64,000 nucleotides of DNA from Veillonella seminalis (GTDB taxonomy: Bacteria > Bacillota > Negativicutes > Veillonellales > Veillonellaceae): contig NZ_RQUZ01000004.1 in assembly GCF_003992065.1 (NCBI RefSeq), positions 62,001-126,000 of the forward strand. Direction: 5' to 3'. Numbering within the stretch: position 1 is the stretch's first letter; each line of letters opens with the position of its first letter. The notes beneath the pieces are model-generated. The model made no database searches, had not been told where the DNA came from, and saw only the letters and a program-made list of their open reading frames with translations. Made by a program: the position numbers and the translations under genes. Shown here in pieces: positions 1 through 64,000 of this stretch.

Positions 1-429
1 CGCTTCATCAAAGAAGGGATAGGCACGGTGGATTGCCCGCTTCAGTTCTGCATAGTGCTGTTCATCCGTGATATCCGGAATCCCGAAATAGGCATGGAAG
101 CGTGGTCTGGCACACTTGCCGTCCTTGGGTTTCATGTGATTCCTTGACGGCACGATGGCCACCGAGACTTTTGGCAGCATGGCCAGGAGGTTTTCCATGG
201 TAATCCAGTCAGCAGGATTCTCCGAGTGAGTGTTGTCACAATCCATGACCAGGACGTCGGCGGAGAGAAAATTCTCCCGCTTCCGATAACAATCTTCGAA
301 GGCTACGCAGACATGATCGAAGGCGGCTGCCGCCTTCAGGTCCTCGGCACAGCTGATTTTCTGCTGCCTGGGATAGCGGCAATTCGCTTCCACGCCAGCA
401 AAGTCTGACCTATAAAGTGTAAAATCCAT
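1..429 (-). CDS. phage/plasmid AEP-type primase, N-terminal part (cut by window edge)
   Basis: The visible 143 residues are the start of a replication primase of the kind found in Firmicutes prophages, which makes primers for element DNA replication. A hydrophobic strand followed by MDCDN (residues 62-66) resembles the metal-binding DxD motif of archaeo-eukaryotic primases. SRNH (95-98) and RFHAYF (110-115) resemble the later His-containing motif. It starts one base downstream of the DUF4406 stop and is the last visible gene of the minus-strand phage module. The C-terminal helicase or primase domains would lie beyond base 1, so the full architecture is unknown. Family assignment rests on motif resemblance and context. 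Confidence 0.65.
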   Translation of the reverse strand, partial: MDFTLYRSDFAGVEANCRYPRQQKISCAEDLKAAAAFDHVCVAFEDCYRKRENFLSADVLVMDCDNTHSENPADWITMENLLAMLPKVSVAIVPSRNHMKPKDGKCARPRFHAYFGIPDITDEQHYAELKRAIHRAYPFFDEA

Positions 430-430
430 C

Positions 431-829
431 TTATTTCACCTCGTTAATATACCGAATTGGTTTTCCTTTTCTTTGGGCGTACTGGATTTCTTTTTCCATT
501 CCCGCCGAAATCACATCGCCAAAGACCCAGAGTTCGACGCAACGGGACAATAGTGCAATATCCATAAAGAGTGCCAGTTCCCGTTCCGATTCTTCGTCGA
601 GGAACTGCGGTAGATACAGATGCGGTGCCAGAGGGATATATCCCTGGTCTACCGTATAGCGGCAGTAGGCACAGGCTTTCCGGATATTTTCTTCCACATC
701 CCCGGCATAGGGCGAACACACGTACACAACAGGCATGAACGGGAACCTTTGTGGTTCCACGTTCCTGATTGCCTGATACGCTGTCGGGTCCGGATAGTAC
801 TCTGCATTACGTTTCGGATTGTTTTCCAT
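431..829 (-). CDS. DUF4406 / nucleoside deoxyribosyltransferase-like phage protein
   Basis: A 132-residue protein. The VVYVCSPYAG strand near residue 35, the mid-protein LAPHLYLPQFLD, and the closing GMEKEIQYAQRKGKPIRYI match DUF4406 proteins, which have the nucleoside 2-deoxyribosyltransferase fold and are common in phage replication modules. The substrate is not known. The ATG at 829 was chosen because a GGAGGGG stretch lies about 13 bases upstream and the conserved domain begins soon after. A longer reading to 910 would overlap the upstream gene extensively. It overlaps the preceding zinc protein by 23 bases. Confidence 0.7.
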   Translation of the reverse strand: MENNPKRNAEYYPDPTAYQAIRNVEPQRFPFMPVVYVCSPYAGDVEENIRKACAYCRYTVDQGYIPLAPHLYLPQFLDEESERELALFMDIALLSRCVELWVFGDVISAGMEKEIQYAQRKGKPIRYINEVK

Positions 830-1028
830 GCAGTTCCATCCACCCCTCCGCACATTCATCGCACAATACTGCCGTTCCCACCAGGTCAGCGTCACTGTCT
901 GACAGGACATCCTTCAGATTGACAGGTACTTCCCTGCCACAGACCGGGCAACGGCAGAAAACGTTTTCGTCATTGATTTCGACCGTCACATCGACACCAT
1001 CCTTAAGTGGTTCTTTTACGTAAAACAT
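807..1028 (-). CDS. small phage protein with two CxxC pairs (probable zinc ribbon)
   Basis: A 73-residue protein with CPVC near residues 28-31 and CDEC near residues 56-59, the arrangement of a single structural zinc site. Most of the remainder is acidic. It starts three bases after the Rha-family gene stop, with a GGAAGGATG ribosome site inside the end of that gene, and it runs into the DUF4406 gene. It is therefore translated as part of the phage operon. No catalytic residues are apparent. A role as a small nucleic-acid or protein-binding factor is inference from the Cys pairs only. Confidence 0.6.
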   Translation of the reverse strand: MFYVKEPLKDGVDVTVEINDENVFCRCPVCGREVPVNLKDVLSDSDADLVGTAVLCDECAEGWMELHGKQSET

Positions 1029-1031
1029 GTT

Positions 1032-1694
1032 TCATCCTTCCAGTTCCGTCTTGTAATAGGTCATGAGCATCTGCTTGCGCTGCTGGAAATCCGGGCAGGA
1101 ATACAGCAGGCCGTAATCCAGGTGCTGCAGCCGGTCCAGAGCATGGATCTGCTGTGCAGTCAGATAAGGCCGGATGCTCTGCCCTTTTTCGATGCCGTTG
1201 GCCAGCCGGAACTGCTTGGCAGACATCCCCAGCACGATGCGGTTCAACATGTCACATTCATTGCTGAAGTGGTACGGCTTCGGACTTTCATGCAGGCGGC
1301 AGATCATGTCCGTCAGCATCGGGAATTCCTGCCGGGCAGACAGGAGCGACCGGATGCACTGCTCCATCTCATTGAAGCGATGGATATAGAGTTCCTTGAA
1401 ATGCATCGCCTTCGAGCCTGTGTAGCCCATGACCAGCATGGTGAACCCATCGCGGGTCAGTAGGTAACGTGGCAGTTTTCTTCCCCTGGCATCACGATAT
1501 GTATTGCCCTCAAAATTGAGTGCAATGAATTCTGGGCTTAATCCAGAATTGGATGCAGTGATTCGTCCGATATCACGCAGAACGTTATAATGCTGTTTTT
1601 CAAAAGTCGCTGCAACAAACAGGCTGTCGACCCTTGGTACACCTCTCTGATCAGCAAACACGCCAAATTCATCTTCCGGAATCAAAAACTTCAT
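1032..1694 (-). CDS. Rha-family phage regulatory protein
   Basis: A 220-residue protein. Residues about 10-110 carry the Rha signature: DSLFVAATFEKQHYNVLRDI, then the YRDARGRKLPRYLLTRDGF segment and the GYTGSKAMHFKELYIHRFNEME helix. Rha proteins interfere with phage growth in integration-host-factor mutants and usually act as DNA-binding regulators. The C-terminal half (about 120-220) looks like an accessory antirepressor-type domain. ATG 1694 is favoured over an upstream start because AAAGGCGGGA precedes it. It has its own 90-base upstream gap containing one copy of the two-box phage element, so it may begin a separate transcript. Confidence 0.8.
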   Translation of the reverse strand: MKFLIPEDEFGVFADQRGVPRVDSLFVAATFEKQHYNVLRDIGRITASNSGLSPEFIALNFEGNTYRDARGRKLPRYLLTRDGFTMLVMGYTGSKAMHFKELYIHRFNEMEQCIRSLLSARQEFPMLTDMICRLHESPKPYHFSNECDMLNRIVLGMSAKQFRLANGIEKGQSIRPYLTAQQIHALDRLQHLDYGLLYSCPDFQQRKQMLMTYYKTELEG

Positions 1695-1744
1695 AGCGAA
1701 TCCCGCCTTTCTTAAAATAAACATCCGAGGAAATTCCCTCTGAT

Positions 1745-1778
1745 AGTGAAAGGACAGGAATCACTATGTTAAGTACCG
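1745..1778 (-). promoter_or_regulatory. two-box phage promoter-like element, copy 2
   Basis: Reading the minus strand: CGGTACTTAAC (1778-1768), a 10-bp variable spacer, then CTGTCCTTTCACT (1757-1745). The same two boxes with the same 10-bp spacer occur at 6234-6267. This copy lies in the gap between the DNA polymerase stop and the Rha gene, 51 bases before its ATG. Read as a promoter, CTTAAC would be the -35 and TTTCAC the -10, 16 bp apart. It could instead be an operator. Confidence 0.55.
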
Positions 1779-1783
1779 GGAAA

Positions 1784-3772
1784 TCAATCTTTTTTATAAA
1801 ATTCGCACTCATACCCGTCTGCCCGGAGCAATAGCCCTTCAGCCCACGACGGCGTCCGGCCCATCTGCTCACAGATGGCATCGACGCTAGTGTCTTTGGG
1901 ACACTCGATAATCAGTTCATCATGGACATGGCCGACGATGGCGCAGCATCGCAGCGTCTGCATGGCATAGCAGAGGATGTCCCGGCTGATGCCCTGGACG
2001 ATGTTCTCCACGAACTTCGGGCCATAGCTTTCGAGCCGTTCCCACTTCTTCGTTGCGCCGATGCCTTCATAGGTGACGGATTCCCCACCGAAGCGGTTCT
2101 CGCCTATCCGGGGCTTTACGTAGGAAAGCCGCCGTCCACTGGGGAGCTGTATGAACAGCATGCCGCTCTGATACAGAAAGCGGATGCAGCCAGTCCGCAT
2201 GGGGATACGTTCCTTGATGGCTGTCTTCACGGCGGCGTCCACCTGCCACCAGAAATCGACGATGTGCAGATTGGCCGACCGCCAGGACTGCACCAGAGGA
2301 TACAGCTCATCTTCCGAAAGTCCCATGTCCAGGGCACCCATGGCCTTCAGCGCTCCTACGGAGCCGCCATAGCCAAGGGCCAGTTCTGCGATTTTCCCTT
2401 TCTGCCTGAGATGCCCGTTGACACCATGCTTTTCCACGGGAACGCCGAACATGGAGCTGGCCGAGGCGCAGTAAATGTCGCCGTTCCTGGCAAAGACATC
2501 CGAACGCCATGTTTCTCCTGCCAGCCATGAAAGCACCCTGGCTTCAATGGCCGAAAAGTCAGATACCACAAACTTCAGCCCCTGCCGTGGTACAAAGGCG
2601 GTGCGAATGAGCTGGGAAAGGACATCGGGGATGGAATCATACAGGAGTTCCAGGGCTTCATAATTTCCCTGGCGTACCAGTTCCCTGGCTTCCGAGAGGT
2701 CCGGCAGATGATTCTGGGGCAGATTCTGCAGCTGGATGTGCCGGCCGGCAAACCGCCCGGTCCGGTTGGCTCCATAGAATTGGAACATGCCTCTGGCCCG
2801 GCTATCCTCGCAGGCCGTCATTTCCATGGCCTGGTATTTTTTGACCGAGGCTTTGGCCAGCTTCTGCCGGAGCAGCAGTACACTGCGCAGCGGTTCTTCT
2901 GCCGTCTTCAGCAGTTCCTGCACCTGCTTCTTTCCCAAAGAATCGGTCTTCATCCCATGCTGTTCCAGCCAGCCGATCATCTGGATAACGGAGTTCGGAT
3001 TCTCCAGGCCCGTCTTTCCCTTCAGTACAGCCATCAGGCTGTCCCGGCTGCGGGCATCGATGACGATGGCATTTTCAGCCAGCGTCCGGTCAATGGCGAT
3101 GCCCCGGTCGTTGATTTCCTGGTCGAGATGATATTCATCCCATATCGGTTCCGGTACGGGATACTTCTTCAGCCGCTCTTGGATAGCCATTTCCACTTCC
3201 ACATCCCGTTTGTTGTAGGACTTGAACAAGATCCATTTGTCTAAATCATGCTGAGGAAGGTTCCTCGTCCTGCCGCCGTTCGACTTGGTTTCCTTGCAGG
3301 GAACACAGAAATAGCGGATCAGGTCTTTGCCTTCCTTCATCTTCTGGCTGTCCAGCCTCAGCACGGCCCCCACGCCTTCCAGAGAAAGGGGCAGCCCCAT
3401 GTAAGCCGACCAGATCATGGAACATTTCCATCCTGCCGAATTGAGGAATCTGGCACAATCCCGGGAAAGCGGATGATGGTCATGGAACGGATCCAGGCTC
3501 ATCCCCAGGTCACGCAGATACCGTGACAGGCAGACCCGTTCGAAGCTGGCATTGAACGCCCACTTGGTAACGGATTCATCGGTCAGGGCATCCAGGATAG
3601 CATCCGGGATGCGCTCTCCCTGCGTCAAGTCAACGACCTGTACCTCGCCGCCGTCCACAGCATACCCGAAGAGGAGGATTTCAAAGGCTGGCGATTCTGC
3701 GTATTTGTACACGCCGCATTTCGCCAGATTGACATCGCTGAATGTCTCAATATCGATACTGATTGTTTTCAT
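1784..3772 (-). CDS. phage family-A DNA polymerase (PolA-like, 3'-5' exonuclease plus polymerase)
   Basis: A 662-residue replicative polymerase of the phage module. The N-terminus has the exonuclease I motif IDIETFSD (residues 5-12). The C-terminal half holds polymerase motif A (VVSDFSAIEARVLSWLAG, near 410), motif B (RQKGKIAELALGYGG, near 460) and motif C (HVHDELIIE, near 620), plus the TGRFAG template-binding segment before motif A. There is no 5'-3' exonuclease domain, as usual for phage enzymes of this size. ATG 3772 is preceded by GAGGTGAAG; the ten upstream in-frame codons are not needed. It follows the small membrane protein and closes the early replication block. All catalytic carboxylates expected for the family are visible. 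Confidence 0.92.
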   Translation of the reverse strand: MKTISIDIETFSDVNLAKCGVYKYAESPAFEILLFGYAVDGGEVQVVDLTQGERIPDAILDALTDESVTKWAFNASFERVCLSRYLRDLGMSLDPFHDHHPLSRDCARFLNSAGWKCSMIWSAYMGLPLSLEGVGAVLRLDSQKMKEGKDLIRYFCVPCKETKSNGGRTRNLPQHDLDKWILFKSYNKRDVEVEMAIQERLKKYPVPEPIWDEYHLDQEINDRGIAIDRTLAENAIVIDARSRDSLMAVLKGKTGLENPNSVIQMIGWLEQHGMKTDSLGKKQVQELLKTAEEPLRSVLLLRQKLAKASVKKYQAMEMTACEDSRARGMFQFYGANRTGRFAGRHIQLQNLPQNHLPDLSEARELVRQGNYEALELLYDSIPDVLSQLIRTAFVPRQGLKFVVSDFSAIEARVLSWLAGETWRSDVFARNGDIYCASASSMFGVPVEKHGVNGHLRQKGKIAELALGYGGSVGALKAMGALDMGLSEDELYPLVQSWRSANLHIVDFWWQVDAAVKTAIKERIPMRTGCIRFLYQSGMLFIQLPSGRRLSYVKPRIGENRFGGESVTYEGIGATKKWERLESYGPKFVENIVQGISRDILCYAMQTLRCCAIVGHVHDELIIECPKDTSVDAICEQMGRTPSWAEGLLLRADGYECEFYKKD

Positions 3773-3827
3773 ACTCTTCACCTCGAAAAAGCGGCGAGGC
3801 ACAAGGCCCCGCCGCCGCTATTCACTA

Positions 3828-4016
3828 CTACTTGTTCCGGAAGGATTCCATCTGCTTGCGATGATATTCTTCTTCCCGGTGCCGGGCCATTTCTTCATCC
3901 CGCTGGTCTTTTTTGATATCCGTATAAATCATAGACACGAAGAATCCACAAGCGCACAGCGCAAGCAGGCAGTACAGGCACTCCAGAATCAGCTTCATTA
4001 GTGTTTCCATCATCAC
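3828..4016 (-). CDS. small single-span membrane protein of the phage module
   Basis: A 62-residue protein. One hydrophobic segment (about residues 7-30, rich in Leu, Cys, Ala and Phe) is followed by a strongly charged tail (DIKKDQRDEEMARHREEEYHRK), so it should sit in the inner membrane with a cytoplasmic charged helix. The start at 4016 is supported by GGAGGCGTG just upstream and lies six bases from the DUF2815 stop, so it is co-transcribed. No family was recognised. Similar short proteins often occupy this position between single-strand binding and polymerase genes in phages. Confidence 0.55.
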   Translation of the reverse strand: MMMETLMKLILECLYCLLALCACGFFVSMIYTDIKKDQRDEEMARHREEEYHRKQMESFRNK

Positions 4017-4022
4017 GCCTCC

Positions 4023-4589
4023 TTATGCCAGGAAATCATCATCGTCAGCTGTAGCAAAATCATCTTCTGCACGGGATTTGCCACCGAGGGGTTCGCCATC
4101 ACGGATTTTCTGCAGATTGTTCAGTCCGCAGGCAATGCCTTTATTGCCGTTGCTGTTAAATGCATAGAAGTTGATGGACGCACGGCCATAGACGCCGGAG
4201 TATACTTCAGAGCGTTCCAGGATATGCTGGCAGTCGGCATCGACGATGCCCGGCTTGGTCGCCGAGTTGGCATTGACGAAGAAGCTGTCTTTATAGGCAT
4301 CATCGCCCGGGCGTTCCAGGTCACCGTCACGGAGCGGCGTCTTGATGGCTTCGAGAGCCGGTACAGCGCGGCCATTGCCCTTGAGCTTGCTTTCGCCTTC
4401 TTCGTAGGCAGCCTTGATGGCGGCGCGGATTTTTTCTACGGTCTTCGTATCCGACTTGGGGATGATCAGGCTGACGCTGTACTTTGGCGTACCGCCATTG
4501 ATGGACTTCGGTTCCCAGACGTTGGCATAAGACCATCTGGTGTTGACTCCGGTAATCACTTTGCACGGATTGACATAATGCTTGGACAT
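4023..4589 (-). CDS. DUF2815 single-stranded-DNA-binding-like phage protein
   Basis: A 188-residue protein matching the DUF2815 family, whose members have an OB fold similar to T7 gp2.5 and are thought to coat single-stranded DNA in phage replication. Supporting segments are the N-terminal VITGVNTRWSYANVWEP, the central SLIIPKSDTKTVEKIRAAIKAAY, the VYSGVYGRASINFYAFN strand, and an acidic C-terminal tail ending in DDDDFLA, as in many SSB-like proteins. ATG 4589 has AAGGAGGAAC upstream. It lies directly after the DUF2800 gene and before the polymerase, the order usual in Firmicutes phages. Confidence 0.85.
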   Translation of the reverse strand: MSKHYVNPCKVITGVNTRWSYANVWEPKSINGGTPKYSVSLIIPKSDTKTVEKIRAAIKAAYEEGESKLKGNGRAVPALEAIKTPLRDGDLERPGDDAYKDSFFVNANSATKPGIVDADCQHILERSEVYSGVYGRASINFYAFNSNGNKGIACGLNNLQKIRDGEPLGGKSRAEDDFATADDDDFLA

Positions 4590-4602
4590 AACAAGTTCCT
4601 CC

Positions 4603-5730
4603 TTATTTTTCATCATTGAATTCATCTGCCGCGGTGTACATGGCCGGACGCTTATCCGATGCCGGCACCAGGACTGGCTTGCCCTGCGGCTTTTCCACTA
4701 AATCTGACAGCAGTTCTTCGAACCGCTTCTTGCCGAGCTGTTTCGTCATCGCCGTGATGCCGAGCAGCTTCTTTTCATACGGGTTGAACCCTGCCTTTTC
4801 TACAGCTTCTGCTACCGCTTCTTCATTTACGTAGCGGCGGTTCGACCGGCCTTCGACCAGTTTCCATCCGTCCCACTGCTTGCCGGAAAGAGCCTGCTGC
4901 AAAGCATATTCCTTGACATCCCCGGCCCAGTTCACCAGTTCATCGGCCCTCTCCAGGACGGCTTCGATTTCTTCATCCTGCAGCGTGGACGGGACGGCGA
5001 AATCATACCGGGCCAGTTCCAGATTGTACTCGGCCCGCTTGCGGCAGGTTGCCTTGATCTTGCAGAAGCGGCAGTGGTCACCGGCTTTATATTCGCCCTC
5101 ACCTTTCGCCGCCAGTTCTGCCGCAGGCTTCAGCACCGTTTCGGCCCACTGGAGCAGTTCTTCCTTGCTCATGGTGCAGGTGCTGACGTTGTCCCGGCGG
5201 GGCTGGAAGATCGTCATGGACACCTGGCGGATATCATAGATGCCATCAAACAGGTTCAGCGCACCGAGGGCATAGCACATCATCTGCGGATTCTTCTCGG
5301 AATCCACCAGGACTCCCAAGCCATGCTTGTAATCGATGACTGTCAGGGTATCGTCGGCTACGATGAGGCAGTCGCCTGTTCCAAACCCGCCTGGCACCCA
5401 CTGGGAAAAGTCCAGCCGCTGTTCGATCATGATCAGCGGGTCCTTGCAGGATGCTTTGGCTGTGGCCAGGCATTCCATGACAAACTGCGCGTATTCATCA
5501 GTGCATTCCGCCATCTCCTCATCAAAGAACGTGAGTCCCTTCGTCGGGTTTTCCAGTTTCTGGCCCAAGGCCGTCTTCACCTTGAATTCACAGAGCGTAT
5601 GGGCATCCGTCCCCTGCCGGGCGAATTCACTGGAGGTATCCGGCAGCTTGGCACATTCCTTTGCAGATGGTGGGCAGGCCAGCCAGCGGTAGCAGGAAGA
5701 TGCGGACAGCACCGCGTGTTTATCCGGCAT
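4603..5730 (-). CDS. DUF2800 family protein, RecB/Cas4-like nuclease
   Basis: A 375-residue protein of the DUF2800 family, a PD-(D/E)xK nuclease relative found beside DUF2815 in many prophages. It opens with LSASSCYRWLACPPSAK. Residues around 95-135 contain IMIEQRLDF then GTGDCLIVADDTLTVIDYKHG, where the GxxD and the (V/I)DYK elements form the PD-(D/E)xK catalytic site. Cysteines in HCRFCKIKATCRKRAEY (about 220-235) resemble the Cas4/AddB iron-sulfur cluster signature. It probably processes recombination or replication intermediates. ATG 5730 follows GGAGGTGA and overlaps the upstream gene by 11 bases. Confidence 0.85.
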   Translation of the reverse strand: MPDKHAVLSASSCYRWLACPPSAKECAKLPDTSSEFARQGTDAHTLCEFKVKTALGQKLENPTKGLTFFDEEMAECTDEYAQFVMECLATAKASCKDPLIMIEQRLDFSQWVPGGFGTGDCLIVADDTLTVIDYKHGLGVLVDSEKNPQMMCYALGALNLFDGIYDIRQVSMTIFQPRRDNVSTCTMSKEELLQWAETVLKPAAELAAKGEGEYKAGDHCRFCKIKATCRKRAEYNLELARYDFAVPSTLQDEEIEAVLERADELVNWAGDVKEYALQQALSGKQWDGWKLVEGRSNRRYVNEEAVAEAVEKAGFNPYEKKLLGITAMTKQLGKKRFEELLSDLVEKPQGKPVLVPASDKRPAMYTAADEFNDEK

Positions 5731-6031
5731 GTCCAATCACCTCCAGTTCCTTCAGGAAGGCTTCGTACTGCGCCGCATCAATGCCGGAGAGCTTGTCCGC
5801 CCCGTACTTCTGAATAAGGCTGCGGACTTCTTCCGTGAATCCCTTGCGGGCCTTGTCGGCAGCGACTTTGCGGACATCTTCCAGTGCCAGCGGCTTTTCC
5901 GCTTTTTTTGATTTCGCTTCCGAAGCTGTCGGATTATCTTCTTTCACCGCCATGACTTCGGAAATCTTCAGCAGCGCCTTGCCGCAATCGCCCAGGGCTG
6001 CTGCCAGTTTCTGCAGTTCATCGTTTTTCAT
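5720..6031 (-). CDS. conserved small phage protein upstream of DUF2800
   Basis: A 103-residue protein. An N-terminal amphipathic helix (LQKLAAALGDCGKALLKISEVM), a charged linker of Lys, Ala and Glu, and a C-terminal helical domain (LEDVRKVAADKARKGFTEEVRSLIQKYGADKLSGI) are visible. The C-terminal pattern is shared by short proteins next to DUF2800 in Firmicutes phages, and I know of no established function for them. It overlaps both the preceding 56-codon gene and the following DUF2800 gene, so it is tightly coupled. A role in recombination or replication is inferred from position only. Confidence 0.7.
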   Translation of the reverse strand: MKNDELQKLAAALGDCGKALLKISEVMAVKEDNPTASEAKSKKAEKPLALEDVRKVAADKARKGFTEEVRSLIQKYGADKLSGIDAAQYEAFLKELEVIGHAG

Positions 6032-6188
6032 GTGGATTGACTCCTTTCACATGTCTTTGCATTGATAAGAGATAGATGTTCCTGGCAATACTGCGGGTCG
6101 TGACGCTGATGGACATCAGCACCGCCGCCAGTTCCCGGTCCAGCTTTTGCTGCTGAGCCAGTTTTTCAGGTGTCTGTGTGTACATCAT
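6018..6188 (-). CDS. very small phage ORF (56 codons), first gene of the replication transcript
   Basis: Begins MMYTQTPEKLAQQQKLDREL and continues through VLMSISVTTRSIARNIYLLS, a basic helical protein that closes 14 bases inside the next gene. AAGGAGGAACTCAAG directly precedes the ATG, which is as good a ribosome site as any in the region. One copy of the two-box phage element ends 46 bases upstream, and the terminator of the sigma-like gene lies just before that. This supports it as the first gene of a new transcript. No family was recognised. Confidence 0.6.
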   Translation of the reverse strand: MMYTQTPEKLAQQQKLDRELAAVLMSISVTTRSIARNIYLLSMQRHVKGVNPHEKR

Positions 6189-6233
6189 CTTGAGTTCCTC
6201 CTTCCTGAATGGCTTCTTCGTTCGCCCTTCACC

Positions 6234-6267
6234 AGTAATAGGACAGCCGCGTCATCGTTAAGTACCG
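6234..6267 (-). promoter_or_regulatory. two-box phage promoter-like element, copy 1
   Basis: On the minus strand: CGGTACTTAAC (6267-6257), ten variable bases, then CTGTCCTATTACT (6246-6234). The boxes and the spacer length match the copy at 1745-1778. It lies between the terminator of the sigma-like gene and the 56-codon ORF, 46 bases before that start codon. As a promoter the hexamers would be CTTAAC and TATTAC, 16 bp apart. Confidence 0.6.
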
Positions 6268-6273
6268 ATTCCG

Positions 6274-6307
6274 AAAAAAATCCGGCCACATTTTTTGTGA
6301 CCGGATC
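6274..6307 (-). terminator. rho-independent terminator after the sigma-like gene
   Basis: Nine-base arms (GTGACCGGA at 6297-6305 in plus reading, with TCCGGCCAC at 6281-6289, one wobble pair) are followed on the minus strand by seven T. A shorter T run on the other side could make it work weakly in both directions. Confidence 0.8.
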
Positions 6308-6316
6308 TTTTTCTTC

Positions 6317-6817
6317 TTAACGGAAGTCTTTGAGATGTTCCTTCAGGAGTGCATACAGCTTGTGTTTGCGCTTATTCACCGCTTTCTGGCTCAAGCCGAC
6401 GGCCTTCCCGGTTGCCGCTTCGCTGGCACCGTCGGCAATCATCAGTAAGATGGTCCGGTCGATATCCTGCAAGGCCGCCAGTTCATGGCGCAGTGCTGCC
6501 AGCAACTCTTTCTTCACGACTTCTTCCTCTAAGTTGAAGTCATCAGGCACCTCCAGCTCGTAGTCATCCCGCACTTTGTCCGCCGATACTTCATCGGCAC
6601 CATGCCGCTGCTGGCGCTTATCTTCCCGCCAGAGCGGACGCATGTATTCACGATACTGTTCTTCAGTTGCCGGAATCAGGACAGTACGAACCTTACGGCA
6701 GCCGATTTTTGACCAGCGGACTTCACAGTCCTTGTATTCCTCGGTGATGACGGTTTCTGGAGTGCGTTCCAGAGGAATGTAGTATTGCTTCTGTTTGTTT
6801 GTCTGTAGATTGGCCAT
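6317..6817 (-). CDS. phage sigma-70-like / region-4-type HTH protein
   Basis: A 166-residue protein. The C-terminal about 60 residues (AALQDIDRTILLMIADGASEAATGKAVGLSQKAVNKRKHKLYALLKE) form a sigma region-4 helix-turn-helix: a helix starting near the conserved acidic run, a turn, and a Lys/Arg-rich recognition helix. The N-terminal half (EYKDCEVRWSKIGCRKV, then many charged residues) does not look like full sigma region 2. ATG 6817 is supported by AAGGAGATCGCGC. Phage proteins of this shape commonly switch on later genes. Two copies of a paired-box element in front of other operons in this module are plausible targets. It has its own terminator, so it forms a separate transcript. Confidence 0.7.
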   Translation of the reverse strand: MANLQTNKQKQYYIPLERTPETVITEEYKDCEVRWSKIGCRKVRTVLIPATEEQYREYMRPLWREDKRQQRHGADEVSADKVRDDYELEVPDDFNLEEEVVKKELLAALRHELAALQDIDRTILLMIADGASEAATGKAVGLSQKAVNKRKHKLYALLKEHLKDFR

Positions 6818-6827
6818 GCGCGATCTC

Positions 6828-6844
6828 CTTCGCATAATGCGAAG
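6828..6844 (-). promoter_or_regulatory. 17-bp perfect palindrome overlapping the sigma-like gene's ribosome site
   Basis: CTTCGCAT-A-ATGCGAAG is a perfect dyad whose minus-strand right arm runs into the GGAG ribosome site, 11 bases before the ATG. It could be a DNA operator, or an RNA hairpin that hides the ribosome site. The sequence alone does not decide. Confidence 0.5.
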
Positions 6845-7202
6845 CGAGAATCCACGCAGGCAGCCTGTCGAAATTGACCATAAGATGCATCCTCGCTTCT
6901 ATGGCCAACCATCCCAGTAGGCTGACGTGATTAACTTTCCAGACCGTCTCTCGGCTCTGGGCACACCCGCGTCCGGGAGTGAACGTTGAGACGGAAATTT
7001 CATTCAAATGTCTTTATAAGCTCATCTATTTCCCCAAGGTATGATAAAATATAAGTAATTCATGGTGTTTCCTTGGTTGTCCAGATGCTTGCTCATTGGT
7101 TCTGCCTTAATTCTAGCAATTCCCTCTCGTCAAAAATCGGACTGGATGGACAGCCTCGGACAATTTCGGACAGCATCAATCGGTTAAAGGGAGGTATATG
7201 AT
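6845..7202. other. 358-base gap: phage leader hairpin, composition boundary and GGAC array
   Basis: Bases 6845 to about 7010 are GC-rich. They hold a nested inverted repeat (CCGTCTC at 6944-6950 with GAGACGG at 6988-6994, and CCCG/CGGG inside it at 6966-6977), which would be in the leader of the sigma-like transcript. Around 7015 the base composition switches to AT-rich, marking the edge of the phage module. Four GGAC cores at 7139, 7148, 7158 and 7168 are spaced 9-10 bp apart just before the next plus-strand gene. TGATAAAAT near 7045 could be a plus-strand -10. No clear attachment site was seen. Confidence 0.45.
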
Positions 7203-8039
7203 TTGAACTTTTCAGAATTTGCAACCGGGTTGTTTCCTTTTTGCTCTGGTCACCTAGGCAAAGAACAATACTTTAATGAAATTATTGGAAATTTTATTCA
7301 GGATTCCGCCATGGATTCATGTCCGATTCTTGAGAAGAAGCCTGACACTAAATATCGTTATTTAAGCGGCAAACGTGTTATTCCACTTAAAGAGGCTAAA
7401 TACATTTATAATCATCGTGATAAGAAAAATTTTTCCCAATGGATTGCAACTCAAACCGATGAATTTGATTCATATGACGGTGTAGTAGGCTGGTTAAAAA
7501 GCAATGGTATAAATGATACTTATGCAGACGATGCTTGTGCCGATTTATTCGAGCAGATTTTATGTGATATTGTTTCTTCATCAAAAAATAAGCGCTCTCT
7601 TAAACCACCAATATCAAAGCTATTATCAGGCAGAGACTTAGAGCATCTTGATAAATTTATGAACGATTTTAACGAAATTCTGAAATTTTGTATTAGCACA
7701 GATCCTACAATTGAACCTATGCCACTTGAACTTCCAACACAATTCGATATGTTATATGAAATGTGGAAATATAGAGATACCGATTTTAAAAATGCGAAGC
7801 TCAATTCACTAAAATATGATATTATTAATAATCTCTACGATTATTTTTCTTATTGGGGACTTTTGATGTCATATGATACAGTTAGCGGCTATTGTGTATA
7901 TAAAAAGCCACTTTATCCAAGAAGTGAAGAAGTTAAAAAATCCCATCAAAAAAAGATGCTTGCTTTTAGAAAGATATTTGCTAATTTGCATGAAAATCTA
8001 TGTGAATTCGTTAATAATGCCGATTTGCCGATACAATAA
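7203..8039 (+). CDS. unrecognised 278-residue cytoplasmic protein in the accessory island
   Basis: Starts at TTG (GGGAGG lies 8-13 bases upstream; an ATG at 7198 stops after two codons). No signal peptide or membrane segment is present. The N-terminus has a Cys-containing FATGLFPFCSG segment and a later SGKRVIPLKEAKYIYNH stretch; the C-terminal half is mostly helical and acidic. I do not recognise a catalytic motif. The gene is AT-rich, isolated between the phage module and an XRE regulator, faces that regulator, and ends at a shared bidirectional terminator. Its position beside a regulator and a broken type I modification gene fits defence or mobile cargo, but no function can be read from the sequence. 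Confidence 0.75.
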   Translation: MNFSEFATGLFPFCSGHLGKEQYFNEIIGNFIQDSAMDSCPILEKKPDTKYRYLSGKRVIPLKEAKYIYNHRDKKNFSQWIATQTDEFDSYDGVVGWLKSNGINDTYADDACADLFEQILCDIVSSSKNKRSLKPPISKLLSGRDLEHLDKFMNDFNEILKFCISTDPTIEPMPLELPTQFDMLYEMWKYRDTDFKNAKLNSLKYDIINNLYDYFSYWGLLMSYDTVSGYCVYKKPLYPRSEEVKKSHQKKMLAFRKIFANLHENLCEFVNNADLPIQ

Positions 8040-8083
8040 AAAAAGAGCTATCTACATGACCTTTCAGTCAATATAGATAGCTC
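8038..8083 (-). terminator. bidirectional terminator between convergent genes
   Basis: GAGCTATCTA (8045-8054) pairs with TAGATAGCTC (8074-8083). The minus-strand reading is followed by seven T, so it mainly ends the XRE operon. The plus-strand reading has only CCATTTT and would be weaker. Confidence 0.8.
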
Positions 8084-8134
8084 CATTTTACAGCTCCGCA
8101 TAAAACACATCGGGCTATTGAGGTAACTTCTACT

Positions 8135-8329
8135 TTATCTTAGTAAGCTTATATCTTTTGCTGCATCCACCTGGGATACAACATCTTCCCAAGGGATCTG
8201 CACAAGTTTTCTTTGACTAGTCTTAATTTCGAGTATGACTTTATCTCCTTCAACGATAGCATCAAAAACTCGTTGTCCATTAAGAGTTGTATCGTGCAAA
8301 TTTCTAATCTGTTTCCTAATTTTCACCAT
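8135..8329 (-). CDS. small hypothetical protein paired with the XRE regulator
   Basis: A 64-residue protein beginning MVKIRKQIRNLHDTTLNGQRV and containing KVILEIKTSQRKLVQIPWEDV. It looks like a small beta-rich fold with many basic residues. The ATG at 8329 is chosen because AGGAGG sits eight bases upstream; the upstream in-frame GTG is too close to it. It lies 17 bases after the XRE gene stop and before the shared terminator, so the two form a two-gene operon. The arrangement resembles a regulator-partner or antitoxin-like pair, but neither protein matches a known toxin, so this is only a possibility. Confidence 0.6.
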   Translation of the reverse strand: MVKIRKQIRNLHDTTLNGQRVFDAIVEGDKVILEIKTSQRKLVQIPWEDVVSQVDAAKDISLLR

Positions 8330-8346
8330 ATACACTGCCTCCTCTT

Positions 8347-9150
8347 TTAAAATGGAATTTCTTCATCAAACTGTTGTGGCGGATCATCCTCATTTTCACC
8401 TTTCATGAAAGAATCAATGATATACCTGAATTCCTGCTTTACTTTTGGATGCTTTGTATTTTCAGCCACTGCTGCATAAAGGTTGTTAATGAACTCTGCC
8501 AGTTTGGAATCGCCATGATCACTGCACAGATATTGCGGTTCTTGTCCCGGTATGCTCATCCATATCTCTTTTGCAAAGACCTCCGAGTCATTGGTACGAT
8601 ACACACTCTTAGAAATATTCATGAGGTGCAAGTAGGCTCCATTCTTTAACCTCAATTCGAAACAATCCCCATGAATCGAAGTATGAACACCGAACGAATT
8701 TGAAACAAATACGACTCTTGAAACCTCTTCCGGGTACTCGCTCTCTCCCTCTTCATAGAAACGATGAAAATCAAATAATGGATGATTTGTAATACCATTC
8801 TGATCCGTTTCCATGTTGTTTAAACTTTCTGCCGAAACTCTTTCCCAGGCTAACAAATCATGAACTGTATCATGTTCCAACTTTTTCAAAAATGATATTA
8901 AATATCGTTCCGTCGGTGTGAGCGAAGATATATCCACTTTCAAAAGAGTATCGATACTAACATGGAGTACTTTTGCTATATTCATAATGAAATCAATACC
9001 TGGCCGACTTCCACCGTCCTTGCTAGTTCTAGATATATATCCGGCGCTGACACCTGCATCACTTTCAACCTCACCAATTTTCCGGTTCTCACTTTTTATT
9101 AAGAAGTCAACATTGTCAAACAGTACCTTAGGATTGAACTGTTCCGTCAT
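8347..9150 (-). CDS. XRE-family transcriptional regulator with a C-terminal unknown domain
   Basis: A 267-residue protein. Residues about 8-70 form a Cro/C1-type helix-turn-helix (VDFLIKSENRKIGEVESDAG, then VSAGYISRTSKDG and INIAKVLHVSIDTLL). The rest (about 90-267) is a conserved-looking sensing or partner domain with strands such as VSRVVFVSNSFGVHTSIHG and an acidic tail ending QQFDEEIPF. ATG 9150 has AAAGGAGG nine bases upstream; an ATG three codons earlier abuts the ribosome site. It is led by a near-consensus promoter overlapped by a CCTATA/TATAGG inverted repeat, so autoregulation is likely. Confidence 0.85.
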   Translation of the reverse strand: MTEQFNPKVLFDNVDFLIKSENRKIGEVESDAGVSAGYISRTSKDGGSRPGIDFIMNIAKVLHVSIDTLLKVDISSLTPTERYLISFLKKLEHDTVHDLLAWERVSAESLNNMETDQNGITNHPLFDFHRFYEEGESEYPEEVSRVVFVSNSFGVHTSIHGDCFELRLKNGAYLHLMNISKSVYRTNDSEVFAKEIWMSIPGQEPQYLCSDHGDSKLAEFINNLYAAVAENTKHPKVKQEFRYIIDSFMKGENEDDPPQQFDEEIPF

Positions 9151-9180
9151 ATCTATCATTCCTCCTTTGATTATATGTAA

Positions 9181-9234
9181 ATAATATCATGTTTTTACCT
9201 ATACGTCAATATTTTAAAAAAGTTGATTTATAGG
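9181..9234 (-). promoter_or_regulatory. promoter and candidate operator of the XRE regulator
   Basis: On the minus strand, TTGACG (9209-9204), a 17-bp spacer and TATTAT (9186-9181) lie 31 bases before the ATG. An inverted repeat CCTATA/TATAGG (9229-9234 and 9198-9203) brackets and overlaps the -35, a position suited to repression by the gene's own product. Confidence 0.7.
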
Positions 9235-9452
9235 CCAATTATTCCGCAGTTCTGGTATCTTATTGAACTTAAGGATTTTCCCAGCGGTCATCCTCTACGG
9301 CAGTAACGATAAAAAGCTATCGTTACTGCCGTATTCTTATTGCCGTCTTTTTCTTCGCCTTTGCCTTAAGGCCACTCCCCTATTTCCAGGCACAAAAAAA
9401 GCCGGCCATCTGCCGACGTTTGCCAAGCCCCCGCTATATATGGACTTTTCCA
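9235..9452. other. non-coding stretch with a perfect 14-bp stem hairpin
   Basis: ACGGCAGTAACGAT (9297-9310) is exactly repeated in inverted form at 9319-9332 around an 8-base loop. Neither side has a strong T run, so it is not a typical terminator. Further on, GCCGGC/GTCGGC arms near 9399-9416 followed by seven T on the minus strand may end transcription of the broken hsdM. No gene is supported here. Confidence 0.5.
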
Positions 9453-10145
9453 CTATGCACACCGTCCCCAATATTGTATCAATCCCAAGCATCTTTGCTC
9501 ATATATCTTAATGTTTTCCTTGCCACGCAAATGGTTCGCCACCACTTCCGACATGAGGAGCGACACTTCATGAGGTGTGTAAAATTCCCCTGCTTTTTTA
9601 CCGGCATTAGCGGCAAAATTGGAAATCAAATATTCATAGATAAAACCGATCACATCATAGTCCTGTTTTTTATGCATCGGAATCTCATCAATAAGCTGTG
9701 CCAAATCACGAACAGCCTTTGTCTGCGAATTTGTGTTTTCACCTAACTTGGAAAGCCCTGTTTCAAGAGTATTAAAAACACCGTCAAATACTTTTTTATG
9801 CGATGGTGAAATTAAACGAGTGAAGGAAGATAAGGCGGTACGAACATTATCCACCGAAAAGTCTGAGCCCATCTCAATCCATGTAGAAAAAAGATCTTTA
9901 TACGCAATAAAATAGCCTAAGTTCTTCTGAACCGTACGCACGGTTTCAGCGTCATCCTCATTTACGTATTCTTTAATATCTTCCGGCGTATATTCTTGAG
10001 ATAAAAGCCATTGTTCTTCTTTATCCGACAAATATTTATAAAAAATAAACCCAAGAATATAATCCTTGTACTCATTGGCTTCAATTTTAGACCGCATGCG
10101 GTTCGCAGATTCCCAGATCTTGGCAGCAAGCTGATGTTTGTTCAT
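9453..10145 (-). pseudogene. hsdM: type I restriction-modification methylase (HsdM), 3'-truncated
   Basis: The first about 215 residues are a clear HsdM: MNKHQLAAKIWESANRMRSK, KDYILGFIFYKYLS, and the N-terminal domain through KKAGEFYTPHEVSLLMSEVV. The match ends at GKENIKIYE, exactly where the SAM-binding DPxxGSG motif should begin. After a short unrelated tail the frame stops. The NPPF catalytic motif and the C-terminal domain are absent, as are HsdS and HsdR. A full HsdM is about 500 residues. The ribosome site GGAGGATG is intact, so the fragment may still be translated, but it cannot methylate DNA. It marks a deletion or recombination scar in the island. Confidence 0.88.
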
Positions 10146-10200
10146 AAATACATCCTCCAGATAATCCCCTTTAAGCTGAAAAAGGCAAAAAATTTTTATT

Positions 10201-10221
10201 TTACGCTAATATCAAGCGTAA
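10201..10221. promoter_or_regulatory. palindrome TTACGCT-7-AGCGTAA upstream of the hsdM remnant
   Basis: Perfect seven-base arms around a 7-bp AT spacer, 56 bases before the hsdM start. The size and symmetry fit a dimeric repressor or restriction-modification controller site. No controller gene is visible beside it now. Confidence 0.5.
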
Positions 10222-10418
10222 GTCTATATGAATATATTATATGAAATATCAGCTAAGAATCAATAGAAAAAAAATGTAGTAGCAACACCGAAGAACGCCG
10301 AAGAGCTTCTAACACCACCTTAATGCAATAATTTTCTGTCATTGAACTCTCCCCCTTTAATATCCTATCCACTTTTTTACAGCCCTTTTAATCAAACAAT
10401 CACTCTTAATTAATACCA

Positions 10419-10447
10419 TTGACTCAAACATCTATTCGATGTATTAT
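10419..10447 (+). promoter_or_regulatory. promoter of the UmuC-like operon with an internal dyad
   Basis: TTGACT (10419-10424), a 17-bp spacer and TATTAT (10442-10447). The spacer contains ACATC-TATTC-GATGT (10428-10442), an inverted repeat placed where a repressor would block RNA polymerase. In this genomic context an SOS or LexA-type operator is a reasonable guess, although the sequence is not the Bacillus consensus. Confidence 0.7.
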
Positions 10448-10486
10448 TTTAGTAAAGAAGGTATTACGTAAAAAGGAGGTGCCATT

Positions 10487-11926
10487 ATGGGCTATATTAA
10501 CTACGACTTGGAACCCCGCTCAGACATTGCGTTCATCGACATGAAGTCATTTTACGCCAGTGTCGAATGTATCGAACGCGGTTTAAATCCCCTCACAACT
10601 TCATTATGTGTCATGAGCCGGGCTGATAATTCCAAAGGCCTGATTTTGGCGTCCTCCCCAACGTTTAAACGCGTCTTCGGCAAGCAAAACGTAAGTCGCT
10701 CCTATGATTTACCCTTCGATATCGAAACCCGAAAGTTTAATTTACGCCGTGCCCTCAAAGAAGGCTTACCCATTACGCCAAAATACATTAATTACATTGA
10801 AAACTGGGCCAAACGCACTCTGATTGTGCCGCCGCGCATGGGGCTTTATATTATAAAAAACATCGAGATTCAACGGATTCTTCGTGAATATGCTGCCAAC
10901 GAAGATATTTGCCCCTATTCTATCGACGAAGGCTTTGTGGATCTGACCCGCTCTTTAAAATATTTTGTTCCTAATCCCCATTTAAGCCGTCGTGAAAAAC
11001 TGGATATTCTATCTGCCAAAATCCAGCATGATATTCGTCAACGAACCGGCATTTTCTCCACGGTAGGTATGTCAAATGCGAACCCTCTACTCGCTAAACT
11101 CGCCTTAGACAATGAAGCTAAAACAACATCCACCATGCGTGCCAACTGGTCGTATGAAGATGTGTCCACTAAGGTGTGGCAGATTCCAAAACTGACTAAC
11201 TTCTGGGGCATCGGCAGTCGTATGGCACGCCGTTTAAATAATCTTGGCATTCATTCCATTAAAGAACTGGCTAACAGTAACCCGGATGTTCTTCAAAAAG
11301 ATTTAGGCATCATCGGCGTACAGCTCTGGTTTCACGCCAACGGCGTTGACGAAAGTAATGTACGTGAACCATATACGCCACAATCCAAAGGTCTAGGCAA
11401 CTCACAAATCTTACCTCGTAACTATACAAAGCAAGATGAAATTGAGCTCTTGCTCAGCGAGATGGCGGAACAAGTGGCTATCCGTCTACGCCGCAGCCAT
11501 CAGCAAACACGCTGTGTGTCCGTTTATATCGGTTTTGTCAAAGAAAGCTATTTCGAACAACAATCCCGTGGTTCTTTCCAAGCACAGATGAAGATTGAAC
11601 CGACTCAACTGACCGATGAACTAACACGGCATATAATAAAATTATTTCGCAAACATTACAAAGGTGAAGCCGTCCGTCAAATTGGCGTTCAGTACAGCCA
11701 GTTTATTCCGGAAGCCTTACAATCTATTTCTCTTTTTGACAATCCGGATACAGTTCGCAAAACTCATAGCCTGCAACATACCATTGATGATATTCGCCGC
11801 CTACACGGCTTTCTGGCTATTCAAAAGGGCTCTTTTTTATTGGATTCATCGCGTGCCATCGCGCGCAGCAAACTCATTGGCGGTCATGCAGCCGGCGGTG
11901 CCGGCGGTTTGGACGGACTCCTATGA
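10487..11926 (+). CDS. Y-family translesion DNA polymerase (UmuC/UvrX-type)
   Basis: A 479-residue error-prone polymerase that copies damaged templates. The first carboxylate motif is in AFIDMKSFYASVE (about residues 15-27). SIDEGFVDLT near 145 gives the paired Asp-Glu of the active site, and GIFSTVGMSNANPLLAKLALD (near 188) is the typical Y-family palm segment. A helix-hairpin-helix and little-finger domain follow. Long Firmicutes Y-polymerases of this type (UvrX/YqjW) are often mobile-element borne and lie before a YolD gene, as here. The ribosome site AAAGGAGGTG is strong. The stop overlaps the next start by four bases, so the operon is translationally coupled. Confidence 0.93.
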   Translation: MGYINYDLEPRSDIAFIDMKSFYASVECIERGLNPLTTSLCVMSRADNSKGLILASSPTFKRVFGKQNVSRSYDLPFDIETRKFNLRRALKEGLPITPKYINYIENWAKRTLIVPPRMGLYIIKNIEIQRILREYAANEDICPYSIDEGFVDLTRSLKYFVPNPHLSRREKLDILSAKIQHDIRQRTGIFSTVGMSNANPLLAKLALDNEAKTTSTMRANWSYEDVSTKVWQIPKLTNFWGIGSRMARRLNNLGIHSIKELANSNPDVLQKDLGIIGVQLWFHANGVDESNVREPYTPQSKGLGNSQILPRNYTKQDEIELLLSEMAEQVAIRLRRSHQQTRCVSVYIGFVKESYFEQQSRGSFQAQMKIEPTQLTDELTRHIIKLFRKHYKGEAVRQIGVQYSQFIPEALQSISLFDNPDTVRKTHSLQHTIDDIRRLHGFLAIQKGSFLLDSSRAIARSKLIGGHAAGGAGGLDGLL

Positions 11927-12306
11927 TTGACCGTTCCTATTTGCCATTCAAATCCGCCCGTACCTACAAAGACCGTAAAATGGCCAAATGGATGGGCTTC
12001 TTTTTATCCGACCACCAAACGGCCTTACTCCAATCGCACATGAAGCTTGAAATCGATGAATCTATGAGTCTTGAGGAACGACTAACTTGGCTAGGCAGGC
12101 TCTATGCCGGACAATATACGGCTAACTTTGAAGTACGCGTGCAGCATAAAGGTCAACCTGTTACCACACATAACATCACAGGCAAAGTATATGATCTCAG
12201 CTTGACCGGAGTAACGATTAAACACCCGGATGATAGCTTTACAACCTTAACTATAGATACTATTAATCGCATTACAACCGAGGAGATGGCAAACGATGGA
12301 ATCTAG
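11923..12306 (+). CDS. YolD-like protein
   Basis: A 127-residue YolD-family protein; YolD genes accompany Y-family polymerases in Firmicutes and may act as UmuD-like partners. Visible family features are the opening DRSYLPFKSARTYKDRKMAKWMGFFLSDH and the C-terminal beta segment GKVYDLSLTGVTIKHP ending in a short strand around TLTIDTINRI. No protease Ser/Lys pair of UmuD type is apparent. It overlaps the polymerase gene by four bases (ATGA) and the next gene by 11, so all three are one translational unit. Confidence 0.85.
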   Translation: MIDRSYLPFKSARTYKDRKMAKWMGFFLSDHQTALLQSHMKLEIDESMSLEERLTWLGRLYAGQYTANFEVRVQHKGQPVTTHNITGKVYDLSLTGVTIKHPDDSFTTLTIDTINRITTEEMANDGI

Positions 12307-12589
12307 AGAATTTCAACGTAACCAATTGCAATTTTCATACTTTTCACCGAATTATTTAAAGTTTGAAGAAGACTTCTATGAATATTCAGCCCTGGATACA
12401 CCCCTAACCTTTTTAACCGATGATATTTTACAAAGTATGGCCCGTTCACAGCAAAATTATTTCAAGCTCAACAAAGAAAACGCAAAAGATAACCGCAACC
12501 ATTATTTTTACTTTAAAATCCATGCCGTCGAAGGCAAACGCCTCATCCGGCAATATATTTATGACGGCCATTCGTTAACTAAAAGATAA
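12296..12589 (+). CDS. small third gene of the UmuC-YolD operon (DUF5960-like)
   Basis: A 97-residue protein: FQRNQLQFSYFSPNYLKFEE, LDTPLTFLTDDILQSMARS, then KLNKENAKDNRNHYFYFKI. This pattern resembles DUF5960 proteins I recall next to umuC-like genes in other Firmicutes. The assignment is from memory and is modest. It is aromatic-rich, with no membrane segment or catalytic motif. It starts inside the YolD-like gene, so it is coupled, suggesting a dedicated accessory of the lesion-bypass polymerase. Confidence 0.65.
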   Translation: MESREFQRNQLQFSYFSPNYLKFEEDFYEYSALDTPLTFLTDDILQSMARSQQNYFKLNKENAKDNRNHYFYFKIHAVEGKRLIRQYIYDGHSLTKR

Positions 12590-12650
12590 ACTACACTGTT
12601 ATAAATAAGTTAGCTATATAAGAAAAAATTCTTAGTATTCGGCTTCAAAT

Positions 12651-12680
12651 TTTAAAGGGGGCGAATTCGACCCCTTTAAA
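12651..12680. repeat. 30-bp near-perfect palindrome
   Basis: TTTAAAGGGG (12651-12660) and CCCCTTTAAA (12671-12680) flank a centre that is itself symmetric (CGAATTCG, 12662-12669). Fourteen of 15 base pairs are complementary. There is no T run, so it is not a standard terminator. It lies 61 bases after the operon's last stop. Confidence 0.7.
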
Positions 12681-12734
12681 TCAGAGATTTCGATATACTG
12701 TAAATAATTTAGAAAAATATCAAAAATCACCATC

Positions 12735-12783
12735 AACAAAAAAGCAACCAAAGGCATTTTCACCTTTAGTTGCTTTTTGCTTT
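12735..12783 (+). terminator. terminator of the UmuC-like operon (bidirectional)
   Basis: AAAAAGCAACCAAAGG pairs with CCTTTAGTTGCTTTTT around a short loop, with one mismatch. A-runs and T-runs on both sides allow it to serve both this operon and the convergent ArnT-like gene. Confidence 0.8.
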
Positions 12784-12792
12784 ATTGATTAT

Positions 12793-12848
12793 GTTACTTA
12801 ACTTAAAATCAGATGGTTACTTAACCAAGTATTATACTGTTACTTAAC
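12793..12848. repeat. three GTTACTTAAC repeats at exact 23-bp spacing
   Basis: Identical decamers start at 12793, 12816 and 12839. The 13 bases between them differ, so only the decamer is conserved. The decamer is itself near-symmetric (GTTA-CT-TAAC). The array ends 28 bases past the 3' end of the ArnT-like gene. Confidence 0.6.
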
Positions 12849-12876
12849 TAAATCTCCTATTGCCCACTTAGGCACC

Positions 12877-14502
12877 TTATTTTCTAAACACCGTAAATTT
12901 ATCCAAAGCTTTTACTTCTTGCCATTGTCCCGGCATATCAGCTTTAAATTCTTTTAAGCGGCGATTATCTACGATGGCAACAACGTCATCACGTGTTGCC
13001 ACGGTTTCTTCCGCAATGAACGGCATTACGTTTTTTGTATTCCAATTCATAGCCGACGGTTCAAGACCCGGAATATCAGCGGCTTTTTCCACCCGATAAA
13101 TCAACTGATTACTGTAGAAGCCGGCCGATGTCTGATAACGACCATAGCTTACGACCATATCTCCCGGTTTTACCGTTTGGGCCACCACGTTCCCCACATC
13201 TTTAGAGGAATAAGCGTTGCAATACGGAATCGCTACGGCAAAGGTAAGCACGGAGTACAGTACGATATTGGCAATCACAGTGTATTTCACCAATTTCAAA
13301 TGGTTTACCATCACACGAGCCGCCAAAATAGCGATTGGCAACAAATACGGGAAGGTATATGTCGTATATTTGGTCGCCATCAATTGATAGAATACGGCAA
13401 TCGTAAATGCCCAAATCAACAAGAAAATTGTGGTCTGATCAAAGCGCATCATGCCACGAAGTGTTGCTCGCCAACCAGCCGTCCCCTCACTACCGGAATT
13501 GGTAGCGTATTGTGCATGGAGAACGGCACCGCCACTGTTCACAGAACCGATATTCATAACCAGCGAATCGAAACGATTATCATCAGTTTTATTGGCTCCC
13601 CCCACACCTATATTCGCACCGGAAGCCATGGCCGTCTGCAAACGCTGACGCTGTGCCTGAAAACGACGTTTAAAGAGGTACGGTAAGGTAAACACCCACG
13701 GGAAGAACCCGATAATAAACATGCCAAAGTAGTAATACCACACATTATCGCGCGGATGTTCCGAAACGGTGGCACGCAATACATTGTGAACACCCAAGAA
13801 GGTATCGATAAAATCCATGCCGTGCACGCTGTACATGTAGTAATACCAAGGACCGGCCGTCAAGACAAATATGGCAATCCCGCCGAGCCATTTCATATGA
13901 AGCAATTCTTTGTAATCGCGCTGTGAAACTAAGAATAACACAACGATTAAGCCCGGTAACAACAAGCCGATAGGACCTTTTGTCAAAACAGCTAAGCCTG
14001 CAAAGAAATACGCCCCGTAATAGTAATTACGCTGTTTAAAATAATAACCCAAATAAAACGAAATCAACGCCGCGTTAAAGAACACGAATAAAGTCATATC
14101 GGTAATGACAGTTTTAGAAATGAGCCAATATTCTAAAGAAGTTCCCAAAACAACCGTAGCTACAAGCGCGGTCAGACGGTTAAAGAGTTTTTGTGTGAAC
14201 CAATAGGTCATCAAAAGCCCGATAATCCCGAAGACAGCTGGGAAAAAACGCGCCACCCATTCATTGACGCCGAATAGTTTAAACGCAGCAATCACTTCCC
14301 AATAAAAGAAAATCGGTTTGTCATACCAATAATTACCGTAAATCTGAGGCGATAAATAATTACCGGCTGCTAACATCTCTTTTGACGTTAAAGCATAGTT
14401 AGACTCTACCGGATCCGTGATGGCAATGCCCCAATTGCCCAAGAAAAATAGATACACACCTAACAGTAAAATCCAACCGAGATATTTTCTTGACTCACTC
14501 AT
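12877..14502 (-). CDS. ArnT-like / GT83 family membrane glycosyltransferase
   Basis: A 541-residue multi-pass membrane protein. The N-terminal loop after the first membrane span has DPVESNYALTSKEMLAAGNYLSPQIYG and DKPIFFYW, the region that holds the catalytic acidic residue and substrate loop in ArnT/PMT-type enzymes. About a dozen hydrophobic spans follow and then a short soluble tail. ArnT relatives move a sugar from undecaprenyl phosphate to lipid A or other envelope glycans, often lowering surface charge. ATG 14502 has GAGGAG ten bases upstream and overlaps the PAP2 stop by eight bases. Pairing with a PAP2 phosphatase fits recycling of the lipid carrier. The sugar and acceptor cannot be told from sequence. 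Confidence 0.8.
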   Translation of the reverse strand: MSESRKYLGWILLLGVYLFFLGNWGIAITDPVESNYALTSKEMLAAGNYLSPQIYGNYWYDKPIFFYWEVIAAFKLFGVNEWVARFFPAVFGIIGLLMTYWFTQKLFNRLTALVATVVLGTSLEYWLISKTVITDMTLFVFFNAALISFYLGYYFKQRNYYYGAYFFAGLAVLTKGPIGLLLPGLIVVLFLVSQRDYKELLHMKWLGGIAIFVLTAGPWYYYMYSVHGMDFIDTFLGVHNVLRATVSEHPRDNVWYYYFGMFIIGFFPWVFTLPYLFKRRFQAQRQRLQTAMASGANIGVGGANKTDDNRFDSLVMNIGSVNSGGAVLHAQYATNSGSEGTAGWRATLRGMMRFDQTTIFLLIWAFTIAVFYQLMATKYTTYTFPYLLPIAILAARVMVNHLKLVKYTVIANIVLYSVLTFAVAIPYCNAYSSKDVGNVVAQTVKPGDMVVSYGRYQTSAGFYSNQLIYRVEKAADIPGLEPSAMNWNTKNVMPFIAEETVATRDDVVAIVDNRRLKEFKADMPGQWQEVKALDKFTVFRK

Positions 14503-15127
14503 GATGGGCACTCTCCTCAATCTGCGTATAGGATAACTCAAAATCTGAACGGGATTTTTCAGCAGCGATGGAATGACGCTGTGCATATTTTTTGGCAAAA
14601 TAACGCCAACCATATACACTGACCATACCTATAATCACCCCGAATATACCACCCATAATAACATCCGACGGATAATGTACATATAAATAAATTCTCGAAA
14701 AACTGATAAGTAATGCTACGCCTAAGGCCACATAACGGCCCGGAATTTTATTCATAAATAAAATCGTAACTGTAGCCAAAGCTGACCAAGCATGGCCGGA
14801 TGGGAACGAATAATCCCACGGTTCATGGATTAACAGCTGCACGGCCGGTTGCAGTTCAAACGGTCTGGGCCGAGCCACCAGCGGTTTAACGCCCAAGTTC
14901 AAAAGGACGAATCCGATGACCATAGCCGTAAGTATCATATAACCGACTTTTCGGTATTTCTTTTGAAACATCAATACTATGCCGAGAGCAATCCAGATTA
15001 TGCCGGCATTACCTAAATCGGTGGCTTCTTCCATAAGAATATCCAGCCAATGTGTATGTCCATATAACCATATATAATTCAAAATTGAAAAATCATATTG
15101 TTGTATGAGACTAAAAAATTGTTCCAT
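14495..15127 (-). CDS. PAP2-family membrane phosphatase
   Basis: A 210-residue integral membrane protein with the three PAP2 catalytic motifs: KPLVARPRPF (near residue 90), PSGHAWSA (near 120) and SRIYLYVHYPSDV (near 155). Active-site His and Arg are all present. The family removes phosphates from undecaprenyl pyrophosphate or phosphatidate on the outer face of the inner membrane. It is the first gene of a two-gene operon with the ArnT-like transferase, so it may regenerate or trim its lipid carrier. ATG 15127 is preferred over the TTG just before it. The promoter region carries direct repeats that look like a response-regulator site. Confidence 0.88.
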   Translation of the reverse strand: MEQFFSLIQQYDFSILNYIWLYGHTHWLDILMEEATDLGNAGIIWIALGIVLMFQKKYRKVGYMILTAMVIGFVLLNLGVKPLVARPRPFELQPAVQLLIHEPWDYSFPSGHAWSALATVTILFMNKIPGRYVALGVALLISFSRIYLYVHYPSDVIMGGIFGVIIGMVSVYGWRYFAKKYAQRHSIAAEKSRSDFELSYTQIEESAHHE

Positions 15128-15164
15128 CAATGTAATAGCCCCCTTTCTTCTAATTTACAGTCTT

Positions 15165-15216
15165 AGTATACAAAAGGGTTTTAAACAAGATTTACACCAA
15201 ATATAAACAAAATTTA
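15165..15216 (-). promoter_or_regulatory. PAP2-ArnT promoter with two direct repeats at 22-bp spacing
   Basis: On the minus strand, TAAATTTTGTTTA (15216-15204) and TAAATCTTGTTTA (15194-15182) are repeated 22 bp apart. TATACT (15170-15165) is a good -10, and the position where a -35 should be (15188-15193) falls inside the second repeat and is poor. This is the layout of a promoter activated by an OmpR/PhoB-type regulator. Confidence 0.6.
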
Positions 15217-15254
15217 AACTTTTATTTCAAATCAATAAATCAAAATTTTTACAA

Positions 15255-15299
15255 TAAAAAAATAGCTGTCGGACGGGATTTTTCCTATCAGACAGCTAT
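15255..15299 (-). terminator. terminator of the two-component operon
   Basis: ATAGCTGTC (15262-15270) pairs with GACAGCTAT (15291-15299), with further pairing possible inside. The minus-strand reading ends in seven T, so it closes the response-regulator transcript. Confidence 0.85.
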
Positions 15300-15376
15300 A
15301 AAGCTTACTGTTATATTCTATTTTGCCTGTGCTACATTTTGACCTGCTATTTTTCGTAAACTATATGTATCGTAAG

Positions 15377-16075
15377 CTACATTTTAAACCGATAGCCGGC
15401 ACCCCACACGGTTTCAATATAACGCGGGTTGCTCGGATCATCTTCAATTTTTTCACGCAAACGATTGATATGAACGGCTACAGTTGCCACGTCGCCAATG
15501 GCTTCGAGCCCCCAAATGCGCTCATACAAGGTTTCTTTATCGAATACCAAGTCACCGTTACGAACTAAGAATAAAAGCAATTCATATTCCTTGTTTTTCA
15601 AGTTCACTTCTTCATTGTGCACAAATACACGATGAGAGCCCGGTTGGATTAGTAAATGACCGACCTGAATATCCGCTTCCCCTTTATTGGTACTTTGCCC
15701 TTTGCGTAAGCGTTCATATTGAGCAATATTGGCCTTCACACGAGCCACCAAAATACTTGGCGAGAACGGCTTTTCAATATAATCGTCGGCACCTAAACCG
15801 AGGCCGCGGATTTTATCGATATCTTCCTGTTTAGCCGTTACCATCAAAATCGGAATATCCAAGGTTTCTCTTAATTTCTTTAAAATACTGAAACCGTCAA
15901 CGGTCGGTAACATAACATCCAACAAAATCAAATCAAATGCCTCATTTAAGGCAAGCTCCAACCCTTTACCGCCATCATTAGCTAAGGTTACTTCAAATTG
16001 GCTCAGTTCTAAATAATCTCGTTCAATTTCAGCAATTGCCTGGTCGTCTTCAATAATTAAAATTCGTTTCGCCAC
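15377..16075 (-). CDS. OmpR/PhoB-family response regulator
   Basis: A 232-residue regulator. The receiver domain has the acidic pair E9-D10-D11, the phosphate acceptor D53 (LLDVMLP) and a conserved Lys in the IEKPFSP loop. The C-terminal winged helix (about residues 130-230) includes LKNKEYELLLFLVRN and VHINRLREKIEDDPSNPRYIETVWGAGYRF split across it. GTG 16075 is chosen because GGAGG lies eight bases upstream; the ATG at 16090 is inside the kinase's last codons. It follows the kinase by four bases and is the last gene before the terminator. Direct repeats in front of the adjacent PAP2-ArnT operon are likely targets. Confidence 0.93.
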   Translation of the reverse strand: MAKRILIIEDDQAIAEIERDYLELSQFEVTLANDGGKGLELALNEAFDLILLDVMLPTVDGFSILKKLRETLDIPILMVTAKQEDIDKIRGLGLGADDYIEKPFSPSILVARVKANIAQYERLRKGQSTNKGEADIQVGHLLIQPGSHRVFVHNEEVNLKNKEYELLLFLVRNGDLVFDKETLYERIWGLEAIGDVATVAVHINRLREKIEDDPSNPRYIETVWGAGYRFKM

Positions 16076-16079
16076 TGCA

Positions 16080-17531
16080 TTAACCTCCATATTTCGGGAA
16101 CTTCATGATAATACTCAACCCTTCGCCGGCAGCACTCTTCGCTTCAATGGTACCGCCCATTTGCTGCACCATCTTTTTGACAATCGCCAGCCCCAAACCG
16201 CTTCCCTTATGAGGATTACTGCGAGCCGCATCACTGCGATAGAATACGTTAAAAAGCCGATCCAAACTGGCTTCATTGGCACCGGGTCCGTCATCTTGCA
16301 AAATAAGCTCTACCGTATCCGCCTGATTTTGACAGGAAATATATAAATTACCGGTCTCATGCACTTTATATTTTACACTGTTATCGGCAATATTGGCTAT
16401 AATATTTCGAATTTGAAACGGATCGGCCCAAATCAAAGAGCCGAACTCAATCGCTTCTCGATGTAAGATTAAGCCTTTATTCTTATAGGCTTCCCCTTCA
16501 TCACGGATAAACATATCCAAATGCGTGCCTAAATCCATTTTTTCAGGATAACTTGGGTATTCTTCCAAATCCATTTTAGAAAACGTGAAAAGATTACTGA
16601 TCATGTGCTCCATTTCATCCGCTTTCGTTTGAATCATACGGACATACTTAGCCTGTAATTCAGGGGTTGTCGCAATACCATCCTGCAGGCCTTCCGCATA
16701 GGCTTTAATGGACGTCAACGGAGATCGTAAATCATGAGAAATACCGGCCAGTAATTCTTTACGATTTTGTTCCTGCTTTTGAATCAAGGTTACGGATTCT
16801 TCCAAACGGCGAGCCATATCATTAAAGTCTTCGCAAATCGGCGCAAACTCGTCTTTACCGTCATAGGTGAGCTTAATCTTTAAATTGCCGTCGCGAATCT
16901 GGCGCACTCCCGATGCCAATAAATCCAAGGCACTGCGAATACGTTGGAATACAAAGCGAGTTAAAAATTTATTCGCTACAATAATGCCTATGATAAATAT
17001 TACAAAGAGGAAAATCAGCGACCATTTAACCGTGTTTTTAGCCGGCCAAGTACGTGTCTTAATTTCCGAACCGTAAATGTATACACGATATTCCCCCGAC
17101 TTAGTCACTACATTGCGCATTGCTATGGCGTGATCACCGTTTGAAATGATGCCGTCACCACTTAATTGATCCGCTGCATCTTGCAGTTTAAGAGACTCCG
17201 CATCCGGAGCATCGCCCCAAGTCCACAGTTCACCGGTAGACCCTTCCACGCGCACCGTATATCCCGTAACTTGGCGTAATGCGGCTGATACATCCGAAAT
17301 CTTCGGCTCCCGACCGGCTGCTGCCGTTTCCTGAAGCTTACCTTCCACCTGCGTCAGCATAAACGTACCGGTTCGTTCAAAATCTTCCAAATCACGAACC
17401 CCGATGTTATTTCGTTGTACGCTTGGTATCCAAATAGCAGCTAAGCTGACAAATACAATCAACAGTGCCACTATCGTCGGAATAGCAATCATCAAAATAT
17501 TAGAGATTGCCAACCGTTTTTTTATCAACAT
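16080..17531 (-). CDS. sensor histidine kinase (HAMP, HisKA, HATPase)
   Basis: A 483-residue membrane kinase. The first membrane span is about residues 12-34 and the second about 168-188, enclosing an extracytoplasmic sensing region of about 130 residues. A HAMP segment follows (about 190-245), then the H-box ISHDLRSPLTSI with the phospho-acceptor H266, the N-box NIADNSVKY, DDGPG and GSGLGLAIVKK. It starts four bases after the antiporter stop and precedes its cognate regulator. The stimulus is unknown. The gene order suggests envelope or ion stress. Confidence 0.93.
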   Translation of the reverse strand: MLIKKRLAISNILMIAIPTIVALLIVFVSLAAIWIPSVQRNNIGVRDLEDFERTGTFMLTQVEGKLQETAAAGREPKISDVSAALRQVTGYTVRVEGSTGELWTWGDAPDAESLKLQDAADQLSGDGIISNGDHAIAMRNVVTKSGEYRVYIYGSEIKTRTWPAKNTVKWSLIFLFVIFIIGIIVANKFLTRFVFQRIRSALDLLASGVRQIRDGNLKIKLTYDGKDEFAPICEDFNDMARRLEESVTLIQKQEQNRKELLAGISHDLRSPLTSIKAYAEGLQDGIATTPELQAKYVRMIQTKADEMEHMISNLFTFSKMDLEEYPSYPEKMDLGTHLDMFIRDEGEAYKNKGLILHREAIEFGSLIWADPFQIRNIIANIADNSVKYKVHETGNLYISCQNQADTVELILQDDGPGANEASLDRLFNVFYRSDAARSNPHKGSGLGLAIVKKMVQQMGGTIEAKSAAGEGLSIIMKFPKYGG

Positions 17532-17534
17532 TCC

Positions 17535-18791
17535 TTACTTTGCCTCCCCTTGTCCTTCTATAATAGGATCTGTTTCCGGTTCCAATAATCGTTTATAAAA
17601 ATAATCCATCCCAAATGCCCCGATTGGCGATGTAATTAAAATGGCCATAGCCGATGCGGCCAACACTAACGGGCCGCTGTCTAAACCAAGTGCCAACGGA
17701 ATTCCCCCGATAGCCGCTTGTACCGTAGCTTTCGGCGCAAACGAAATCGCACAATAAAGGCTCTCTTTGGTAGATAAAACCGTTTTCATCAAGGATATAC
17801 CGACACCAAACATGCGGGCAATCAAACCCAAAGCTATAATACCGATCAAAATACCGCTCATGCTGAGCATATACGTCGTATCGATGGCGGCCCCTACAAG
17901 CACGAATAAGATGATTTCAATCGGAATCCACAGTTGATTGATTTGACGGTTTAAGGCCTGCCCCAATTCATAGGACACCTGCCCTTTGACAACACTGGAC
18001 ATAATCATGACCGCCAAAAGCCCCGAAACAGCGGCATACGGTTTAAACCAGTTGCCGATAGCTACCATCACAAAGGAAGCGGCAATTAAAATCGTCAAAA
18101 TCAAAGTGACCGTCCCCGGCAATAATTCATCACCCTTGCTCATTCGTTTGGCAATGAATGATAAAATAAAACCGCCTATAAAGCCCAGTACAATACCACT
18201 AATCAGCGCCATCGGCACTTGACCGCCAATAGCTAAGGCACTTAGCCCTTCCGGTGTTGCCACATGCGCTTCCACTAAGGCCAATACTAAGGAGAATATA
18301 ACCACAACCACAATGTCTTCTAACGACGAGGCTACCATAATAAGCTGAGGAATTTTCTTCTTCGTCCCATAGCGCAATTCAATGAGTCGAATCATGCGAA
18401 ATACTACAACCGCCGGTGATACGGCACAAACCGCCGTAGCTAAGAGTAAAGCCTCTAAGCCATGTAATCCAAAAACAGCAAGCCCCAAATAGGTAAGTAA
18501 ACTTAATTCCAATAACATCGGAACGGTCGACATCATTAAGAGTGGGCGACCGAGGCCCCAAATATCACGCAGATTAATGGCCAAGCCTGCCTTTACGAGA
18601 ATGACAATAAGTGCCATTTGTCGTAAATCCGGTGAAATGGTAAGCATAGTCGTATCCAGCCAATTACCGCCTTGCGGCCCCAGCAATAACCCTGCCAACA
18701 TAAGACCTACAATCGTAGGTAACTGTATTTTTCGACATACGGCCGCTAAAGCAGCACCGCCTAATATGACAAATCCTAATGATGTTAACAT
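17535..18791 (-). CDS. cation/proton antiporter (CPA family)
   Basis: A 418-residue membrane protein with about 12 hydrophobic spans. LPTIVGLMLAGLLLGPQGGNWL and the later VSPAVVVFRMI, SLEDIVVVVIFSLVLA (the paired acidic residue expected in proton-coupled transport) and FAPKATVQAAIGGIPLALG segments place it in the Na+/H+ or K+/H+ exchanger family. There is no C-terminal regulatory TrkA domain. It lies 30 bases after an unknown 392-residue protein and four before the sensor kinase. The kinase may therefore report the ion or pH state the antiporter handles. The ion specificity cannot be read from sequence. Confidence 0.88.
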   Translation of the reverse strand: MLTSLGFVILGGAALAAVCRKIQLPTIVGLMLAGLLLGPQGGNWLDTTMLTISPDLRQMALIVILVKAGLAINLRDIWGLGRPLLMMSTVPMLLELSLLTYLGLAVFGLHGLEALLLATAVCAVSPAVVVFRMIRLIELRYGTKKKIPQLIMVASSLEDIVVVVIFSLVLALVEAHVATPEGLSALAIGGQVPMALISGIVLGFIGGFILSFIAKRMSKGDELLPGTVTLILTILIAASFVMVAIGNWFKPYAAVSGLLAVMIMSSVVKGQVSYELGQALNRQINQLWIPIEIILFVLVGAAIDTTYMLSMSGILIGIIALGLIARMFGVGISLMKTVLSTKESLYCAISFAPKATVQAAIGGIPLALGLDSGPLVLAASAMAILITSPIGAFGMDYFYKRLLEPETDPIIEGQGEAK

Positions 18792-18821
18792 CCTTCAAAA
18801 CCTCCCGGGACCACCAATCTG

Positions 18822-20000
18822 TCAGTCACGATATATATCCGTCGCTTCCAAGTCGGGGGCCACATCCGTAGCCGGATTAAACTTTCTAATTACTTTTTTA
18901 ATTTTATGTAACGGATACGGCGCTCTATCCGGCTGATGATACTCGACCCGTTGCACCTGAACTTTTTCCGTCGTATTGAATTCGCCTACCGGCACCAGCG
19001 CCCAATCCCCGGCTTTTACCGAGTCATCTTCACATACATAGGCGTAATCACGTCCATAATCTGAAAATTGCACAATCACGAAACAATAATCGTTAAGCAA
19101 GCGTACTTCCCTATTATAGTACGTTTCATCAAACAGTTCACCCAAACGAAGCTGTTTTTCAAAATATTTTTTAAAAAGCACAACAAAATCTTCCCAGTCT
19201 TCCGGGATATGATAACGATCAAAACTATCTTCACACATATACGTTTTGCCCTGCTTGGTTCGTGTATCAATGCGATAAGAAATTTCCAAGGCCGGCTTAG
19301 CATCAGGTGCCAATGTGACCGGTTCCTGACGTTCCACCAAGCATTCATCGCCTAATTCATTCAAAAGTGTGAAAATTTGCTTATCATCTTCTAAAATTTG
19401 TTGGTAACGCCGTCCCTGTGCATCCAAAACGGTATATATAATTCGTTTGGCATCACGATCGATTTGCAGACGTTCTTTTTTAGAATACGCCTCAGAATCG
19501 ATAATCTTATGGCTGTATTCAATATCTATAAAATCCAACCGGTCCATATTGCCGTCGAAGAGCAATAAATCAGGGATGCCTAGTAAATCACGAATAATAT
19601 CGCAAACAGGCTCTTCGTTGTAACAAATGATTTCTTCATTGTGAAACAACGGGCCCGATACGGGCGTACGATGGCCGCGGCTATTTGTTATAAACAGATT
19701 CCAATAACCCACGTCCGTCACCAAAAGTTGACCGGAGTCCATTTGTAAATAATAACCGATATAGTCAAAGAGATCCATCATCTTTTGCGAAGAAACAGAA
19801 AACGAACGATTTTCTGTTTCAGTATATTGATTAATTCCATTACCAAAAACAAATCGTTTAAGCGTAACCGTACCATCGCGTTTCAATGTGAGGCGTTGCT
19901 CCACTTCATCATCCGGCTCCGGCATGACCATAGTCAGTGCATCCGATACAATTTCTATTTCACGAATATTATCATCCCATAGTGAAAACATATGCACCAT
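18822..20000 (-). CDS. hypothetical 392-residue cytoplasmic protein
   Basis: No known enzyme family was recognised. There are no membrane segments. The protein is acidic and rich in beta-type sequence, with repeats of the kind LKRDGTVTLKRFVFGNG. The last about 75 residues (YAYVCEDDSVKAGDWALVPVG, then QRVEYHQPDRAPYPLHKIKKVIR) resemble a small domain seen at the end of several uncharacterised Firmicutes proteins. GGAG lies seven bases before ATG 20000. It follows thiamine pyrophosphokinase by 48 bases and leads into the antiporter and two-component genes, probably as one transcript. Confidence 0.75.
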   Translation of the reverse strand: MVHMFSLWDDNIREIEIVSDALTMVMPEPDDEVEQRLTLKRDGTVTLKRFVFGNGINQYTETENRSFSVSSQKMMDLFDYIGYYLQMDSGQLLVTDVGYWNLFITNSRGHRTPVSGPLFHNEEIICYNEEPVCDIIRDLLGIPDLLLFDGNMDRLDFIDIEYSHKIIDSEAYSKKERLQIDRDAKRIIYTVLDAQGRRYQQILEDDKQIFTLLNELGDECLVERQEPVTLAPDAKPALEISYRIDTRTKQGKTYMCEDSFDRYHIPEDWEDFVVLFKKYFEKQLRLGELFDETYYNREVRLLNDYCFVIVQFSDYGRDYAYVCEDDSVKAGDWALVPVGEFNTTEKVQVQRVEYHQPDRAPYPLHKIKKVIRKFNPATDVAPDLEATDIYRD

Positions 20001-20048
20001 ACTATCACTCCTTAAAGAGTATACGTGCTCAATTACCGTATTCCTTTC

Positions 20049-20663
20049 TTACATGTGTGACATGGTCACCATCAAAATACCGTCGCCCACCTTTACATGA
20101 ACCGTATCATGCCAAACATTGCTTACGCCTACCGGATTTGTATTGTGTAAAGTAGCATTTTTTAATGCATACTTAGCACCGGTAATCGTCACATTATGGC
20201 ATTCATCGGATAAAGCCAGTACCGTCAGCGAGTAATCCATGCGTGGTTCTAAAGTAATATCGCCATGGCTAAATAAATAACTATCCGTATCCTGACTGAC
20301 CATGCGCACAACAGCCCCCTGCGATACGGCGTACATAGCGGCCTGCACATTTCCCATTAAATGGTCAAAACGACCGCCAAAAGCGCAATATAAAGTCAAG
20401 TCTTTATAATCATGATCTAAGGCATAACGAATAGCCGCCATAGTATCGGTATCATCTTTTTCCGTCGGCAAATTAAGAATCTCAATTCCCTTTGTAATCT
20501 GCCCGTGAAACGAATCAAAATCCCCTACGAACAAATCCGGTTCCAAATCGTATTCACGAATATAGGCATAGCCTTTGTCACAAGCGATAATAAAATCGGC
20601 TGTTTCAATTCCGTCCATTGGTGAAAAAATTCCACCAAGTACTATTGCACAATGTTTTCTCAT
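20049..20663 (-). CDS. thiN: thiamine pyrophosphokinase
   Basis: A 204-residue enzyme that makes thiamine diphosphate from thiamine and ATP. GDFDS (near residue 49), PTEKDDTDTMAAI (near 68) and GGRFDHLMGN (near 98) are the substrate and metal-binding signatures, and the C-terminal beta domain ends in VKVGDGILMVTM. The length is usual for ThiN. ATG 20663 is preceded by GGTGGGAGT; an upstream in-frame GTG overlaps that site. It starts the run of genes leading to the antiporter. No TPP riboswitch is visible upstream. Confidence 0.93.
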   Translation of the reverse strand: MRKHCAIVLGGIFSPMDGIETADFIIACDKGYAYIREYDLEPDLFVGDFDSFHGQITKGIEILNLPTEKDDTDTMAAIRYALDHDYKDLTLYCAFGGRFDHLMGNVQAAMYAVSQGAVVRMVSQDTDSYLFSHGDITLEPRMDYSLTVLALSDECHNVTITGAKYALKNATLHNTNPVGVSNVWHDTVHVKVGDGILMVTMSHM

Positions 20664-20976
20664 AGTTACTCCCACCGCTTCACAGTTTAATATATGATTT
20701 AACTATACACCATATAACAGGATAAAGGAACACCAAAAGCGGGGTATACATCAAAAGAAGCATTATAGTTCAAATCAGGAACAGGGTTAAAAGCTAAATA
20801 ATAAGAACCAAGTTGGACCCAATCATAGCATCTTACTCAGGGGCTAATGAAAGAATCTTATTTAAAATACATTTACAGCAACAAAAAGAGCTCCTCTAAA
20901 GGAGCTCTCACTAGTTTTATTGCTTAATATTCAGTTCTTGATACTTTATATTTAATTTCTATCTATTACTCAGTTC
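20664..20976. other. intergenic region with the doxX terminator
   Basis: A strong hairpin (AGAGCTCC/GGAGCTCT, about 20887-20907) followed by five T on the minus strand ends the doxX transcript. The rest holds a weak promoter candidate for thiN (TATAGT near 20700 on the minus strand) and no gene. Confidence 0.7.
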
Positions 20977-21393
20977 TTATTTATGAGCCCATTTGTAGTC
21001 AAAGCTGAAACGACCGGGACCTGCAATGAAGAGCATAATAGCACCGAACATCATCTGAGACGGATAATCCCATTTGAAGAAACCGTGACCTAATTCTAAT
21101 ACAGTAGCTACGAATAAAGTACCGACAATCATTAATGTACCTAAACGAGTAGCAAGGCCCAAGATAACCAATAAACCACCGATTAATTCAGCACTGGCTG
21201 CCATAACACCTAACATATAATAGCCACCGGTAATACCAAATACGCCCAACATACTGCCTACGCCGGTCAACATCTGTTCACCGCCGGCAAATTTAAAATA
21301 GCCGTGAGCCATCATGGATAAACCGAAAACGATACGATAAAATAATAAGCCTTGATCTTGGTAACGGAATAAGTTTTTCAATAAAATGTTCAT
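20977..21393 (-). CDS. DoxX-family membrane protein
   Basis: A 138-residue protein with four membrane spans. The family pattern is clear: FYRIVFGLSMMAHGYFKF, GVMAASAELIGGLLVILGLATRLG and GHGFFKWDYPSQMMFGAIM, where the His and the Pro-containing loop are conserved. DoxX relatives act in thiol, oxidative or quinone-linked stress in different bacteria; no specific role can be assigned. ATG 21393 has AGAGAG eight bases upstream. It is a single-gene transcript ended by a strong hairpin at 20887-20907. Confidence 0.85.
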   Translation of the reverse strand: MNILLKNLFRYQDQGLLFYRIVFGLSMMAHGYFKFAGGEQMLTGVGSMLGVFGITGGYYMLGVMAASAELIGGLLVILGLATRLGTLMIVGTLFVATVLELGHGFFKWDYPSQMMFGAIMLFIAGPGRFSFDYKWAHK

Positions 21394-21498
21394 GTCTGTC
21401 ACTCTCTTTCATTCTGTCTAAACACACTAACTGCATTAAAAAGTTAACGCAAACTCTTCAACACAAGAGCATTAACCTCTCACAATAGGCTTAATGCT

Positions 21499-21518
21499 TT
21501 ACTAGCTATAACTAGTAA
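21499..21518. promoter_or_regulatory. TTACTAG-6-CTAGTAA palindrome upstream of doxX
   Basis: Perfect seven-base arms with a 6-bp spacer, 106 bases before the doxX start and 69 bases past the VOC gene end. It is a candidate operator; no regulator can be matched to it. Confidence 0.4.
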
Positions 21519-21586
21519 TAATTATGATTACATGCAACATTATATAGTTCTTTGCCGACCTTGCCAACAATTATATTTATATTTTT

Positions 21587-21970
21587 CTATATTTCATTAT
21601 AAGAACTAATTTCAATTAAATTACCGTCAAAATCTCTTAAATATATACTTTGCATAGCCCCTTGGGCACCGTGACGAAGCACCGGCCCGTCTTCGATAGG
21701 ATACTTCTTCGACGTAATTTCGTTTACAATTTCATTAATCGGTACATCCACAACAAGACACAAATCAAGACTGCCATATGTCGGGTTTTGAGCAGCCGGC
21801 AAAAATTCAGCTTTACGCGTATGGATATTAAATTTACTATTGCCAAACCGTAAAGCATAGCGATGATTCGACTCATCGAGCTCCATCCCTAAAATACCGA
21901 CATAAAACGCTAAACATGTATCTAAATCAGCTGTTGTAATCCCAAGATGATCTATGGCTTTAATTTTCAT
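21587..21970 (-). CDS. VOC/glyoxalase-fold protein
   Basis: A 127-residue vicinal-oxygen-chelate protein. IDHLGITTADLDTCLAFYVG and the closing SIYLRDFDGNLIEISSY give the metal-ligand His and Glu of the fold, with FNIHTRKAEF between. Relatives include glyoxalase I-like and dioxygenase-like enzymes, so the substrate is open. It overlaps the truncated LysR gene by 11 bases, the kind of coupling expected if the intact LysR once regulated it. The ATG is inside the LysR end; a GTG three codons earlier is an alternative start. Confidence 0.8.
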   Translation of the reverse strand: MKIKAIDHLGITTADLDTCLAFYVGILGMELDESNHRYALRFGNSKFNIHTRKAEFLPAAQNPTYGSLDLCLVVDVPINEIVNEITSKKYPIEDGPVLRHGAQGAMQSIYLRDFDGNLIEISSYNEI

Positions 21971-22547
21971 TCTTATCACTTGCTCCCTGTTCTAAAATAG
22001 ATTGTTTCACATACGAAATAAACTGCTTCATTACCGGTGAAGCCTCATTCATGCTCGGCAATGCCAAACCCAGTTCAATGTATTGTGCCGGTTTAAATGA
22101 TAATACCGTCACTTTACCGGTCCAATCACGGGCAATTAACTGTTGATTAAAACTAACACCCAAATCAGCCTCCACCATTTTATAGGTAGCATAGGCATCC
22201 TTGGTACTGAAATGAATATCCGCTTCAATGCCTAAATCATGAAGCACCCTATCGATATCGGTATCATTGTCCGGTTGGGTAATAATAAAGGGATATTTTT
22301 CCAAATCTTTTACCGGAAATGAATCGCCATAGTTGGAACCATACCGTTCCGGTAACCAGGCCATCAATTCATCGGTCAATACCGGAATCCAATCAAACTC
22401 ATCTTTCATCGAAGGCTTCGCTGAGAAAGAAAGATCAATGACACCTTCTTGAAGCCACTTGGCCAATTCCACATTAGTGCCTTCTTTTAAATAGATCGTA
22501 ATATTAGGATAATCCGCCAAAAATGATTTTAAAATGTACGGTAATGG
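21960..22547 (-). pseudogene. LysR-family regulator, 5'-truncated (effector domain only)
   Basis: About 195 codons of a LysR substrate-binding domain remain: PLPYILKSFLADYPNITIYL, then QEGVIDLSFSAKP and the C-terminal VMKQFISYVKQSIL. The winged-helix DNA-binding half (roughly the first 100 residues) is missing. Just before the conserved part, a TGA occurs in frame and the sequence becomes a different gene. The break is at about 22535-22555. It may still be translated from TTG 22520 but cannot bind DNA. Confidence 0.85.
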
Positions 22548-22863
22548 TCAATGCATGTAAACCCCCGCCGTTACGGCCGGTTAAACTTTGCCCGTAATAC
22601 GAAATTGGTGCCATCACCGCTTCGGCATTATGATCCAAATTTAAAATCTCATTCAATTCATCACTGATAGCCGAATGGCCTGTCGGTTTACCCGATACGT
22701 CTTTAGTAACTAATATACCATTAGGCTTGCCTTCAGAGCCTCCTTCTTTTTCGAGTATGCCTTCAGGAAAAATCTTCCGATAAAATGTCTTAGCATCTAC
22801 TTCTTCATAGTGCTGGTTTTCCACATATTGCAATAAATCTTCATATAACTGACTGGCTTCCAT
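22504..22863 (-). pseudogene. N-terminal fragment of a mobile-element replication primase
   Basis: Reads MEASQLYEDLLQYVENQHYE, then KTFYRKIFPEGILEKEGG, SAISDELNEILNL and MAPISYYGQSLTGRN. This is the start of large plasmid/ICE replication primases of Clostridia and relatives, as I recall them (pattern FPxGxLExxG and APISYxGxS). The match stops at GLHALTI, after which the frame runs into LysR sequence out of frame and ends. A strong AAGGAGACATAAC ribosome site survives. It is a decayed mobile-element end near tRNA-Leu. Confidence 0.7.
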
Positions 22864-23115
22864 GTTATGTCTCCTTTATTAAGTTTAATTCTCAAAAATA
22901 ACAGGTTGATAAGATCTTACTAAACAAAGGCTAACTTTAGCCAATTATAATAAAATGCTTCAAACATTAGTCATTATCAATAATTTCAGGGCTACAACAG
23001 ATTGCCCCGGCTAAATTATTTTACAGTCTTATACATCTAATTATACAAAATTATCAATACCATTTGAAGATTCAAAAGTATATTCTGATGCACTAACTAA
23101 CGCAAATGCCCTTAT

Positions 23116-23144
23116 TTGACACGCAACACCAAAAGTAATACAAT
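23116..23144 (+). promoter_or_regulatory. tRNA-Leu promoter
   Basis: TTGACA (23116-23121), 17-bp spacer, TACAAT (23139-23144), 15 bases before the mature tRNA 5' end. Confidence 0.85.
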
Positions 23145-23159
23145 AAGAACATATTTCAT

Positions 23160-23243
23160 GCGGTTGTGGCGGAATGGCAGACGCGCTGTCTTCAGGCGGC
23201 AGTGCCTTCGGGTGTGCGGGTTCGACTCCCGCCAACCGCACCA
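23160..23243 (+). tRNA. tRNA-Leu (CAG anticodon)
   Basis: An 84-base class II tRNA with CCA encoded. The acceptor pairs GCGGTTG with CAACCGC. The D arm is GCG...CGC. The anticodon stem CTGTC/GGCAG holds loop TTCAGGC, so the anticodon is CAG, reading CUG. A long variable arm (TGCCTTCGGGTGT) and a T arm with TTCGACT follow. It has its own consensus promoter and terminator. It lies 300 bases from a mobile-element primase fragment, consistent with tRNA-targeted integration nearby in the past. Confidence 0.96.
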
Positions 23244-23245
23244 CA

Positions 23246-23303
23246 AAAAAAGAAGTTAACCCATCATGTCGCCTTTGAGCGATTTGGGTTGACTTCTTTT
23301 TTA
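23246..23303 (+). terminator. tRNA-Leu terminator (bidirectional)
   Basis: AAAGAAGTTAACCC pairs with GGGTTGACTTCTTT, one wobble pair, with A-run and T-run on either side. Strong and symmetric. Confidence 0.85.
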
Positions 23304-23628
23304 TTTAATATAATCTTTGGCATATAGAATAAAATGACCTAATCGTTAAGTAACGACTAGGCCATTTCTCAATTTTCCATTTTCCACAGAGATGAGCCTA
23401 GCGCTACGAAACACTATGACGGCTCATCTTATGTATATGTTAACGTAATAATATATAAGCGTCAAGTATGTACTTTTTAGATAGATACTACCTAAAAGGA
23501 AGTATCCCCCCATTCGTCAACCCTTTCTCTCGCATTTATGTTGTTATGTTTTGTTGTTTGTTATATTTTGTTGTTTTTTTGTATTGTAAAATATACTAAA
23601 TCTATTTAAACTACACCGGTCAAATTAT
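23304..23628. other. non-coding region with several hairpins and a TTGTT-rich tract
   Basis: Three inverted repeats are visible: ATGACCTAATCGTT/AACGACTAGGCCAT (about 23333-23364, two mismatches), AGATGAGCC/GGCTCATCT (about 23390-23430, perfect nine-base arms) and ATACTACC/GGAAGTAT (about 23486-23506). A run of TTGTT units lies near 23538-23580. No ORF is supported. The hairpins could be old terminators of lost genes. Confidence 0.45.
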
Positions 23629-23970
23629 TTACTTCTCCACCAACCCATAGCTCTCATCAATTAATTTCTGCACTAGCTTCATATCAACCAAATGATCTAA
23701 TAAAATAGAAATCCAATATTTCTTAATTTCCGTAACAAAGGGACCGTCGCTGCTTACCACCTCGAATAACTCGTAGGGTTCTCTGTCAGGTAACGTTAAG
23801 ACTCTTATATTGCATTGTTGCTTACCAATAACAACAGTCAGTATTAAGTCATACCCTTCAAGAAGCGTTTCCCATTCATAGCAATCTTCCTGATTCATTT
23901 TAAAGCCGAATTTTTCAGCTTTAACCGGATTAAATATTTGAGTGTCAAAAATTTGATTATAATTTATCAC
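23629..23970 (-). CDS. hypothetical 113-residue protein
   Basis: Reads MINYNQIFDTQIFNPVKAEKF, then YEWETLLEGYDLILTVVIGKQ and a C-terminal helix ILLDHLVDMKLVQKLIDESYG. No membrane segment and no catalytic motif were seen. A GTG start at 23970 has only a weak GAAGTGATTA site. It is isolated between the tRNA zone and surE. Function unknown. A small alpha/beta protein is the most that can be said. Confidence 0.6.
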   Translation of the reverse strand: MINYNQIFDTQIFNPVKAEKFGFKMNQEDCYEWETLLEGYDLILTVVIGKQQCNIRVLTLPDREPYELFEVVSSDGPFVTEIKKYWISILLDHLVDMKLVQKLIDESYGLVEK

Positions 23971-24065
23971 TAATCACTTCTTACTTTTATTAAATACTAC
24001 GAATATTACTAACAGTTCCTTATATAGAGTAATTAAACACCTGATGGTAAATAGTGCCTTTAATA

Positions 24066-24102
24066 ATAAAACTCTTGGTATCAAAAATGCCAAGAGTTTT
24101 TA
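24066..24102 (-). terminator. surE terminator (bidirectional)
   Basis: ACTCTTGG (24071-24078) pairs with CCAAGAGT (24090-24097); T runs exist on both strands. Confidence 0.8.
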
Positions 24103-24121
24103 CTTAAAAACTTATATATAT

Positions 24122-24889
24122 TTACTTCTTAATTGTCCCCAAAATTTCACGCATTTGAGCCGTGCCTTCGTCATCCTGCTGTTTCCAAGTAAGAGCTACC
24201 ACAGTAACTTTTCCTTCTTTAATAGACGCTACGTCAGTCGGCGTTGCTTCCGGTTCAAAAGCTAATTTACCGCCAATCCAATAATATTTACGGCCCTTGC
24301 GATCTTCACGAGGATCGATAATATCGTAATACATCTGCATACCTTGATCGAGGATTTCACAATTTTCCCAACCTACCGGTCCTTCTTTGGCAAAGTTCAT
24401 GTTCAAAAGGCCTTTAAATTGCTGTTTTTCAAAAACTTCACCTACGAATTCACGAATGAACGGCATAATTTCCGCACTGCGCTTCTTACTGTAGCATTCA
24501 ACAGACACAGCTAACGCCGGAACACGATAGAACATGGCTTCCATAGCGGCACTGACTGTCCCAGAATAAAGTGCATCGGATCCTAAATTAAACCCATTAT
24601 TAACACCGGATACTACAAGATCCGGCATATTATTTTTCAAAAAATGAGACAACGCAAATTTCATGCAATCTGTCGGCGTCCCCGTTACGGCAAAGCGTCT
24701 CGGATTATCTTCCTCATCAGAAAAACGGCGCAACCGTACCGGCATCTGAATGGTAATGGCATGTGATTTGGCACTCTGTTCCACTTCCGGCGCAATAACC
24801 GTTACGCGGTGCTCTTTAGCAAGTTCCGCACCTAAATCTAATATCCCGTTGGCCCATACGCCGTCATCATTTGTTAATAAAATGTGCAT
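24122..24889 (-). CDS. surE: 5'/3'-nucleotidase SurE
   Basis: A 255-residue phosphatase that removes phosphate from nucleoside monophosphates during stress. The N-terminal TNDDGVWANGI gives the metal-binding Asp pair (D8, D9). PEVEQSAKSHAITI supplies the conserved Ser, and VSGVNNGFNLGSDALYSGTVSAAM the Asn and the nucleotide-binding loop. GTPTDCMKFAL is also standard. The length is usual for the family. The ribosome site AAAGGAT is rather distant (about 14 bases). It is a single-gene unit with its own terminator. Confidence 0.95.
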   Translation of the reverse strand: MHILLTNDDGVWANGILDLGAELAKEHRVTVIAPEVEQSAKSHAITIQMPVRLRRFSDEEDNPRRFAVTGTPTDCMKFALSHFLKNNMPDLVVSGVNNGFNLGSDALYSGTVSAAMEAMFYRVPALAVSVECYSKKRSAEIMPFIREFVGEVFEKQQFKGLLNMNFAKEGPVGWENCEILDQGMQMYYDIIDPREDRKGRKYYWIGGKLAFEPEATPTDVASIKEGKVTVVALTWKQQDDEGTAQMREILGTIKK

Positions 24890-25098
24890 AGTCGTTTATA
24901 GATCCTTTCTTTTCACCATAAAACAGGCTACTCACTTTATAAGATAATAGCCATCTATCTTTAATTATATAGATATTTCTAATACAAGTCCACCCAAAGC
25001 TTGAACAATCGATGTGTAAGTAGGAATAATAACTCGTTTCCTCTTTTTTCAAGGAATATTAAAAAGAAAATTCTTTTTATAATTTTCGCAATATATAT

Positions 25099-25132
25099 AC
25101 AAAAAAGTGCCTATAACCAGGCACTTTTTTGT
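25099..25132 (-). terminator. terminator of the guaB-to-GT2 cluster (bidirectional)
   Basis: AAAAAAGTGCCT pairs with AGGCACTTTTTT around a six-base loop, 16 bases past the GT2 gene stop. Confidence 0.85.
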
Positions 25133-25147
25133 TTTATGTCTTACATT

Positions 25148-26413
25148 TTATTTTTTTATTGATTTATCCGCATCGCCCATACGAGTTAATTTCACTTCGC
25201 CCAGCGAAACACCACGTGTATGTTGGGTATGCGCCCACACTTTATCATGTCGATTCAAGTAGCCCAAGAAGGTTACCGGAACCCAACTGTACATGAAAAG
25301 CGGATATACCAAATAATACAACCAAACTTTAGGCGGTACCTTAATCGTAGCCAATACGATGAGCGGGAATAAATATTGCCCAATACCGATGATAGTCCAC
25401 ACAGTAACCGGTAAAATCTGATAAATAATATTCGTATAAATCGGTACATACGCATTAATATAGGTCATAATCAGATAGAATGTCGATACCAATAAGAAAT
25501 ATGGCTGACTGATCTGAATAATACCGTCTAAAATACGTAAGTTACCTTGCTTAATTCCTTCAACAAACAGTTGAGGAATATAGCGTTCGCCACAATCAAA
25601 ATGCCCTTGTGCCCAACGCTTACGCTGCCGCCATGATTGCATGAAGGTCAACGGTTTTTCATCATACACAATAGCATCATGAGCCCACGTTGTTTTCACC
25701 CCATGAATCAAAAGCTTCATGGAAAATTCCATGTCTTCGGTCAAACAATTACAATCCCAACCATAGGTTTTAATAATGTCCGTACGGATACACATACCCG
25801 TACCACCGAGAGCAGTCGACAAACCAAGGTTATATTTAGCTAAATGCCACATGTGATTCACTTGCCAGAAAGCAATCGCAAATGTGCCTGCCACCCATGT
25901 ATCAGTCGGGTTTTTGGCATTTAAATAGCCTTGAATAACCGGCTCTCCCAATTCCAAGTGGTAATTCATTTCAGCTAAGAAATGAGGATGTACCAGATTA
26001 TCAGCGTCAAAAATTACAAAGGCATCATATTTTCTGTCCATTTCATAGATGCGGTTAAACATCCACCCCATGGCATACCCCTTGCCCACTTCTTCTTTAT
26101 TTTCACGCTCATGTACAATTGCACCGGCTTCACGAGCAATTTCAGCCGTCCTGTCGGTACAATTATCAGCTACTACAAATATATCGTACAGCTCTTTAGG
26201 ATAGTCAAGAATCTTCAAATTCTCTACCAATTGACCGACAACGGCCTCCTCGTTATGAGCACATACAATAATGGCAAATGAGTTCTTAGGCGTATAATTC
26301 TTTTTTTCTTTCCTTCGCCACATACCCGCTACGGCTAACACAAAGTAATAAATCGTATAAAATACGATAATTACCTGTAGCGGAATCATGACAAGGTCAA
26401 GAATATAGTCCAT
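25148..26413 (-). CDS. family 2 membrane glycosyltransferase
   Basis: A 421-residue processive-type GT2 enzyme. One membrane span lies at the N-terminus (about 8-30), then the cytoplasmic catalytic domain: IIVCAHNEEAVVG, FDADN (the DxD metal site), TEDMEF (the catalytic acidic pair) and QRKRWAQG (Q/RxxRW). Three or four spans follow at the C-terminus (about 300-390). This architecture is shared by hyaluronan, N-acetylglucosamine and ornithine-lipid type synthases, so the product could be an exopolysaccharide or glycolipid. It is 14 bases after pssA, at the end of the phospholipid cluster. Confidence 0.88.
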   Translation of the reverse strand: MDYILDLVMIPLQVIIVFYTIYYFVLAVAGMWRRKEKKNYTPKNSFAIIVCAHNEEAVVGQLVENLKILDYPKELYDIFVVADNCTDRTAEIAREAGAIVHERENKEEVGKGYAMGWMFNRIYEMDRKYDAFVIFDADNLVHPHFLAEMNYHLELGEPVIQGYLNAKNPTDTWVAGTFAIAFWQVNHMWHLAKYNLGLSTALGGTGMCIRTDIIKTYGWDCNCLTEDMEFSMKLLIHGVKTTWAHDAIVYDEKPLTFMQSWRQRKRWAQGHFDCGERYIPQLFVEGIKQGNLRILDGIIQISQPYFLLVSTFYLIMTYINAYVPIYTNIIYQILPVTVWTIIGIGQYLFPLIVLATIKVPPKVWLYYLVYPLFMYSWVPVTFLGYLNRHDKVWAHTQHTRGVSLGEVKLTRMGDADKSIKK

Positions 26414-26427
26414 TTACGTCCTTCACC

Positions 26428-27099
26428 TCACCGTTTTACAAGATTAATAATAGTATTACTGATACCGAATACAGCGTATAAAGCAAAGATAAGAACCGGC
26501 CATGAATGCCAATCCCAAACTAATGCCAAAACGCCCAAAATCGCAACAATAATTAATGCCAAATTATTTACCGGATCGGCACCTTTGCCTTTGAAATCCG
26601 GATGATGAACACGGCTAACCATTAAATAACCGACTACAACCATCAAGATCATCAACAACCATTCCGGTAAACGAATACCGGACAATACATAGGTGGCCGC
26701 CATACAGCCGGCTGCCGGAATCGGTAAACCTAAGAAGTAACCATGTACTTCATCAGTCATGATATTGAAACGAGCCAAGCGGAAAGCACCGAGTACGGAA
26801 AATGCCAATAAAGGCACATAGCCGAGCCAACCGGTGTAACTTAACTGATACATATATAACATATATGCCGGTGCGACCCCGAAACCTACCACATCCGCCA
26901 AAGAGTCTAATTCACGACCCATAGGACCGGATACGCCAAGTGCCCGAGCCACACGACCGTCACAGCCGTCAGCCAATAAGGATAACAACACACAAATTGC
27001 CGCTAATGTAAATTCTCCATTGGCCGCGAAAGTAATGCCTACGACGCCAAAGGATAGATTAGCAGCCGTAAACAAATTTGGAAATATAGATTTATCCAT
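26428..27099 (-). CDS. pssA: CDP-diacylglycerol--serine O-phosphatidyltransferase
   Basis: A 223-residue membrane enzyme making phosphatidylserine from CDP-diacylglycerol and serine. The CDP-alcohol phosphotransferase signature is complete: LADGCDGRVARALGVSGPMGRELDSLAD broken over the second span carries the D-G-x2-A-R-x8-G-x3-D-x3-D residues. Seven or so membrane spans are visible. ATG 27099 overlaps the psd stop by eight bases. Its product feeds the decarboxylase encoded by the overlapping upstream gene. Confidence 0.93.
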   Translation of the reverse strand: MDKSIFPNLFTAANLSFGVVGITFAANGEFTLAAICVLLSLLADGCDGRVARALGVSGPMGRELDSLADVVGFGVAPAYMLYMYQLSYTGWLGYVPLLAFSVLGAFRLARFNIMTDEVHGYFLGLPIPAAGCMAATYVLSGIRLPEWLLMILMVVVGYLMVSRVHHPDFKGKGADPVNNLALIIVAILGVLALVWDWHSWPVLIFALYAVFGISNTIINLVKR

Positions 27100-27736
27100 G
27101 TTTTTGCAGCCTCCCGATAATCGATTCTCCGCCACGTACATAATCGCCTTTTTTAACAGTAATGTCCACTGATTTAGGCACGAAAACTTCTGTACAGGAA
27201 CCGAATTTAATCATCCCGTACAGTTGTCCTTTAGCTAAGTTGTTACCTAAGTCAGTCCACGATATAATACGCCGAGCTAATAATCCTGCGATTTGTGTAA
27301 CTAAAATTTCAATTCGTCCATTGTCAATGCCAATGGAGTGACGTTCATTTTCAAAGCCGACCGTATCTTTATAAGCCGGTAAAAAGCCGCCACATGTATA
27401 TTGTCGGAACGTAATTTTCCCTTCCATCGGTGCCCGGTTTACGTGCACGTCAAAAACCGAAAGAAAAATCGTAACCTTCTTACATTCAGTATTTAAAAAT
27501 AAATCTTCATATACTTCGCTTACTTCCATTACCTTACCGTCAGCCGGTGACACTAAGACATCCGGATCGGTCGGAATAACCCGTTTCGGATTTCTAAAAA
27601 AGAAGGTAAAAAAGCAAGCCAATATAAATGGTATTATCGCCACATACGGGGAGATAAAATATCCCACCAGCAATGCTATAAGAAAAGTTACACCAATAAA
27701 CGGGTAACCATCTTTAACAATAAACCCTGTGGGCAT
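27092..27736 (-). CDS. psd: phosphatidylserine decarboxylase proenzyme (short form)
   Basis: A 214-residue membrane-associated enzyme turning phosphatidylserine into phosphatidylethanolamine. Two N-terminal spans, then VSPADGKV, FLSVFDVHVNRAPMEG (catalytic His) and IKFGSCTEVFVP, where self-cleavage at the Gly-Ser bond makes the pyruvoyl group. The size matches the short, Sinorhizobium/archaeal-type family. ATG 27736 is supported by GAGGTGG. It is adjacent to and overlapping pssA, so the two steps of PE synthesis are co-expressed. Confidence 0.93.
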   Translation of the reverse strand: MPTGFIVKDGYPFIGVTFLIALLVGYFISPYVAIIPFILACFFTFFFRNPKRVIPTDPDVLVSPADGKVMEVSEVYEDLFLNTECKKVTIFLSVFDVHVNRAPMEGKITFRQYTCGGFLPAYKDTVGFENERHSIGIDNGRIEILVTQIAGLLARRIISWTDLGNNLAKGQLYGMIKFGSCTEVFVPKSVDITVKKGDYVRGGESIIGRLQKHG

Positions 27737-27750
27737 CTCGCACCACCTCT

Positions 27751-28476
27751 CTATTTTTTTAATTGCTTCACCGCCCACATAAATTTAGGTAACGCCATCA
27801 TACGACCGATGCGTTGCGGTTGATTCAACAATCGATATAACCATTCTAAACGATTTCGTTGCATCCATTGCGGTGCTCTTTTTACAGTGCCCGCCATTAC
27901 ATCAAAGGAACCGCCCAAGCCGATAGCGACTACTTTATCTAAATGAGACAGCTTAGAAGTTATCCATTTCTCCTGTTTAGGCACACCCAGTGCCACAAGG
28001 ACAAGTTTTGCACCGCCATCTTCAATGGCTTTAATAATGTTAACTTCTTCTTGCTCATCAAAAAAGCCGGAGTGGATACCGACTACCTGTAAAGGACCAA
28101 TGAGAGCCTCCATATTCTTCACGGCTTGCTCTGCCACACCGGGTTCAGCGCCGAAAAAATACACAGGCGTTTTATGTTGTGAAGCTTCCTGCAATAAGGC
28201 CACTGCCAAATCACAACCGGCAACACGTTCGGGAATGTGCTGCCCTAATTGCTCGGCAGCCCATAGCACACCGGCCCCATCGGGGACGGCCATATCTGCT
28301 TGTTTTAAAATTTGGTGCAATTCTTTATCGTGACGGGCGCGCATAACCATTTCAGCGTTAACCGTGACTACAGTATGTAGCCCCGGCTCAGAATATAAAT
28401 TCTGTACACGCTGAACAGCTTCTTTCATGGTTATGACATCAACCGGCACATCGAGAATGCTCAATTGATTTCGCAA
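27751..28476 (-). CDS. WecG/TagA/CpsF-family glycosyltransferase
   Basis: A 241-residue member of the GT26 family, which adds a second sugar (ManNAc or related) to a lipid-linked GlcNAc during teichoic acid or surface polysaccharide assembly. TVNAEMVMRARHD, DGAGVLWAA (with the conserved Asp), RVAGCDL, LVALGVPKQEKWI and GLGGSFDVMAGTVKRAPQWM are the family hallmarks. The start is TTG 28476 with GAGGTG nine bases upstream. It lies between guaB and psd; a wall or LPS-like glycan substrate is inferred. Confidence 0.9.
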   Translation of the reverse strand: MRNQLSILDVPVDVITMKEAVQRVQNLYSEPGLHTVVTVNAEMVMRARHDKELHQILKQADMAVPDGAGVLWAAEQLGQHIPERVAGCDLAVALLQEASQHKTPVYFFGAEPGVAEQAVKNMEALIGPLQVVGIHSGFFDEQEEVNIIKAIEDGGAKLVLVALGVPKQEKWITSKLSHLDKVVAIGLGGSFDVMAGTVKRAPQWMQRNRLEWLYRLLNQPQRIGRMMALPKFMWAVKQLKK

Positions 28477-28495
28477 AACAAATACACCTCAATAA

Positions 28496-30016
<1,521 letters not shown>

Positions 30017-30049
30017 CTAAAATTCTAAAATTGTTAATTTACAATCTGA

Positions 30050-30066
30050 AATTTCATTATGAAATT
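30050..30066. promoter_or_regulatory. 17-bp AT palindrome between the tautomerase gene and guaB
   Basis: AATTTCAT-T-ATGAAATT is a perfect dyad in a gap that also repeats TCTAAAATT several times. It is 100 bases before the guaB start and could be an operator, or a chance product of AT richness. Confidence 0.35.
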
Positions 30067-30115
30067 GAACAATGTCTAAAATTTCAAAAATTTCTAAAAT
30101 AATTAAATACTTGTC

Positions 30116-30301
30116 TTATTTCTCAGAGCGCATTACGCCTGCTTCCATAAAGTTATCTTTTTTCATATCCACGAAGATAACTTTAACAGCTTCTTTAGGC
30201 ACTTTCACAATGTCTACCGTTGCGTTGGTAATAGCTTCACCCAATTGTTTCTTCTGTTCAAAGGTACGACCTTCAACTAGCTCCACATGAATAATTGGCA
30301 T
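30116..30301 (-). CDS. 4-oxalocrotonate tautomerase family protein
   Basis: A 61-residue tautomerase. After Met removal the N-terminus is Pro, the catalytic base: PIIHVELVEGRTFEQKKQLGE, then VKVPKEAVKVIFVDMKKDNF. The length and hairpin pattern are typical of the small homohexameric 4-OT proteins. Substrate unknown; many bacteria carry orphan members. ATG 30301 follows GGAGG by nine bases; three codons further upstream are not needed. Confidence 0.88.
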   Translation of the reverse strand: MPIIHVELVEGRTFEQKKQLGEAITNATVDIVKVPKEAVKVIFVDMKKDNFMEAGVMRSEK

Positions 30302-30486
30302 TCTTCTCAACCTCCATCATCGTAAAACGAGTTTGTACAATATAGAAACGACTTTATCTATACTAGACTTTTCTATCATATTATTATACTTTAAAAGACC
30401 TATTCTGTACATGCTTAAATACAGGTTTTTCTCAAATTCACAGCTTCAATTGCTAATTGAAAAGCAAAATCAAATATCACATTTAA

Positions 30487-32532
30487 TTAACTGTACAGAA
30501 TTCGCTGAAAACTTTCACCAAAACGTCGTAACAACTCCGGTTTCATCAGTTTTACGGCCTCATCAAAGCCTATCTTCGCCAACCACATTTTAGCATCCTG
30601 ACGTGCCGCTACCAGTAAATCAATATCTTTTAGAATATTGGCAATTCGTAAATCCGGTAAGCCCGATTGAGCTAAACCGAATAATTGACCGGAACCGCGA
30701 AGCAATAAATCCTGCTCCGCCACCACAAAACCATCCTGCGTACTTGTCATAACCGCCAGCCGTTGCTTACTGTCCTCACTGTGGCTGTCACTCACCAAAA
30801 TACAATAGGATTGCGTACTGCCACGCCCCACACGCCCTCTGAGCTGATGCAATTGTGACAAGCCGAATCGTTCGGCCCCTTCTACGCACATAATCGTTGC
30901 ATTCGGCACATTAACACCAACCTCAATAACTGTAGTGGACACCAAGAGCTTAATCGTCCCTTTATAATAGGCCTCCATGATGGCTTCTTTATCGGCCGTG
31001 CTCATACGCCCATGAACAAGACCTACACCGAATTTGCGTTGATATTTTTCAGCCAACTCTTCATATAATTGCTCCGCAGCAACCAAATCCAGTTTTTCAG
31101 ACTCTTCAACGAGCGGACACACCACATATACCTGATGGCCGGCTGACATTTCTTTTTCAAAAAAACGATGCAGTCGTTCTTTATAAGACGAGTCAACCGC
31201 ATACGTCAAAACCGGCTTACGGCCCGGAGGCATCTCCTTAATCAGACTGACTTCCAAATCACCGTAAATAGACAGGGTCATAGTCCGCGGAATCGGTGTC
31301 GCCGTCATAACGAGCATATGCGGATGATGGCCCTTGCGTTGTAACGTTGCCCTCTGTTCCACGCCAAAGCGATGCTGTTCATCAATAATCACGAGCGCCA
31401 ACTTTTTAAATTCCACCTGCTCCTGAATAAGAGCATGCGTACCGATAACAATATCAATAGTGCCGTCGGCCAAACCTTCATAAATAATCTGCCGTTCGCC
31501 CGGTTTTGTGGAACCCGTCAAAAGTGCCAACTTAACCCTACCTAAACCGGCCATCAAATCCGTTAACCCTTCATAATGCTGCTGTGCCAAAATTTCCGTT
31601 GGTGCCATCAAGGCACCTTGATACCCGTTTTCTACGGCTTTTAACAAAGATAAAGCGCCCACCACAGTTTTACCGGAGCCTACATCTCCTTGCAACAGGC
31701 GCCGCATAGGGCGTTCCTCTTGCATATCATTGGCAATCTCATTAAATGCTTTTCGCTGATCCCCGGTTAAAGCAAACGGCAACTCTTTTAAGAACGCCGG
31801 TACCAAATCGCCATCTGGCTGCATTTTAATACCGATCTCCGCCTGCTCCCGTTCACGTAGCAGCAATAATCCCGCTTGCATAATGAACAATTCTTCATAC
31901 GCCAATTGTTTGCGAGCCAATCCGTAGCGCTCTACCGTGAGCGGATTGTGCATCTCTTTAAAGGCTTCATAACGCGTCATAAAATTATGCTCTTTCGTTA
32001 TGTCGGGCGGCAATAATTCGGGCAAAGCATCGTTAGCTGCAAACCAATTGCTTACGGCATGACGAATAACAAATTGACTCACGCCGTCAACGAGCGGATA
32101 TACCGGTACAATACCGGCCTCCGCCACCTGCCCCTCACGAAGCATTTCAATATGAGGCGTATTCATCTGCAAAGAACCATAAGCAAACTCAACTTTGCCG
32201 TACACGTGTAAACGCTGACCAACCTTATAAAAATTCTTCTTATACCCTTGATTGAATAAAACAATTTTCAAACGTCCCGTCGCATCGCCGATGAAAATCT
32301 CTAAAATAGACAATCCGCGACGTGGCTTTTTTTCTTGAACATTCAAAACAGTGCCTTCCGTAGCACCGACCGCGCCTTGTTTTAAGGCTCCAATAAGGTA
32401 ACTTACACTGCGGTCTTCATATGTTCTCGGGAAATAAGTCAATAACGACGATACATCCGTAATGCCCAGTTTATTTAATTGTTTCACACGCCCCGGTCCT
32501 ACGCCCTTTATCGTCAATAATGATTCTTCCAT
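30487..32532 (-). CDS. recG: ATP-dependent DNA helicase RecG
   Basis: A 681-residue helicase that remodels stalled replication forks and Holliday junctions. A wedge OB domain lies about residues 55-160. The helicase motifs are complete: GDVGSGKTVVGAL (Walker A), IIDEQHRFG (DExH box), MTATPIPRT, VHGRMS and QLRGRVGRG. The N-terminus begins with a helix-hairpin-helix-like LTIKGVGPGRVKQLNKLG. ATG 32532 is favoured by spacing from AAGGAT. It is transcribed apart from the neighbours. Confidence 0.97.
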   Translation of the reverse strand: MEESLLTIKGVGPGRVKQLNKLGITDVSSLLTYFPRTYEDRSVSYLIGALKQGAVGATEGTVLNVQEKKPRRGLSILEIFIGDATGRLKIVLFNQGYKKNFYKVGQRLHVYGKVEFAYGSLQMNTPHIEMLREGQVAEAGIVPVYPLVDGVSQFVIRHAVSNWFAANDALPELLPPDITKEHNFMTRYEAFKEMHNPLTVERYGLARKQLAYEELFIMQAGLLLLREREQAEIGIKMQPDGDLVPAFLKELPFALTGDQRKAFNEIANDMQEERPMRRLLQGDVGSGKTVVGALSLLKAVENGYQGALMAPTEILAQQHYEGLTDLMAGLGRVKLALLTGSTKPGERQIIYEGLADGTIDIVIGTHALIQEQVEFKKLALVIIDEQHRFGVEQRATLQRKGHHPHMLVMTATPIPRTMTLSIYGDLEVSLIKEMPPGRKPVLTYAVDSSYKERLHRFFEKEMSAGHQVYVVCPLVEESEKLDLVAAEQLYEELAEKYQRKFGVGLVHGRMSTADKEAIMEAYYKGTIKLLVSTTVIEVGVNVPNATIMCVEGAERFGLSQLHQLRGRVGRGSTQSYCILVSDSHSEDSKQRLAVMTSTQDGFVVAEQDLLLRGSGQLFGLAQSGLPDLRIANILKDIDLLVAARQDAKMWLAKIGFDEAVKLMKPELLRRFGESFQRILYS

Positions 32533-32875
32533 ACACATACGATCCTTCCAACCATTTTATAAAAACAAGTTTGCCCTACTGTGCTATAATAATATTATAT
32601 CTTAAAATTAAGATATAGTGTAACATAGTAGTAAAAACAGAGTAAAACAATTTAACCGCTTTGGTCTTTTGACTCTGGTGAAGACAATTCCACTGATACT
32701 CTTGTCTTCATTACTTCAAAAACGGCGTCACTTCGGTATAAAACCCCGAAAACATGCGCCCCAAAACCGGTATCTGATGCAAATTATTTTACCCTAAATT
32801 ACTACTTGCTTTATTCTATCCCCTTGTGATAAAATATATATGTTATGTTGTAAATTATGCTTGGAGGTGGAAAAT
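32533..32875. other. intergenic region with the rpmB promoter
   Basis: The divergent region between recG and rpmB. TTGCTT (32806-32811), 18 bp, TAAAAT (32830-32835) is the likely rpmB promoter, 41 bases before its start. A GAAGACAA/TTGTCTTC inverted repeat (about 32681-32710) lies in the middle without a T run. No gene. Confidence 0.6.
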
Positions 32876-33064
32876 ATGGCAAACCTTTGCGAAGTATGTG
32901 GCAAAACCACCGCTAGCGGTATGAACGTGAGTCACTCTCACATCCGCACGAAAAGGACCTGGAAGCCAAACATCCAGAGAGTACGAGCAATTGTAGACGG
33001 CGAAACCAAAAAGGTAAATGTATGCACTCGCTGCCTTCGTTCCGATAAAATTACACGCGCGTAA
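32876..33064 (+). CDS. rpmB: 50S ribosomal protein L28
   Basis: A 62-residue ribosomal protein. MANLCEVCGKTTASGMNVSH, then the KRTWKPNIQRVRAI core and CTRCLRSDKI. The two CxxC pairs make this the zinc-binding form of L28. GGAGGTGG lies just upstream of ATG 32876. It is a single gene with its own promoter and a very strong terminator. Confidence 0.97.
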   Translation: MANLCEVCGKTTASGMNVSHSHIRTKRTWKPNIQRVRAIVDGETKKVNVCTRCLRSDKITRA

Positions 33065-33089
33065 AAAATAAGAAGGTACATGTACTCTA

Positions 33090-33125
33090 AAAGAGGCGGC
33101 CCCGAAAGGGCCGCCTCTTTTTTTT
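33090..33125 (+). terminator. rpmB terminator
   Basis: AAGAGGCGGCCC and GGGCCGCCTCTT flank a CGAAA loop, followed by eight T; one of the strongest in the window. Confidence 0.95.
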
Positions 33126-33180
33126 ATATTCACTCCATCTACCTTCACACACACATTGCTCACCCTTCTAATTCAGAGCG

Positions 33181-33212
33181 CCCCCCAAAAACACATCCCC
33201 CTCTTCCCCCCC
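33181..33212 (-). other. G-tract cluster on the minus strand (possible G-quadruplex)
   Basis: C runs of six (33181-33186), five (33197-33201) and seven (33206-33212) give G6, G5 and G7 on the minus strand, within 32 bases. Longer runs could each supply two G-triplets. The surrounding stretch 33127-33243 has no gene. Confidence 0.5.
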
Positions 33213-33243
33213 TTTAAGGAAACATATATTCCAATCTTCTCCG

Positions 33244-33463
33244 CCGGCCAATTTAGACTGCGTTGGCACCGAAAAGTACTTAGAACCAAAAACTAAAAAA
33301 TATATCCTTAGAGCGGAATACAGGAAGCAAAAAAATCTATCCTCGGAACAAACTTTTCGAGCTTGACTCGCCAGTTTGTGAGAGGATAGATTTTTTGCTT
33401 ATTCTAGGATATATTTTTTAGTTTGCACTAAGCATTTTTTAGATCACGCATCTAATTGGCCGG
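33244..33463. repeat. 220-bp inverted repeat with nested arms, at the 3' end of dgt
   Basis: Arms at 33290-33308 and 33406-33424 are perfectly complementary over 19 bp. Inside them, 33325-33344 pairs with 33382-33400 with one bulge. Outside them, CCGGCCAATT (33244-33253) pairs with AATTGGCCGG (33454-33463), and the stretch between is partly complementary. The right outer arm includes the last codons and stop of dgt. A single transcript would fold into one long hairpin. It could be a MITE-like insertion or a long intrinsic end structure. Confidence 0.8.
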
Positions 33464-34459
33464 ATCCCAGATCTTTGGAATATATATCTCCTTAAACAAC
33501 TTTATTGCAAACTGATCCGTCAATCCCGCCACATAGTCTACAATATCGGTCAGCGTAATAATTCTATCTGGTGATACGCCCTGTCTCACTACTTCATGAC
33601 GAAGCAATTCCGGATTATCCAAATAGTACAAAAATAAATATTTTACTACATGGGCCGCCCGATTACGATCAGGAATTAAAGACGGTGCCCGGTACACAGC
33701 GTCAAACATAAAACGGCGAAACTCATTCATAACAGCCGTAACTTCTTCCGACATGTTAATCTCCGGTTTATCCATAGATTCACATACCATATCCATAACC
33801 ATGGTAGTAATCATCTGCGATGGAGTTGTCCCCAAAACAGAGCGAACCGACTTTGGTAAATCATCGCTCGACAACATACCGGCACGCTGTGCATCATCAA
33901 AATCGTGGCATAAATAGGCAATTCTGTCCGTAATACGAATAATCTGCCCTTCTAAAGTATATGGAATATGCGTTCCCGTATGTCCCAAAATACCGTCACG
34001 CACTTCCTTTGTTAAGTTAAGACCTAATCCGTCTTTTTCAAGAACTTCCAAGGTTCTTAAACTCTGTTCATTATGATTAAAATGGCCAACCATATCACGC
34101 AACGCATACTCACCGACATGGCCAAACGGTGTATGTCCCACATCGTGTCCCATAGCAATGGCTTCTACCAAATCTTCATTAAGACGCAAGGCACGTGCGA
34201 TGGTACGCCCAATCTGCCCCACTTCCAAAGTATGCGTCATCCGAGTACGATAATGATCCCCCGGTGCAATATACACCTGTGTTTTATGCTTCAAACGACG
34301 AAAACATTTACTGTGAATAATGCGATCGCGATCACGTTGAAACGACGTACGTAAAAAGTCCGGTGCTTCCTCACGGTCTCGCAAGGCAAATTTACTTTTC
34401 GCCGCATACGGGGATAAAATTAATTCTTCTCTCGCTTCAATTTCTTCTCGGATTGTCAT
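33452..34459 (-). CDS. dgt: deoxyguanosinetriphosphate triphosphohydrolase-like HD protein
   Basis: A 335-residue HD-domain dNTPase that splits dGTP or other dNTPs into nucleoside and triphosphate. Metal ligands are visible in RTRMTHTLEVGQIGRTIARAL, AIAMGHDVGHTPFGHVGE (the HD motif) and RITDRIAYLCHDFDDAQRAG (third Asp). Length and order fit the DgtB-type subfamily. ATG 34459 has AGGAGG upstream. The gene's last codons form part of the large inverted repeat downstream. It follows the PEP synthase regulator. Confidence 0.92.
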   Translation of the reverse strand: MTIREEIEAREELILSPYAAKSKFALRDREEAPDFLRTSFQRDRDRIIHSKCFRRLKHKTQVYIAPGDHYRTRMTHTLEVGQIGRTIARALRLNEDLVEAIAMGHDVGHTPFGHVGEYALRDMVGHFNHNEQSLRTLEVLEKDGLGLNLTKEVRDGILGHTGTHIPYTLEGQIIRITDRIAYLCHDFDDAQRAGMLSSDDLPKSVRSVLGTTPSQMITTMVMDMVCESMDKPEINMSEEVTAVMNEFRRFMFDAVYRAPSLIPDRNRAAHVVKYLFLYYLDNPELLRHEVVRQGVSPDRIITLTDIVDYVAGLTDQFAIKLFKEIYIPKIWDPAN

Positions 34460-34541
34460 ATAGCCTCCTGTTGCCATATTAATTTTATTATTTAATGCAA
34501 TAATACGGCATAACGTATTCAAACGTCAATGCCGTATTGTA

Positions 34542-35369
34542 TTACCGATTCGATTCCTGCTGCTTATTGCGTTCAATAATTTGCATTACAAAAGATGCCG
34601 TTTCTTCAATAGATTTATTGGATACATCAAGAACAGGACAATGAACACGGCGCATAACAGCCTTCGCATAAGCCAATTCTTCTTCAATACGGGCAATATT
34701 GGCATAATTTGCTTCACCGTCAAGGCCCATAGTACGCAAGCGTTCACTTCGGATATTATTCAGTTTATATGGATCAATAACAAGCCCAACCACCTTTTTA
34801 GGCGGAATTTTAAACAATTCTTCCGGCAACGGTACTTCCGGTACCAGCGGCAAATTGGCTGCTTTGATTTTCTTATAGGCTAAAAACATGGATAGTGGCG
34901 TTTTACTTGTTCGAGAAACACCAATAATGACGATATCGGCTTTTTCAAAACCGGACGGGTTTTTACCATCATCATATTTAACCGCAAATTCAATCGCTTC
35001 CACTTTTTTAAAATATTCCTGGTCAAGCTTATGAATCATACCAGCCGTCAAACGAGGTTTCGTGTCGGCAACAGTCCCTACCGCATCAAGGACCGGTCCC
35101 ATAATATCTACCGCCTCAATGCCCATGTTTTGTGCTTCTTTATGTAAATATTGGCGCAATGTAGGCGACACAATCGTATGACAAATAATACTTTGTTCCT
35201 TCGCTGCCTCACTAATTACATCATCAATTTGGCTTTCCTGGCTGATATAAGGAATGCGGATAATATCTATATTCTCCTTGTCGAATTGGCTCGCCGACGC
35301 TCGTGCTACGGCTTCGGCTGTTTCGCCCAAGGAGTCTGAAATTGCAAAAATAACTTTATTGTTCTCCAT
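34542..35369 (-). CDS. ppsR: phosphoenolpyruvate synthase / pyruvate-phosphate dikinase regulatory protein
   Basis: A 275-residue bifunctional kinase and phosphorylase (DUF299) that switches PEP synthase or dikinase off by ADP-dependent phosphorylation and on again with phosphate. The P-loop-like GVSRTSKTPLSMFLA (near 150) is diagnostic. AISDSLGETAEAVARASASQF opens the protein, and DPYKLNNIRSERLRTMGL is conserved. ATG 35369 has GAGGTG. It sits between CcpN and dgt, and its likely target, PEP synthase, is the gene before CcpN. Confidence 0.93.
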   Translation of the reverse strand: MENNKVIFAISDSLGETAEAVARASASQFDKENIDIIRIPYISQESQIDDVISEAAKEQSIICHTIVSPTLRQYLHKEAQNMGIEAVDIMGPVLDAVGTVADTKPRLTAGMIHKLDQEYFKKVEAIEFAVKYDDGKNPSGFEKADIVIIGVSRTSKTPLSMFLAYKKIKAANLPLVPEVPLPEELFKIPPKKVVGLVIDPYKLNNIRSERLRTMGLDGEANYANIARIEEELAYAKAVMRRVHCPVLDVSNKSIEETASFVMQIIERNKQQESNR

Positions 35370-35496
35370 GCCACACCTCAATTAAATGTATTAAAACTAC
35401 GGCAAATGTATTTATTGCCCAAAGATTTTATCGGATTGAGTAATCAAATTTTCTTTTCACTTTTTATTTTAATATGTCTTTTCACAATGTGCAATA

Positions 35497-36126
35497 TTAC
35501 TTCACACCGCAATCTAAAAATAATTTGGTAACTGTCGTTTTAGACACGCGCCCTAAGACCTTATAGCGACGCCGACTGTCTTCTTCAACTCGTTCCACAA
35601 CCGGCAGACAATCCACTTCATAATCAATCATGCGCTGTGCCGCTTCTACGACACTGTCGTCAGCGGTACAGGAAATCATCTTACTCACCGGTGTCATAAT
35701 CATAGAGATTGGCATTGTTTTCGGATCATTTTGACCGATAGCGGCCCGTAATAAATCTTTACGGGAAACGAGGCCCAATAAAAAACCGTCATCACAAATA
35801 AGAACAGTCCCCACGTCTTCAGTAAACATGGTCACTATAGTATCATACAAATTCGTATCTGCCGTAACAGCCACAGCCTGTGCCATGACCTGCCCTACCG
35901 TAAATTGACGAATTTCATTGGCAATCGGGCTGACACCTTGTTGCCCTACGTAATAATAACCAACTTTAGGACGTGCATCGAGAAGCCCCATCATGGTTAA
36001 AACGGTTAAATCCGAACGTAAAGCAGATCTGGTCAAATCCAATTTACCGGCAATGGCTTTCCCCGTAATCGGGCCTTCTTCTTTTACAATATGTACAATT
36101 TGGTCTTGCCGTTTAGTTAATTGCAA
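35497..36126 (-). CDS. ccpN: CcpN-like transcriptional regulator (HTH plus two CBS domains)
   Basis: A 209-residue repressor. The N-terminal winged helix (residues 1-60: LTKRQDQIVHIVKEEGPITG, LTRSALRSDLTVLTMMGLLD) is followed by two CBS domains (about 75-200), which in CcpN bind adenine nucleotides. In Bacillus, CcpN represses gluconeogenic genes in glucose and is paired with the ppsR homologue yqfL, as here. The start is TTG 36126 with AAAGGAGGGG. It is separated from ppsA by a strong terminator, so it is a new transcript. Confidence 0.92.
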   Translation of the reverse strand: MQLTKRQDQIVHIVKEEGPITGKAIAGKLDLTRSALRSDLTVLTMMGLLDARPKVGYYYVGQQGVSPIANEIRQFTVGQVMAQAVAVTADTNLYDTIVTMFTEDVGTVLICDDGFLLGLVSRKDLLRAAIGQNDPKTMPISMIMTPVSKMISCTADDSVVEAAQRMIDYEVDCLPVVERVEEDSRRRYKVLGRVSKTTVTKLFLDCGVK

Positions 36127-36145
36127 AACAGCCCCTCCTTTTTTA

Positions 36146-36177
36146 TAAAAAACAGGAGGCTACACGTAGCCTCCTGT
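36146..36177 (-). terminator. ppsA terminator
   Basis: ACAGGAGGCTAC (36152-36163) and GTAGCCTCCTGT (36166-36177) are perfectly complementary with a two-base centre, then six T on the minus strand. The stem contains AGGAGG, which would be buried in the hairpin. Confidence 0.92.
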
Positions 36178-36195
36178 TCGTATCACACAGTAGTA

Positions 36196-38580
36196 TTACC
36201 ACTCTAATTCATTGCCAAGATTCCGGCCGCGACCGGTCACAGCGTCCAGCATAATACGTTGTTCCAATTGAGCCACCATTTTTTTAGTTGCTTTTACTGC
36301 ATCAGGATTTACCGAAATGGAATCGATACCGCTGCGTACCAAGAATTCACAGAAATCAGGATATACGCTAGGAGCCTGACCGCAGATAGACACCGTTTTA
36401 CCATCGCGATGTGCCACTTCGATTAAGTGATGAATAGCACGACGGATAGCCAAATTACGTTCATCATAAATATGTTGAACTGTTTCATTATCACGATCAC
36501 AACCGAGGATTAACATCGTCAAATCATTGGAACCGATGGAATAACCGTCAACATATTGATTGAATTGATCAGCCAAGATGATGTTGGAAGGAATTTCAGC
36601 CATGAGCCAGATTTTGAAATCGACACTGCGAGCCAAACCGTTTTCAGCCATAACGTGCGTAACTTCAGCAGCTTCCTGTACCGTACGGCAGAATGGAATC
36701 ATAACCTGTAAGTTTTTGAAACCGTATTCTTCGCGTACTTTTTTAATAGCTTGCAATTCCAATTGGAAGGCAGGCGCATATTTAGGATCATAATAACGGG
36801 AAGCCCCACGCCAGCCGAGTAAAGCACTGGATTCATGCGGTTCATGTTTGTCGCCGCCCTTAAGATCACGATATTCGCTGGATTTGAAATCGCTTAAACG
36901 AAGAACTACCTGACGAGGTGCCAATGCCTGACAAACTTTACGCATACCTTCAGCCAAAGTATCGATAGCAAACTGACTGCGACCTGTTTCGATTAAATGT
37001 AACGGATGTTCATGAATGAACGTAGTCCAGATGAATTCTTCACGCATAAGGCCGATGCCGTCGCAAGGAAGCACGCCGTATTTTTCAGCCAAGTCAGGAT
37101 CACCCAAGTTCATATAAACTTTGGTGCCGGTTACCGGGATATATTCACTCACAACCTGTGCGGCTGTTTCTTCTTTAGGTTTTACCGCATCTTCCAACAT
37201 GCCGTCATATACAATACCGTTAGTGGCATCAACCGTAATGAGCTGGCCGTCTTGAATACGATGAGTTGCTTCTTCACTGCGGCTCTTTGTACCAACGATA
37301 CAAGGAATACCCAATTCACGGCTTACGATGGATGCATGGCAAGTCATACCGCCCGCATCGGTAACAATGGCTTTCGCTTTTTTCATAGCCGGAACCCAGT
37401 CAGGTGCGGTCATAGTCGTTACAAGGATTTCGCCTTCTTTAAAGCTGTCAATATCGGCAGGATCAAGAATTACATGTGCTTTACCGGCCGCTTTACCCGG
37501 ACTTGCAGGTAAACCTTTAACTACGATTTCACGAGTTGTTGTAGTCGGAGCCTGAGATGCCGATTCAACCGGTTTCACTTCTTTATTTTTACGAGACCAT
37601 ACAGTTTCCGGACGGGCTTGCAAAATCCAAATCTTGTTGTCGCGTTCGTCTACGCCCCATTCCATATCCATATAGCAACCGTAGTGTTTTTCAATAGCTT
37701 TAGCATACGAAGCCAATTCCAACACTTGTTCATCCGTAATAACCTGTGTTCTCGCCTGGTCTTCAGGAATTACGATTTCGGCGCAATCGCCGTCAGGATT
37801 ACGAACTAGCGCAATGTTTTTATCATTAATCATACGGTTAACAATTTTCATATCTTTTTTGCTTACCGTAAAGTTATCCGGAGTTACCGTTCCTTGAACT
37901 ACATATTCACCAAGGCCCCAAGAACCTTCAATCAAGATGCTTTCATCGTTACCGGTTACCAAATCAACAGTAAACATAACGCCGGCTGCTTTGGAGAATA
38001 CCATCATTTGAACAGCCGCACTTAAAGCAACCGTCATGTGGTCAAAACCCTGTTTTACACGATAGTAAGTAGCACGATCGGTAAACGTGGAGGCGTAACA
38101 TTCTTTTACTTTCTGAATGATAGTATCCGCACCGCGAACATTAAGGTAAGTATCTTGCTGACCGGCAAAGCTGGCATCCGGTAAATCTTCGGCTGTCGCA
38201 CTGGAACGAACCGCAACAAACGGATTTTCTTCTTTTACTTTTTCGCCCAATTCCGCATAAGCTTTTTCAATAGCATCAGCTAATTCTTGCGGCATTTCAG
38301 CATCACAAATTAATTTACGGATATTGGCACAAATTTCACGAAGTAAAGCAGAATTTTCAACATCATCTAATTTATCAAGTTCTGCTTTGATTTTTTCTTC
38401 TAAACCGGTCTGCTCCATAAAGAACCGATAGCCATGAGCCGTTGTAGCAAAACCATACGGTACCGGCACATTGGTAGAGGACGTCATTTCCCCTAAAGAC
38501 GATGATTTACCGCCTACTAACGCCACATCTTCACGTTTCAATTCGTCAAACCAAAGTACATATGCATTTTCACGATTCAT
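36196..38580 (-). CDS. ppsA: phosphoenolpyruvate synthase
   Basis: A 794-residue gluconeogenic enzyme making PEP from pyruvate and ATP. The N-terminal ATP-grasp domain starts VLWFDELKREDVALVGGKSS. The central phospho-histidine is in GGMTCHASIVSRELGIPCIVG (near residue 415). The C-terminal PEP barrel has GLMREEF, VMIPFCRTV, SIGSNDLTMLILG and the closing SVNPDAV. The length is normal for PpsA and short of pyruvate-phosphate dikinase. AGGAGG precedes the ATG. It has a consensus promoter with a CcpN-like site. Confidence 0.96.
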   Translation of the reverse strand: MNRENAYVLWFDELKREDVALVGGKSSSLGEMTSSTNVPVPYGFATTAHGYRFFMEQTGLEEKIKAELDKLDDVENSALLREICANIRKLICDAEMPQELADAIEKAYAELGEKVKEENPFVAVRSSATAEDLPDASFAGQQDTYLNVRGADTIIQKVKECYASTFTDRATYYRVKQGFDHMTVALSAAVQMMVFSKAAGVMFTVDLVTGNDESILIEGSWGLGEYVVQGTVTPDNFTVSKKDMKIVNRMINDKNIALVRNPDGDCAEIVIPEDQARTQVITDEQVLELASYAKAIEKHYGCYMDMEWGVDERDNKIWILQARPETVWSRKNKEVKPVESASQAPTTTTREIVVKGLPASPGKAAGKAHVILDPADIDSFKEGEILVTTMTAPDWVPAMKKAKAIVTDAGGMTCHASIVSRELGIPCIVGTKSRSEEATHRIQDGQLITVDATNGIVYDGMLEDAVKPKEETAAQVVSEYIPVTGTKVYMNLGDPDLAEKYGVLPCDGIGLMREEFIWTTFIHEHPLHLIETGRSQFAIDTLAEGMRKVCQALAPRQVVLRLSDFKSSEYRDLKGGDKHEPHESSALLGWRGASRYYDPKYAPAFQLELQAIKKVREEYGFKNLQVMIPFCRTVQEAAEVTHVMAENGLARSVDFKIWLMAEIPSNIILADQFNQYVDGYSIGSNDLTMLILGCDRDNETVQHIYDERNLAIRRAIHHLIEVAHRDGKTVSICGQAPSVYPDFCEFLVRSGIDSISVNPDAVKATKKMVAQLEQRIMLDAVTGRGRNLGNELEW

Positions 38581-38623
38581 TATATGAAACCTCCTGAATA
38601 AAAGAAATACATCAACTAGTTAA

Positions 38624-38652
38624 ATAGTACAACACATTTAAATATATGTCAA
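38624..38652 (-). promoter_or_regulatory. ppsA promoter with overlapping CcpN-like site
   Basis: On the minus strand TTGACA (38652-38647), 17 bp, TACTAT (38629-38624). TGTGTTGTACT (38636-38626) overlaps the -10 and matches 10 of 11 positions of the Bacillus CcpN operator as I remember it (TRTGHYATAYW). Confidence 0.7.
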
Positions 38653-38721
38653 TCATTTTTTAAGTATCTGATGCACTATATAGAATATTTAATCAGTAGT
38701 ATATCATATAAAAGAAATAGG

Positions 38722-38776
38722 CAAAACAAAAGAGCAACCCTTTGAGAATGCATATTCTATCTAAGAGTTGCCCTTT
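38722..38776 (-). terminator. tyrS terminator
   Basis: AAAGGGCAAC and GTTGCTCTTT on the minus strand pair with one wobble, followed by a broken T run (TTTTGTTTT). Confidence 0.7.
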
Positions 38777-38827
38777 ATTTTGCCTATTTGTAATAGTCGA
38801 TTTACTTTTCTTCATTCACAAGTAATT

Positions 38828-38865
38828 AGTGCAACACATTTATATAATACATACAGTGTAACACA
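38828..38865 (-). promoter_or_regulatory. two further TGTGTTRYACT sites after tyrS
   Basis: TGTGTTACACT (38865-38855) and TGTGTTGCACT (38838-38828) on the minus strand, 27 bp apart. They resemble the site over the ppsA -10 but lie 176 bp upstream of its -35 and before the tyrS terminator. Confidence 0.45.
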
Positions 38866-38918
38866 TTAAATCCATACTTGATGCTGCTTCTGAGAAATCA
38901 CTATTACTGTTTATGAGC

Positions 38919-40127
38919 TTAGTTAAATTTAATTTTGATAAATTTACGTTTACCTACCTGAAGCACCATATCTTCAGACAATTCGATATTTTCATCGGAA
39001 CATTTTTCACCGTTGATTTTAAAAGCTCCGGCTTTAATGGAACGACGAGCTTCACTGTTGCTGGCGGTAAGACCTGCATCAGTCAATAACTGTGGTACAT
39101 ATACCGGTTCAGTCGGTTTTGCTATAGCATATTCGGGAATATCTGTCGGTAAATCATGTTTCTGGAATACGCGGATAAATTGTTCCTGTGCTTCATTGGC
39201 TGCTTCTTCACCATGGTACAAGCGTACGATGGTGTGAGCCAATTTCATTTTGGTATCGCGCGGATGAGCCGTACCGTTTTCTAAAGCAGCCGCCAATTCT
39301 TCCTGTTCTTCGATGGACATATCCGTAACGAGCATGAAGTAACGCATCATGAGCTCATCCGGAATCGACATAGCTTTACCGTACATTTCGGTAGCCGGTT
39401 CGCTGATACCGATGTAGTTGCCCAAAGATTTACTCATCTTTTGAACACCGTCAAGACCTTCCAAAATTGGCATGGTAATGATGGTTTGTGGTTCTTGACC
39501 GTATTCTTCCTGTAAATGACGACCCATCAACAAGTTGAATGTCTGATCGGTACCGCCGAATTCAATATCAGCGTGCAACGCAACGGAATCATAGCCCTGC
39601 ATCAACGGATACATGAATTCGTGAACGCCGATGGCACGACCTTCGCTATAACGTTTTTGGAAGTCATCGCGTTCCAACATACGGGCTACCGTATATTTGG
39701 CCGCCAGTTTTAACACATCTTCAAAAGATAATTTGCTGAGCCATTCGCTGTTGTACACAACTTTAGTTTTGGATTCATCAAGTACTTTGAAAATCTGTTC
39801 TTTATACGTAGCCGCATTGTGTGCTACCGCCGCTTCATCCAATGGCGGGCGGGTAGCACTTTTACCGGTAGGGTCACCGATGCGAGCTGTAAAATCACCA
39901 ATTAAAATTACGATTTGATGACCTAAATCTTGGAAGGTTTTTAATTTGCGCAATACAACCGTATGGCCTAAATGAATATCAGGTGCTGTCGGGTCAAGGC
40001 CCAATTTAATCGTTAACGGTTTATTTTCAGCAATGGATTTTGCCAACTTCTTCTTAAAATCTTCTTCAGGAAGTAAATTCTCCACGCCGTGTTTAATCAG
40101 ACGCAATTGTTCTTCCAATGTCTTCAT
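38919..40127 (-). CDS. tyrS: tyrosyl-tRNA synthetase
   Basis: A class I synthetase of 402 residues. The HIGH-type motif is in [13 protein letters not shown] (near 50) and KMSKS in [13 protein letters not shown] (near 230). An S4 RNA-binding domain closes the protein ([20 protein letters not shown]). The length and HLGH form fit the TyrRS-Z/YbaK-less bacterial group. ATG 40127 has GGAGGAAG. It is downstream of the PBP1A gene by 46 bases. No T-box leader is seen, so it is probably read from the pbp transcript. Confidence 0.95.
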
Positions 40128-40173
40128 CAATCTTCCTCCTCGAACTGTCTTTATATATTATGTTTATTCTTAA

Positions 40174-42309
40174 TTATTCACTTTTACCGGACCTGGATGA
40201 ACCGCCACCGGAACCGCCTTTGCTCGATCCCGCCGGTTTACTGCCTGAATCGGAGCTGTTATCAGAGGAGTTATCATTGCTTTCCACCTGACTACCGTCC
40301 TTATCCTTGTTATCCTGCTTATCCTTATCTTTGTTTTTATCTTTAGGATCAGCCTTTGGTGCCGGTGCTGCATAACCTTGGTTAGCTATTGCGGCAGCTC
40401 CCGGAGGAACTGTAAAGTCGCTGGCCGGAATTTCCACGGCATTTAACGCGCCGGACATAAAGTCACGCCATATAGCAGCCGGAACTGTACCACCGGTAAT
40501 ACCATCCAGTGTTTCCACACCATAGTCATCACCCATCCATACAGCTGCTACCAAATCAGGCGTATAACCTACGAACCAGGCATCTTTCGATTCATCGGTA
40601 GTCCCTGTTTTACCTGCAGCCGGGCGTCCGATAGCCGCACCGCCGCCGGTACCGCCGGACACAACCGATTCAAGCATGTTCGTAATTACATACGCATCCT
40701 TGGCATCAACTACACGTTGTTCTTCTGTGCTGTTTTCTTCCACCACTTGACCGTTGCGATCCACAATCTTCGTAATGGCTACCGGTTTAACTTTAACCCC
40801 GCCATTAGCCAATGTACCGTAAGCCACAGCCATATCAATCGGTTTAACACCTGACGTTAAACCGCCCAAGGCAGCCGCCAAGTTATTATCCTTGGATTTA
40901 TCGAGTGTGGAAATACCCAAGTTAGTTGCTAAATCAAGAACTTTACGCATGCCCACTTTATCGGCCAACTGTACAGCGATCGTATTAACCGAATGCTGCA
41001 ACGCATAACGCAATGTCATTTGACCGGAATAAGTACCTTCATAGTTCTTAGGACTCCAACCGTTAAATTCGATTTTCTTATCATCCATAACCGTTCCCGG
41101 TGTCATACCGTCTTGGATAGCTGCCAAATAAACGAACGGTTTGAAAGCAGAACCCGGTTGACGTTCAGCCAATGCGGCACGGTTAAAGGAATCATCACCG
41201 CGACCGCCTACCATGGCTACAATATAACCATTGTGCGGATTAATAGCTACAAGCGCCCCTTGCGGTTGCGTTAAGCCTTTATCATCCGTATAGAAGTTAG
41301 GCAAATCACGCATTGCTTTAACAGCGGCATCCTGTGCCTTCATATCAATTGTTGTGTAAATCTTCAAACCATCTTTATAAATGGCATCATCACCGTATTT
41401 TTCGGCAATTTCAGAAATAACATAATCAATAAAGTACGATGCATTATTATCGCTATGTGCGGCTTCGGCTTTTTCACGCAAGCCCAAATCTGCATCTTTC
41501 GCCTTATCAGCCGTAGCTTGGTCAATATAATCATACTTAACCATCTGCCCCAAAACGACAGCCTGACGAGCTTTGCCAGCTTTATAGTTGGTAAGCGGTG
41601 AATAATAGTTAGGACTTTGCGGTAAACCGGCCAGCATAGCCGATTGTGCCAAATCCAAATCCTGTACGTTTTTGCCAAAATATACATGTGCAGCGGCCTG
41701 TACACCATACGCACCTTGACCGAAATATATCTGATTCAAATACATTTCCAAAATTTCTTGTTTCGTATAGTACTGTTCAATACGAATAGCCAACAATGCT
41801 TCCATAATTTTACGTTTTAACGTACGGTCTTGTGTCAAAAACGCATTACGAGCCAACTGCTGCGTAATCGTACTACCGCCTTCGGCCACGCCGTCATGAG
41901 CAATATTTACCCAAATAGCACGCAAAATACCGATAGGGTCAACCCCATGATGACTATAGAAACGATTATCTTCAGTCGCAATAAACGCATTTTGTAAATC
42001 TTTCGGTACCTGAGATAATTTCACGGGCAACCTATTTTCAGTGGCATGCACTGTGGTAATCAAATTACCGTGCACATCGTAGATCTGTGACGACGCAGCC
42101 GGTTTAACATTGGCCACATCCGGTAAATCGGACATAGTGGCACCGATGAAGCCGCAACCGGCTCCGGCTACTATCAAGAAAACTAAAATACCCACAATCC
42201 ATAAAAATCGACGCAATGGTGATTTCTTCTTTGGCGGTTTGGGCGTTTTAGTCGCCGTCGTTCTACGTCTTGTCTGTCGCCCATTTTGAGACGAACCTTG
42301 TAAACTCAT
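40174..42309 (-). CDS. class A penicillin-binding protein (PBP1A-type)
   Basis: A 711-residue bifunctional cell-wall synthase. A cytoplasmic basic N-terminus and one membrane span (about 34-56) are followed by the GT51 glycosyltransferase domain (ATEDNRFYSHHGVDP, GGSTITQQLARNAFL, ILEMYLNQIYFGQGAYG). The transpeptidase has the active Ser in GSAFKPF, then SVN and KTGTT. The last about 65 residues are low complexity, first Lys/Asp repeats then Ser/Gly, a flexible periplasmic tail. It lies between mutS2 and tyrS. Confidence 0.94.
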   Translation of the reverse strand: MSLQGSSQNGRQTRRRTTATKTPKPPKKKSPLRRFLWIVGILVFLIVAGAGCGFIGATMSDLPDVANVKPAASSQIYDVHGNLITTVHATENRLPVKLSQVPKDLQNAFIATEDNRFYSHHGVDPIGILRAIWVNIAHDGVAEGGSTITQQLARNAFLTQDRTLKRKIMEALLAIRIEQYYTKQEILEMYLNQIYFGQGAYGVQAAAHVYFGKNVQDLDLAQSAMLAGLPQSPNYYSPLTNYKAGKARQAVVLGQMVKYDYIDQATADKAKDADLGLREKAEAAHSDNNASYFIDYVISEIAEKYGDDAIYKDGLKIYTTIDMKAQDAAVKAMRDLPNFYTDDKGLTQPQGALVAINPHNGYIVAMVGGRGDDSFNRAALAERQPGSAFKPFVYLAAIQDGMTPGTVMDDKKIEFNGWSPKNYEGTYSGQMTLRYALQHSVNTIAVQLADKVGMRKVLDLATNLGISTLDKSKDNNLAAALGGLTSGVKPIDMAVAYGTLANGGVKVKPVAITKIVDRNGQVVEENSTEEQRVVDAKDAYVITNMLESVVSGGTGGGAAIGRPAAGKTGTTDESKDAWFVGYTPDLVAAVWMGDDYGVETLDGITGGTVPAAIWRDFMSGALNAVEIPASDFTVPPGAAAIANQGYAAPAPKADPKDKNKDKDKQDNKDKDGSQVESNDNSSDNSSDSGSKPAGSSKGGSGGGSSRSGKSE

Positions 42310-42389
42310 ACGACACCTCTCATTACGAATAATAAGTCATATAGCTTATTATAGCATACCTATGCTATATATGGTATCAGTAAAGCGTG

Positions 42390-44765
42390 CTACTTCAAAT
42401 ACACGAGCGTAGCACCGGCACCGCCTTCATCATAACCGGCAATTTCGTAACGGCTGATATGCGGCAATGTTTTCAAATATTGATGAATACCGGCTCTTAA
42501 AGCACCGGTTCCTTTGCCATGTACAATGCGTACCGGCGAAATTCCGGCCATTAAAGCCTGATCAATGAAGTGACTCACATTTTGATTGGCTTCATCCACG
42601 GTCTGACCGATAACATTGAGCTCTGTTGTAGCATGTTTCTGACGTTCCACAGCGGAACCGCCGGCACGTTTGCGCGGCTTCGGCTGAACGGCCGTTTCCT
42701 TACGGCGCAAGTTATTGGTTTCCTCACGACTGGCCACAGCCAAATCGGCTGCTTTCACATTGGCGGTCAAGCCGTTTACCGCTACCTGAATTCGTTTCCC
42801 CTGCACGGCCGTAACCGTACCGACCGCATTGAGTGATACCACAAATACGGTCTGACCTTCTTTTAATTCTTTTACATTAACAGGAGTTCGTTCATCGCGT
42901 TCCAATTCGGGCACATTAACACCGGATATATCTTTTCGAGCTTTCGTAATGGCATTTTGACGCTTATCTTTATCCGCTTCGGAGAACTGCGATTTCAATT
43001 CTTTAATGATTTGTTCGCCTTCTACGCGAATGGACTGTTTAAGCTGTTGCGCTTCGTTTTGAGCTTTTGCCAAAATCTGCTTGCGACGTTCATTGAGTTG
43101 TTTCTTCTCACGTTCCGCCTGCGTGCGCATACGGCGAGCTTCGTCCAATTCCTTCTTAAGAATTCGTTCCCGCTCCTGATTCTTACGAAGCTGTTCGTTC
43201 AAATCACTGAGCACCGTTTCCATATCACGATTTGCCGAGCCTTCGTGAGCTTGTTTAGCATAGTCGATAACTTCACGCGGCACACCGAGACGGGCGGCAA
43301 TACTCAAGGCATGACTGCTGCCGGCCACCCCGATATGAAGCCGATAAGTCGGCCTCAAAGTGCGTTCATCAAACTCTACGTGGCCGTTTTCAATACCATC
43401 CGTATGGTATGCATATCGCTTCAATTCATTGTAGTGAGTACTTACCATCATGAGAGGTCCCCGTTTGCGGAAGTATTCAAGTAAAGCTACAGCAAGAGCG
43501 CTCCCTTCTTCCGGATCGGTCCCCGAGCCCAATTCATCGAGGAGAACCAAATCTTTGGCACCGGCCACTTTCAAGATTTTTACGACCTGCGTCATGTGAG
43601 CCGAGAAAGTACTTAAGCTTGCTTCAATGCTCTGCTCATCGCCGATATCGGCATAAATATTGTTAAAAACAGGTAAAATAGAGCCTGTATCGACAGGGAT
43701 AAATAATCCGGCCTGATTCATAAGGCTCAAGAGCCCCAATGTCTTCATGGCTACCGTTTTACCACCCGTATTGGAACCGGTGATAAGCAAAATTCGATAA
43801 TTCGTCCCCAATGTAATAGTCGTCGGTACTACCACATTAACGGGAATCAGCGGATGACGGGCATTTAAAAGTTTTACTTCCCGTGTGCCGCTAAGCTCTG
43901 CAGGAACAGCTTTCATCTTAATAGCCAAATTAGCTTTACCGTATACAAATTCCACGTGAGATACTCGATCACAAGCATCCATCAAGGTGTTACTGTCTTT
44001 GCGAACCGCCAAGGATAACTCTCGGTAAATACGGCGTACTTCTTCTTCTTCAGCCAACTCCGCTTCTTGCAAATCATTATTCAAATTTACAAGCCGCATC
44101 GGTTCAATATATAAAGTGGCCCCTGTAGATGAACGGTCATGAATCAAACCTTCAAAAGCATAGCGATATTCCTGTTTAACCGGAATTACGTAGCGATTAT
44201 TACGCTGTGTAACAATAGCTTCCTGAAAATACTTTTGGTTGTTGGGATCATGCATAATCGCCTGCAAATCCGACTTAATGCGCTCCTTCGTACGCACGAT
44301 GCTAGAGCGCAAATGCTGTAATTTAGGCGATGCAGAATCCATGAGATTGCCTTTTTTGTCAAAAACGCGTTCAAACTTACGTTCTAAACCGTCATGACGC
44401 GGCATATCCTGAATCCACAATGATAATAGCGGATAATGTGCATATTTATTGTAAAAAAACGTGTACATCCGCTTATACGCACTTAAAGTGGTATATAAAT
44501 CCCATAATTCTTCATGCGTTAAAATAATTTCTTTACGACTTTTGGCACAAGCATCGCGAATATCGCGGGTGCCGCCAATCGGTTGTTCGATTTCCGTATG
44601 GAGCGAATTAACCGCCTCCACCGTTTCATCGAGAGCCGTTTTAATGGCGATAGGATCTGTTAGCGTTTCCAACTCCATAGCCATTTCCTTGGCCACTTTA
44701 GAGCTGCATTCAGCGGCCAAACGTTCTCGAATCACATCAAAATCCAACAGTTTTTCACTGTTCAT
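42390..44765 (-). CDS. mutS2: MutS2 endonuclease / ATPase
   Basis: A 791-residue MutS2. The ATPase Walker A is in ITGSNTGGKTVAMKTLG (near 335). LVLLDELGSGTDPEEGSAL is Walker B, followed by STHYNELK. A long charged coiled coil (about 515-620) leads to a KOW-like segment and the C-terminal Smr nuclease domain (ELNVIGQTVDEANQNVSHFI and RIVHGKGTGALRAGIHQYL). MutS2 acts against homologous recombination and on stalled ribosomes. The mismatch-recognition domain is absent, as usual. AGGAGG is 13 bases upstream. Confidence 0.96.
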   Translation of the reverse strand: MNSEKLLDFDVIRERLAAECSSKVAKEMAMELETLTDPIAIKTALDETVEAVNSLHTEIEQPIGGTRDIRDACAKSRKEIILTHEELWDLYTTLSAYKRMYTFFYNKYAHYPLLSLWIQDMPRHDGLERKFERVFDKKGNLMDSASPKLQHLRSSIVRTKERIKSDLQAIMHDPNNQKYFQEAIVTQRNNRYVIPVKQEYRYAFEGLIHDRSSTGATLYIEPMRLVNLNNDLQEAELAEEEEVRRIYRELSLAVRKDSNTLMDACDRVSHVEFVYGKANLAIKMKAVPAELSGTREVKLLNARHPLIPVNVVVPTTITLGTNYRILLITGSNTGGKTVAMKTLGLLSLMNQAGLFIPVDTGSILPVFNNIYADIGDEQSIEASLSTFSAHMTQVVKILKVAGAKDLVLLDELGSGTDPEEGSALAVALLEYFRKRGPLMMVSTHYNELKRYAYHTDGIENGHVEFDERTLRPTYRLHIGVAGSSHALSIAARLGVPREVIDYAKQAHEGSANRDMETVLSDLNEQLRKNQERERILKKELDEARRMRTQAEREKKQLNERRKQILAKAQNEAQQLKQSIRVEGEQIIKELKSQFSEADKDKRQNAITKARKDISGVNVPELERDERTPVNVKELKEGQTVFVVSLNAVGTVTAVQGKRIQVAVNGLTANVKAADLAVASREETNNLRRKETAVQPKPRKRAGGSAVERQKHATTELNVIGQTVDEANQNVSHFIDQALMAGISPVRIVHGKGTGALRAGIHQYLKTLPHISRYEIAGYDEGGAGATLVYLK

Positions 44766-44897
44766 AGGTAATACAATCCCTCCTATGTCAAAATCTCTCT
44801 TTACTACTATTTAAATTCTAAATCTCGCTAAAACTTTTCTAAGCTGACATTTAAAAACAATTCAAAATCCGACTTTTGAAAACTTAGTCGACATCTG

Positions 44898-47189
44898 TCA
44901 AAAAATTCCTTTAAAATAATGACCTCGCGTAATCGGCAAAGATTCATTCTTAGGCGGTACCGGCGAAGTATGTGCCAAAATACCGCGATACGCTTCAATC
45001 GTATCACGAAGCCATTCCTTTGATTGCTGACGACCGTCAATACGTAAAACGGCAATCCCCCGTTTCACCAAATCAGGAATATACGCCCGCATATCCAGCA
45101 TACGACTGTTCATAATATGCATGCGGCAATACGGATCCGTGCGAAGCGGAAACTCCTCGCCCATACGATCACGTAAACGATAAGAATCCTTAAGACATGG
45201 TGCCGGGCAATTCGTTTTACAGCCTGTGCCGGCAAAACTGCTGATAACACAGTATTCGGAAATCATAAGTTCCGTAAGACCATGGACCACACATTCCACC
45301 GGAATTTGACTATGACGAATAATCCCACTAATTTGATGCAACGTCGCCTCTTGGGACACAACCACACTGCTGAGTCCCAAGTCCGTTACTTGACGAACCG
45401 CTTCTTTATTGAAAAGCTGTAAGCTGCTGTCACCTTCTACGGCACCTTTATAGCCCAACATTTGGAGCCATTCCAAAGCACCTAAAAAGTGAATGCTGAT
45501 GGCATCCGGCTTAGCGGCGATTATAGCTTCCAAGGTAGGACGATACGCTTCAAACTCACTCTCGCGCACAATACGCGGCGTTAATAAAACACAAGGCACC
45601 TTATGAGCATGGCAAAGCTCAACTACACGATTATATATAGACAAATCATACGGTTTACGCTGTAAACGATCGCCGCCGAAAATAATCTTCTGAGCACCTG
45701 CTTCAATAGCTGCTATTACCTGCCACTCTTCATCAAGCTGCACCGACACGAGAGGTACGGCCGGCTGATTCCCGGTACGCTGAGCGATAGCCTTACCGGC
45801 TGTCTCAGCATCATCCGTCATCATACTCTTATAACTTGGTCTATCCTTAATCTCATCGGCAATGGCACCTTCAATACGACTTAATACGGTAGCCATGGCC
45901 TTGGCATGTTTTTCCAATAATATATCTTCTAAGCGGGCAATGCCGTCGCGTCGAATCTGGTTAAGCACACTGGATGGCCACATAAACGGTTCTTCCGGCA
46001 TATAAACAGACGCCAAACGGAAAACGGTGGTACCCAAACGGCCTAATTGTTCCCACACTTTTTCATGACTCGTCGGTGTCTTATGAGCTCGTTGCACCAC
46101 ATAATCACCGCTGACAGTAACGGTAGTACCATCATCCATCAAGAGTGTCAAAGTCGGTGCCGCCCCTTCCTGACCATCCAAATAGGCATGCACATCATAT
46201 TTACGGGAGAATTCCTGTAAATTCTGCCAATCCGTCTTCTTCGGGCCGTCATCAGAAGGTCCGATACGCTTACCGCGATTACCTGGCGCCACGGCCGTAA
46301 TCATTTCACGACTAGAACGATTTTCCAAATAGGCCGTAGAAAAACCGCGGTTAAAACCGGCCGCCAAATGTTCTTGGTCTTCCTCAATAGTTTGGCCGGC
46401 TCTATCGATAATTTGCCGATAGGTGCCGATAACTTCTTTTACGTAGGACGCTTTTTTCATGCGCCCTTCCACTTTAAAAGAGGCCACGCCTGCTTCCATG
46501 AGTTCAGCCATGTGTTCACTGTAATTAAGGTCCTTCGGACTCATAATATATGCTTCGTCTTCAGCATTTATAACCTTACCCTCGCCGTTAATGAGTTCAT
46601 ACGGCAAACGACACGGCTGGGCACAAGCACCCCGATTACCGCTGCGACCGCCGATAAAACTGCTCATGAGGCATTGTCCGGAGTAACATACACAAAGTGC
46701 ACCGTGAACAAACACTTCAATTTCGGCTTTGGCTTCACGGCAAATTGTCTTAATCTCATCAAGACTCATTTCACGTGCCAATACAACCCGTGAAAAGCCC
46801 ATGCGTTCCAAGAAACGCACAGTTCCCATATTGGTGGCCGTCAACTGCGTGCTGGCGTGCAAATGGAGCTTCGGTGCCACTCGTTTCGCCAATTCGGCCA
46901 CCGCCAAATCCTGTACGATAATGGCATCTACATTGATTCGCTCCAACTCACGCAAATATTCTTTTAAATCCTTCAATTCGGCATCGCCGATCAATATATT
47001 TACCGTTACAAAAACGGATACATCCAACAAATGAGCCAAGCGAACCGCTTCAGCTAATTCTTCAATATCAAAATTGTCTGCATTCGCTCTCGCATTAAAA
47101 GCCTTGCCGCCTAAATAAATCGCATCAGCTCCGGCTTCTAAAGCTGCTAAAAAATTTTCCGACGTGCCTGCCGGTGCCAATAATTCCAT
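44898..47189 (-). CDS. U32 peptidase family protein (RlhA/YhbU-like)
   Basis: A 763-residue U32-family protein, the group whose members hydroxylate rRNA or tRNA bases. The signature EVFVHGALCVCYSGQCLMSS is followed by GGRSGNRGACAQPCRLPY, supplying the Cys cluster for an iron-sulfur centre. A DUF3656-like middle and a second, partial barrel with a C-terminal Cys group (GTGCKTNCPAPCLKDSYRL) complete the long RlhA-type architecture. In Escherichia coli RlhA modifies 23S rRNA C2501. AAGGAGG precedes the ATG. It lies between pheT and mutS2. Confidence 0.88.
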   Translation of the reverse strand: MELLAPAGTSENFLAALEAGADAIYLGGKAFNARANADNFDIEELAEAVRLAHLLDVSVFVTVNILIGDAELKDLKEYLRELERINVDAIIVQDLAVAELAKRVAPKLHLHASTQLTATNMGTVRFLERMGFSRVVLAREMSLDEIKTICREAKAEIEVFVHGALCVCYSGQCLMSSFIGGRSGNRGACAQPCRLPYELINGEGKVINAEDEAYIMSPKDLNYSEHMAELMEAGVASFKVEGRMKKASYVKEVIGTYRQIIDRAGQTIEEDQEHLAAGFNRGFSTAYLENRSSREMITAVAPGNRGKRIGPSDDGPKKTDWQNLQEFSRKYDVHAYLDGQEGAAPTLTLLMDDGTTVTVSGDYVVQRAHKTPTSHEKVWEQLGRLGTTVFRLASVYMPEEPFMWPSSVLNQIRRDGIARLEDILLEKHAKAMATVLSRIEGAIADEIKDRPSYKSMMTDDAETAGKAIAQRTGNQPAVPLVSVQLDEEWQVIAAIEAGAQKIIFGGDRLQRKPYDLSIYNRVVELCHAHKVPCVLLTPRIVRESEFEAYRPTLEAIIAAKPDAISIHFLGALEWLQMLGYKGAVEGDSSLQLFNKEAVRQVTDLGLSSVVVSQEATLHQISGIIRHSQIPVECVVHGLTELMISEYCVISSFAGTGCKTNCPAPCLKDSYRLRDRMGEEFPLRTDPYCRMHIMNSRMLDMRAYIPDLVKRGIAVLRIDGRQQSKEWLRDTIEAYRGILAHTSPVPPKNESLPITRGHYFKGIF

Positions 47190-47257
47190 ACGCCCTCCTT
47201 AAGGACACTCATCGCCATATTTCTATATAAAATTATATCACATTCCTTAAAATATAT

Positions 47258-47306
47258 GGCAAAATAAGCCGTTATACTGTGCGGTCGCACAATATAGCGG
47301 CTTATC
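47258..47306 (-). terminator. pheST terminator
   Basis: ATAAGCCGCTATATTGTGCG pairs with CGCACAGTATAACGGCTTAT with two mismatches, then TTTT. It lies about 120 bases past the pheT stop. The remaining gap holds no gene. Confidence 0.7.
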
Positions 47307-47424
47307 TGTTATTTAATCAGTTAATGTATTTTACTACTAATTGACATATTTTGCAACCTTACGAGGTCCCCCCAATCTGTTTTAGCAATCAAAATCGGCG
47401 GATGACCTATAACGTTTGCTTGAA

Positions 47425-49869
47425 TTAGCGTAATTTGCAACCTAATTCAGCTAAGGCAGCCAAAATGTCGTCAATCGTCGGCTGAATATCTTCATCCGTC
47501 AATGTACCTTCATTGCTGCGGAAGGATAAATTGTAGGCCAAGCTGCGATGGCCTTCTTCAATGTGAGCCCCTTCATACACGTCAAATACGAATGCGCGTT
47601 CCAAATATTGACCGCCTTTTTCATAAATGACTTGGCTGATAGCTTCGGAAGACACCGTCTTAGGTGCTACGATAGCAAGGTCACGGCTGGTGCCTGGGAA
47701 TTTACTGATTCCTTGATAACGAAGCTGACCGCGAGTCAATTCCAAGATAGCCGTTACATCGATATCAAAGAGATAAGCTTTACCCGGTAAATCATAGGCT
47801 TTCATTACTTGCGGATGAACCTCACCCAACGTAGCAATAACCGTACCGTCTACAACATACTGAGCACTTACGCCCGGATGGAGATACGTTTCTTTGGAGC
47901 GTTCAATCTCAGCTTCAATGCGAAGTTCCTTAAGAACCGCTTCCAACACACCTTTCACATCGTAGAAATCAGTTTCACGCTGTGGCTGTGCCCATTGCAA
48001 TTCCGTCGTTTTGCCCATCATAAAACCGCTTACATGGTATTTTTCAACCGGTAATTCAGTAATTGGCAAAGCTTTCGGTTCGTAAATCGCACCGGCTTCG
48101 AATAACCACAAATCATGGTTCTTTTGAGCCAAGTTACGAGCCGCCGTATCAAGCATACTAGGAATCAACGTAGTACGCATTACCGGAAATTCTTCCGTAA
48201 TCGGATTCAAAATAGGTACTGCCTGATAACGGCTGTCTGTTTCCGGAATGAGTAATTTTTTAAGGCTGTCCGTATGCATGAAGCTGAACGTAATAATTTC
48301 GCTGAGACCTTGTGTTACCAAAGTCTGACGAATTGCTTTAGCAAGCAATTTTTTATCACTCATGGTACCGCTGTTAAGATTAGCCCATGGCGTTGTATTC
48401 GGAATGAAATCGTAACCGTAAATACGTGCTACTTCTTCGGCAATATCCGGCATAACCGTTACGTCACCGCGCCAGGACGGTACACCTACGGTAATTACAT
48501 CCCCATCTTGAGACCAAGTGAAAGACAAGGTAGTCAAAATTTCCTGCATACGTTCCACAGAAATATCGGTACCCAAGTAGCTGTTAACAGCTGCTACGGT
48601 GAAGGATACGGTATGAGCTTCAGCCGGAGCCGGATATACATCCACCACACCTTTAGCTACCGTAATATCTTCCGTCAATTCCTGCAACAACTGAGCTGCA
48701 CGATTAAGTGCCACCGGTGTATATTCAGCATTCACGCCGCGTTCAAAACGGCCTGATGCTTCACTGCGCATACCGAGCGCACGAGCAGTACGACGAATGG
48801 AAGAACCTTTAAATACAGCGGCTTCCAGGATAATCGTAGTAGTTGCGTCGGTTACTTCGCTATCGAGTCCGCCCATAACGCCGGCAACCCCTACAGGGCC
48901 GTTCGCATCGGCAATAACGAGCATATCCGTTGTTAATTCACGATCAGTACCGTCCAAAGTTTTTAACGCTTCTCCGGCTTTAGCGGCACGGGCCGTCAAT
49001 TGATGACCGGCTACTTTATCATAATCATAAGCATGCATCGGTTGGCCGTATTCGAGCATAACGTAGTTCGTTACGTCCACTACATTATTGATTGGGCGAA
49101 TACCGCCGTTACGCAAACGGTTCTGGAGCCATAACGGAGATGGACCTACTTTAACATTGCTGATAACACGCGCCATGAAACGGCTGCACAATTCAGCATC
49201 ATCAATGCCGATTTTCACCATATCATTCACAGCACTGCCATTTTCATTTACTTTAACAGTCGGTTCCGTATTCTGAGATTTTGTCAAAACCGCAAATTCA
49301 CGACTCAAACCAATCATGGAGAAGCAGTCCGCACGGTTCGGGGTCAATTCGAATTCATATACGATGTCATTGAGCATAACTGCATCACGAATATCCATGC
49401 CGATTGGCGTACCTTCCGGCAAAATGTAGATGCCTTCCCCTTCGCCCGGCATAACCATATCTTTAGGAATACCCAATTCTGCTACGGAACAGAACATACC
49501 GTCAGATACTTCACCGCGAAGTTTGCCTTTTTTAATTTCCGTACCGTCAGCCAAACGGGATTTATGGTACGCAACCGGTACCACCTGACCAACAGCCACA
49601 TTTGTTGCAGCCGTTACGATTTGTTTTGTAATTTCTTCGCCCGTTTTGTCATCGAGACAAGCTACCTGGCAAACCTGTAATTTATCGGCATCCGGATGTT
49701 TTGTAATTTCAATAATTTTACCGGTAAAAATCTTTTTCAAACCAGGATCCATCGAGATAACATCTTCTACCGGAATCCCTGCCTGCGTTAATACATCGGC
49801 CAGTTCCTGAGCCGGTTTCGTTGTGTCTACAGGAACATAGTCCTTCATCCATGTTAAACTAGCTTTCAT
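47425..49869 (-). CDS. pheT: phenylalanyl-tRNA synthetase beta subunit
   Basis: The 814-residue beta subunit of the heterotetrameric enzyme. An N-terminal tRNA-binding OB domain (about 40-150), B3/B4 editing domain (RFERGVNAEYTPVALNRAAQLL lies after it), B5 domain and the C-terminal anticodon-binding FDX-ACB domain (ISKFPGTSRDLAIVAPKTVS to the end) appear in order. It follows pheS by 11 bases with AGGAGG. Both are under the T-box at 50925-51230. Confidence 0.97.
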   Translation of the reverse strand: MKASLTWMKDYVPVDTTKPAQELADVLTQAGIPVEDVISMDPGLKKIFTGKIIEITKHPDADKLQVCQVACLDDKTGEEITKQIVTAATNVAVGQVVPVAYHKSRLADGTEIKKGKLRGEVSDGMFCSVAELGIPKDMVMPGEGEGIYILPEGTPIGMDIRDAVMLNDIVYEFELTPNRADCFSMIGLSREFAVLTKSQNTEPTVKVNENGSAVNDMVKIGIDDAELCSRFMARVISNVKVGPSPLWLQNRLRNGGIRPINNVVDVTNYVMLEYGQPMHAYDYDKVAGHQLTARAAKAGEALKTLDGTDRELTTDMLVIADANGPVGVAGVMGGLDSEVTDATTTIILEAAVFKGSSIRRTARALGMRSEASGRFERGVNAEYTPVALNRAAQLLQELTEDITVAKGVVDVYPAPAEAHTVSFTVAAVNSYLGTDISVERMQEILTTLSFTWSQDGDVITVGVPSWRGDVTVMPDIAEEVARIYGYDFIPNTTPWANLNSGTMSDKKLLAKAIRQTLVTQGLSEIITFSFMHTDSLKKLLIPETDSRYQAVPILNPITEEFPVMRTTLIPSMLDTAARNLAQKNHDLWLFEAGAIYEPKALPITELPVEKYHVSGFMMGKTTELQWAQPQRETDFYDVKGVLEAVLKELRIEAEIERSKETYLHPGVSAQYVVDGTVIATLGEVHPQVMKAYDLPGKAYLFDIDVTAILELTRGQLRYQGISKFPGTSRDLAIVAPKTVSSEAISQVIYEKGGQYLERAFVFDVYEGAHIEEGHRSLAYNLSFRSNEGTLTDEDIQPTIDDILAALAELGCKLR

Positions 49870-49880
49870 CGTCGTACCTC

Positions 49881-50903
49881 CTAGAACTGCTTCAAGAAAC
49901 GCATATCATTATCATAGAATAAACGTAAATCGCCGATACCGTACAAGAGCATCGCAATACGTTCAACACCCATACCGAAGGCAAAACCCTGCACTTCGTT
50001 CGGATCGTAGCCGTTCATGGTCAACACGTTCGGATGAACCATGCCGCAGCCGAGGATTTCGAGCCAGCCGGTGTGAGAGCATACACGGCAACCTTCGCCG
50101 CCGCACATGCAACAGGAGATATCAACTTCCGCACTCGGTTCCGTGAACGGGAAGAAGCTGGTACGGAAACGAACTTTCGTTTCTTCACCGAACATGTGGC
50201 GTAAGAACAGTTCCAAAGTACCTTTCAAATCGGCAAAGGTAATGCCTTTGTCCACTACAAGGCCTTCTACTTGATGGAATACCGGGGAGTGAGTGGCGTC
50301 ATAGTCCCAACGATAAACTTTGCCCGGTGCAATCATGCGTACAGGGCTATTCGGTTCCTGACTCTGAAGAGTACGAGCCTGTATCGGCGAAGTATGTGTA
50401 CGGAGCAATACGGAATCGGTAATGTAGAAGGAATCCTGCATATCGCGAGCCGGATGATCGGCCGGTAAATTCAAGCATTCAAAGTTGAAGTAATCGCTTT
50501 CAATTTCAGGACCTTCCGCAACGGTATAGCCCATTTTCATGAAAAAGCGTTCAATTTCATCATTAACAGCCGTGAGCGGATGCACATGACCTTGGCGAGT
50601 AGCGCGGCCCGGTAAGGTAATATCGATTTCTTCCGCACCGAGTTTAGCAGCCAACACTTCGGCTTCAAGTTTTGCCTGTACATCGTCAATCATGGCTTCC
50701 AATTCTTGACGTACCGTATTTACCAACGCACCCATGCGTGGGCGTTCTTCGGCGGATAATTTGCCGAGGCCTTTTAATAATGCGGTCACTTCGCCCTTTT
50801 TACCTAAAAATTTAACGCGGGCATCTTGTAAAGCTTGCAAATCGGTAGCTTTTTGAATAAGCTCCGCCGCTTGCGCTTTCAGGGATTTTAATAATTCTTC
50901 CAT
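49881..50903 (-). CDS. pheS: phenylalanyl-tRNA synthetase alpha subunit
   Basis: The 340-residue catalytic subunit, class II. An N-terminal coiled coil (residues 1-90) binds tRNA. Motif 2 is in [13 protein letters not shown] and the following [26 protein letters not shown]; motif 3 is in [36 protein letters not shown] contains a Cys cluster common in bacterial PheS. AGGAGG precedes the ATG. The gene is preceded by a phenylalanine T-box. Confidence 0.97.
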
Positions 50904-50924
50904 CCGTCACAACCTCCTAAAACA

Positions 50925-51230
50925 AAAAAACCTCCGCCCCGGCAAGGGGCGAAGGTATAACATTCGCGGTACCACCCTAATTAGTACTCAATAACCTTAA
51001 CGCGGTCACACGATGAATCTACTGTAGTTCAATCCATGGCTCCAAAAGGAAAGGCTTTCCGCATCGTATTTATGAAACTCGCACCATTGCTTCACTCTCT
51101 GAAAAACACCTATGCGGCGCCGATTTTGTCATCGCCGTAATATCTACTCATCATGCCGACACATCTGTCAAACCTCAAAGAGAGCTTTGAAAAACGCCGG
51201 TACGACTGAGTTTTTTATTAATCTATGTGT
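50925..51230 (-). promoter_or_regulatory. phenylalanine T-box leader of pheST
   Basis: On the minus strand the conserved T-box AGGGTGGTACCGCG is at about 50976-50989, followed by the terminator (CCTTCGCCCC with GGGGCGGAGG, then seven T, about 50928-50957). Upstream are an AGTA motif, AGAGAG and GGTGCGAG of stem I, then CCTTTCC before GGAGCC, in which TTC (about 51049-51051) is the likely Phe specifier codon. Uncharged tRNA-Phe would pair there and with the T-box to prevent termination. Confidence 0.93.
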
Positions 51231-51231
51231 T

Positions 51232-51260
51232 AGTATATCAACTCTCACGCATTCTGTCAA
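51232..51260 (-). promoter_or_regulatory. promoter of the pheST T-box transcript
   Basis: TTGACA (51260-51255), 17 bp, TATACT (51237-51232) on the minus strand, placing the start near 51225, just before stem I. Confidence 0.9.
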
Positions 51261-51283
51261 AAAGATTTACGCTTTAAAACGCT

Positions 51284-51736
51284 TTATACACGCCAAGGTA
51301 AATCAGGCATTTCAAATTTATCGATTACGTAGAAAGTACCGGTGCTCATATACACAAGGTCACCCACCGTATTATACAAACGGCCCGTTGTGACCATAGT
51401 GTGATTGCCGTTGTGCTCCACATTTCCTACAGCACGCAACTTTTCACCGGCTTTAACAGCTTTTACGAAATTGCCTTTCATCTCGAGTGTTACCACCCGT
51501 TTCCCCAATGTAAAGCAAGATACGCCCATAACTGTATCGGCGAGACTCATATAAACGCCACCGTGCACATTACCGATAAAATTACCGTGTTTTACCTTAT
51601 CTGTGTCAAACATCATTTCCAAATGACCCGGATCGCCACCGGTTACATGGGTATACTTCGACCAATCAAAGGTATGTTGATTACACATATTGTCAAAAAA
51701 ATCGACCAGTGTACGCATTTCTTGTTTTTTACTCAC
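51284..51736 (-). CDS. PaaI-type hotdog thioesterase
   Basis: A 150-residue acyl-CoA thioesterase-like protein. The central NVHGGVYMSLADTVMGVSC carries the HGG and the catalytic acidic residue of the PaaI subfamily, followed by TLEMKGNFVKAVKAGEKL and GRLYNTVGDLVYMSTGTFYVI. The start is GTG 51736 with GGGAG seven bases upstream; longer readings have no ribosome site. The acyl substrate is unknown. A large palindrome lies in its leader. Confidence 0.87.
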   Translation of the reverse strand: MSKKQEMRTLVDFFDNMCNQHTFDWSKYTHVTGGDPGHLEMMFDTDKVKHGNFIGNVHGGVYMSLADTVMGVSCFTLGKRVVTLEMKGNFVKAVKAGEKLRAVGNVEHNGNHTMVTTGRLYNTVGDLVYMSTGTFYVIDKFEMPDLPWRV

Positions 51737-51772
51737 AACTACACTCCCTTCCCTTATAACCTTATAATACAA

Positions 51773-51801
51773 CGCGTATATGCTAAGTTACCATATACGC
51801 G
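51773..51801. promoter_or_regulatory. palindrome CGCGTATATG-9-CATATACGCG before the thioesterase
   Basis: Perfect ten-base arms, 37 bases before the thioesterase start and 66 past the MacB stop. TATAAT lies upstream on the minus strand (about 51805-51810), so it is in the right place to be an operator. No T run follows. Confidence 0.5.
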
Positions 51802-51866
51802 CTTATTATATAATATTTGTTACATCAATTAAGATTTGCAATACGTCTAATATATGCAATGCGTCA

Positions 51867-53081
51867 TTATTCGTAATGCAATGCGTCAATCGGATTCAAT
51901 TTAGCAGCCTTACGGGCCGGATATAATCCAAATATGAGCCCGATAGCCATGGAGAAACCGAAGGATAAAAGAATCGGTCCCATAGAAATAACCGTCTTCA
52001 TACTTGTTAATGCCCCGATTAGCTTCGATGCTCCGATACCAACCAAGATACCGATGGCACCACCGACCAAGCTGATTACAACAGCTTCAATGAGGAACTG
52101 CATAACAATAACGCGATAGGTCGCCCCTAATGCTTTACGAACCCCAATTTCACGGGTACGTTCCGTAACGGATACGAGCATGATGTTCATGATGCCGATA
52201 CCGCCGACAATGAGCGAAATGGCAGCTACGGCACCTAAGAACAAGGTCATAGTGGCCGTGGTTTCTTCAACCGTTGCCATGATAGTAGCCATATTACGAA
52301 CGTTAAAATCATCAAGTTCCGGATTCTTAATATTGTGACGAACACGCAAAATATTTTCTACGTCTGTTTGCAAGCGATTAAGGTCTACGCCGTCTTTCGC
52401 TTTAATATAAATCATACGCAGATAGTTAACACCTTGCAAACGTTCCATACCCGTTGTATACGGAATATAGATAACATCGTCCTGATCATTACCGAAACTG
52501 CCGGACCCCTTGCTTTCGAGCACGCCGATAACCTTATACGGGTTATTTTTAATACGAATATCTTTACCTACCGGATCTTCCGTGCCGAACAAATTCGTCG
52601 CTACCGTATTACCGATAACCGCTACACGTTCACGACGTTCTACTTGCGAAGCCGTAATGAAACGGCCGGATTTTACAGTCCAGTTGTTAATGTACTGAAA
52701 ATCGGCGTTTACGCCATTAACACTGGTAGTCCAGTTTTTATTCGTATAAATTACAACGTACGAGCTCCCGGCTGAAACCGGTGATGCCATATCCACATCT
52801 TGTAAATGGGAAATCGTCGTGTAATCTTCAAGCTTTAACGTTTTCTGGGAGTCTGCAGTCGGACGAACACCCGGTGTACGCGGAGCCCCCGGATATACCA
52901 TGAGCAAATTACTCCCTAAGCTGGAGATGGAATCTTGAATTTGGCTACGCACCCCATAACCGATGGATACAAGGGCAATTACAGCCGCTACCCCGATAAT
53001 AATCCCCAACATAGTAAGGAGGGAACGCATCTTATTAGCTACCAGGGAGGCCCACGCCATTAAAAATCCTTCTTTATACAT
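51867..53081 (-). CDS. MacB-type ABC exporter permease
   Basis: A 404-residue permease with one N-terminal span (about 15-38), a large periplasmic domain (about 40-275) and three C-terminal spans in an FtsX domain (GGIGIMNIMLVSVTERTREIG, then the closing YPARKAAKLNPIDALHYE). These are the marks of the MacB/FtsX family, which moves antibiotics, peptides or lipoproteins by mechanotransmission. It overlaps the ATPase gene by eight bases. In MacB the ATPase is fused; here the two are separate, as in LolCDE or YknYZ. Confidence 0.92.
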   Translation of the reverse strand: MYKEGFLMAWASLVANKMRSLLTMLGIIIGVAAVIALVSIGYGVRSQIQDSISSLGSNLLMVYPGAPRTPGVRPTADSQKTLKLEDYTTISHLQDVDMASPVSAGSSYVVIYTNKNWTTSVNGVNADFQYINNWTVKSGRFITASQVERRERVAVIGNTVATNLFGTEDPVGKDIRIKNNPYKVIGVLESKGSGSFGNDQDDVIYIPYTTGMERLQGVNYLRMIYIKAKDGVDLNRLQTDVENILRVRHNIKNPELDDFNVRNMATIMATVEETTATMTLFLGAVAAISLIVGGIGIMNIMLVSVTERTREIGVRKALGATYRVIVMQFLIEAVVISLVGGAIGILVGIGASKLIGALTSMKTVISMGPILLSFGFSMAIGLIFGLYPARKAAKLNPIDALHYE

Positions 53082-53898
53082 GAGGCTCCCCTCCTTTTCC
53101 CGGCTTTACCGCTTTTTGAGCCGTTGCTTCCGACACAGCTACCGATTCGGTAGGAACCTGCACCGGCTGAATCGGCTGAGCCGATGGTACCGGTTGTAAA
53201 CCGGCCATATTCGGATTTTGTTTATCTTCCACAATATAGCCGTCACGAAGCACGATATTACGACTCGCATACGTCGCAATATCCGGTTCATGAGTAACCA
53301 AAATAATGGTACGCCCTTCATTATATAAATTTGTAAAAATATTCATAACATCGACACTGGATTTGGAATCCAAGTTACCGGTCGGTTCGTCCGCCATGAT
53401 AATAGACGGATCGTTCGCCAACGCACGGGCAATAGCTACACGCTGACGCTGACCACCAGATAGTTCGGACGGCAAATGGTCGAGACGATCGCCGAGCCCC
53501 AAAGAGTCCAACAAATAAGCGGCCCGTTCATTACGTTCCTTCTTAGGCACGCCCGCATATACCATAGGCAAAGCCACATTATCCTGAGCCGTCAATTTCG
53601 GCAACAGGTTAAAACTCTGGAACACAAACCCGATACGTTTATTACGGACAAAAGCGAGCTCATCATCGCTCAAAGTAGCTACTTCTTCGCCGTCCAATTT
53701 ATACGAGCCGGACGTAGGTCGATCAAGGCAGCCCAAAATGTTCATGAACGTAGATTTACCCGAACCGGACGGCCCCATGATAGACGTAAACTCTCCTTCA
53801 TAAATATTGAGGTCAATGCCGTGTAATACAGGCACCACGAGCTTACCGTTAACATAGGTTTTGGTAATTCCTTCCAGTGAAATGACTGCTTGTTTCAT
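53074..53898 (-). CDS. ABC exporter ATPase (MacB/LolD-like)
   Basis: A 274-residue ATPase. Walker A GPSGSGKST (near 41), signature LSGGQRQRVAIARAL and Walker B IIMADEPTGNLDS are complete, with the LolD/MacB-type NLDSKSS ending. The C-terminal about 55 residues are an unusual Pro/Gln/Val-rich tail. ATG 53898 is seven bases after GGAGGA. It sits between the periplasmic adaptor and the permease, in one operon. Confidence 0.95.
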   Translation of the reverse strand: MKQAVISLEGITKTYVNGKLVVPVLHGIDLNIYEGEFTSIMGPSGSGKSTFMNILGCLDRPTSGSYKLDGEEVATLSDDELAFVRNKRIGFVFQSFNLLPKLTAQDNVALPMVYAGVPKKERNERAAYLLDSLGLGDRLDHLPSELSGGQRQRVAIARALANDPSIIMADEPTGNLDSKSSVDVMNIFTNLYNEGRTIILVTHEPDIATYASRNIVLRDGYIVEDKQNPNMAGLQPVPSAQPIQPVQVPTESVAVSEATAQKAVKPGKGGEPHV

Positions 53899-53909
53899 CT
53901 GCATTCCTC

Positions 53910-54986
53910 CTAGAACATCGACCCGCCGGAGTTAGTCTTCTTCGTATTTGTAGAGCCTACATCACCACTGACAACAATTTCGTCGCCTTCGTTCAAGCCT
54001 TTAACGATTTCAATCGTCGTTTCACCGGTAATACCGGTCGTTACGCTGGTTCGTTCCGGCTGACCGTTTTTAATTACATATACATATTCGCCCACTTTGT
54101 CGGTACGTACGGCAGCCAATGGCACAACCAATACATTGCTGCGTTCATCACCGTAAATCGTAGCACGGGCCGTCATAGTCGGGAAGAAGTTAGCTGCATC
54201 ACTCGGTGAAATAGCTACTTTAACCGTATAGTACACTACACTGCTGCTGGTGGTACCCATATTACCTTTAGTACCTAACGCAATATCGCTGACATAACCG
54301 GTAAATGTTTTGCCCGGATGAGCGTCAACCGTGAAATCTACACGGGCCCCTTTTTTAACACTGCCGATATCCGTTTCGTCAACTGTTAAATAAATTTCAA
54401 GATTGCTCAAATCCGCTACTGTTGCGATAATCATCTGTGTAGAAATACCGGTACTGATGGTCTGACCCGCTTTTAACGGCGTACCGATAACCGTACCGTC
54501 CATAGGCGACGTAATCGTCGTATCGGATAAGTTGGCCACAGCACGATCATAGGCAGCCAGTGCTTTTTGGTAATTCATAAGCGCTGTATCGTAAGTCTGT
54601 TGCGGAATAGCGCCCTGGTTTACCAAGGTACTGTAACGATCTAAATCGTTCTTGGAATTTTCTAACGTTGCTTTCGCATCGTCGGCTACAGCCTGTAACT
54701 GGCGAGCGTCGATAGTCGCAATGACCTGACCTTGCGTTACATGGTCATTTTCTTTAACCAATACTTTTTCCAACGTACCGGCCACGTTAGTGGAAATATC
54801 TACATAATTTGTCGGGTTGATGGTACCCGTCGAAGTAATAACCTGGGCAATATTCCCCCGCTCTACCATCCCCGTTGTATACGAGGTCTGCTGCGTGTTA
54901 CCTTTTGATTTAAAATAATAAAAGGCACCACCCAATATCAGCAATATCAGGATGAGTATCCCCCAAAACTTTTTTGTCCGCCACAT
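53910..54986 (-). CDS. HlyD/MacA-type periplasmic adaptor
   Basis: A 358-residue membrane-fusion protein. An N-terminal span (about 7-25) anchors it. The biotinyl-lipoyl domain parts are TLEKVLVKENDHVTQGQVIATID and SPMDGTVIGTPLKAGQTI, separated by a coiled-coil hairpin (AVADDAKATLENSKNDLDRY). Beta-barrel and membrane-proximal domains follow. It would link the MacB-type pair to an outer-membrane channel, which is absent here. ATG 54986 is supported by AAAGGAG. Confidence 0.93.
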   Translation of the reverse strand: MWRTKKFWGILILILLILGGAFYYFKSKGNTQQTSYTTGMVERGNIAQVITSTGTINPTNYVDISTNVAGTLEKVLVKENDHVTQGQVIATIDARQLQAVADDAKATLENSKNDLDRYSTLVNQGAIPQQTYDTALMNYQKALAAYDRAVANLSDTTITSPMDGTVIGTPLKAGQTISTGISTQMIIATVADLSNLEIYLTVDETDIGSVKKGARVDFTVDAHPGKTFTGYVSDIALGTKGNMGTTSSSVVYYTVKVAISPSDAANFFPTMTARATIYGDERSNVLVVPLAAVRTDKVGEYVYVIKNGQPERTSVTTGITGETTIEIVKGLNEGDEIVVSGDVGSTNTKKTNSGGSMF

Positions 54987-55144
54987 GTGCTTAACTCCTT
55001 TACTTAAAGACTGGATAATACGTTCTCTCAAAGCTTCATACAATATAAAATGCCCTTCTCGACTATACAGTAAAGAAGGGCTTATCAGCTTGTATGTATA
55101 ATCGATAATAATTATAGATTTCACTAATAAGCAATTTATGAAAA

Positions 55145-56104
55145 TTACCGAGCTAATACAGAAATAAGTTCATATTCCGCTTCACTAATCGGATAACAAC
55201 GAGTGCAGCCTTCTTCATACGGCACCATTTCAATTTTACCGTTCAAAACAGCCGTCAGGCAATTACTCTTGCCTTCCAGGAGAGCATCAATTGCTTTTTC
55301 ACTCATGAGAGCCGCCATAGCCGCATCACGAGCCGATGGTGAGCCGCCGCGTTGCAAATAGCCAAGCACGGTAACACTCGGCGAAATGTTGAGATGTTTG
55401 TTAATATAGCCGCACACCTCAAAACTGTGATACGCCCCTTCAGCCACCATGATGATGCTGTTTGTTTTACCCGCATTATGGGAAATGCGAAGCTGATCGC
55501 ACACTTCATCAAGACTCATCGGCTTTTCGGGAATAAGCACCATTTCGGCGCCGCAAGCAAGACCGGCACGCACCGCCAAATGACCGGCACTGCGCCCCAT
55601 TACTTCAACGATGGCCACACGATCATGCGCCGTTGTGGTATCACGAATCTTACTGACAGCGTCAACAACCGTATTAAGCGCCGTGTCAAAACCAATGGTA
55701 TACTCCGTACCGCACATATCATTATCAATAGTGCCCGGAATCGTAATCGTCGGAATTCCCTGCTTAGCAAGTGCCATAGCACCGGCCATGGAACCGTCAC
55801 CGCCGATAACAACCAACGCATCTATTTCACGGTCACGTAAAATCTGAGCTGCTTTTTGCTGGTTTTCAAGCTCTTTAAACTTCGTGCAACGAGCCGTCTT
55901 GAGCATGGTACCGCCACGATTGACGATAGCCCCTACATCACGACGATTCAAAGATTCAAAATCATTTTTTAAAAGCCCTTCATAGCCGCGGCTAATGCCA
56001 TATACGTGTAAACCTTCGTAAATCCCCTTACGTACTAAGGCACGCACCGCCGCATTCATGCCCGGCGCATCACCGCCGCTCGTTAGAATTGCAATATTTT
56101 TCAT
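55145..56104 (-). CDS. pfkA: ATP-dependent 6-phosphofructokinase
   Basis: A 319-residue glycolytic enzyme. ILTSGGDAPGMNAAVRALVR starts the ATP site, GGDGSMAGA follows, and the catalytic PGTIDNDMCGTEYTIGFDTA contains the active Asp. VEVMGRSAGHLA and GYLQRGGSPSARDA are conserved. The Gly in GGDGS marks the ATP rather than pyrophosphate-using type. The start lies inside the shikimate kinase gene (35-base overlap) after GGGGGTAGAG. Confidence 0.96.
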   Translation of the reverse strand: MKNIAILTSGGDAPGMNAAVRALVRKGIYEGLHVYGISRGYEGLLKNDFESLNRRDVGAIVNRGGTMLKTARCTKFKELENQQKAAQILRDREIDALVVIGGDGSMAGAMALAKQGIPTITIPGTIDNDMCGTEYTIGFDTALNTVVDAVSKIRDTTTAHDRVAIVEVMGRSAGHLAVRAGLACGAEMVLIPEKPMSLDEVCDQLRISHNAGKTNSIIMVAEGAYHSFEVCGYINKHLNISPSVTVLGYLQRGGSPSARDAAMAALMSEKAIDALLEGKSNCLTAVLNGKIEMVPYEEGCTRCYPISEAEYELISVLAR

Positions 56105-56657
56105 GTTGCTCTACCCCCATAGGACGTCTTTTTTTGAATTTCACGCCATCTCGTTTTAACGTTTCGTGGATTGAATCAATTAAATTTTCAGTGCGACCAT
56201 AAGTAGTGTCTATGACACAATCGCACTTCTTATACACCGGTTTCCAGCGTTGCATCATCGTTTCTACAAAACCGGCCACATCGTTATAATCCATGGTCGG
56301 CCGTTTACCAATACGACGATTCACCCGCTTCACTATGCGGTACTCGGCTGCCCGAATACCGATAATATACGCATACCGCTGTAAATATCGTACCGTCCGT
56401 ACATCAAGGGGAAAATTACCGCCTACGGAAATAATACACTCATGATACATGCAAACTTTCTTTAAAATTTCTCGTTCCGCCGAGCGAAACATCTTCTCGC
56501 CGAGCTTCTCATAAATTTCGGCTATGGGCAAATTATAGCGCCGCTCCAAAAGCCGATCCGTATCAACGAACTGCCAACCTTTGGCTTCTGCCAAGTTGCG
56601 TCCCAAATGACTTTTGCCGCTCCCCATAGTACCGATTAAAATTATATTTCGTTTCAT
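56070..56657 (-). CDS. aroK: shikimate kinase-like protein
   Basis: A 195-residue P-loop kinase. IGTMGSGKSHLGRNLAEA is the Walker A, FVDTD and FRSAEREILKK the shikimate-binding Asp and Arg, SVGGNFPLDV the GG motif and GKRPTMDY the lid. This is the order of AroK, which phosphorylates shikimate in aromatic amino acid synthesis. The C-terminal about 20 residues are basic. It overlaps pfkA by 35 bases, an odd pairing of pathways but plainly co-transcribed. Confidence 0.88.
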   Translation of the reverse strand: MKRNIILIGTMGSGKSHLGRNLAEAKGWQFVDTDRLLERRYNLPIAEIYEKLGEKMFRSAEREILKKVCMYHECIISVGGNFPLDVRTVRYLQRYAYIIGIRAAEYRIVKRVNRRIGKRPTMDYNDVAGFVETMMQRWKPVYKKCDCVIDTTYGRTENLIDSIHETLKRDGVKFKKRRPMGVEQHEKYCNSNERR

Positions 56658-56843
56658 TACTTAATCCCGCCTATTACAGATTGTGTCATACATAATCACA
56701 AACGGTTACCTATTACCGTCTCTTCATCATGTATGATACCCATTTGATTTTATTTTACTACATCACAGCATTTAGTAAAAGTACAAAACGAATAGGATTT
56801 AAAGAAGTTAAGAAAATGTTTAGGATTTGGATGAAAAGCGTAT
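56658..56843. promoter_or_regulatory. aroK-pfkA promoter region
   Basis: TTTACT, 16 bp, TAAAAT on the minus strand (about 56755-56782) lie 100 bases before the aroK start. The leader carries GTATCATAC-type symmetric sequence but no recognised riboswitch. Confidence 0.4.
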
Positions 56844-56874
56844 TAAAAAAAGCCATGACAAAAGTCACGGCTTT
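56844..56874 (-). terminator. terminator of the pilus operon
   Basis: AAAGCCGTGAC and GTCATGGCTTT pair with one wobble around TTTT, then further T. It lies just after the pilO-like stop. Confidence 0.88.
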
Positions 56875-56877
56875 AAG

Positions 56878-57342
56878 TTAAGAGCTGATAGTAAATTGGA
56901 TATGAAGTTGATTATTTTGTTTATTCAGTTGCTTTGGCTCTATTTTTAATTGAGGGTTATCGGCACTGATTTCTTCTGCCACAGTAAAATACTCGCGTAA
57001 ATCACCAACCACTTCTACGGCAAGTATATTCCTTTTTTTATTCTCCGACTCTTCTATAGCAACAATTGTTAATACTTTACCGCTTATATATTTCATGAGC
57101 TTATCTTTGATAGCTTCTTCCGTAATTTCTTTCTTGTCTGTTGCCATAATTAATTCATAGGCCGGACTACTTACAACGATTTGCTCTGCTTCATTCTTTA
57201 AACGCTGATTTTCCTTCATAGCCAACAAACCGGATTGTTCATGATGAAACCAAATTACAAGTCCCGCACCCAATAAAGTACAAATAATATAACTACTTAT
57301 AATTCGTTGTACATATTTAGGATTGAGATTTATTCTTTTCAT
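56878..57342 (-). CDS. pilO: PilO-like pilus alignment protein
   Basis: A 154-residue inner-membrane protein. One span (about 13-30), then a short coiled coil (MKENQRLKNEAEQIVV) and a ferredoxin-like periplasmic domain ending with QLHIQFTISS. This is the PilO architecture, though shorter than usual (about 200). It starts inside the PilN-like gene and is the last gene of the operon. Assignment rests on order after PilM and PilN, and on topology. Confidence 0.75.
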   Translation of the reverse strand: MKRINLNPKYVQRIISSYIICTLLGAGLVIWFHHEQSGLLAMKENQRLKNEAEQIVVSSPAYELIMATDKKEITEEAIKDKLMKYISGKVLTIVAIEESENKKRNILAVEVVGDLREYFTVAEEISADNPQLKIEPKQLNKQNNQLHIQFTISS

Positions 57343-57829
57343 ACTTTCCAGATAATTGAAATGTATGTATTTTACGATTTGCATCAATTCCTTGTTTTGC
57401 ATTAATAGTAACTCCTTTCAACGTATTTTTGATTTTCTGACTAAAAGCTAATGCAATCTCCGGCTTAGTACACATACCTGTTATAGTAAAACCATCATCT
57501 GTAAAAACAATCGTATCCAAAATAATTTCTGAACCTGCAGAATCTACAATATGTAACAAAATACTTTGTGTTATACTATGTTTCATTTCCTTTTTCAATC
57601 TTATTTTTAAAATTTTATCATAATTTTGAGCGGCTATATGATTAGCCTTACCTGCGTTTTCCAATTGGCCTATCTCATCGCTTAAAATTTTATTATCATG
57701 ATACCAATAGATTGCTATTAACCAAAAAGACATTGTTAAAGCAGAAAAAATAAGACTAATAATAATTATTAGACTTTTATAATGCTTATAATAATACTCA
57801 CATCGAAATGGCAATAACATAAAATTCAT
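57317..57829 (-). CDS. pilN: PilN-like pilus assembly protein
   Basis: A 170-residue protein. The N-terminus MNFMLLPFR recalls the PilN motif (INLLPWR) that binds PilM. One span is at about 19-41, followed by a coiled coil and a ferredoxin-like domain (ILDTIVFTDDGFTITGMCT, then EIALAFSQKIKN). It follows the PilM-like gene by 39 bases. With PilM and PilO it forms the inner-membrane alignment complex, expected only where an outer membrane exists. Confidence 0.82.
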   Translation of the reverse strand: MNFMLLPFRCEYYYKHYKSLIIIISLIFSALTMSFWLIAIYWYHDNKILSDEIGQLENAGKANHIAAQNYDKILKIRLKKEMKHSITQSILLHIVDSAGSEIILDTIVFTDDGFTITGMCTKPEIALAFSQKIKNTLKGVTINAKQGIDANRKIHTFQLSGKYEKNKSQS

Positions 57830-57868
57830 ATCGTATCACCTGCCATCAATTGAATGTTACACTCATTT

Positions 57869-58765
57869 CTAAATCTTGTATATTAACCCCTTTTTAATTT
57901 TTTCTTTTATTATTCCCCGATAAGCCAAACCTATGGCCATATCAACTAAAAACGGATCAGACCTTTCAATCATTGAAGATTCTCGTAACTCTACTTCTTC
58001 AATTTTTTCAAATGGAATACTTGTAAGCTTACTATATTTTTCAAAAACAGCTAAACGATCATCTTCACTTAATTGCCACTGTAATTTTTCATAAAAATAA
58101 ACACCTGCAATCCCACTAACCCCATAGCTAAATAAAGTCATTTCAATTTCTTCTAATTCTTTCATTATATCAATATCAACAAAAGAAACATTTTTAGTAC
58201 AAAGACACACACAATTATACCAGCCGGTTAATTCCAAAGTGTCTTGATGAACAATTCCAATAACGGCCCCTTCTTTTTCAACAAAACGATGTGCTATAGG
58301 CCCAGGTGCATAATCAATAATTTTAAGATTACCACCGCCCTTTAAAACTCCTGTAGCTAATTCTGCAATCTGTTCCTTTTTTAATGCCACCACATATATT
58401 AATTTATCTCTGCCTGAAATTCTCTCTTGATTAGGCAAATCTATAGATACAAAATCAAAATAATATGATCCTTCCGGCCATGTAACAAATTCCGGCACCG
58501 ACCAATGTAACATCTGTTTTATCTCCAAACGAGATAGTGATGGAGTTACTATAACTTTTTCTTGCCGTTCACTTACAGCAGTAATTCCTATAGGTATTTC
58601 TTCCAAAGAATATGTACTTACTAACCGCTTACAATCATTTAATAAAGAATCTTGACGTTTTTCAACAATAATATCATTAATAATTATTCCCTGCTTAGTC
58701 TTTGTCATACCAATAGCAACTGTCTGCTTATTTCCCATAGCAATTCCGATAAAGCCTGAGCTCAT
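57869..58765 (-). CDS. pilM: PilM-like actin-fold pilus protein (divergent)
   Basis: A 298-residue protein. FIGIAMGNKQTVAIGMTKT is a phosphate-1-type actin-fold strand, and later segments (SRLEIKQMLHWSVPEFVTWP, IYVVALKKEQIAELATG and the central IIDYAPGPIAHRF) follow PilM order. PilM is cytoplasmic and binds the N-terminus of PilN. The ATPase motifs are less sharp than in Pseudomonas. Position right before the PilN-like gene supports the call. Confidence 0.8.
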   Translation of the reverse strand: MSSGFIGIAMGNKQTVAIGMTKTKQGIIINDIIVEKRQDSLLNDCKRLVSTYSLEEIPIGITAVSERQEKVIVTPSLSRLEIKQMLHWSVPEFVTWPEGSYYFDFVSIDLPNQERISGRDKLIYVVALKKEQIAELATGVLKGGGNLKIIDYAPGPIAHRFVEKEGAVIGIVHQDTLELTGWYNCVCLCTKNVSFVDIDIMKELEEIEMTLFSYGVSGIAGVYFYEKLQWQLSEDDRLAVFEKYSKLTSIPFEKIEEVELRESSMIERSDPFLVDMAIGLAYRGIIKEKIKKGLIYKI

Positions 58766-58790
58766 TCCCTAACAACCCCTTTTTAATACC

Positions 58791-59282
58791 TTACTGTAAA
58801 CGACTTACTCTTTCCACTTTAATAGATTTAGGCCATGGTCCCGGTGTTTCACTAAATCGTACTGAATATGATACGCGCTGACCAGTAACTGTATTTCTGT
58901 ATTGAACAGTAAAATCACCAACATTACTATAGTTTCCCGGCCGATTTAATATATACGTTACCGTATTAACACCTTCATTTTCATATACTACTTCATGTTG
59001 TACAGGCATTATATCACCTTTTTCACTATATTCCCTTAATAAACAGCCAATAATACCTTCCGCTCTATAATTTATAGCGGTTAAAGCTATTTCATCATGT
59101 GTTATTCCTACGATAACATTTATTTCATCACTCATAGCTGACCAAAATAATAGTAAAACAGTCCCTATAATAAGCCCTATATATGTAAAAAAGCCTCCAT
59201 TATGATAAGCATTCGTTCTTGTTTTCTTCATAAACCAAGAAGAACAGTATTTACATTTATCAATTATCAATTTTTTTGTCAA
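58791..59282 (-). CDS. minor pilin-like protein without the usual Glu5
   Basis: A 163-residue protein with TTG start 59282 (GAGGAG eight bases before). A basic leader with CKYC, then NGG followed by FFTYIGLIIGTVLLLFWS, a prepilin-like junction and hydrophobic helix. The fifth residue after the Gly is Ile, not Glu. The rest is a beta-rich domain (EVVYENEGVNTVTYIL). It could be a GspK/PilX-type tip protein. It overlaps the previous prepilin by 23 bases. Confidence 0.65.
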   Translation of the reverse strand: MTKKLIIDKCKYCSSWFMKKTRTNAYHNGGFFTYIGLIIGTVLLLFWSAMSDEINVIVGITHDEIALTAINYRAEGIIGCLLREYSEKGDIMPVQHEVVYENEGVNTVTYILNRPGNYSNVGDFTVQYRNTVTGQRVSYSVRFSETPGPWPKSIKVERVSRLQ

Positions 59283-59886
59283 TATATCGACTCCTCGGCG
59301 GTGAAAATTGAAAGTAGCTTAAATTTGGAAAAACTGTAATATCCGTCATCATTTCAAACTGATTACCATTTCTTTTATTAGCTGCACCTACAACTTTAAA
59401 TAACCATTTCATATGAACAGGACTATCTGGTGAAGTTTGCTCAAACGGCTTACACCCATTGACAGGCTCTACCATTAAGAGCCCCCAACTCGGACTAATT
59501 GTATTAGAAGATAACGCCTGTTTTTGCCCATCGCTTAAAACTCGCCTTGCTTCAAGTTCCTCAATACCAAACCACCGAAACCCATCATATAAAATATAGT
59601 TCCCTGTACGACCTACCGTGATAGGCTTATCTGACTGTTTAGCAAAATTAGCTATTGTCAATCGTGTTGTCATACTATCTAATAAGACCTCATTTTCAAT
59701 TTGCCATTGTTGTACCCACTGTACAGAGGTAATCATTAAACTAAGCAATGTGCCTAGTGCTACACAAATAATCATAGTACTAATTAATAATTCAACCAGT
59801 AAAAAACCTGATTCATTCTTCTTCCTTATTAGGTAACAATCCCGGCCAAATATATGTGGAAAAATGAAGTATTTCTTGATTGTCAT
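59260..59886 (-). CDS. minor prepilin
   Basis: A 208-residue prepilin. The leader of about 27 residues ends NESG, followed by FLLVELLISTMIICVALGTLLSL split at the cleavage site, with Glu5. A C-terminal beta-rich domain contains GFRWFGIEELEARRVL and a long loop (NGCKPFEQTSPDSPVH). It overlaps the preceding prepilin by 74 bases and the following one by 23. A GspJ/PilW-type role is likely from size and order. Confidence 0.8.
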   Translation of the reverse strand: MTIKKYFIFPHIFGRDCYLIRKKNESGFLLVELLISTMIICVALGTLLSLMITSVQWVQQWQIENEVLLDSMTTRLTIANFAKQSDKPITVGRTGNYILYDGFRWFGIEELEARRVLSDGQKQALSSNTISPSWGLLMVEPVNGCKPFEQTSPDSPVHMKWLFKVVGAANKRNGNQFEMMTDITVFPNLSYFQFSPPRSRYIDKKIDN

Positions 59887-60295
59887 AATAACCTGTTACC
59901 TCTAATTCTTTTACAATCATGTTGTGTACCTGCTTAGAATTAATAACACGAACCAACTTATAAGGTTCTTGTACCAATGGTAATTCTCCTAACTGTCCAA
60001 ATCGTTGATAGTTATATTTTCCTTCCTCCATAGCAGTAATAGCAACTTGCACAATCACCTGTGCCTGTTTAGCACTTCTCCACTGAAGAATTGCAGTTCC
60101 TATCATTACTGTAATAGTCAAAATAAATATAGCTATAATTATAGTCCCACCTAAGGCCTCAGCATATAAATACCCCTTAGAATGTTCCTTCAATCCATCG
60201 AATCCTAGGCGTTTGTTGCGAAAAAATATACTTACGATATTTTCGTAATACATAGTCATAAATTTCATAGCTATATACATTATTCTGCCCATCAT
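59813..60295 (-). CDS. minor prepilin with long leader
   Basis: A 160-residue protein. A leader of about 41 residues rich in Met, Phe and basic residues ends EHSKG, then YLYAEALGGTIIIAIFILTI with Glu5 (Tyr rather than Phe at position 1). The soluble part includes AMEEGKYNYQRFGQLGEL. GGGGAGTT precedes the start, and a second ATG directly after is equally possible. It may be a GspI/PilV-type minor pilin. Confidence 0.72.
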   Translation of the reverse strand: MMGRIMYIAMKFMTMYYENIVSIFFRNKRLGFDGLKEHSKGYLYAEALGGTIIIAIFILTITVMIGTAILQWRSAKQAQVIVQVAITAMEEGKYNYQRFGQLGELPLVQEPYKLVRVINSKQVHNMIVKELEVTGYYDNQEILHFSTYIWPGLLPNKEEE

Positions 60296-60698
60296 AACTC
60301 CCCAAATACATCTCCTGTTTTGTTTGCGAATTATTCACTAATTTCATAGAATCAGGCAATACAATAATTTGATTTCCCCATAGAGTTGCATATAGATTTT
60401 CCTTATATTCTGACTCATTTACATAAATTGTATTTAATGGTGATATTAATGAACCGGCACTACCATTAAATGAAAGCAACTGTGTTCTCTTAATAGTGTA
60501 ATAAAATAATCGACTAACTCGATCAAATTGCAAAGATTCGCTCATAGTCTTTGATATAGCAATCTGTGCCATACTTATTAATAAAATTAAAAGTGTACTA
60601 TATATTAAAACTTCGATTAGCAAAAAACCGCTTCTACAATTATTAGTTACACTATCAGTGCCTTTTCTAGAAGTAATATATCTCATAAAATTAGTCAT
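60177..60698 (-). CDS. minor prepilin coupled to the prepilin peptidase
   Basis: A 173-residue prepilin. MTNFMRYITSRKG opens a leader of about 23 residues that ends NCRSG, then FLLIEVLIYSTLLILLISMA with Glu5. The start overlaps the peptidase stop as ATGA, so translation is coupled, and the end overlaps the next prepilin by 119 bases. The soluble part is beta-rich (NNVYSYEIYDYVLRKYRKYI). A longer reading upstream lies inside the peptidase gene and is rejected. Confidence 0.8.
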   Translation of the reverse strand: MTNFMRYITSRKGTDSVTNNCRSGFLLIEVLIYSTLLILLISMAQIAISKTMSESLQFDRVSRLFYYTIKRTQLLSFNGSAGSLISPLNTIYVNESEYKENLYATLWGNQIIVLPDSMKLVNNSQTKQEMYLGSYDGQNNVYSYEIYDYVLRKYRKYIFSQQTPRIRWIEGTF

Positions 60699-61300
60699 AG
60701 ACTTTCTAAAAAATACATAATAGCCGCTGCACCACATAAAAAAGGACCAAATGGTAGTATACGTAGCATTCGCCCTGAATATAGGTAGTAGAAAATAACC
60801 CAACCGGTTCCCCCAACAAAAGCCAATAAAACAGTTTGATATAACGCAAAAGGAGATAACCATAATGCAAATACACTACACCACTTTACATCTCCAAGCC
60901 CCAAACCATTATGAGTTAATTTACTGAACAAATAACCTCCCACTAATATAATTCCAGCCACTTTAACAGCTTGTAATAATGAAATGTCCAATAACCATAT
61001 TCGAGTTAAACCACATATGAGCAAAAAAACAGCACCCTCATCAGGAAGAATCAGGAAATACTTATCGATGGTAGCACCCATAAAGAGAGTAAAACCGAAG
61101 ATAATAGTTAATAAAATTTCAATTATATCCGTCATTAAATGACTACAAATTAATCCGCAAAAAGCTCCTATCAAAATATAAATTAACATTATTAATTTAG
61201 AACGCCGTTCTCGTCCTATATCAAATTCTTTCAAGAGATAGAATCCGGTAAAACCGGCCAACGCACCACTTAAACTGCCTATACTGCTGAGCAACCACAT
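60695..61300 (-). CDS. type IV prepilin peptidase, short form (A24A)
   Basis: A 201-residue membrane aspartic protease that trims prepilin leaders. The two catalytic Asp are in GATIDKYFLILPDEG and GLGLGDVKWCS. There are six or so spans. The N-terminal methylase domain with its CxxC pairs, found in most PilD proteins (about 250-290 residues), is absent, so it may cleave without N-methylation unless a partner does it. It lies between the major pilin and the minor prepilins. Confidence 0.88.
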   Translation of the reverse strand: MWLLSSIGSLSGALAGFTGFYLLKEFDIGRERRSKLIMLIYILIGAFCGLICSHLMTDIIEILLTIIFGFTLFMGATIDKYFLILPDEGAVFLLICGLTRIWLLDISLLQAVKVAGIILVGGYLFSKLTHNGLGLGDVKWCSVFALWLSPFALYQTVLLAFVGGTGWVIFYYLYSGRMLRILPFGPFLCGAAAIMYFLESL

Positions 61301-61363
61301 ATACTAACCATTATGCCCCTTTTAATGCACTAAATACACGTAATTATATAAATATTTATAAAA

Positions 61364-61795
61364 CTAGTTTGCATTATTAGTACTATCAGTTGCCGTTACT
61401 ACAATATGAGTTCCGGTACCACCTGCATTATTCTCAAAAGTAACGGCATACTCACCACCTTTAGGTGTTTTTACTAATTCAGACAAATAGCCGGCTTTAT
61501 ATAAATCATCTACGGACGGAACTTCATCAGTCGCCTTATCTACCATATAAAGTTGAGCCGCATTTGCAATTGTCTGTGTATCCGCCTTAATTTTTGCATC
61601 ACGCGCCTTATCTCCGGCAGATAAAAATTGAGGCATTGCCACAGCTGCCAAAATAGCTATAATAGCCACAACAACCATTAACTCAACTAGCGTAAAGCCG
61701 CCTTCTTTGTTACGTTTATCACGTAAAGCTTTATGATATGATACCAACCACTGTTTAACTCTTTCTTTAATAGACATAATTGATACATTTTCCAC
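61364..61795 (-). CDS. major type IV pilin
   Basis: A 143-residue prepilin. A basic leader of over 25 residues ends RNKEGG, then FTLVELMVVVAIIAILAAVA with Glu5, then PQFLSAGDKARDAKIKADTQ and a small C-terminal domain with TPKGGEYAVTF, as in GspG/PilE-type short pilins. GTG 61795 is nine bases from AGGAGG; an ATG at 61777 is possible. It follows the PilC-like gene and precedes the peptidase. Its size and position make it the likely main subunit. Confidence 0.9.
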   Translation of the reverse strand: MENVSIMSIKERVKQWLVSYHKALRDKRNKEGGFTLVELMVVVAIIAILAAVAMPQFLSAGDKARDAKIKADTQTIANAAQLYMVDKATDEVPSVDDLYKAGYLSELVKTPKGGEYAVTFENNAGGTGTHIVVTATDSTNNAN

Positions 61796-61822
61796 TCCAA
61801 ACATCCTCCTAACACTCAATTA

Positions 61823-63007
61823 CTAAACATGTTGCATCGCTGTAACGGCATTAAACATAGGCAACATAACAGCAATAACTAATATAGCTACCCCTATCCC
61901 CATAAGAGATACCATAATCGGCTCTAATAATTGTTGTACCTTAGTCATATATCGAGTGGTTAATTGATCATAATAGGTAGCTCCATGATTTAACATATCC
62001 ACCATGTCACCTGTTTCTTCTCCAATAGTAATTAATTCCCAAAGAAACCTATTCCCTAAATTAGATTTTTCCAAAGCATTTGCAAAAGAAGTCCCTTTAG
62101 ACAATAAATCCAATACTTGAGTTTGCAATAAAGTAGCATAAGTATTACCCCATAATGATTTAGTTAATACCAGCGTATCAGTTATTGTTAAGCCACTTTC
62201 TAATAAAATTGCCCACACTTTTGTAATTCTGGCCAGAAAAAAGCAATCAAACCACTCATGCCCACATCCATGTTGCCAAATATATTTTAATACAACCAAA
62301 CGAAAATCTTTTTGGTGCCACAGACACCAACTCCCAAACACTAACCCTAAAGATAATGCAATGCATAAATATAAATGTGCCGTAACTAAATCACCAAAAT
62401 TAAAGAGTATTCTGGTTATAAATGGTAACGGTACTTGCATCGAATTAAAAACCTTTTTAAATGTTGGCAATATAAAAGTAACTGTAACACCTATAAATAT
62501 CAACATAAGCATCAAAAGAAAAACCGGGTATGCAGCCGCACCACTCAACTGTCGTCGCCATGCCCATTGTTTTTCATAATACTCTTTGATTTGTTTAAAG
62601 CTATATCCTAGCGTTCCTGCAGCCTCACCAGCTTGTAATAAGGCACAACCTATACTAGGAAATCCAAAGCTCCTTAAAACCTGAGAAAGAGAATTTCCTC
62701 TCTGTACCGCTTCATTAATTGCTGAATAAGGGATATGTTTTATCGGCTTTGCGCTCAAAAATTGCATAACCCGGCGTATAGAAATACCGGCCTCCAATAA
62801 TAAAGACATACGATACGAAAACTCTATAATATCTTTATAACGCCACTTTGACAAATCTTTTGCAGAACACTTTATAGGTATAATACCAATAATTTGACAC
62901 CCCTGATATTGTAGCTTTTGCACAATTTCTTCACTCGAATCAGCCCATATGGTATCTTCTTGTATCACCCCCTTTGCATCGAATGCTCTATATTTATATT
63001 GCTTCAT
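61823..63007 (-). CDS. pilC: PilC/GspF-type platform protein
   Basis: A 394-residue inner-membrane protein with two GspF domains: RMSLLLEAGISIRRVMQFLS (near 68) and ARITKVWAILLESGLTITDT (near 255), each followed by a GEAAGTLG or GEETGDM segment, and three membrane spans. It anchors the pilus and transmits ATPase motion. It overlaps the ATPase gene by 14 bases. Length is normal for the family. Confidence 0.94.
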   Translation of the reverse strand: MKQYKYRAFDAKGVIQEDTIWADSSEEIVQKLQYQGCQIIGIIPIKCSAKDLSKWRYKDIIEFSYRMSLLLEAGISIRRVMQFLSAKPIKHIPYSAINEAVQRGNSLSQVLRSFGFPSIGCALLQAGEAAGTLGYSFKQIKEYYEKQWAWRRQLSGAAAYPVFLLMLMLIFIGVTVTFILPTFKKVFNSMQVPLPFITRILFNFGDLVTAHLYLCIALSLGLVFGSWCLWHQKDFRLVVLKYIWQHGCGHEWFDCFFLARITKVWAILLESGLTITDTLVLTKSLWGNTYATLLQTQVLDLLSKGTSFANALEKSNLGNRFLWELITIGEETGDMVDMLNHGATYYDQLTTRYMTKVQQLLEPIMVSLMGIGVAILVIAVMLPMFNAVTAMQHV

Positions 63008-63980
63008 AAGACTGCTCTAATACCTCCTTAAATTCACTACGGTTTCCCCATTTACTCTTTAGTGCTGCCACCGCCATTTCCATAGTCTGCATTGGTGGCT
63101 GAGTCTCTTGAATTGAAACAATTTGAGGCTCCTTACGTTGCCGTATCAAATTTGCTACGGCCGGTGTATTCAATAAAATATCACGTACTACGACAAAATT
63201 CTTATCAAACCTTAATAAGCGTTGACATAATACTGCCCTTAACACTTGAGATAATTGAGCTCTTACTTCTTCCTGTTGAGACGCAGGAAAAACTGATATC
63301 ATCCGGTTAATAGCCATTACTGCTCGTTGTGTATGTAAAGTAGCAAATACTAAATGACCTGTTTCAGCAGCATGTAATGCCGCTTCTAAAGTCTCACGGT
63401 CGCGCAACTCTCCAATCATAATCACATCCGGATCTTCACGTAATGCATCACGAACTCCTGCTGCCATGGATTCCATATCCTGACCTAATTGCCTCTGATG
63501 AATTAAGCTTTGCTTATTTTCAAAAGAAAACTCAATAGGATCCTCTAATGTAATAATATGTTTATGACTCTCTTCATTAATACATTGTAAACAAGTAGCC
63601 AAGGTATAACTTTTACCTGATCCTGTAGGCCCGGTAACAAGAACTAATCCTTCTTGCAAATGAACAATACGATGTAGCAGTTTTCCGGCTTCCCCATCCG
63701 GCATAGCTAAGGACTGATTATATAAAATACGTAACGTACCACAACGCTGTTGTTTAGCACGATATAAATGAACCCTTACTCTAATATTTTGAAATGAAAA
63801 TGCACTATCTTTTGAAAAAGTTTTATATAATTTACGGGTATCAGCTACTTGGTCCAATGATACTTCTCCTATTTCCTGTTTTCCCGTACATATATTTAAC
63901 TGCTTATTATCCCCATTTTTCACATTCCAATAGCCTCGTTCACTTGCCGTAATAATTTCTGAAAATAAAGTATCTGACAC
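62994..63980 (-). CDS. PilT-like pilus ATPase
   Basis: A 328-residue hexameric ATPase. LVTGPTGSGKSYTLATC is Walker A, ITLEDPIEF the Asp box, REDPDVIMIGELRD Walker B and AAETGHLVFATLHT the His box. The run INRMISVFPASQQEEVRAQL after it is more like the retraction ATPase PilT than PilB. The start is GTG 63980 with AAGGGG. It is the first visible gene of the operon. The extension ATPase is expected past the right edge. A ComGA-like role in DNA uptake is also possible. Confidence 0.88.
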   Translation of the reverse strand: MSDTLFSEIITASERGYWNVKNGDNKQLNICTGKQEIGEVSLDQVADTRKLYKTFSKDSAFSFQNIRVRVHLYRAKQQRCGTLRILYNQSLAMPDGEAGKLLHRIVHLQEGLVLVTGPTGSGKSYTLATCLQCINEESHKHIITLEDPIEFSFENKQSLIHQRQLGQDMESMAAGVRDALREDPDVIMIGELRDRETLEAALHAAETGHLVFATLHTQRAVMAINRMISVFPASQQEEVRAQLSQVLRAVLCQRLLRFDKNFVVVRDILLNTPAVANLIRQRKEPQIVSIQETQPPMQTMEMAVAALKSKWGNRSEFKEVLEQSYEAI

Positions 63981-64000
63981 TTTAACCCCTTCATGTCTAA

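Follow-up and report, generated by a model that had tools for sequence, protein, structure and literature searches.

The intergenic region between tyrS and ppsA of Veillonella seminalis contains repeated sequences that are, in all likelihood, operators of the CcpN-family repressor encoded next to ppsA. The region was examined within a stretch of 64,000 nt of this genome (the window). An earlier note had predicted that ppsA is a member of a CcpN regulon, and this prediction gains support from the assignment of the neighboring protein to the CcpN family, from a motif conserved at ppsA in Veillonellaceae, from the enrichment of the CcpN consensus before ccpN itself in other bacteria, and from the presence of the motif, in Veillonella proper, before a gene for a protein similar to phosphoenolpyruvate (PEP) carboxykinase (PEPCK).

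Gene ppsA codes for the enzyme that turns pyruvate back into PEP, and its product retains the Thr-Cys-His motif, whose Thr, residue 413, we take to be the target residue of PpsR. The gene is preceded by tyrS, at a distance of 338 bp (38581-38918), and is followed by ccpN and ppsR (Table 1); the ppsR product scored 158.4 bits with the narrower PpsR model NF049928, below its cut-off of 350. Each of the intergenic regions flanking ppsA contains a terminator-like hairpin that was revealed by folding alone, because a consensus terminator scanner flagged neither of them, and in 27 of 28 Veillonellaceae the ppsA-ccpN region reaches a folding energy of -14 or lower before a run of T. The hairpin between ppsA and ccpN indicates that ccpN and ppsR are probably co-transcribed with ppsA only in part, if at all. 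Hence, the repressor, the enzyme and PpsR do adjoin, as expected from the compact control unit originally proposed, but they do not constitute a simple single operon, since the terminator hairpin splits ppsA from ccpN-ppsR. Four Rfam matches in the tyrS-ppsA region were below their gathering scores and were taken as chance matches to the hairpin.

Table 1. Genes, predicted structures and candidate sites around ppsA, in coordinates of the window.
Feature	Position	Strand	Evidence
ppsR, PEP synthase regulatory kinase/pyrophosphorylase	34542-35378	-	Pfam PF03618, 348.4 bits; NCBIfam NF003742, 342 bits (cut-off 225)
ccpN, HTH_11 and two CBS domains, TTG start	35497-36126	-	Pfam; NCBIfam CcpN model; PDB match
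Terminator-like hairpin and T-run between ppsA and ccpN	36145-36179	-	Fold -22.8 kcal/mol, z -3.25
ppsA, phosphoenolpyruvate synthase, 794 aa	36196-38580	-	NCBIfam NF005057, 1066.7 bits, and TIGR01418, 988.8 bits, both above cut-off
Predicted ppsA promoter, TTGACA-N17-TACTAT, perfect -35, 17-bp spacer	38624-38652	-	Promoter scan
Proximal CcpN-type candidate operator TGTGTTGTACT, overlapping the ppsA -10	38626-38636	-	Exact TGTGTTRYACT
Weak inverted site TCTGATGCACT, two mismatches	38667-38677	+	Block conserved in the two nearest relatives
Weaker site TATGATATACT	38698-38708	-	Matches the Bacillus CcpN consensus TRTGHYATAYW without mismatch
Terminator-like hairpin between tyrS and the ppsA promoter	38715-38789	-	Fold of 38715-38800, -36.2 kcal/mol, z -9.5
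Distal operator-like site TGTGTTGCACT, tyrS 3′ region	38828-38838	-	Exact TGTGTTRYACT; conserved block; shuffle test
Second distal operator-like site TGTGTTACACT, 27 bp from the other distal site	38855-38865	-	Exact TGTGTTRYACT; shuffle test
tyrS, tyrosyl-tRNA synthetase, upstream neighbor of ppsA	38919-40130	-	TIGR00234, 421.9 bits (cut-off 113.8)

The product of ccpN shows the architecture of CcpN, with an N-terminal HTH_11 domain (38.1 bits, cut-off 25) followed by two CBS domains (56.1 bits in two stretches). It aligned over its full length with the NCBIfam equivalog model CcpN (Bacilli), with a score of 257.1 bits that is 2.9 bits short of the cut-off of 260; as the model is named for Bacilli, we did not take this cut-off as defining the whole family. 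Additionally, its best match in the PDB was the structure 3fv6 of YqzB from B. subtilis (E 1.2e-27, residues 60-203; runner-up 2.9e-7), and YqzB is CcpN (PMC7028823). The assignment of the neighbor of ppsA to the CcpN family, made previously from the sequence, is thereby upheld. The nearest named relatives listed, in a listing that may leave out records of the genome of the window itself, were Veillonella ratti and Veillonella sp. KGMB01456, each with a CcpN 97 % identical.

The order ppsA, ccpN, ppsR was found in all 59 Veillonellales loci (that of the window and 58 others; G056, with a partial ppsA at a contig end and no CcpN match, was left out), with ccpN situated more than 1.3 kb away from ppsA in loci L066 and L077. 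The pairing of ccpN with ppsR, as anticipated in the earlier note, was seen in these 59 loci and in 39 of 40 further loci from Negativicutes; ppsA heads the cluster in 12 of these 40, most of the others being ccpN-ppsR without ppsA. In Clostridia most loci showed the order ccpN-ppsR-ppdK, and the Niallia and Paenibacillus loci contain ccpN-ppsR without an adjoining dikinase. CcpN was present in 111 of 150 genomes of the class Negativicutes; a search of 20 of the 39 genomes lacking it retrieved neither ppsA nor ppsR in any of the 20; an empty search is weak evidence by itself, though the same ppsA query matched 60 of 60 relatives. As no ppsA was found there, these genomes inform on co-occurrence only and do not serve as a control for the motif. 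Genome G148, from Negativicutes, has two CcpN copies (L235 and L236), one by ppsA without ppsR and the other by ppsR without ppsA. Absicoccus porci (L200), a member of the Erysipelotrichia, contains a ppsA-ccpN-ppsR cluster of the Negativicutes type, with a PpsA 67 % identical, and may have acquired it by horizontal transfer.

The tyrS-ppsA region contains three exact copies of TGTGTTRYACT, at the positions given in the earlier note, all of them on the minus strand and co-directional with ppsA; as also described there, the copy at 38626 covers the -10 of the predicted ppsA promoter. The operator consensus used here for Bacillus CcpN is TRTGHYATAYW, as given in the earlier note, and it did not occur in the literature searched. 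The three copies depart from this consensus at position 7, position 8 or both, and the two nearest relatives have TGTGATACACT and TGTGACACACT at the position equivalent to that of the site at 38698. A search of the genome identified eight exact matches to TGTGTTRYACT in 2,251,066 bases, versus four for the pattern read backwards. The window holds four, the fourth being located at 57567-57577 in an ORF of a pilus-type cluster. Besides this pilus-type ORF, the five genomic copies outside the tyrS-ppsA region are situated between two DNA-methylase/phage-type ORFs, ca. 40 bp past upp, within a transporter ORF and downstream of mglC, with gene names assigned by eye from the translations. From the frequency of these five copies, 7.5e-4 matches would be expected in the tyrS-ppsA region (Poisson P for at least three, ca. 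7e-11). None of 2000 dinucleotide shuffles of the 338 bp reached three exact matches, and none of 2000 reached both copies in the distal 263 bp. Allowing up to two mismatches, there were five matches in this region versus 0.29 expected, whereas the whole window was not enriched (59 matches versus 48.3 in shuffles), indicating that the signal of the motif is local.

The original description of these sites as lying around ppsA needs narrowing: the copy at 38626, and perhaps the weaker site at 38698, is at the ppsA promoter, and the pair at 38828 and 38855 belongs to the tyrS 3′ region, its two members following the tyrS stop codon by 53 and 80 bp. Because it precedes the strong hairpin, this pair is probably transcribed with tyrS. 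The pair could serve tyrS or a small transcript, or be the decayed remnant of an older ppsA promoter, and play no part in the present control of ppsA; we consider this a real possibility, and one that leaves the main reading of the proximal site untouched. It agrees with the location of the pair next to tyrS and before the hairpin, and with its spacing to the proximal site, which ranges from 142 to 297 bp among members of the genus without a constant helical phase. Against it, six of the seven genus members retain a distal site, single or double, with no more than one mismatch, despite the divergence of the surrounding region, including tandem copies also in L041 and L043 and single copies in L039, L040 and L042, although for L040 the one-mismatch test is weak by itself (P 0.06; exact match, P 0.001). 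The site at 38828, moreover, belongs to a block of 17-18 bp that is identical in the two nearest relatives, with diverged flanks. In G004, also of this genus, the sole match is a site with one mismatch at -226, on a promoter-like TTGACA-N17-TACTAT stretch.

The distal copies are peculiar to the genus of the window, which is devoid of a partner half-site downstream of the -10 site (0 of 7 members). Half-sites of this kind are present 20-40 bp past the -10 site in 28 of 31 promoters from the other Veillonellales families (shuffles 3.1, maximum 8), in 14 of 21 promoters from other Veillonellaceae genera (shuffles 1.7) and in two of four from the remaining group of the class (shuffles 0.3), in a count that leaves out nine of 72 promoters without a recognizable first site and that uses a doubtful first site for G004 (L044). 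We tentatively propose, as a conceivable scenario, that the Veillonella ratti genus rebuilt its predicted CcpN operator, losing the downstream half-site and replacing it with one or two copies 142-297 bp upstream, in the tyrS 3′ region, with repression through DNA looping or through a block to transcription entering from tyrS. If true, this rebuilt operator would couple the control of ppsA to the transcription of a translation gene.

Matches to TGTGTTRYACT with at most one mismatch were found close to ppsA, at up to 170 bp, in 26 of the 28 Veillonellaceae (shuffle mean 0.8, and 3 at most), in a count where part of the proximal match is -10 sequence, conserved anyway, and where, as in the other shuffle tests, relatives are treated as independent, with shared ancestry uncorrected. 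There were none in 30 promoters from other Veillonellales families (L096 omitted), which have a TATAC-type word over the -10 instead, and three in 37 promoters, ppsA- or ccpN-led, from the 40 further Negativicutes loci (shuffles 0.4). Conservation of the motif before ppsA, whose absence was to count against the prediction, is thus seen in the family of the window and does not extend to the rest of the order. A longer, 14-nt word, AATGTGTTRYACTA, had 42 exact matches in the 28 Veillonellaceae genomes and none for the reversed control; by coordinates, 23 were at ppsA, six before the PEPCK-like gene, eight in other coding regions and five elsewhere. A blind EM motif search over 65 promoters settled on the -10 box, and its result was discarded.

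This overlap with promoter sequences raises the alternative that the repeated words are mainly a conserved -10 sequence (TRYACTAT preceded by TGTG) and not operators. The proximal copy does coincide with the -10 region, most ppsA promoters of Veillonellales share a -10 box similar to TATACTAT, with promoters of the type TTGAC-spacer-TATACTAT visible in most of the 59 upstream regions listed, and two other exact matches in the family (L324 and L325) resemble, by eye, the -10 regions of unrelated promoters. Nevertheless, we consider this improbable: the distal copies appear by eye to be without a good -35 at the right distance, the copy is downstream of the -10 in g4 Veillonella and 164-211 bp ahead of the start codon of the PEPCK-like gene, and TGTGTT is conserved although it falls outside the -10.

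The PEPCK-like gene codes for a product of 542 aa that matches PF01293 with 67.5 bits (cut-off 26.5) and is far below the cut-off of the pckA equivalog TIGR00224. It is preceded by a motif with at most one mismatch in 12 of the 13 genomes examined from Veillonella sensu stricto, in none of six from a second genus, and in the only one from a third, where it is inside the preceding gene; overall, this amounts to 13 of 20 upstream regions (shuffles 0.68, maximum 2), one of 21 loci (G026) having been dropped because the start was not found. The motif was also sought in 28 promoters of named loci that fall outside the order (ccpN-led in 27 cases and ppsA-led in one, including two Pelosinus loci and one Absicoccus locus), chosen from 38 after omission of ten that were near-duplicates, on cut contigs, with an N stretch, or not picked. 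Eight of them contained TGTGTTRYACT with at most one mismatch (shuffles 0.3) and 14 the exact Bacillus CcpN consensus (shuffles 0.4), which is therefore overrepresented in front of ccpN in Clostridia, Bacilli and a small number of others. This enrichment, together with the fact that ppsA and PEPCK genes belong to the functional class of the Bacillus CcpN targets, makes it very improbable that a regulator other than CcpN binds these sites, even if the link between the protein and the motif DNA is indirect.

Other genes were considered as targets. The gene gap has no site within 400 bp in this genome and, among 30 gap loci, one match to the Bacillus consensus (L128) and one match with one mismatch (L133) were taken as chance. 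The canonical pckA genes of G004, G036 and G039 (L097-L099) likewise lacked a site within this distance. In the genus of the window, canonical pckA was not found in six of seven members, G004 carrying one, and neither the PEPCK-like gene nor a pyruvate phosphate dikinase (PPDK) over cut-off was found in any of the seven. Since neither an ATP-type PEPCK nor a PPDK above cut-off was found in the genome of the window, ppsA is the one route to PEP identified there among PpsA, ATP-type PEPCK and PPDK. The mgl genes were rejected as a second target, because the matches to AATGTATTRCACTA are in an mglB-like coding region (six of seven genus members) or in an unrelated coding region (G004). An exact AATGTGTTGCACTA is located ca. 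200 bp after the mglC-like gene (L290 2554-2567; G000:C17:25053-25066), just after a terminator-like hairpin; it is conserved in V. ratti and G002 and absent in the four other genus members checked. The adjacent sequence (L290 2768-8840) contains galK, a ROK-type regulator and an mgl-type sugar ABC transporter, named by eye. These genes are unexpected because Veillonella has been reported to be without hexokinase and glycolytic activity (PMC10100942), and the earlier expectation that this organism lives on lactate is incomplete, given the presence of galK and the sugar transporter.

The predicted system resembles that of B. subtilis CcpN (YqzB; targets gapB, pckA and SR1) in its HTH and two-CBS repressor, in operator words of the type TGTG-YY-RYACT at or near promoters, and in its gluconeogenic targets, including PEPCK in Veillonella proper, and it shares with the Bacilli loci retrieved the pairing of ccpN with a PpsR-type gene. 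It differs in that the candidate target is ppsA, beside the repressor gene, in the lack of a site before gap, and in the departures from the Bacillus consensus at position 7 and/or 8. Bacillus CcpN is reported to require ATP and a slightly acidic pH, to bind upstream of and over the sr1 promoter, and to contact the alpha subunit of the polymerase, preventing promoter escape (PMC7430163). The simplest reading would be that CcpN acts in the same way at the proximal site: bound to the copy overlapping the -10, it would prevent initiation or promoter escape of the polymerase at ppsA under high energy and high glycolytic supply, with ATP as a presumed signal by analogy with Bacillus. Growth on pyruvate or lactate would lift repression, allowing PpsA to make PEP, and PpsR might then set PpsA activity by phosphorylation, as suggested by the ADP-dependent inactivation and Pi-dependent activation of PEP synthase by the DUF299 protein reported for E. 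coli (PMC2817694). The distal copies would most likely add cooperative binding, through looping or by blocking read-through from tyrS.

Predicted CcpN control of a PEP-forming dikinase is already known from Lactobacillales, where comparative genomics assigned ppdK, ccpN and fbp to the regulon (PMC3616900). The dikinase here is instead PpsA, a pyruvate, water dikinase encoded upstream of ccpN. Likewise, the clostridial ccpN-ppsR-ppdK clusters also combine the repressor, a dikinase and its regulatory protein, and have the same type of site, but differ in gene order and enzyme, with the site preceding ccpN and not ppsA. What is added here is a predicted member from the Veillonella group, with a putative operator layout specific to its genus, and the openly licensed papers searched contained no description of CcpN in Veillonella or Negativicutes. 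These comparisons suggest that CcpN control stays with the pathway even as its enzyme shifts from PPDK to PpsA and as PEPCK genes are gained and lost. The predicted CcpN-ppsA switch would extend a known type of metabolic switch to a new bacterial group, and provides a definite, testable candidate for the transcriptional control of gluconeogenesis in Veillonella and its relatives, which are lactate-using commensals. In V. dispar, ppsA was reported as upregulated in early stationary phase and downregulated in stationary phase, and the passages of that study dealing with this shift name no regulator for ppsA (PMC10100942).

The start codon of ccpN also varied among loci. It is TTG, GTG or ATG in all 28 Veillonellaceae (36124-36126 in the window). 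In 32 of 40 loci from other Negativicutes, and in 30 of the 37 named loci from outside the order, which include Clostridia and Bacilli, the position where ccpN is expected to begin is occupied by ATA, ATC or ATT. In 18 of 77 loci there was no in-frame ATG, GTG or TTG for ccpN, an upstream canonical start being possible in the rest. An AUA start is reported to be conserved in S. aureus and B. subtilis (PMC13009471), and many of the ATA, ATC or ATT starts of ccpN are preceded, as judged by eye, by a Shine-Dalgarno sequence.
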